A stretch of 19,188 nucleotides of DNA from Cryomorphaceae bacterium (GTDB taxonomy: Bacteria > Bacteroidota > Bacteroidia > Flavobacteriales > Schleiferiaceae): the NCBI GenBank assembly GCA_013911625.1, contig JACESW010000006.1, positions 1 through 19,188 of the forward strand, read 5' to 3'. This document shows positions 1 through 19,188 of this stretch, in pieces (positions within the stretch are counted from its first letter, which is position 1; each line of letters opens with the position of its first letter). Under the pieces are notes generated by a model. The model did not search any database. It had not been told where the DNA came from and worked only from the letters and a program-made list of their open reading frames with translations. Both the position numbers and the translations under genes were made by a program.

Positions 1-2612
1 TTAATGGATATGGCGATACGCTGCTTATTCGTGCTATGGGAATAGGCGGTTGGATGGTCCAGGAAGGCTATATGCTTCAAACCGCTTCATTTGCAAATCC
101 ACAACACAAGATAAAGGATACTATTGAAGACCTTATTGGAGCTACAGCGACACAGGCTTTTTACGACGCCTGGCTAGAAAACCATTTTAATAAAGCAGAC
201 GTGGATAGCATGGCGGCTTGGGGTTTCAATACCATTCGAGTTCCCATGCATTACAATCTATTCACCCTGCCGATCGAAGAGGAACCTGTGCTTGGACAAA
301 ATACCTGGCGCACGAAGGGATTCAATCTTTTAGATTCAGTGGTTACTTGGGCAGAAGATGCAGGATTATATGTCATTTTAGATCTTCATGCAGCTCCTGG
401 GGGTCAGGGATATGATCAGGGTATTAGTGATTACGATCCTACTAAGCCTTCTTTGTGGGAAAGTGTGCACAATAGAACAAAGACGGTAGCGCTCTGGAAA
501 AAATTGGCGGAAAAGTTTGCCACAGATACTACCATCGCTGGGTATGATTTAATCAACGAACCCAACTGGAACTTACCGGGTGGGACGTTGCTAAGAAATC
601 TTTACGAAGACATCACAGATAGTATACGAACCGTGGATACCAACCACATCATCTTTATAGAAGGGAATTGGTTCGCAAATACATTTACGGGATTGACGCC
701 TCCATGGGACAACAACATGGCCTATTCACCTCATAAGTATTGGTCTCCGGTAAATAGTATCGCTGACATTCAGTATGGATTGGACCTAAGAGATACGTAC
801 AACGTGCCTATCTGGTTTGGTGAAACGGGTGAAAACTCCAATGCTTGGTACACGGGTTTAATTAGCATTATGGAATCCGAGGGAGTCGGCTGGGCGTGGT
901 GGCCATTGAAGAAGGTCGAGACCATAAATGCCCCTCTAAGCATCACTAAGAATCTTGGGTATCAGCAGTTGTTGAATTATTGGAGCGGTAATGCGAGCGC
1001 TCCGTCTGTTGCAGATGCTACAGCGGCACTCATGCAGCTTGCAACCAACCTTAAAGCTGAGAATTGTACCTACAATAGAGGGGTCATCGATGCAATGTTT
1101 AGACAGATTTACGATCCTACTGCATTGCCATGGAAGGAGCACACTATTCCGGGTATTGTTCACGCTTCAGAATATGACATGGGTCCTTTAGGAGTCGCTT
1201 ATTACGACACAGAATCCATGCAATTGAACCCCCCGCCCGCATGGAACAGTGGCTGGACGTATAGAAATGATGGGGTAGATGTGCAGGCATTCTCAGATTT
1301 CGTGAATAGTAATGGCTACTGTGTGGGCTGGGTAGATACGGACGACTGGATGCAATACACTGTAGAGATTGCGCAAGACAGTGTGTACACGATCAAAGTG
1401 CGTCAAGGTGCAAACGGTGCTACTGGCGGAAACTTTTACTTTGAAGCGGACGGCGTAAAATTGACCCCGAACTATTACGCTTCGAATACAGGAAGCTGGT
1501 CTATTCTGGCGGATAAGGTAATTCCCAATGTCATTCTATCTTCTGAGGATAAGACGCTTCGCTTTGTAGCGAATAGCGGTGGCTTCAATGTCGCCAGCTT
1601 TGAATTTATCCCAACGGGAAGTACAACAGCATTGGATGCTGAATATGTTAGTTCAAATACATACAGCTATACTGAAATTGAGGTCAAAACCAACAAGCCT
1701 TTGGACACGACCCAGCTTGGAAATTTTGCCTCTTATTACGTTACGATAAATGGAAATCAGGCATCGGTGGTGAACATCGCACCTAGTCCAAACAATGTTC
1801 GAAACTTCATCTTGACGCTGAATCAGAACATGACCTTTTTAGATGAAATGAAGGTTTCTTATTCAGGAACTGCCCTTAAGGCTAAGGATGGAACGGCTGT
1901 AGATCCATTCACTCAGGAATTGGTTGAAAACACATTACCGACAGTACATGTCATTCCGGGTAAAATAGAAGCAGAAGCCTATTCTAGCATGGATGGAATT
2001 TCATTGGAGAACACATCCGATGTTGGTGGCGGGCAGAACATCGGTTATCTAGACGGTGGAGATTATTTGCTGTACGATATCAAGGTGTTAAACAATGCTA
2101 CCTATTCCATTGATTACCGCCACGCTTCACAAAGCAACGGTAAGATTCAATTTGAATTGTACGATACGTCAGGAACGTACCTAAGCAATATGCCAGAAGT
2201 CACATTACCTTCGACCGGTGGATGGCAAACGTGGAACACGACTAGTGGAAATGCTGGTGTGCTGACACAGGGCGATTACATCTTGAAGTTGAATGTTATT
2301 CAAGCTCCTGTGAACATCAATTGGTTTGAGTTTATTCAAGGAATAGGTGTAGAAGAGGAAATGGCTTCAGACAACCTTATGGTATATCCAAATCCAGCAC
2401 AAGATGGATTCAAGCTAGGTGGCATGTGGGCTGAAGGAGCCCCGCTCGAAATTTATGTGTATGACGAGTCCGGTAGGCTTTGGATTAAAGAGTCGCTGAC
2501 CTATGCTTCGGATCGCGTTATTTCTACCAAGGAGTTATCTACAGGGACCTATCTCGTAACTGTAGTTTCTTCTGGAAAAAGGTTTACAGAAAAACTCCTA
2601 ATTGTCCAATGA
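1..2612 (+). CDS. GH5 glycoside hydrolase with two CBM6 modules and T9SS sorting domain (5' end outside window)
   Basis: Secreted endo/exo-glucanase-like enzyme acting on a beta-glucan or related polysaccharide; the subfamily and substrate cannot be settled by eye. The reading frame is open to the window edge (first full codon at base 3, reading NGYGDTLLIRAMGIGGWM), so the ATG at 36 is an internal methionine of the usual GH5 'RG.GIGGW' N-terminal motif and the true start with its signal peptide lies upstream. Numbering from that Met: GH5 barrel about 1-340, acid/base Glu175 in INEP, nucleophile Glu263 in WFGETGE; first CBM6 about 371-526 (SEYDMG, VGWVDTDDWMQYTV); Ig/SwmB-like linker domain about 527-636; second CBM6 about 637-768 (IEAEAYS, YLDGGDYLLY); Por-type C-terminal sorting domain about 778-858 (VYPNPAQDGF ... 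GTYLVTV ... KLLIVQ). The tail predicts export by the type IX system and surface attachment or release. The stop overlaps the next gene by 4 bp, suggesting cotranscription. Confidence 0.93.
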   Translation, partial: NGYGDTLLIRAMGIGGWMVQEGYMLQTASFANPQHKIKDTIEDLIGATATQAFYDAWLENHFNKADVDSMAAWGFNTIRVPMHYNLFTLPIEEEPVLGQNTWRTKGFNLLDSVVTWAEDAGLYVILDLHAAPGGQGYDQGISDYDPTKPSLWESVHNRTKTVALWKKLAEKFATDTTIAGYDLINEPNWNLPGGTLLRNLYEDITDSIRTVDTNHIIFIEGNWFANTFTGLTPPWDNNMAYSPHKYWSPVNSIADIQYGLDLRDTYNVPIWFGETGENSNAWYTGLISIMESEGVGWAWWPLKKVETINAPLSITKNLGYQQLLNYWSGNASAPSVADATAALMQLATNLKAENCTYNRGVIDAMFRQIYDPTALPWKEHTIPGIVHASEYDMGPLGVAYYDTESMQLNPPPAWNSGWTYRNDGVDVQAFSDFVNSNGYCVGWVDTDDWMQYTVEIAQDSVYTIKVRQGANGATGGNFYFEADGVKLTPNYYASNTGSWSILADKVIPNVILSSEDKTLRFVANSGGFNVASFEFIPTGSTTALDAEYVSSNTYSYTEIEVKTNKPLDTTQLGNFASYYVTINGNQASVVNIAPSPNNVRNFILTLNQNMTFLDEMKVSYSGTALKAKDGTAVDPFTQELVENTLPTVHVIPGKIEAEAYSSMDGISLENTSDVGGGQNIGYLDGGDYLLYDIKVLNNATYSIDYRHASQSNGKIQFELYDTSGTYLSNMPEVTLPSTGGWQTWNTTSGNAGVLTQGDYILKLNVIQAPVNINWFEFIQGIGVEEEMASDNLMVYPNPAQDGFKLGGMWAEGAPLEIYVYDESGRLWIKESLTYASDRVISTKELSTGTYLVTVVSSGKRFTEKLLIVQ

Positions 2613-3016
2613 TACGTTTCATAGGCGTTCTACTTTCTTTTGCTGCGTTATTTGCTGCTTGTTCTAGACGACCTTCTTGTGAAGAGTCTGTTTTAGTGGA
2701 TGAGGGAATAGTAGGTAATTGGGAAATCTATCAGAGAACAGATGCAGTCACGATGCTACCCGCATTCCTTCAAGGCGAAGACTTGATCATAACAGACGAT
2801 TCTCTTTGTGACGATCTCCAAGGTCTTTGGGAGTACAGGTCGTCAAACAGTGAAAACGGCGGCGAATTTACTTTGGACACGGCACTTCAAGAGATTCTCT
2901 TTTTTACCCCAGCGTATAGTTTTCGATGGGACTATATTGTGGTCGATTATGATAATCTGGTTTTTGAATACAACGATGGCGGCCTCGATATTCGAGAACT
3001 TTGGCGTCGCAAATAA
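2609..3016 (+). CDS. small lipocalin-like lipoprotein
   Basis: Predicted 135-residue lipoprotein of unknown function. The N-terminus is a short signal peptide ending in a lipobox-like LFAAC, with Cys18 as the likely lipidated residue. The mature part begins with a 'GNWEI' strand followed by alternating beta-strand-like segments and a terminal LWRRK, the pattern of the small lipocalin-like domain proteins common in Bacteroidota; this assignment is by fold pattern, not by a catalytic motif. The ATG shares an ATGA with the stop of the upstream GH5 gene, so translation is probably coupled, and it may sit at the cell surface with that enzyme. The stop at 3014-3016 is one base away from the stop of the opposing peptidase gene, with no terminator hairpin between. 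Confidence 0.75.
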   Translation: MIRFIGVLLSFAALFAACSRRPSCEESVLVDEGIVGNWEIYQRTDAVTMLPAFLQGEDLIITDDSLCDDLQGLWEYRSSNSENGGEFTLDTALQEILFFTPAYSFRWDYIVVDYDNLVFEYNDGGLDIRELWRRK

Positions 3017-3017
3017 A

Positions 3018-4892
3018 TTAGTTCGAGAACCAAAGCATTTGTAAGGATGCCTCGGCAGTAGTCATGTCTTTCGCTTCTCTGATGTAGTGGCTTTTTGTGC
3101 CCTCTACCGTCCTAACGATGTACGGTAATTGAATGTTCTCACCATCTCGTAAGACGCTGATCTCGATGGTCTCGCCCGGTTGAAGCGCCTGTGGCCCAGA
3201 GAAAAGATTGTCGTCTAGAATACTCACCTTATCGCCTGGTTTAAATCCGACAAAATCATTTTTGCCAACCTTCTTGATGGTCATTTTTTGACCAACAATC
3301 AATCTACTGCGCTTCACATCGTTATCGTTCACCGGATGTGCAATCAAGGGACCCACATAGTTTCTATCGTATTCGACGCCGACTTTTGCCAAATAGGATT
3401 GAATAGGGAGTTCTTCTCGCCCTGTGACATAACTATCAAAGAATTGTTGAAGATCAGGATGAACAAGACTAACAAACTCTTCGATGATTTCATCGTCATT
3501 AAAACTTTCATTAGGGCCGTATTTGTCGCGGAGGGTAAGGATGATATCGTGCAAGTCTTTCTCGCCTTGGGTCAACTCCATGATGCGAATATCGAGTAGC
3601 GCGCCTATTAAGGCGCCTCTTTGGTAGACCTGACCGTATTGCTTTTTGTATGGTTTATCCAAGACGTTTTCACTCATCTCAGTGAAGGACATTTTCTTGG
3701 TTGGATAGCGTGCGGCACTACGAATCTTGCCTTTTAAAACCTTGGTAAGGTACTCGTCTTTGGTGATGACACCGCCTTTGACCTGGCTGATGCCTGCAAA
3801 GTACTCTGTGATGCCTTCGTACAGCCAAAGGTGCTTACTCATCTTTGGCTCGATATAGTTGAAGTTTCCAATTTCTTCGCTGTGCAGTCCTAATGGAGTG
3901 AGGATGTGGAAGAATTCGTGGATACAAACATCGGCCATACCGTCAAGTACAGTGGTACCGCCAAAATCGGGGAGGTAGTATACAGAACTGTTGCCGTGTT
4001 CAAGTGCCCCAAACCCTTTGCCTGCTAATTTTCTCAACGCTTTAAATATGGTGCCGATTTTAATCTCCGAACCGTTGAATAAGCTTTCAAATTCAGTGTG
4101 GTCTTTTATGTAAAAAATGAAGGCGTAATTGTCTACGGGGAGATCACCTTGTAAGAAGGCTTCAATGGCCTTCATGCTGGTTTCTACCTGTTTGTAGATG
4201 TCCCTAGAAAGTTCACGACCATTCTCAGTGAATACGCCGATGGTCACTTTAGCACCGCCTAACATAAATGAAGTAGTATCTGGCTTGCTCACCATTACCG
4301 GGCAATCCAAAAAATGGTGGTAGTCGCGGGCGTAGAAGTTTTGAGTGTTTCCGTAGGAATAGCTTTCCATAGCGCTTAAGCCGTATAGGCTAGGGCTTTT
4401 ATTTACTTCAAGTGATACTGGTAAATCTTCAAGTCCTTCAAAAAACCCAAAATAACCAGCGGCATTCAGTAGAAAGTTTCGGCGCTCCTGGTTATTTGTC
4501 CCAGCAGGCTCAAAAACTTTATTCTTGCGAATTTTCGCATCGAAGCTGTCTTCTGCCCAGTATTCTAGTTTAGCTGGTTTGCCTTTGATGGAATAGGTGT
4601 TCTTCTTCTTGGAAACTTTTAGGGTTTTTCCAGAAGCGTCGAATGCTTTAAAATCGTGGATGAATCGGCCGTAATCCAAAGTGGCGTAGGTGCCTGGGAT
4701 GGTCGCTGGGAAATTAAATCTGTATTTGCCGTCTGGGCTGTTGCCAAGCTTAGTTAGCGTTGCGTCGACTGTGACTTTCACACGATCGTCTACCACGTTG
4801 GTGAGGTCGATTTTATAAGAATTTGAGCCGGTTTTCTGGGAAAAGGCGCTTAAAGAGTAGAGGAGGGCTAAAACAAGAATAGAGTTCTTCAT
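3018..4892 (-). CDS. M61-family metallopeptidase with PDZ-like domain
   Basis: Predicted exported zinc aminopeptidase or endopeptidase of the M61 (glycyl aminopeptidase) family, 624 residues. A signal peptide covers about residues 1-18 (hydrophobic LVLALLYSLSAF, then Q). The beta-rich N-terminal domain runs to about 200. The catalytic thermolysin-like domain carries the zinc motif H325-E-F-F-H329, with the third ligand Glu359 in WLYEGITEY 30 residues later; the preceding GALEH (about 296-299) is also typical of M61. A PDZ-like domain lies at about 540-600 (FVGFKPGDKVSIL ... GETIEISVLRDGE), again usual for this family. All catalytic residues are present. The gene follows the rhodopsin on the same strand but is separated from it by a strong terminator, so it is probably transcribed on its own; TATCTTTA (minus strand, 4913-4920) is a weak -7 box candidate without a clear -33 partner. 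There is no evident functional link to the neighbours. Confidence 0.9.
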   Translation of the reverse strand: MKNSILVLALLYSLSAFSQKTGSNSYKIDLTNVVDDRVKVTVDATLTKLGNSPDGKYRFNFPATIPGTYATLDYGRFIHDFKAFDASGKTLKVSKKKNTYSIKGKPAKLEYWAEDSFDAKIRKNKVFEPAGTNNQERRNFLLNAAGYFGFFEGLEDLPVSLEVNKSPSLYGLSAMESYSYGNTQNFYARDYHHFLDCPVMVSKPDTTSFMLGGAKVTIGVFTENGRELSRDIYKQVETSMKAIEAFLQGDLPVDNYAFIFYIKDHTEFESLFNGSEIKIGTIFKALRKLAGKGFGALEHGNSSVYYLPDFGGTTVLDGMADVCIHEFFHILTPLGLHSEEIGNFNYIEPKMSKHLWLYEGITEYFAGISQVKGGVITKDEYLTKVLKGKIRSAARYPTKKMSFTEMSENVLDKPYKKQYGQVYQRGALIGALLDIRIMELTQGEKDLHDIILTLRDKYGPNESFNDDEIIEEFVSLVHPDLQQFFDSYVTGREELPIQSYLAKVGVEYDRNYVGPLIAHPVNDNDVKRSRLIVGQKMTIKKVGKNDFVGFKPGDKVSILDDNLFSGPQALQPGETIEISVLRDGENIQLPYIVRTVEGTKSHYIREAKDMTTAEASLQMLWFSN

Positions 4893-4954
4893 TATCCAAG
4901 TATTTATGACAATAAAGATACACCAAGGGGGGATTAGGAAAGGTCATAAAAATA

Positions 4955-4986
4955 GGAACCCCCACCGAAGCCGCGGTGGGGGTTCC
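4955..4986 (-). terminator. intrinsic terminator of the rhodopsin gene
   Basis: A perfect 13-bp inverted repeat, GGAACCCCCACCG and its complement, with a 6-base loop. On the minus strand it is followed by TATTTTTATG, a U-rich tract. It begins 20 bases past the rhodopsin stop codon, so it should end the rhodopsin transcript before the M61 peptidase gene. Confidence 0.9.
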
Positions 4987-5006
4987 AAACACTCTGAAAC
5001 GTATGA

Positions 5007-5786
5007 TTAAGCCGCCTCTTCTTTCGTGCTAACAGCAAGAGAGTAGATAACTAGACCGAATCCAATTTTGTTAACCGCATCACCAATGTTGTAAACAACA
5101 TCCATATATGCAGATGCAGCAGCTGGGTCAGAAACTAATTGCATTCCGAACAAACCGCCTGGTGTACCCAAGATGTAACCTAATGGGTAAATTGCCCATC
5201 CTACTAAAACGAACCAGAAAAGAACTTTTACTGCTTTCGCTACTGCAGGACCAGCGTTGGCTGCCAACTGAGCCACTTCTCCTTTCCACACCAAGAATAC
5301 GATGTAGAAGTAAGCAGCACCAGAGATAACACCCCAAAGAACTGAAGACTCACGGTAAATTGTCTCACCGAGGTAACCAGTTACAAGCATAACTACAGAC
5401 GCAAAGATGAGTTTCCATAGAAGACCCATTTTAGCACCAGCTTTCTTTGTGATCAAGTAGAACTCAACACACATTAGTGGTACAGTTAGCGTCCAGTCAA
5501 CGTAACGGAAGAATGTTGGAGATTCTCCAGTTTCGAAGTGGTAGCTTCTCATGTAGTAGTAGTGTACGAACGCGATGAACGTAATCAAACCACTAACCAA
5601 TAAAGAAGTACGCCATTTCTTATCTACGTTCCACATTTCGAAGAAGAAGAACACAGATGCAGCCATCATAGCCATACAGCCTACGAAAAACGTAAACGAA
5701 GTAACGGTTGTGATGTCAGTGTAGGCAGTTAAATCTACTGCCGCGTTGCTAGCACTTACGCTAGCCAATAAAGTTGTCAATGACAT
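5007..5786 (-). CDS. proteorhodopsin, light-driven proton pump
   Basis: Seven-helix retinal protein of the inner membrane that pumps protons outward in light. Residues 1-108 happen to share numbering with the classic green proteorhodopsin: His75 (FVHYY), Asp97 proton acceptor, Thr101, Met105 spectral-tuning site and Glu108 proton donor in RYVDWTLTVPLMCVEF. The DTE motif indicates a proton pump rather than a sodium (NDQ) or chloride (NTQ) pump, and Met105 predicts green absorption, as in other flavobacterial proteorhodopsins. The retinal Schiff-base lysine is Lys240, with Asp236 four residues before it in YNIGDAVNKIGFG. Helix E reads LWGVISGAAYF; Gly152 aligns with the fenestration glycine of xanthorhodopsin and Gloeobacter rhodopsin. 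The length of 259 is normal. Codon use is strongly biased (Tyr almost only TAC, Asn only AAC, Phe mostly TTC), consistent with high expression. It is transcribed divergently from crtY-blh, which would supply retinal. Confidence 0.98.
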   Translation of the reverse strand: MSLTTLLASVSASNAAVDLTAYTDITTVTSFTFFVGCMAMMAASVFFFFEMWNVDKKWRTSLLVSGLITFIAFVHYYYMRSYHFETGESPTFFRYVDWTLTVPLMCVEFYLITKKAGAKMGLLWKLIFASVVMLVTGYLGETIYRESSVLWGVISGAAYFYIVFLVWKGEVAQLAANAGPAVAKAVKVLFWFVLVGWAIYPLGYILGTPGGLFGMQLVSDPAAASAYMDVVYNIGDAVNKIGFGLVIYSLAVSTKEEAA

Positions 5787-5998
5787 GGTGTATAATTATT
5801 AAAGGTTATAACTACCACTTAACTGCCCCATATGGAATTTGTTCACAGACGTTTAAAATTGAGTAAAAAAACTTAAACAATACCTGTTTTTCATCGTTTT
5901 AAACGCTGATTACATCCATTTTCACCCCTTTTCGAGAACAAAACAACGTGTTTCGGGTTCATTAAAATAAAAGGTCGTTTAGACATTTAATAGTAATC
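5787..5998. promoter_or_regulatory. divergent control region between rhodopsin and crtY-blh
   Basis: This 212-bp AT-rich interval must hold the promoters of both the rhodopsin (minus) and the crtY-blh fusion (plus). I see no perfect TAnnTTTG box for either gene. It contains three related GTTTAA-type elements: GTTTAA at 5851-5856 and TTAAAC at 5873-5878 form an inverted repeat, and CGTTTTAAACG at 5895-5905 is a separate near-palindrome. These could be a regulator site coordinating the two genes; that is inference. No ORF of interest lies within. Confidence 0.5.
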
Positions 5999-7969
5999 GT
6001 GTATACTTTTGGACTCATAGGATTAGGAGCTGCAAATTCTTTGCTCTTGTTGCACATGGAAAAAGAAGGCTTGCTGGAGGAATCGGCAGGTATAGTATTT
6101 GACCACAGCTTCAAAGCAATGAACGATAAGACCTATTGTTTCTGGGCCTATCCTGACGATGAAATCGTACAGGACTTAGGAGCAGAGATTAAGCATAGCT
6201 GGTCTAGAGTAGTTTCTGGTAATAAGGCAGAACACCTGAAGGGTATGCGTTATTATATGGTAGAAAGTATTGCGCTTTACGACAAGACCCGAGCCTTATT
6301 AGAGCGCCATCCAAACATCAAAGCATCCAATGCGGAGGTTCGAGAGATAGAAGACCACGATGTTTACATCGATCTTCATACCAATGAAGGAAGCTATCAA
6401 GCCTTAAAGGTGTACGACAGTCGTCCGCCGTCAATCAATGAGGTTATAGGTCAAACCGTTTGGCAAAGCTTTGAGGGTTGGAAGGTTTCCTTTGATAAGC
6501 CAAAGTTCAATGAGGAGACCATGCGCCTGATGGATTTCAATATTCCACAAAGCGGCTTCACACAATTTGTTTACGTTTTACCCACGAGTAAGACTGAAGC
6601 GCTTATCGAGCTTACAAGATTTGGAAATGAATTACTCTCACCAGAACTGGCCAAGGATTTATTGCGCAACTATCTACTGACCTTCAATGGCAATTACAGT
6701 ATTAATGATATTGAACGGGGCGTATTACCTATGTCTCAGAACGCTGAGCAGTACCACCGCAGTACAAAAGTAATCTCAACGGGTGCTCGTGCGGGCAAGT
6801 TGAAAGCGACTACAGGCTATGCGTTTAAAAACATGTACGAGCACGGCCGAGAAATTGCGGTGAACGAATCATTGAATAAATCCACAAACCCTTGGTTTGG
6901 ATTGCCTTCAAGAGGCGGTGGTCGTTTTGCTTTTTATGATTTTGTCTTGCTCTTTATTTTGAAGTTTAGACCGCACTGGGGGAAAAGTATTTTCACCCGA
7001 CTTTTTAAATCAAAGCCTACCGCAGAGGTATTTACCTTCTTGGATGAAAAGAGTAGCGTACGATGGGAAATTGGCATGTTTGCTCGATTGAATAAACGCA
7101 AATTTATTTGGAGTGCCGTGGTATCGGCTTTTGCTTTTATGTTGTCCAAACCACAGCGTTGGGTGCCTATTGTGTTTTCCCTTTTGGCACTTGCCATCAA
7201 CCATTTTTCGCCAGGATATGGCACCAATCTAGGTATTGGCTTGTTGCTGTTCTTCCTCTTTTTGGTTGGGATTCCTCACGGCGCACTCGATGGATTTTCA
7301 CATGCGCGTAATTTGAAGTTACCGGCATTTATCGCTCGTTACCTTGGTATTATGGCATTGGTAGTATTGTTATGGTTGGTTAGTCCGATAGCAGGCCTTG
7401 TGTTCTTCCTCATATATAGTGCGTGGCATTTTGGCGAGACAGACCTTATTGAATGGCAGCGATCAAACGCTGGACTATCATTTTTATGGGGCACCTTGCT
7501 TCTAGGAATTGTCTTACTTTCTCATATTGAGGAAGTGAATACCATGATGGGTTATATGAATGTACCTGCATGGCCTGTCGAAGCCGGGCTGGCAATTTCT
7601 TTGGTGAATATGATGCTCTTCCTTGGATTTATGTGTGCCTTCTGGTTCAGATCGGCCGCTTGGGCACTTTCTTTAATGGCTTTGGCATTAGGGACACAGT
7701 TGCCCTTGGTATTGAGCTTTGGCGTGTATTTCGTTTTGCAACACAGCTTAACGGGTTGGGGACATTTACGCACGACAGAAAACTGGACGCATAGCGGTAT
7801 GTTCATTAAAGCGCTGCCTTTTACAGCCGGTGCCGTGATTATGTTTTTGGTGATATACCAGTTTGACCGCAGTTCAATTTGGCAGTGGTCGAGCTATTTC
7901 CTCATTTTCTTAAGCGCATTGAGTCTACCTCATATTTACTTTATGTCGCGCTTATACAAAGAAATCTAG
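5999..7969 (+). CDS. crtY-blh: fused lycopene beta-cyclase / beta-carotene 15,15'-dioxygenase (CrtY-Blh)
   Basis: Single 656-residue ORF with two carotenoid enzymes in series. The N-terminal part (about 1-370) is a CrtY-type flavoprotein lycopene cyclase: dinucleotide motif GLGAAN at 8-13, MNDKTYCFW at 41-49, FVYVLPTSKTEALIE at 190-204, and TTGYAF at 271-276. The C-terminal part (about 385-656) is a multi-pass Brp/Blh dioxygenase: GIPHGALD at 424-431, SAWHFGETD at 474-482, FVLQHSLTGWGH at 578-589 and LPHI at 643-646, giving candidate iron ligands His427, His477, His582 and/or His589, and His645. Together they would cyclise lycopene to beta-carotene and cleave it to two retinals. Both halves are close to normal stand-alone length, so this looks like a true fusion and not a truncation. 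The start is GTG; no in-frame ATG exists between it and the upstream TAA at 5963-5965, and TAT ACT TTT leads directly into the Rossmann strand. It faces the rhodopsin gene. The stop overlaps the opposing phosphoesterase stop. Confidence 0.92.
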   Translation: MYTFGLIGLGAANSLLLLHMEKEGLLEESAGIVFDHSFKAMNDKTYCFWAYPDDEIVQDLGAEIKHSWSRVVSGNKAEHLKGMRYYMVESIALYDKTRALLERHPNIKASNAEVREIEDHDVYIDLHTNEGSYQALKVYDSRPPSINEVIGQTVWQSFEGWKVSFDKPKFNEETMRLMDFNIPQSGFTQFVYVLPTSKTEALIELTRFGNELLSPELAKDLLRNYLLTFNGNYSINDIERGVLPMSQNAEQYHRSTKVISTGARAGKLKATTGYAFKNMYEHGREIAVNESLNKSTNPWFGLPSRGGGRFAFYDFVLLFILKFRPHWGKSIFTRLFKSKPTAEVFTFLDEKSSVRWEIGMFARLNKRKFIWSAVVSAFAFMLSKPQRWVPIVFSLLALAINHFSPGYGTNLGIGLLLFFLFLVGIPHGALDGFSHARNLKLPAFIARYLGIMALVVLLWLVSPIAGLVFFLIYSAWHFGETDLIEWQRSNAGLSFLWGTLLLGIVLLSHIEEVNTMMGYMNVPAWPVEAGLAISLVNMMLFLGFMCAFWFRSAAWALSLMALALGTQLPLVLSFGVYFVLQHSLTGWGHLRTTENWTHSGMFIKALPFTAGAVIMFLVIYQFDRSSIWQWSSYFLIFLSALSLPHIYFMSRLYKEI

Positions 7970-9189
7970 GCCAATTTTTTACGCAAGGTGATGTGCGTAA
8001 TCTCTGGCCACATACCTACACGACCCGGGAAGGCCAAGAATCCGAATCCTCTATTTACATGCAGGACCTGACCGTCCGGTTCAGGGTACAATCCAGCCCA
8101 CTTTGGGTATTTGAATTTTACAGGAGACCATTTGATCCAACCGGGAATCTCAATCCCAAACTGCATGCCGTGCGTATGACCACTTAAGGTGAGGTGCACT
8201 TTTTTGGAGTGTTGTTTGACTTCGGCATCAAAATGCGATGGATCGTGACTCAGCAATACGGTAAAGGCATCTTTAGGAATACCGTTTAAGGCCTCTTGTA
8301 AATCACCGTATTGGGGGAAAGGGGGCAGGCCCCAGTTCTCTACGCCCGCCAGATAAAGACGTTGCTCATTACGCTCGAAGAATCGGCTTTCGTTCAGGAG
8401 AAGGTCCATGCCCATCTCGGCATGGATTTCTTTGAGTCGATCCAAATTATCCACCTTCGCTTGAGCGGAGGGGAAGCGCCAATAGTCGCCATAATCGTGA
8501 TTTCCCAGGATGGAGAACACACCGTTCTTCCCATTGAGTTTTTTAAATGTATCGATCCACGGCTCTGCTTCAGTGGCAATATTGTTGACCATATCTCCGG
8601 TGAACATGATGGCATCTGCACCGAGTTCGTTGACCATTTGAACACCGTATTCTACCTTTTCTTGATTGTCAAAGGATCCGCTATGAATGTCGGAGATCTG
8701 AGCAATAGTGAATCCGTCGAATTCATCAGGAAGGTCTTCAAATTCTAAGGTGTGGCTGATCACACGGTAACGGTAGCGTCCTTTCCAAATACCGTCGATG
8801 ATGGCAATAAACGGAATGGCCGCGAGACCTAAAGCAATCTGTGAGATGAAGGTTCGGCGTCCCGGCAGGGTGGTAGGCTGGGTAGTGGCGGCACGAAAAA
8901 GGAATTGGCCCAAACGGGTAATATCCTCGATCAATAATGGGAGGACAGCGACCAATTTTGGAACGGCCAACAAGATGCTTGCTCCCATCAGGACACCGAG
9001 GTATTTATAATCTACTTTACCGCTGCTCATGAGCACGGAAATGCTGACACTTAGAATGATGTAGGCGAGCGTGATTCCCCAATAAATCCATGGGGTGGCG
9101 GTAGAACGGAAGACGGTTTTGAAAGCTTGATAGGCGTATAGGTCTATGGCAAGTACAAATCCCAGGGTAAAGAGGATTCTAAAGATCAT
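7966..9189 (-). CDS. membrane-anchored calcineurin-like metallophosphoesterase
   Basis: Probable YkuE-like metal-dependent phosphoesterase of 407 residues from the chosen start. The N-terminal region has hydrophobic helices (IFRILFTLGFVLAIDLYAY; IYWGITLAYIILSVSI; LGVLMGASILLAVPKLVAVLPLL), then a GRRTFISQIALGLAAIPF segment resembling an internal twin-arginine or start-transfer element, followed by the catalytic domain. The five phosphoesterase blocks are all present: SDIHSG, FTGDMVNN, LGNHDYG, LSHDPS and LSGHTHGMQ. The substrate is not predictable. The frame can be extended upstream to an ATG at 9249, adding 20 polar residues before MIFRILF; I prefer 9189 because family members begin directly with this helix and because the longer start would reach into the polA promoter region. 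Convergent with crtY-blh, and divergent from polA. Confidence 0.88.
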   Translation of the reverse strand: MIFRILFTLGFVLAIDLYAYQAFKTVFRSTATPWIYWGITLAYIILSVSISVLMSSGKVDYKYLGVLMGASILLAVPKLVAVLPLLIEDITRLGQFLFRAATTQPTTLPGRRTFISQIALGLAAIPFIAIIDGIWKGRYRYRVISHTLEFEDLPDEFDGFTIAQISDIHSGSFDNQEKVEYGVQMVNELGADAIMFTGDMVNNIATEAEPWIDTFKKLNGKNGVFSILGNHDYGDYWRFPSAQAKVDNLDRLKEIHAEMGMDLLLNESRFFERNEQRLYLAGVENWGLPPFPQYGDLQEALNGIPKDAFTVLLSHDPSHFDAEVKQHSKKVHLTLSGHTHGMQFGIEIPGWIKWSPVKFKYPKWAGLYPEPDGQVLHVNRGFGFLAFPGRVGMWPEITHITLRKKLA

Positions 9190-9302
9190 AATATCTGAAT
9201 GTATACTGAGTATCAACGCCATGGGAAGCGTATTGTTTTCCGTCCACAAAACTCGTTATTTAAGTGGGAAGTAGCTAACTTCCGATTTCAATATTTCCAC
9301 TC
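9190..9302. promoter_or_regulatory. divergent phosphoesterase/polA intergenic region
   Basis: 113 bp from the preferred phosphoesterase start. For polA a weak promoter can be proposed: TTG at 9233-9235 and TATTTAAG at 9257-9264, 21 bases apart, with two mismatches to the TAnnTTTG box. A small hairpin GGAAGT-AGCTA-ACTTCC (9267-9283) would lie in the polA leader. Evidence is weak for both elements. Confidence 0.3.
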
Positions 9303-12134
9303 ATGGGTCAAGACACTCCTGCAGCTGAAAAAAAGCTGTTTTTATTAGATGCTTACGCGCTTATTTTTCGTGCATACTTCGCCTTTGCGAAGAATCCACG
9401 CATTACTTCAGGCGGTTTAGATACTTCTGCGATTTATGGTTTTACCAGTGCACTATTGGATCTATTAAGTAAGGAGAATCCGTCTCATATCGCTGTTTGT
9501 TTTGATTTGCCGCAGCCGACAGAGCGTCATGAAATCTTCCCAGAGTACAAGGCGAATAGAGATGCTACCCCAGAGGCCATTAAACTGGCTGTTCCGTACA
9601 TCCATAAAATTTTAGAGGCATTTAAAATTCCGGCCTTAGGTGTACCAGGCTATGAGGCCGATGATGTTATAGGTACCCTAGCAAAAAAAGCGGAGCAAGA
9701 AGGGTTCACCACCTACATGATGACACCTGATAAGGATTTTGGGCAGCTGGTGAGCGAGAATATATTTATGTACCGCCCGGCGCGCGGGGGGAATCCTCCA
9801 GAAGTTTGGGGCGAGGCTGAGGTCTGTGAGAAGTTCGACCTCGATAATGTCCAGCAGGTTATTGACTACTTAGGCATGATGGGCGATGCTGTTGACAATA
9901 TCCCCGGTCTACCCGGAGTAGGAGCAAAAACAGCGAGCAAGCTGTTGAAGCAATACGGCTCGCTAGAAGAAACCTTGGAACATGCAGATGAGATTAAGGG
10001 AAAGTTGGGAGAGAAGATTCGTGACAATGCCGAACTGGGTATTTTATCCAAGCGTTTGGCGCGAATTATCACAGAGGTGCCTATTGATCTCGCACCAGAA
10101 ACCTTGACTAGAGACCCGTGGGATCAGGACGGTTTGATGGACATTTTCGAAGAGCTTGAGTTTAGAACGCTTGGCCGTCGATTGGGATTAAAAAGAACCG
10201 GTGAGGAATCGGCCGAAGCTGCGCCAGCGCCAACAAAGAAAGTAAAGCTTACGTCCAACGATCAAATGAGTTTGTTCGGTGGAGACGATGCGCCGACACA
10301 AGAGGCTGCTGTGGTAAGTTCAAGAAATTCTGTGGCCAATTCCGACCACCTTTATCAACTGGTTGAAACTATCGAGGAGGCAAGACAGTTGGCCTACTTA
10401 TTGGCTGAAAAGTCTTCGGTGGCCTTTGATACTGAGACTACCTCTTTGAATGTTTTGGATGCGGAAGTCGTAGGTATGAGTTTTTCGTATGCTTCCGGTA
10501 AGGCGTATTACGTTCCGGTGCCTGCGGATAGAGCAAAAGCCGAAGAGTGGCTTATGGTGTTTAAGCCTTTCTGGGATAGTGCGGGTGAAAAAATTGGCCA
10601 GAACATCAAATACGATTTGAGTGTCTTGATGAACTATGGCGTTGAGGTGAAGGGGCCATTGTTTGATACGATGATCGCCCATTATTTGATTCAGCCCGAC
10701 ATGCGCCATAATATGGATATTCTCGCAGAGACTTATCTAAATTATGAGACCATTTCCATTGAGTCTATCCTTGGAAAGAAAGGAAAGAATCAGAAAAATA
10801 TGCGCGATATTGAACCGGCTGCGGTGCTTGATTATGCGGCAGAAGACGCGGATATCACTTTCCAACTCAAGCAGGTTTTTGAGCCAAAACTGTCAGAAAC
10901 AGGCGTAGATAAAGTGTTCCACAATATTGAAATGCCGCTTGTGCCTGTGCTCGCTCGTATGGAGCGCGAGGGTATTAAGGTGGATGTAGATGCCCTGAAT
11001 AGCTACAGTGGAGAATTGGGTGAAATTATTGTTCGATTAGAGCATGAGATCATTGAGATGGCAGGACGTCCGTTTAATGTGGGCTCCCCACGACAGTTGG
11101 GTGAGGTGTTGTTCGATGATTTAAAGCTCTCGGACAAGCCTAAGAAAACAAAGACCGGCCAATATGCCACTTCCGAAGCGATACTTGAAGGATTGCGCAA
11201 GAGCCATCCCATTATCGAGCATATTCTCAACTTCCGCGAGTTGAAGAAATTGAAGAGCACGTATGTAGACGCCTTGCCAGAATTGGTTCACGATGTGACG
11301 GGTAGAATTCACACAAGCTTTAATCAGACGGTCGCTGCGACGGGTCGATTGTCTTCGACCAATCCTAATCTTCAAAACATTCCAATCCGAACAGAAAACG
11401 GCCGTAAGGTGCGTGCGATGTTCGTACCTGCCAATGAAGAGCACATACTCATGGCGGCGGATTACAGCCAGATTGAGCTCCGTGTCATTGCAGCATTAGC
11501 GGGCGACGAGGCAATGATTAGTGCTTTTAAGAACGGCGAAGACATTCACCGTGCTACTGCAGCAAAGGTGTTTGAGGTGGCTCCTGAAGAAGTGACTAGA
11601 GAACAACGTTCGAATGCAAAAACGGTTAATTTTGGTATCGTCTACGGGGTGAGCGCCTTTGGATTGAGTCAGCAAACTGATATGAGCCGTAAGGAAGCGA
11701 AAGCAGCCATTGACGGATACTTTAGAACTTATCCAGGCATCAAGGAGTACATGGATAAACAAGTGGCCGTTGCTCGTGATAAGGGATATGTTGAAACGAT
11801 CACAGGTCGACGTCGCTATTTAAAGGATATTGATAGCCGTAATGCAGTAGTTCGTGGACACAGCGAACGCAACGCAGTCAATGCACCCATCCAAGGGTCT
11901 GCAGCAGATATTATCAAACTTGCCATGATTGAGCTTGATCGTGCCATGCGTGATGCCAATATGAAGTCAAAAATGCTGTTACAGGTTCACGATGAATTGG
12001 TTTTTGATGCTCGTATTGAGGAATTAGAGGCTTTAAAATCATTGGTCATTGAAAAGATGGAAGCGGCTGTTTCCCTCGCTGTTCCTATGGTCGCGGAGGT
12101 AGGAACTGGAGCGAATTGGCTCGAAGCACACTAA
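9303..12134 (+). CDS. polA: DNA polymerase I
   Basis: Repair and Okazaki-fragment-processing polymerase, 943 residues, with all three domains intact. The 5'-3' flap nuclease spans about 10-300 (FLLDAYALIFRAYFA, GYEADDVIGTLA, TPDKDFGQLV, GDAVDNIPGLPGVGAKTA). The 3'-5' exonuclease, about 345-535, has active motifs: DTETTS with Asp376 and Glu378, NIKYDLS with Asp438, and YAAEDAD with Tyr511 and Asp515, so proofreading should work. The polymerase domain, about 540-943, carries motif A ADYSQIELRVIA (Asp720), motif B RSNAKTVNFGIVYG with Phe777, the residue that favours dNTP over ddNTP, and motif C VHDEL (896-899 core). The linker between the nuclease and exonuclease domains (about 300-345) is low in complexity and contains QMSLF at 321-325, which resembles a sliding-clamp-binding peptide. 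A clear housekeeping gene; no terminator follows it. Confidence 0.98.
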   Translation: MGQDTPAAEKKLFLLDAYALIFRAYFAFAKNPRITSGGLDTSAIYGFTSALLDLLSKENPSHIAVCFDLPQPTERHEIFPEYKANRDATPEAIKLAVPYIHKILEAFKIPALGVPGYEADDVIGTLAKKAEQEGFTTYMMTPDKDFGQLVSENIFMYRPARGGNPPEVWGEAEVCEKFDLDNVQQVIDYLGMMGDAVDNIPGLPGVGAKTASKLLKQYGSLEETLEHADEIKGKLGEKIRDNAELGILSKRLARIITEVPIDLAPETLTRDPWDQDGLMDIFEELEFRTLGRRLGLKRTGEESAEAAPAPTKKVKLTSNDQMSLFGGDDAPTQEAAVVSSRNSVANSDHLYQLVETIEEARQLAYLLAEKSSVAFDTETTSLNVLDAEVVGMSFSYASGKAYYVPVPADRAKAEEWLMVFKPFWDSAGEKIGQNIKYDLSVLMNYGVEVKGPLFDTMIAHYLIQPDMRHNMDILAETYLNYETISIESILGKKGKNQKNMRDIEPAAVLDYAAEDADITFQLKQVFEPKLSETGVDKVFHNIEMPLVPVLARMEREGIKVDVDALNSYSGELGEIIVRLEHEIIEMAGRPFNVGSPRQLGEVLFDDLKLSDKPKKTKTGQYATSEAILEGLRKSHPIIEHILNFRELKKLKSTYVDALPELVHDVTGRIHTSFNQTVAATGRLSSTNPNLQNIPIRTENGRKVRAMFVPANEEHILMAADYSQIELRVIAALAGDEAMISAFKNGEDIHRATAAKVFEVAPEEVTREQRSNAKTVNFGIVYGVSAFGLSQQTDMSRKEAKAAIDGYFRTYPGIKEYMDKQVAVARDKGYVETITGRRRYLKDIDSRNAVVRGHSERNAVNAPIQGSAADIIKLAMIELDRAMRDANMKSKMLLQVHDELVFDARIEELEALKSLVIEKMEAAVSLAVPMVAEVGTGANWLEAH

Positions 12135-12146
12135 ATTTTCCAGGAG

Positions 12147-12160
12147 AACGTCAAGACGTT
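12147..12160. repeat. inverted repeat downstream of polA
   Basis: AACGTC-AA-GACGTT: 6-bp arms with only two bases between them. No T-run follows, and the loop is too small for a good RNA hairpin, so a protein-binding site near the tetR promoter is more likely than a terminator. Function unknown. Confidence 0.4.
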
Positions 12161-12171
12161 GCTAATTATAG

Positions 12172-12179
12172 TATATTAG
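12172..12179 (+). promoter_or_regulatory. candidate -7 box of the tetR gene
   Basis: TATATTAG matches the Bacteroidota TAnnTTTG box with one mismatch and lies 16 bases before the tetR ATG. No good -33 TTG is found at the usual spacing. It overlaps the first bases of the 18-bp operator, as expected for autorepression. Confidence 0.4.
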
Positions 12180-12195
12180 TAAGTGATTACTTACT
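12178..12195. promoter_or_regulatory. TetR operator, copy 1
   Basis: AGTAAGTGATTACTTACT: perfect 7-bp arms around GATT, ending at the base before the tetR start codon. Size and symmetry suit a TetR/AcrR homodimer, and a related copy lies at the other end of the gene. Binding here would block tetR transcription, giving autoregulation. Confidence 0.75.
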
Positions 12196-12726
12196 ATGTC
12201 GAATAAACGCAATGACATTATATCTGCTGCCCTAGATTTGTTTTCTGAAAAGGGGTATGCGGCAACTTCTACCGCTCGAATTGCTCAGGAGGCAGGGGTG
12301 AGTGAAGGCCTTATATTTCGGCATTTTAAGAACAAGCGCGGTTTGGTGGAAGAATTGCTCCAGCAAAGCGACGATCGCTATCAGAATGAAATTCAACAGT
12401 TTATTTCGGTAGAGGATCCTGCAACACTCCTTCGTGCCTTTATAGACTACTCTGTGCGTACCATACAGTATGTGGATAGTGCGAAGATGTGGATTACCTC
12501 ATTGCGGCTTTCCCAGGAATTAGGTATAGATCATGAGTTGCGTTACGCGGTATTGCTGGAGCGACTTGCTTGGGCCTTAGGCGCTATAGGGCATGGAAAA
12601 CCGACGGATGTTGCACGCACTTTGCTAAGCGCGCAAGAAGGAATGTTGGCACCGGGTGCATTGGGCCATATGGGTATAGTAGAATCCATTGCAGCTGGAA
12701 TGCGGGAATTGGTGCTGAATGAGTGA
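12196..12726 (+). CDS. TetR/AcrR-family transcriptional regulator
   Basis: 176-residue DNA-binding repressor. The N-terminal helix-turn-helix domain occupies about residues 5-52: RNDIISAALDLFSEKGYAATS, then IAQEAGVSEGLIFRHFKNK, with recognition helix about 36-44. The C-terminal ligand-binding part (about 60-176) is helical with no family signature I can name. The ATG directly abuts the operator palindrome. A second copy of this palindrome overlaps the 3' end of the gene and precedes a TAGATTTG promoter box. The downstream RND efflux operon suggests a drug- or stress-responsive repressor of efflux; that target assignment is inference, because a terminator and a second regulator gene lie between. 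The ligand is unknown. Confidence 0.92.
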   Translation: MSNKRNDIISAALDLFSEKGYAATSTARIAQEAGVSEGLIFRHFKNKRGLVEELLQQSDDRYQNEIQQFISVEDPATLLRAFIDYSVRTIQYVDSAKMWITSLRLSQELGIDHELRYAVLLERLAWALGAIGHGKPTDVARTLLSAQEGMLAPGALGHMGIVESIAAGMRELVLNE

Positions 12727-12739
12727 GTAATTACTTATT
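12722..12739. promoter_or_regulatory. TetR operator, copy 2
   Basis: AGTGAGTAATTACTTATT matches operator copy 1 at 15 of 18 positions and has the perfect core AGTAATTACT at 12726-12735. It straddles the tetR stop codon and lies just upstream of a TAGATTTG box, in the spacer where a repressor would block RNA polymerase. Confidence 0.6.
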
Positions 12740-12745
12740 ATTGAG

Positions 12746-12753
12746 TAGATTTG
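12746..12753 (+). promoter_or_regulatory. promoter -7 box downstream of tetR
   Basis: TAGATTTG is a full match to the Bacteroidota TAnnTTTG consensus, seven bases after operator copy 2. The expected -33 TTG is not present at ideal spacing, so strength is uncertain. It would start a transcript near 12757-12760. Confidence 0.5.
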
Positions 12754-12754
12754 C

Positions 12755-12833
12755 AATCTCAACGAATATTGTTTGATTTTCATTGAGGTTATAACACGAA
12801 ATCCTGGGCACATCGCGGTCCGGGATTTTTTTT
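12755..12833 (+). ncRNA. candidate short terminated RNA or operon leader
   Basis: A stretch of about 75 bases bounded by a TAGATTTG box and an intrinsic terminator, with no convincing ORF. It could fold into a first stem, AATCTCAA (12755-12762) with TTGAGGTT (12783-12790), 8 pairs including one G-T and a 20-base loop, followed by the terminator stem. It may be a regulated small RNA, an attenuator leader of the efflux operon, or simply the terminated tail of the tetR transcript. Confidence 0.3.
12800..12833 (+). terminator. intrinsic terminator between tetR and the efflux operon
   Basis: Stem AATCCTGG (12800-12807) pairs with CCGGGATT (12820-12827), with one T-G wobble and a 12-base loop, and runs into eight T residues (12826-12833). 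It should stop transcripts coming from tetR, so the marR operon needs its own promoter. Confidence 0.8.
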
Positions 12834-12869
12834 GTTAAAAAGATGTCTTACGTGAGCAATTCCGGCCTG

Positions 12870-12891
12870 ATTGTTGTAATTATGCAACAAT
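12870..12891. promoter_or_regulatory. candidate MarR operator and promoter of the efflux operon
   Basis: Arms ATTGTTG (12870-12876) and CAACAAT (12885-12891) are perfect inverted repeats around an 8-base spacer. The spacer holds TAATTATG (12877-12884), one mismatch from the TAnnTTTG box. A MarR dimer bound here would cover the -7 box of its own operon, about 22 bases before the marR start. The length and TTG...CAA symmetry suit MarR-type sites. Confidence 0.5.
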
Positions 12892-12912
12892 TGTTCAAAC
12901 ACCCTTAGCAAT

Positions 12913-13368
12913 TTGACTTCGAACATCACCCATTTTCTTCCGTACCTAATAGGAAAGGCTCATAAAAACCTGAGAAACATTATGGTTTCTGAGCTTGAGA
13001 ACAAAGGGCTGCAAATCAATGCGGCTGCTTTGCCTATTCTCGGTAAGATGCTTCTTGGAGGTGGTTCAGTACAGCAAGGAGCTCTTGTGGAACTGCTTGA
13101 AGTGGATCGGCACCGCGTGAGCCGTATGGTCAAGGAGTTGCAGGGGGCGGACATTGTAGCCGTGGAACAGAATCCAGGGAATAAGCGAGAGAATATTTTG
13201 GTGTTTACCAAGCACGGGAAATCAGTGATTAGGATCATAGATGAGACGGCGGTAGACATTACAGAATTGGCTTTCCAAGGAATATCAAAAGAAGCTCGTG
13301 AAATCACCGAGCATACATTAAGACAAATCACCAAAAACCTCAATCCAGAAAATTATGAAGTGGATTAA
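12913..13368 (+). CDS. MarR-family transcriptional regulator
   Basis: 151-residue winged-helix regulator and first gene of the efflux operon. N-terminal dimerisation helices (about 5-35) are followed by the DNA-binding domain: QQGALVELLEVDRHRVSRMVKEL, with recognition helix about 65-76, and a wing at about 85-99 (QNPGNKRENILVFT) with the basic residues usual at its tip. A C-terminal helix completes the dimer interface. The start is TTG: no ATG or GTG is in frame between it and the upstream stop at 12877-12879, and the first internal Met (residue 24) would remove a dimerisation helix. The gene overlaps the adaptor gene by 14 bp, so translation is probably coupled. It probably represses its own operon and is relieved by a pump substrate; the ligand is unknown. 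Confidence 0.88.
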   Translation: MTSNITHFLPYLIGKAHKNLRNIMVSELENKGLQINAAALPILGKMLLGGGSVQQGALVELLEVDRHRVSRMVKELQGADIVAVEQNPGNKRENILVFTKHGKSVIRIIDETAVDITELAFQGISKEAREITEHTLRQITKNLNPENYEVD

Positions 13369-14461
13369 AAATGCCATCATCGCATTAGCTATCCTAGCAG
13401 TAGGATTATTCGTTTCCAAGACCTTAGGCGGCATGTCCACTAAGGAAGAAATCAAAGAAGATAACATCAAGCTTCAGGTCCGTGTAGTAGACGCAAAGCT
13501 TGATACAGTTGCCTTGCCGATCACGGTATACGGCCGCCTAAATGCTGCCAACAGAGCGGATCTGCTTGCTGAGGTTAGTGGAACGTTTAAAGGTAGCGAC
13601 CGCGCCTTCTTGGAAGGGACGAGATTCTCCAAAGGCGAGACCATTATTCGCCTGGACGATAGTGAAGCGCGTGCCAATGCGATGAGTGTAAAAGGCAACT
13701 TCATCAATACGTTATTGGCCATTTTACCCGATTTGAATCAGGATTACCCTTCAGACTATGCACGTTTCAAAGCGTACTATGACAACACCAGCTTGAAGAA
13801 ATCCTTGGAGGCATTGCCGAAGGCTGAAGGCAAGCTCGAAAAGTTTTTGATCGCCCGTGGCATTCAAGGGGCCTTTTTCCAAGCCAAGAGCGCTGAGGAG
13901 CGTCTTGCTAAGTTTAGTATTACTGCACCTTTTAATGGTGTTGTGGCTGCGGCGAACGTAAAGCCGGGTAACCTAGTGAGTCCAGGACGCGCCTTGGGAA
14001 CCTTTGTAAATACCGACAGTTACGAATTGCGTAGCGCGGTGAGTCTTCGTTATGCCGACCAGTTAAGCGTGGGGCAAAAGGTGGCTTTCAGCTCTCCAGA
14101 TATCGCAGGCGCTTGGACAGGCACTATCTCGAGAATAGCTCCAGTGGTGGATGCGGCTTCGCAAAGCATCAATATTATTACTACAGTTCGTGGCGCAGCC
14201 TTGCGCGAAGGCATGTACCTCACCGGACAAATTCAAGGTATTGCCGTAATGGATGCCCTGAAACTTCCCGCGTCAATGGTCTTCGACAATAAGTACATGT
14301 ACATGATCGAAAGTGACAGCGTTTTGGCAAAGAACGAGGTTGAGGTTGTGGAATGGTTAGACAACGAGGTGATTGTACGTGGCGTAACAAATGGCGCTAC
14401 GATGGTGAACGAGCCGACGCTGAAAGCGGCGGCGGGATTGGTTGTTGTACCTGTGAAATAA
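13355..14461 (+). CDS. RND efflux periplasmic adaptor (HlyD/AcrA-type membrane fusion protein)
   Basis: 368-residue adaptor expected to bridge the RND permease and the TolC-like channel. An N-terminal uncleaved anchor or signal (about 6-20, AIIALAILAVGLFV) has no lipobox cysteine. Beta-barrel and lipoyl halves follow: GRLNAANRADLLAEVSG (60-76) and FSITAPFNGVVAAANVKPGNLVSPG (about 187-211), then a beta-barrel (about 222-295) and membrane-proximal domain to the end. The segment between the two lipoyl halves (about 104-187) is not the usual long heptad coiled-coil hairpin; it contains a proline-rich LPDLNQDYPSDYARFKAYY block. It overlaps marR by 14 bp and ends 7 bp before the permease, as expected for one operon. 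Confidence 0.92.
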   Translation: MKWIKNAIIALAILAVGLFVSKTLGGMSTKEEIKEDNIKLQVRVVDAKLDTVALPITVYGRLNAANRADLLAEVSGTFKGSDRAFLEGTRFSKGETIIRLDDSEARANAMSVKGNFINTLLAILPDLNQDYPSDYARFKAYYDNTSLKKSLEALPKAEGKLEKFLIARGIQGAFFQAKSAEERLAKFSITAPFNGVVAAANVKPGNLVSPGRALGTFVNTDSYELRSAVSLRYADQLSVGQKVAFSSPDIAGAWTGTISRIAPVVDAASQSINIITTVRGAALREGMYLTGQIQGIAVMDALKLPASMVFDNKYMYMIESDSVLAKNEVEVVEWLDNEVIVRGVTNGATMVNEPTLKAAAGLVVVPVK

Positions 14462-14468
14462 GGGAGCC

Positions 14469-17400
14469 ATGAAGAGATTAATTGAATTTTTCATCAAATA
14501 TCCCGTTGGGGTAGACGCCCTTTTGATTGGGTTCTTCTTCTTCGGTTGGATCAGCTACGGAAAGCTGAACACTACCTTCTTTCCATTGGTGGAGAGTCGC
14601 GATATCACCATCAGCGCGGTATATCCGGGTGCTTCCCCTGAGGAGATTGAAGAGGGGGTAGTTAATAAGATTGAGCAAAACCTCAAGGGCTTGACCGGGG
14701 TGGAGCAATACACGTCTACCTCGAACGAGAATCGGGCCTCTATTAACGTTAAAGTCATTAAAGGCTACGACACAGACCTGGTATTGGAGGATGTTAAGAA
14801 TGCCGTACAGAGCGTGCCTTCTTTCCCCACCGGTTTGGAGCCAATTCGTGTGGCAAAACGCGAGAACAGAACGCTCGCTATGAGCATAGCCCTCACTGGT
14901 GAAGGAGTTGATCTTATAAGTTTGAAGCAAGAAGGACGCAGAATAGAGCAGGAGCTACGCCTACAAGACGGCATCTCCAAAGTTTCCTTAAGTGGATTCC
15001 CAGACGAGGAAATTGAGATTGCCTTGGACAAAAGCACCTTGCGCAAATACGACCTAAGCTTGTCTCAGATTGCCAATGCATTACGCACAACCAACCTAGA
15101 CATCACAGGAGGTACCATTAAGGGTACCCAAGAAGAGATGTTAATTCGCTCACGCAACAAGCAATACGATGCGAAGGATCTTCAGAATATTGTAGTATTT
15201 ACGCGCCCTTCAGGACAAACAATTCGACTGAAGGATGTCGGTGAGGTCCGCAACCGCTGGGCCGACAGCCCTTCTAGAGCAGCCTTCAACGGGATTAATT
15301 CTGTTGAGATTAGCGTAAACAATACCGACCAAGAGGATTTGTTGAGCACCTGTGAGTTTGTGAACAACTACGTGAAGGAGTACAATGCGAGCAACGACCA
15401 TATGCAGCTCGATGTCATCACCGATTTCTCAGTAACCCTGCAGCAACGCAAAGACTTGCTCTTTGAGAATGGGCTGCTTGGATTCTTCCTGGTACTTATT
15501 CTATTGACGCTTTTCTTGAACCTCAGATTGGCCTTCTGGGTCGCCATTGGTATTCCTGTTTCATTTGCCGGTATGTTCATTTTGGCGACCTATTTCGGCA
15601 TTACCATCAACGTTATTTCGCTGTTCGGTATGATCGTGGTTATCGGTATTCTCGTTGATGATGGGATTGTCATCGCGGAGAACATCTATGCGCACTTCGA
15701 GCGCGGAAAACCACTACTTCGTGCTGCTTTGGACGGTACTGTAGAGGTTATTCCTTCAGTAGTAAGTGCCGTATTGACGACTATTATTGCCTTCTCTTCG
15801 TTCTTCTTCTTGGACGGTAGAGCAGGAGACTTCTTCTCAGAAATGTCCTTTATTGTTATTGCGACGTTGGCCGTTTCGTTGATCGAGGGGCTCTTGTTCC
15901 TTCCGACCCACCTCTCTCACGCGAAGCTTGAGCGCAACGCGAAGATGAACCCCATCCAAAGCGCGGCAACGAAGGCGTTGTTTAGGTTTAGAGATAAGAT
16001 CTATGCCCCGTTCTTACGTTGGTCTTTGCACAACAAGATCATCACCATCAGCTTTTTCTTCGCAATCATGTTTGTGACCTTTGGGGCCATTGGTGGCGGT
16101 ATTATTCGGACTCAATTCTTCCCGTTCATCGAGCGCGATAATTTGAACATCAGTTTAGATATGCCAGCGGGTACCAATGAAGCGGTGACGCAAAAGTGGA
16201 TTGACCATATTGAAGCTACCGTTTGGGAGGTAAATGAGCAGTATAAGTCAGAACGGGAAGACAGCTTGGACGTGGTTCGTGCCATTCAAAAGAACATTGG
16301 CCCAATTTCTTCCAAAGCGCGTCTTAATGTCCTTTTGCTAGATAGTGAGACTAGATTAACGCCTTCTTACCTCATTCAAAACGACATCCGTAAGGCTGCA
16401 GGGGAGATTGAAGGTGCTGATAATGTGAGTTTTGGCGGCGTTCAGGCCTTTGGTAAGCCTATTTCAATTTCACTGGTCAGCTATGACCTCGTGGAACTCA
16501 AGGCAGCCAAGGAGGCGCTTAAGTCAAAACTTAAACTCATGGACGCCCTGACCGATGTGATTGATAACGACCAGAAAGGAATTCGCGAGGTGACCCTTGA
16601 GTTGACCGATAAGGCACGCTATTTAGGCCTAACCCCAGGAGCAGTTATGAGCCAGGTTCGTGAAACCTTCTTCGGGGCGCAGGTGCAACGCTTGCAACGC
16701 GGTGAGGACGAGGTGAAAGTATGGGTACGCTTGGACGAAAAGGACCGCAAGCAATTGTGGGATTTAGAGGAACTATTAATCACTACACCACAGGGCAATG
16801 TGCCGTTAAGGGAATTGGCCACCTATACCATTGAAAGGGGAACGGTGAACATCAACCACCTGGACGGGCAGCGCGAGTACCGTGTGGAGAGCGATTTGAG
16901 CAGTCCTAACGGCTCAGCGCCAGCGCTACTTTCGCAAATCAAGACAGATATCTTGCCTGAGATTTTTGCAAAGTACCCATCAGTGACCGCACGTTACGAA
17001 GGCCAACAGAAAGAGAGCCAGAAGACCCAAGACAGCTCACAAACCGTGATGCCGCTTATCCTCTTCCTGATTATATTGACCATCACCTTTACCTTCCGTT
17101 CATTAGTGCAAACCATAGTAATTATGCTGCTTATCCCGCTCAGTTTAACCGGGGTCGCTTGGGGACACTGGTTGCACGGCATGCCAATGTCTATCCTCAG
17201 CTTCCTAGGGGTTGTGGCACTCATCGGTATTATCGTGAACGACAGTTTGGTGCTAGTGAGCAAATACAACATCAATGTGAAGAGTGGCGAGAAGGTGTAT
17301 GATGCAATTTTTAATGCAGGTATCAGCCGATTCCGTGCCATCTTCCTAACCACAGTGACCACTATTGCTGGTCTGGCGCCGCTCATCTTCGAAACCTCCT

Positions 17401-17630
17401 TCCAAGCACAGTTCCTCATACCGATGGCGGTGGCTATTGCTTACGGAATTGGTTTTGCGACGATGTTGACGCTCGTGGTCCTGCCGTCGATGATGGCCTT
17501 AGTGAATGATGCACGCGTTTTGATTCGCCACATCTGGACGAATGAGAAGCCTACTCGCGAAGAAGTCGAGCCGGCCATCAAGGAAATGAAGAGTGAACAA
17601 TACTTTAAAGAATTAAACAATGCTGAATAA
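14469..17630 (+). CDS. RND-family efflux permease (AcrB-like)
   Basis: 1053-residue proton-driven inner-membrane transporter of the resistance-nodulation-division superfamily, normal length for the hydrophobe/amphiphile efflux group. It shows the tandem layout of two membrane blocks, each with a large periplasmic loop: TM1 about 12-30, loop to about 330, TM2-6 about 335-480, TM7 about 523-545, loop to about 860, TM8-12 about 862-1012. TM4 has the proton-relay pair Asp397-Asp398 in GILVDDGIVIAEN. TM10 reads LIGIIVNDSLVLVSKYN, with Asn924-Asp925 where AcrB has its relay lysine. Other expected motifs are FFPLVESRDITISAVYPGASPEEIEE (about 38-63) and FFPFIERDNLNI (550-561). It lies 7 bp after the adaptor and overlaps the outer-membrane gene by 11 bp. 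Substrate unknown; heavy-metal pumps are less likely, given the absence of CusA-type motifs. Confidence 0.95.
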   Translation: MKRLIEFFIKYPVGVDALLIGFFFFGWISYGKLNTTFFPLVESRDITISAVYPGASPEEIEEGVVNKIEQNLKGLTGVEQYTSTSNENRASINVKVIKGYDTDLVLEDVKNAVQSVPSFPTGLEPIRVAKRENRTLAMSIALTGEGVDLISLKQEGRRIEQELRLQDGISKVSLSGFPDEEIEIALDKSTLRKYDLSLSQIANALRTTNLDITGGTIKGTQEEMLIRSRNKQYDAKDLQNIVVFTRPSGQTIRLKDVGEVRNRWADSPSRAAFNGINSVEISVNNTDQEDLLSTCEFVNNYVKEYNASNDHMQLDVITDFSVTLQQRKDLLFENGLLGFFLVLILLTLFLNLRLAFWVAIGIPVSFAGMFILATYFGITINVISLFGMIVVIGILVDDGIVIAENIYAHFERGKPLLRAALDGTVEVIPSVVSAVLTTIIAFSSFFFLDGRAGDFFSEMSFIVIATLAVSLIEGLLFLPTHLSHAKLERNAKMNPIQSAATKALFRFRDKIYAPFLRWSLHNKIITISFFFAIMFVTFGAIGGGIIRTQFFPFIERDNLNISLDMPAGTNEAVTQKWIDHIEATVWEVNEQYKSEREDSLDVVRAIQKNIGPISSKARLNVLLLDSETRLTPSYLIQNDIRKAAGEIEGADNVSFGGVQAFGKPISISLVSYDLVELKAAKEALKSKLKLMDALTDVIDNDQKGIREVTLELTDKARYLGLTPGAVMSQVRETFFGAQVQRLQRGEDEVKVWVRLDEKDRKQLWDLEELLITTPQGNVPLRELATYTIERGTVNINHLDGQREYRVESDLSSPNGSAPALLSQIKTDILPEIFAKYPSVTARYEGQQKESQKTQDSSQTVMPLILFLIILTITFTFRSLVQTIVIMLLIPLSLTGVAWGHWLHGMPMSILSFLGVVALIGIIVNDSLVLVSKYNINVKSGEKVYDAIFNAGISRFRAIFLTTVTTIAGLAPLIFETSFQAQFLIPMAVAIAYGIGFATMLTLVVLPSMMALVNDARVLIRHIWTNEKPTREEVEPAIKEMKSEQYFKELNNAE

Positions 17631-18933
17631 GAGAATCTTCATCGCCGCAGCACTGCTTCTAGGTTGGAGCAGCTACGGACAGAATGTGTTGACGTTAGAC
17701 AATGCATTGAGCTTAGCATTGGAGCACAACCACGATTTGCACATTGCTCGCCTAGATGCTGAGCAGGCAGCAAATTCTGCAACCCAGGGCAATGCCGGTC
17801 GCCTCCCTAGTCTTACAGCTTCGGCGGGTACCAACTACAGCAATCAGAATTCAAATCTTGAATTTGCTACGGGACAGACGCAAGATGTCGAAGGTGCGGA
17901 GTCGCTCTCGCAGAATGCTTCGTTGGGCGTTAGTCAGGTCTTGTTTGCAGGAGGCCGTATACAACGCAGCTATCAATTGTTGAATAGTGCTAAAAATGCA
18001 GCGGATCTCGCTCAAAAGCAAGCCATGGAAAATACCATTGCCCAGGTCTGGTCGCAATACACAGGCATCTCTTTGTTGCAGCGCACGGTAGCAACGGCAG
18101 CAGAGAACTTCAACATTAGTAAAGAGCGCTTTGATAAGGCGCAATTGACCAATGAGCTCGGCGGATCAAATTCAACGGACCTCATGGCCGCGAAGGTGGA
18201 TATGAATCGCGACAAGGTGGAATTGATGGAGGCGGAGACGCAGTTGGAATCGGCTAAGAATTCATTTGCAGCATTTATTGGATATGAAGATGCATTTACC
18301 GTTTCAGATCAAACGGGATTGAACTTGGAGGAGCACTTCGACGAGGAGGAAACGCTCGAGATTATGCGTGCCGGCAATACGGCTTTGCAGTTGGCTGGAA
18401 TTTCAGCAGAGACTGCTCGTATTCAACAGCAGTTGCAACAGGCGACGCTCTTCCCAACCATTGCAGCCCAAGCGAGCTATGGCTTGAATCAAAGCCAAGC
18501 AGAGGCAGGATTTTTAGCAGCTTCACAACAGACCGGTTTGAATGCGGGTATTAGCCTTCAGTACAATCTGTTTAGCGGTTTCCAGAGTCGTACCCAGCGT
18601 CAGAATGCGAAACTCGAGGTGTTGAAAGCTGAGCACCGGGAGGCACAAACCCAGGAGCTTATCGAGAACACGGTAAAGAATGCGGTTCGTGCATTCAACA
18701 ATGCAGCTGCAGTCGCCAAGATTGAAGCGGACAACGCTGAGGTTGCGAACCAGCGCATGCTTAAAGTAAACGAGCTCTACAACCTTGGGCAAGCTTCCTC
18801 CTTGGAGCAGCGTCAAGCCCAGCTGGCCTGGTTAGCCGCGGAAAACGGAAAATCTTCAGCCCAGTTTAGGGCCGTCAATGCACAGATTGCCCTGTACCAA
18901 CTGATGGGTACATTGCTCATTACAGAGAAATAA
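17620..18933 (+). CDS. TolC-family outer-membrane efflux protein
   Basis: 437-residue outer-membrane factor that would complete the tripartite pump. A signal peptide spans about 1-20 (IFIAAALLLGWSSYG|Q). The mature protein shows the two-fold repeat of the OEP family: repeat 1 about 24-225 with RLPSLTASAGTNYS (61-74) and VLFAGGRIQRSY (107-118), and repeat 2 about 245-437 with LFPTIAAQASYGLNQ (277-291) and YNLFSGFQSRTQRQNAK (315-331). Long Ala/Gln-rich helices between the strands form the periplasmic tunnel. The absence of a lipobox suggests it is not lipidated. The ATG overlaps the end of the permease gene by 11 bp, and a strong terminator begins at the stop codon, so this is the last gene of the operon. 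Confidence 0.95.
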   Translation: MLNKRIFIAAALLLGWSSYGQNVLTLDNALSLALEHNHDLHIARLDAEQAANSATQGNAGRLPSLTASAGTNYSNQNSNLEFATGQTQDVEGAESLSQNASLGVSQVLFAGGRIQRSYQLLNSAKNAADLAQKQAMENTIAQVWSQYTGISLLQRTVATAAENFNISKERFDKAQLTNELGGSNSTDLMAAKVDMNRDKVELMEAETQLESAKNSFAAFIGYEDAFTVSDQTGLNLEEHFDEEETLEIMRAGNTALQLAGISAETARIQQQLQQATLFPTIAAQASYGLNQSQAEAGFLAASQQTGLNAGISLQYNLFSGFQSRTQRQNAKLEVLKAEHREAQTQELIENTVKNAVRAFNNAAAVAKIEADNAEVANQRMLKVNELYNLGQASSLEQRQAQLAWLAAENGKSSAQFRAVNAQIALYQLMGTLLITEK

Positions 18934-18960
18934 AAAAAGGCGCCCTAGGGCGCCTTTTTT
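18933..18960. terminator. bidirectional intrinsic terminator
   Basis: Perfect 28-bp palindrome: six A residues, GGCGCCCTAGGGCGCC, then six T residues. Because both flanks are U-tracts on their own strand, it can end the efflux operon on the plus strand and the opposing lipocalin-like gene on the minus strand. Its first base is the last base of the tolC-like stop codon. Confidence 0.92.
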
Positions 18961-18962
18961 AG

Positions 18963-19188
18963 TTAGTTCGCGGAACATTTATACTCGTTACCGCCAATAT
19001 CAAACCAGAGTTGATTCCTGGTCAATTTCGAGATGTCGATTTCACCCATATTATCAATGATAACACCTCTTTTGTCGTTGTTCCAGTACCAATAGCGTGT
19101 CTGAGAGCTAAATGTGCCGTTGTTTTCGGTTATCATATCTACTTCTCCATCTTCTTCGAAGTCCCAATAAGTATTGGAAGGATATGCC
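18963..19188 (-). CDS. C-terminal part of a small lipocalin-like protein (5' end outside window)
   Basis: On the minus strand the frame is open from the window edge to a TAA at 18963-18965 and codes for 74 residues beginning AYPSNTYWDFEEDGEVDM and ending WFDIGGNEYKCSAN. The pattern WDFEEDGEVDMITENNG ... RYWYWNNDKRGVIIDN ... ISKLTRNQLWFD is the strand series of small lipocalin-like proteins of Bacteroidota, which are usually lipoproteins of about 130-160 residues; start, signal peptide and lipobox would lie beyond 19188. Function unknown. It converges on the efflux operon across the shared terminator. The type resembles the lipoprotein at 2609-3016, but similarity is too low to call them copies. 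Confidence 0.7.
   Translation of the reverse strand, partial: AYPSNTYWDFEEDGEVDMITENNGTFSSQTRYWYWNNDKRGVIIDNMGEIDISKLTRNQLWFDIGGNEYKCSAN

What the first reader, a model, noticed from the sequence alone, without database searches (positions are those of the whole stretch)
5999..7969. Lycopene cyclase and retinal-forming dioxygenase fused in one protein, facing the rhodopsin gene
One uninterrupted 656-codon ORF contains a full-length CrtY flavoprotein domain and a full-length Brp/Blh dioxygenase domain. In most rhodopsin-bearing marine bacteria these are separate genes. Fusion would join the last two steps to retinal (lycopene to beta-carotene to retinal) and tie the soluble or peripheral cyclase to the integral membrane dioxygenase. 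This could channel beta-carotene directly to cleavage and keep it apart from the pool used for xanthophylls. I cannot tell from sequence whether this fusion has been described before.
Basis: partly seen in the sequence, partly recalled or inferred. Interest (0 to 1): 0.75.

Follow-up and report, generated by a model that had tools for sequence, protein, structure and literature searches.

The report
Fused cyclase–dioxygenase makes rhodopsin's retinal
A marine flavobacterium-type bacterium carries one protein that joins the enzyme making beta-carotene to the enzyme cutting it into retinal, beside its rhodopsin gene, and related bacteria with the same fusion usually keep a second, unrelated cyclase next to their pigment hydroxylase, as if retinal had its own supply line.

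Summary
One 656-codon ORF (5999-7969, +) holds a complete FAD-type lycopene cyclase (CrtY) and a complete Brp/Blh beta-carotene dioxygenase, divergent from a proteorhodopsin gene. It is no frame error: 118 of 120 listed homologues carry both domains, as do 25 relatives' genomes, all with a rhodopsin. In Flavobacteriales it is a minority form (69 Blh genomes: 14 fused, 4 adjacent but split, 51 other, one of these undecidable). Both halves keep conserved residues and are under purifying selection. Fused proteins and three split pairs form one clade in either tree. New point: 21 of 25 fusion genomes also encode an unrelated CrtYcd-type cyclase with crtZ directly upstream, whereas 49 of 52 stand-alone-CrtY genomes showed none. 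This fits a retinal-dedicated cyclase plus a separate xanthophyll cyclase. It is one evolutionary contrast, and three fusion genomes have crtZ without CrtYcd. Activity, channelling and products are untested. Nine searches of open papers found no account of a bacterial CrtY-Blh fusion; [quoted passage not shown]

The parts
5999..7969 (+). crtY-blh fusion gene, 656 aa, GTG start
5999..7147 (+). CrtY half, residues 1-383: FAD-type lycopene cyclase with its C-terminal helices; G8/G10 of the nucleotide-binding motif, conserved E204
   Evidence: PF05834 7-358; conserved columns (CrtY residue numbers are 2 too high); E204 aligns with E198 of a Pantoea CrtY; best solved matches of the model are FAD-dependent enzymes
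7130..7165 (+). junction region, about residues 378-389, where split relatives end CrtY and begin Blh (judged by eye)
   Evidence: ends and starts of split pairs P0142/P0201 and P0146/P0197, and the L063 junction; the model is confident here, with no disordered linker
7148..7966 (+). [quoted passage not shown] invariant His 427, 477, 582, 645 and D431
5787..5998 (.). 212-bp intergenic region between divergent rhodopsin and fusion genes; blocks next to the rhodopsin start identical in 9 of 9 aligned regions
   Evidence: no TAnnTTTG match found there
5007..5786 (-). proteorhodopsin, 259 aa, D-T-E motif of proton pumps, Met at the tuning position, retinal Lys in DAVNK
   Evidence: PF01036; alignment to solved proteorhodopsins; residue roles recalled

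Best explanation
The protein is a bifunctional, membrane-bound enzyme. Its N-terminal FAD domain cyclises both ends of lycopene to beta-carotene; its C-terminal helical iron domain splits beta-carotene into two retinals, which load the proteorhodopsin encoded beside it. It is a retinal-dedicated cyclase: in most of these bacteria xanthophylls are served by a second, non-homologous cyclase, CrtYcd, next to crtZ. Shown: both complete domains in one frame, conserved residues, purifying selection, rhodopsin in each of the 25 fusion genomes searched, the second cyclase in 21 of 25. Inferred: both activities, order of steps, division of labour. Least certain: physical hand-over of beta-carotene between the halves.
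For: Domains. All 15 positions conserved in 48 separate Blhs are kept. In the CrtY half 52 of 71 positions conserved in 30 stand-alone CrtYs are kept. dN/dS 0.018-0.051 for each half against four relatives. Rhodopsin in 25 of 25 fusion genomes, and within the fetched flank at 21 of 28 fusion loci. One BCD match in each of the 25. Second PF05834 match: none over cut-off in the 15 genomes where every candidate was scored; in the other 10 (six candidates each, E up to 1e-8) none but a 71-aa remnant in G227. CrtYcd in 21 of 25 (in G252 in pieces at contig ends); crtZ directly upstream in 21 of these 21 (20, G252 from the coordinates). In 296 Flavobacteriales CrtYcd is in 13 of 14 fused genomes but 3 of 52 stand-alone-CrtY genomes; of 51 genomes with Blh elsewhere 32 have CrtYcd, 11 CrtY, none both.
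Against: No activity data. The co-occurrence is one independent contrast on the CrtY tree, so the Fisher p of 3.6e-10 overstates it. G581, G498 and G485 carry the fusion and crtZ but no CrtYcd. 19 of 71 CrtY positions conserved in stand-alone flavobacterial CrtYs differ in the window; 14 of these are the commonest residue of the fused rows and 2 more match Pantoea, 3 are the window's own. Completeness of the genomes is not told. At 7 of 28 loci no rhodopsin lies in the fetched flank, two of these at contig ends.
Confidence: 0.68

Rival explanations
1. A bifunctional enzyme without dedication: the fusion is merely a convenient co-expression of two neighbouring genes, its beta-carotene leaks freely into the common membrane pool and feeds CrtZ as well.
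For: Split, overlapping crtY-blh pairs exist (4-bp overlaps in L055 and L060, 11-bp in L063, 28-bp in L053, by the first start codon), so tight co-expression may predate fusion. G581, G498 and G485 have crtZ with the fused cyclase alone. G099 has the split pair, crtZ and no CrtYcd.
Against: Retention of a second cyclase with crtZ across deep branches of the fused clade. Fused form kept over a clade whose aligned members fall to 34% identity to the window.
Confidence: 0.27
2. CrtYcd is a monocyclase working with CruF and CrtZ on monocyclic xanthophylls (saproxanthin or myxol type), so the fused CrtY is the only source of bicyclic beta-carotene, and fusion protects it from CruF. (A sharper form of the best explanation, not exclusive of it.)
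For: CruF-type genes were found in 9 fusion genomes looked at (G001, G004, G007, G008, G023, G207, G227, G267, G340), within about 3 kb of crtZ-crtYcd in 8 and on another contig in G004; Pfam-checked in G001 only, the others by similarity to it. PMC2889829 (passages read) states that the single-chain CrtYcd of its ref. 81, titled Algoriphagus in its list, is a monocyclase; PMC11855829 (passages read) shows that CruF plus a flavobacterial CrtY gives mainly monocyclic product.
Against: 32 of 51 genomes with Blh elsewhere have CrtYcd and no CrtY, so CrtYcd there must supply whatever Blh cuts. CruF was not sought in the other 16 fusion genomes. No product data.
Confidence: 0.3
3. One half is degenerate and acts only as a membrane anchor or partner.
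For: CrtY half scores low on NCBI's CrtY models (65.4 and 41.8 bits).
Against: Three stand-alone flavobacterial CrtYs also miss those cut-offs (79-124 and 45-73 bits). Purifying selection is strong in both halves; motif residues are invariant in 65 fused proteins.
Confidence: 0.04
4. Frame error or assembly artefact joining two genes.
For: None found.
Against: 118 of 120 listed homologues and 25 genomes.
Confidence: 0.01

Closest known systems
[quoted passage not shown]
   Same: A lycopene cyclase and a C-terminal Blh in one chain, suggested by its authors to cleave beta-carotene directly to retinal.
   Different: Its cyclase is the unrelated CrtYc/d type, it also carries CrtI and CrtB, and it is eukaryotic. 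Convergent, not homologous, in its cyclase half.
Stand-alone FAD-type CrtY and separate Brp/Blh of rhodopsin-bearing bacteria
   Same: Same two families, same predicted reactions, conserved residues.
   Different: Two genes; of 51 Flavobacteriales genomes with Blh elsewhere 32 have CrtYcd, 11 CrtY, none both, 8 neither.
CrtIB fusion in the proteorhodopsin cluster of Verrucomicrobiota (PMC10284914, passages read)
   Same: Natural fusion of two retinal-pathway enzymes in a rhodopsin-bearing bacterium, thought to ease metabolite transfer.
   Different: Joins desaturase and synthase, early steps. The passages I read name CrtBY and CrtIBY as known natural fusions, not CrtY-Blh.
Fungal CrtYB and thraustochytrid CrtIBY
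   Same: Carotenoid-enzyme fusions that include a cyclase.
   Different: CrtYc/d-type cyclase, no Blh (PMC10016063, passages read; the fungal one partly recalled).

Membership tests
[quoted passage not shown]
   PF15461 95.1 > 28; TIGR03753 119.7 > 95.25
[quoted passage not shown]
   H427, H477, H582, H645, D431 kept; 15 of 15 positions conserved in 48 separate Blh rows. Their role as iron ligands is recalled
[quoted passage not shown]
   Predicted only: model helices 385-655, mean pLDDT of the whole model 87.5, hydropathy
[quoted passage not shown]
   needs assay
FAD-type lycopene cyclase CrtY | Pfam Lycopene_cycl over cut-off along its length | tested here: met
   113.6 > 23.4, profile 5-364 of 380
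FAD-type lycopene cyclase CrtY | NCBIfam CrtY models over cut-off | tested here: inconclusive
   Not reached, but three stand-alone flavobacterial CrtYs miss them too while a Pantoea CrtY passes: the cut-offs do not suit these proteins
FAD-type lycopene cyclase CrtY | GxG nucleotide motif, conserved Glu, flavoprotein fold | tested here: met
   G8, G10, E204 invariant in 65 fused proteins; E204 aligns with Pantoea E198; the Foldseek rows shown are FAD-dependent enzymes, UbiI 4k22 first. Catalytic role of the Glu is recalled
FAD-type lycopene cyclase CrtY | Bicyclising activity | not testable with these tools
   needs assay
CrtYc/d-Blh fusion (Thecamonas type) | CrtYc/d-type cyclase in the chain | tested here: not met
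   Only PF05834 and PF15461 match at E up to 0.01

The most novel reading that the evidence does not exclude
These bacteria run two separate beta-ring supply lines from one lycopene pool: a retinal line inside one fused protein that never releases beta-carotene, and a xanthophyll line by CrtYcd and CrtZ. The fusion is a private metabolic compartment made by domain joining, and it let a monocyclic xanthophyll pathway and rhodopsin phototrophy coexist.
Probability: 0.33. Interest if true: 0.72.

Novelty: new variant of a known kind. Interest (0 to 1): 0.55.

Why it matters
How phototrophic heterotrophs split one carotenoid pool between rhodopsin chromophore and pigments is open. A natural fusion of the last two retinal steps, beside a second cyclase kept for xanthophylls, makes that testable with a few gene removals and E. 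coli expressions. The protein is also a ready natural part for retinal production.

Tried and rejected
Frame error: rejected. Degenerate half: rejected on residues and selection. Phage or plasmid carriage: no phage match; 17 plasmid records match in part, none over 80% of the protein; 33 viral-contig stretches matched a pattern, none encodes a relative. Solved structures by sequence: only spurious weak matches among the 60 of 175 shown. A 958-aa Blh frame in G507 looked like another fusion; on reading, its N-terminal part looks like a chance frame of GC-rich DNA. Weak FA_hydroxylase matches were first considered as CrtZ; the one I scanned is a Lipid_desat protein. CrtZ was instead found beside CrtYcd and judged by 44% identity to a gene next to crtB in a Pantoea cluster, since neither Pfam nor NCBIfam names it. 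Strict statistics for the CrtYcd association failed: one independent contrast. A promoter motif TAnnTTTG was sought between the genes and not found. Whether the trees imply one fusion with later fissions or two fusions is unresolved: P0098 (fused) pairs with L063 (split) in both. A paper search for the catalytic Glu of Pantoea CrtY found none; papers on Blh activity, on carotenoid-binding rhodopsins of Bacteroidota and on synthetic carotenoid-enzyme fusions were not held.

Full report
What is there. The window's + strand at 5999-7969 is one open frame of 656 codons. Pfam places Lycopene_cycl at residues 7-358 and BCD (Blh) at 420-652, both over cut-off; NCBI's Blh model is passed, its CrtY models are not. 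The latter is a matter of calibration: three stand-alone flavobacterial CrtYs score 79-124 bits against a cut-off of 209.5, a Pantoea CrtY 381. The GTG start is matched by ATG (five) or GTG (three) in the eight related upstream regions aligned. The gene faces a 259-aa proteorhodopsin gene across 212 bp. In the alignment to solved proteorhodopsins the rhodopsin has D, T and E where the green-absorbing one has its D-T-E set, and a Met after the conserved Pro-Leu (roles recalled).

Neighbours. On one side lie an M61 peptidase and a GH5/CBM6 enzyme, on the other a metallophosphoesterase whose end overlaps the fusion's end by 4 bp. No other carotenoid gene was recognised in the window by my scan, which covered 7 of its proteins.

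Who has it. The protein search found 434 homologues; of the 120 listed, 118 carry both domains, at 35-97% identity. A genome scan gave 12 loci, all in MAGs titled as Bacteroidota; three are 97% identical in protein and 89-90% in DNA, titled Cryomorphaceae, Flavobacteriales and Bacteroidetes, and one partial homologue is named Schleiferiaceae. Some titles (Chryseobacterium gleum, Chitinophaga pinensis) are MAG labels that I do not trust. In 296 genomes of the order of the nearest relative, 69 pass the BCD cut-off: 14 in frames that hold both domains (587-700 aa), 4 with crtY and blh adjacent but split, 51 otherwise. Of the 51, 42 had their surroundings fetched; for the other 9, one search shows CrtY on another contig or none. 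One of the 51, G193, has its Blh cut by a contig end and cannot be judged. In 395 genomes of the phylum 58 pass, 5 of them as fusions (G001 and four more, seen); a 958-aa frame is a false lead, and G584 has crtY near blh.

Origin. In split relatives the two genes overlap, by the first start codon, by 4 bp (L055, L060), 11 bp (L063) or 28 bp (L053). Split CrtYs end, and split Blhs begin, at about residue 383-388 of the fusion, judged by eye, so joining needed no new linker. In the CrtY tree 41 fused rows and 3 split pairs form one group (support 91, not starred), in the Blh tree likewise (99, starred) (65 rows each, quick method). Inside it a fused protein (P0098) and a split pair (L063) are neighbours in both trees, so at least one fission or second fusion happened. 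The other split pairs (L053, L055, L060) lie outside. Shared history of both halves argues that they have travelled as one unit.

Is each half alive. Of 15 positions conserved in at least 95% of 48 separate Blhs, the window keeps 15, including H427, H477, H582, H645 and D431. Of 71 such positions in 30 stand-alone CrtYs it keeps 52; of the 19 changes 14 are the commonest residue among fused rows, 2 more match Pantoea, 3 are the window's own (CrtY numbers there are 2 too high). Across 65 fused proteins G8, G10, D140, E204, G273 and many others are invariant. dN/dS is 0.020-0.030 for the CrtY half and 0.018-0.051 for the Blh half against four relatives. The AlphaFold model (65 sequences, mean pLDDT 87.5, pTM 0.80) shows a mixed sheet-and-helix N-terminal half, a stretch of low confidence at 294-306, then helices to the end. 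Foldseek's 50 rows shown are FAD-dependent enzymes, UbiI first; the table gives no ranges, so that they lie on the N-terminal half is inference, and none is named as a carotenoid dioxygenase.

The second cyclase. In a close relative with a searchable genome (G001) the rest of the pathway lies elsewhere: crtI, crtB, a NUDIX (idi-like) gene and, further on, a photolyase, after a MerR/B12 regulator. On another contig lie a 156-aa gene, a 233-aa two-repeat CrtYcd-type cyclase (PF18916, TIGR03462) and, about 2 kb on, a CruF-type gene. The 156-aa protein is 44% identical to a gene next to crtB and phytoene desaturase in a Pantoea cluster, so I call it CrtZ. CrtYcd is present in 21 of 25 fusion genomes; not found in G217, G581, G498 and G485. 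CrtZ lies directly upstream in 20 loci; in G252, where CrtYcd is in pieces at contig ends, the coordinates show the same order, so 21 of 21. Three of the four split-pair genomes have the same crtZ-crtYcd pair. In the 296-genome sample CrtYcd is in 13 of 14 fused genomes and in 3 of 52 stand-alone-CrtY genomes (two of the 52 are doubtful: G079 has a broken CrtY, G100 a partial match, and G100 is one of the 3). Of 51 genomes with Blh elsewhere 32 have CrtYcd, 11 CrtY, none both and 8 neither. Thus no other Blh-bearing genome of the sample showed both cyclase types, and the fused ones mostly do. On the CrtY tree this is one contrast, so it is a pattern, not a proof; the Fisher test (p 3.6e-10) ignores kinship.

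Against the pattern. G581, G498 and G485 have the fusion and a CrtZ but no CrtYcd and no second CrtY; if complete, their fusion must feed xanthophylls. G217 lacks both CrtYcd and CrtZ, and G296 lacks any phytoene-synthase match, which may be missing contigs; completeness is not told. The PF05834 order search scored six candidates per genome at E up to 1e-8, the PF18916 one up to 16, so weak second copies could be missed there; every candidate was scored for PF05834 in 15 of 25 fusion genomes, where only the fusion passes the cut-off.

Link to rhodopsin. All 25 fusion genomes searched have a rhodopsin. It lies within the fetched flank at 21 of 28 fusion loci: divergent in the window's nearest relatives, same strand and upstream in L008-L012, same strand and downstream in L178 and L179. 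Not in the flank: L007, L067, L068, L076, L079, L180, L181, of which L076 and L079 start at a contig end.

What is known. Nine paper searches on the question and passages of eight papers showed no account of a bacterial CrtY-Blh fusion; many subscription papers and preprints are not in that library, and I read listings and passages, not whole texts, so this is no proof of absence. The nearest published case seen is the CrtI-CrtB-CrtYc/d-Blh protein of Thecamonas trahens, whose cyclase is unrelated. A CrtIB fusion is reported from Verrucomicrobiota. Database entries already show both Pfam domains, and some carry the name lycopene beta-cyclase: the architecture is visible but, as far as I found, not discussed.

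Verdict. A real, conserved, single-gene candidate for a lycopene-to-retinal enzyme: a new variant of a known kind. The dedication of a second cyclase to retinal is the part worth a specialist's time. Bifunctionality is very likely, dedication likely, physical channelling open.

Noticed in passing
window 36-2612: GH5 cellulase domain with CBM6/CBM35 and a Por secretion tail: a secreted polysaccharide-degrading enzyme.
   Followed up: partly
window 12196-18933: TetR and MarR regulators followed by what look, by eye, like an RND-type efflux trio: membrane-fusion, inner-membrane and outer-membrane proteins (the trio was not scanned).
   Followed up: no
L070 2043-6864: In G227 the fusion is flanked by two rhodopsin genes, and a small CrtY remnant (71-aa frame) lies beyond one of them.
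   Followed up: no
L068, genome G023: Fusion on a 2.84-Mb contig, far from the rhodopsin, which instead lies about 3 kb from crtZ-crtYcd.
   Followed up: partly
L057 5103-6031: Rhodopsin gene read in two frames of 159 and 150 aa beside a divergent Blh: broken gene or sequencing error.
   Followed up: no
genomes G033 G041 G045 G090 G248 G268 G297 G302: Blh but neither CrtY nor CrtYcd found: missing contigs, another cyclase type, or carotenoid uptake.
   Followed up: no
L052, L054, L056-L059, L061, L062: Rhodopsin-linked Blhs of very divergent sequence; the two placed in the tree (L052, L056) share a branch of 3.2 changes per site.
   Followed up: no
L175 5282-12025: crtI-crtB cluster with a MerR/B12-binding regulator (CarH-like), NUDIX and photolyase genes: suggests light control of carotenoids.
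   Followed up: partly
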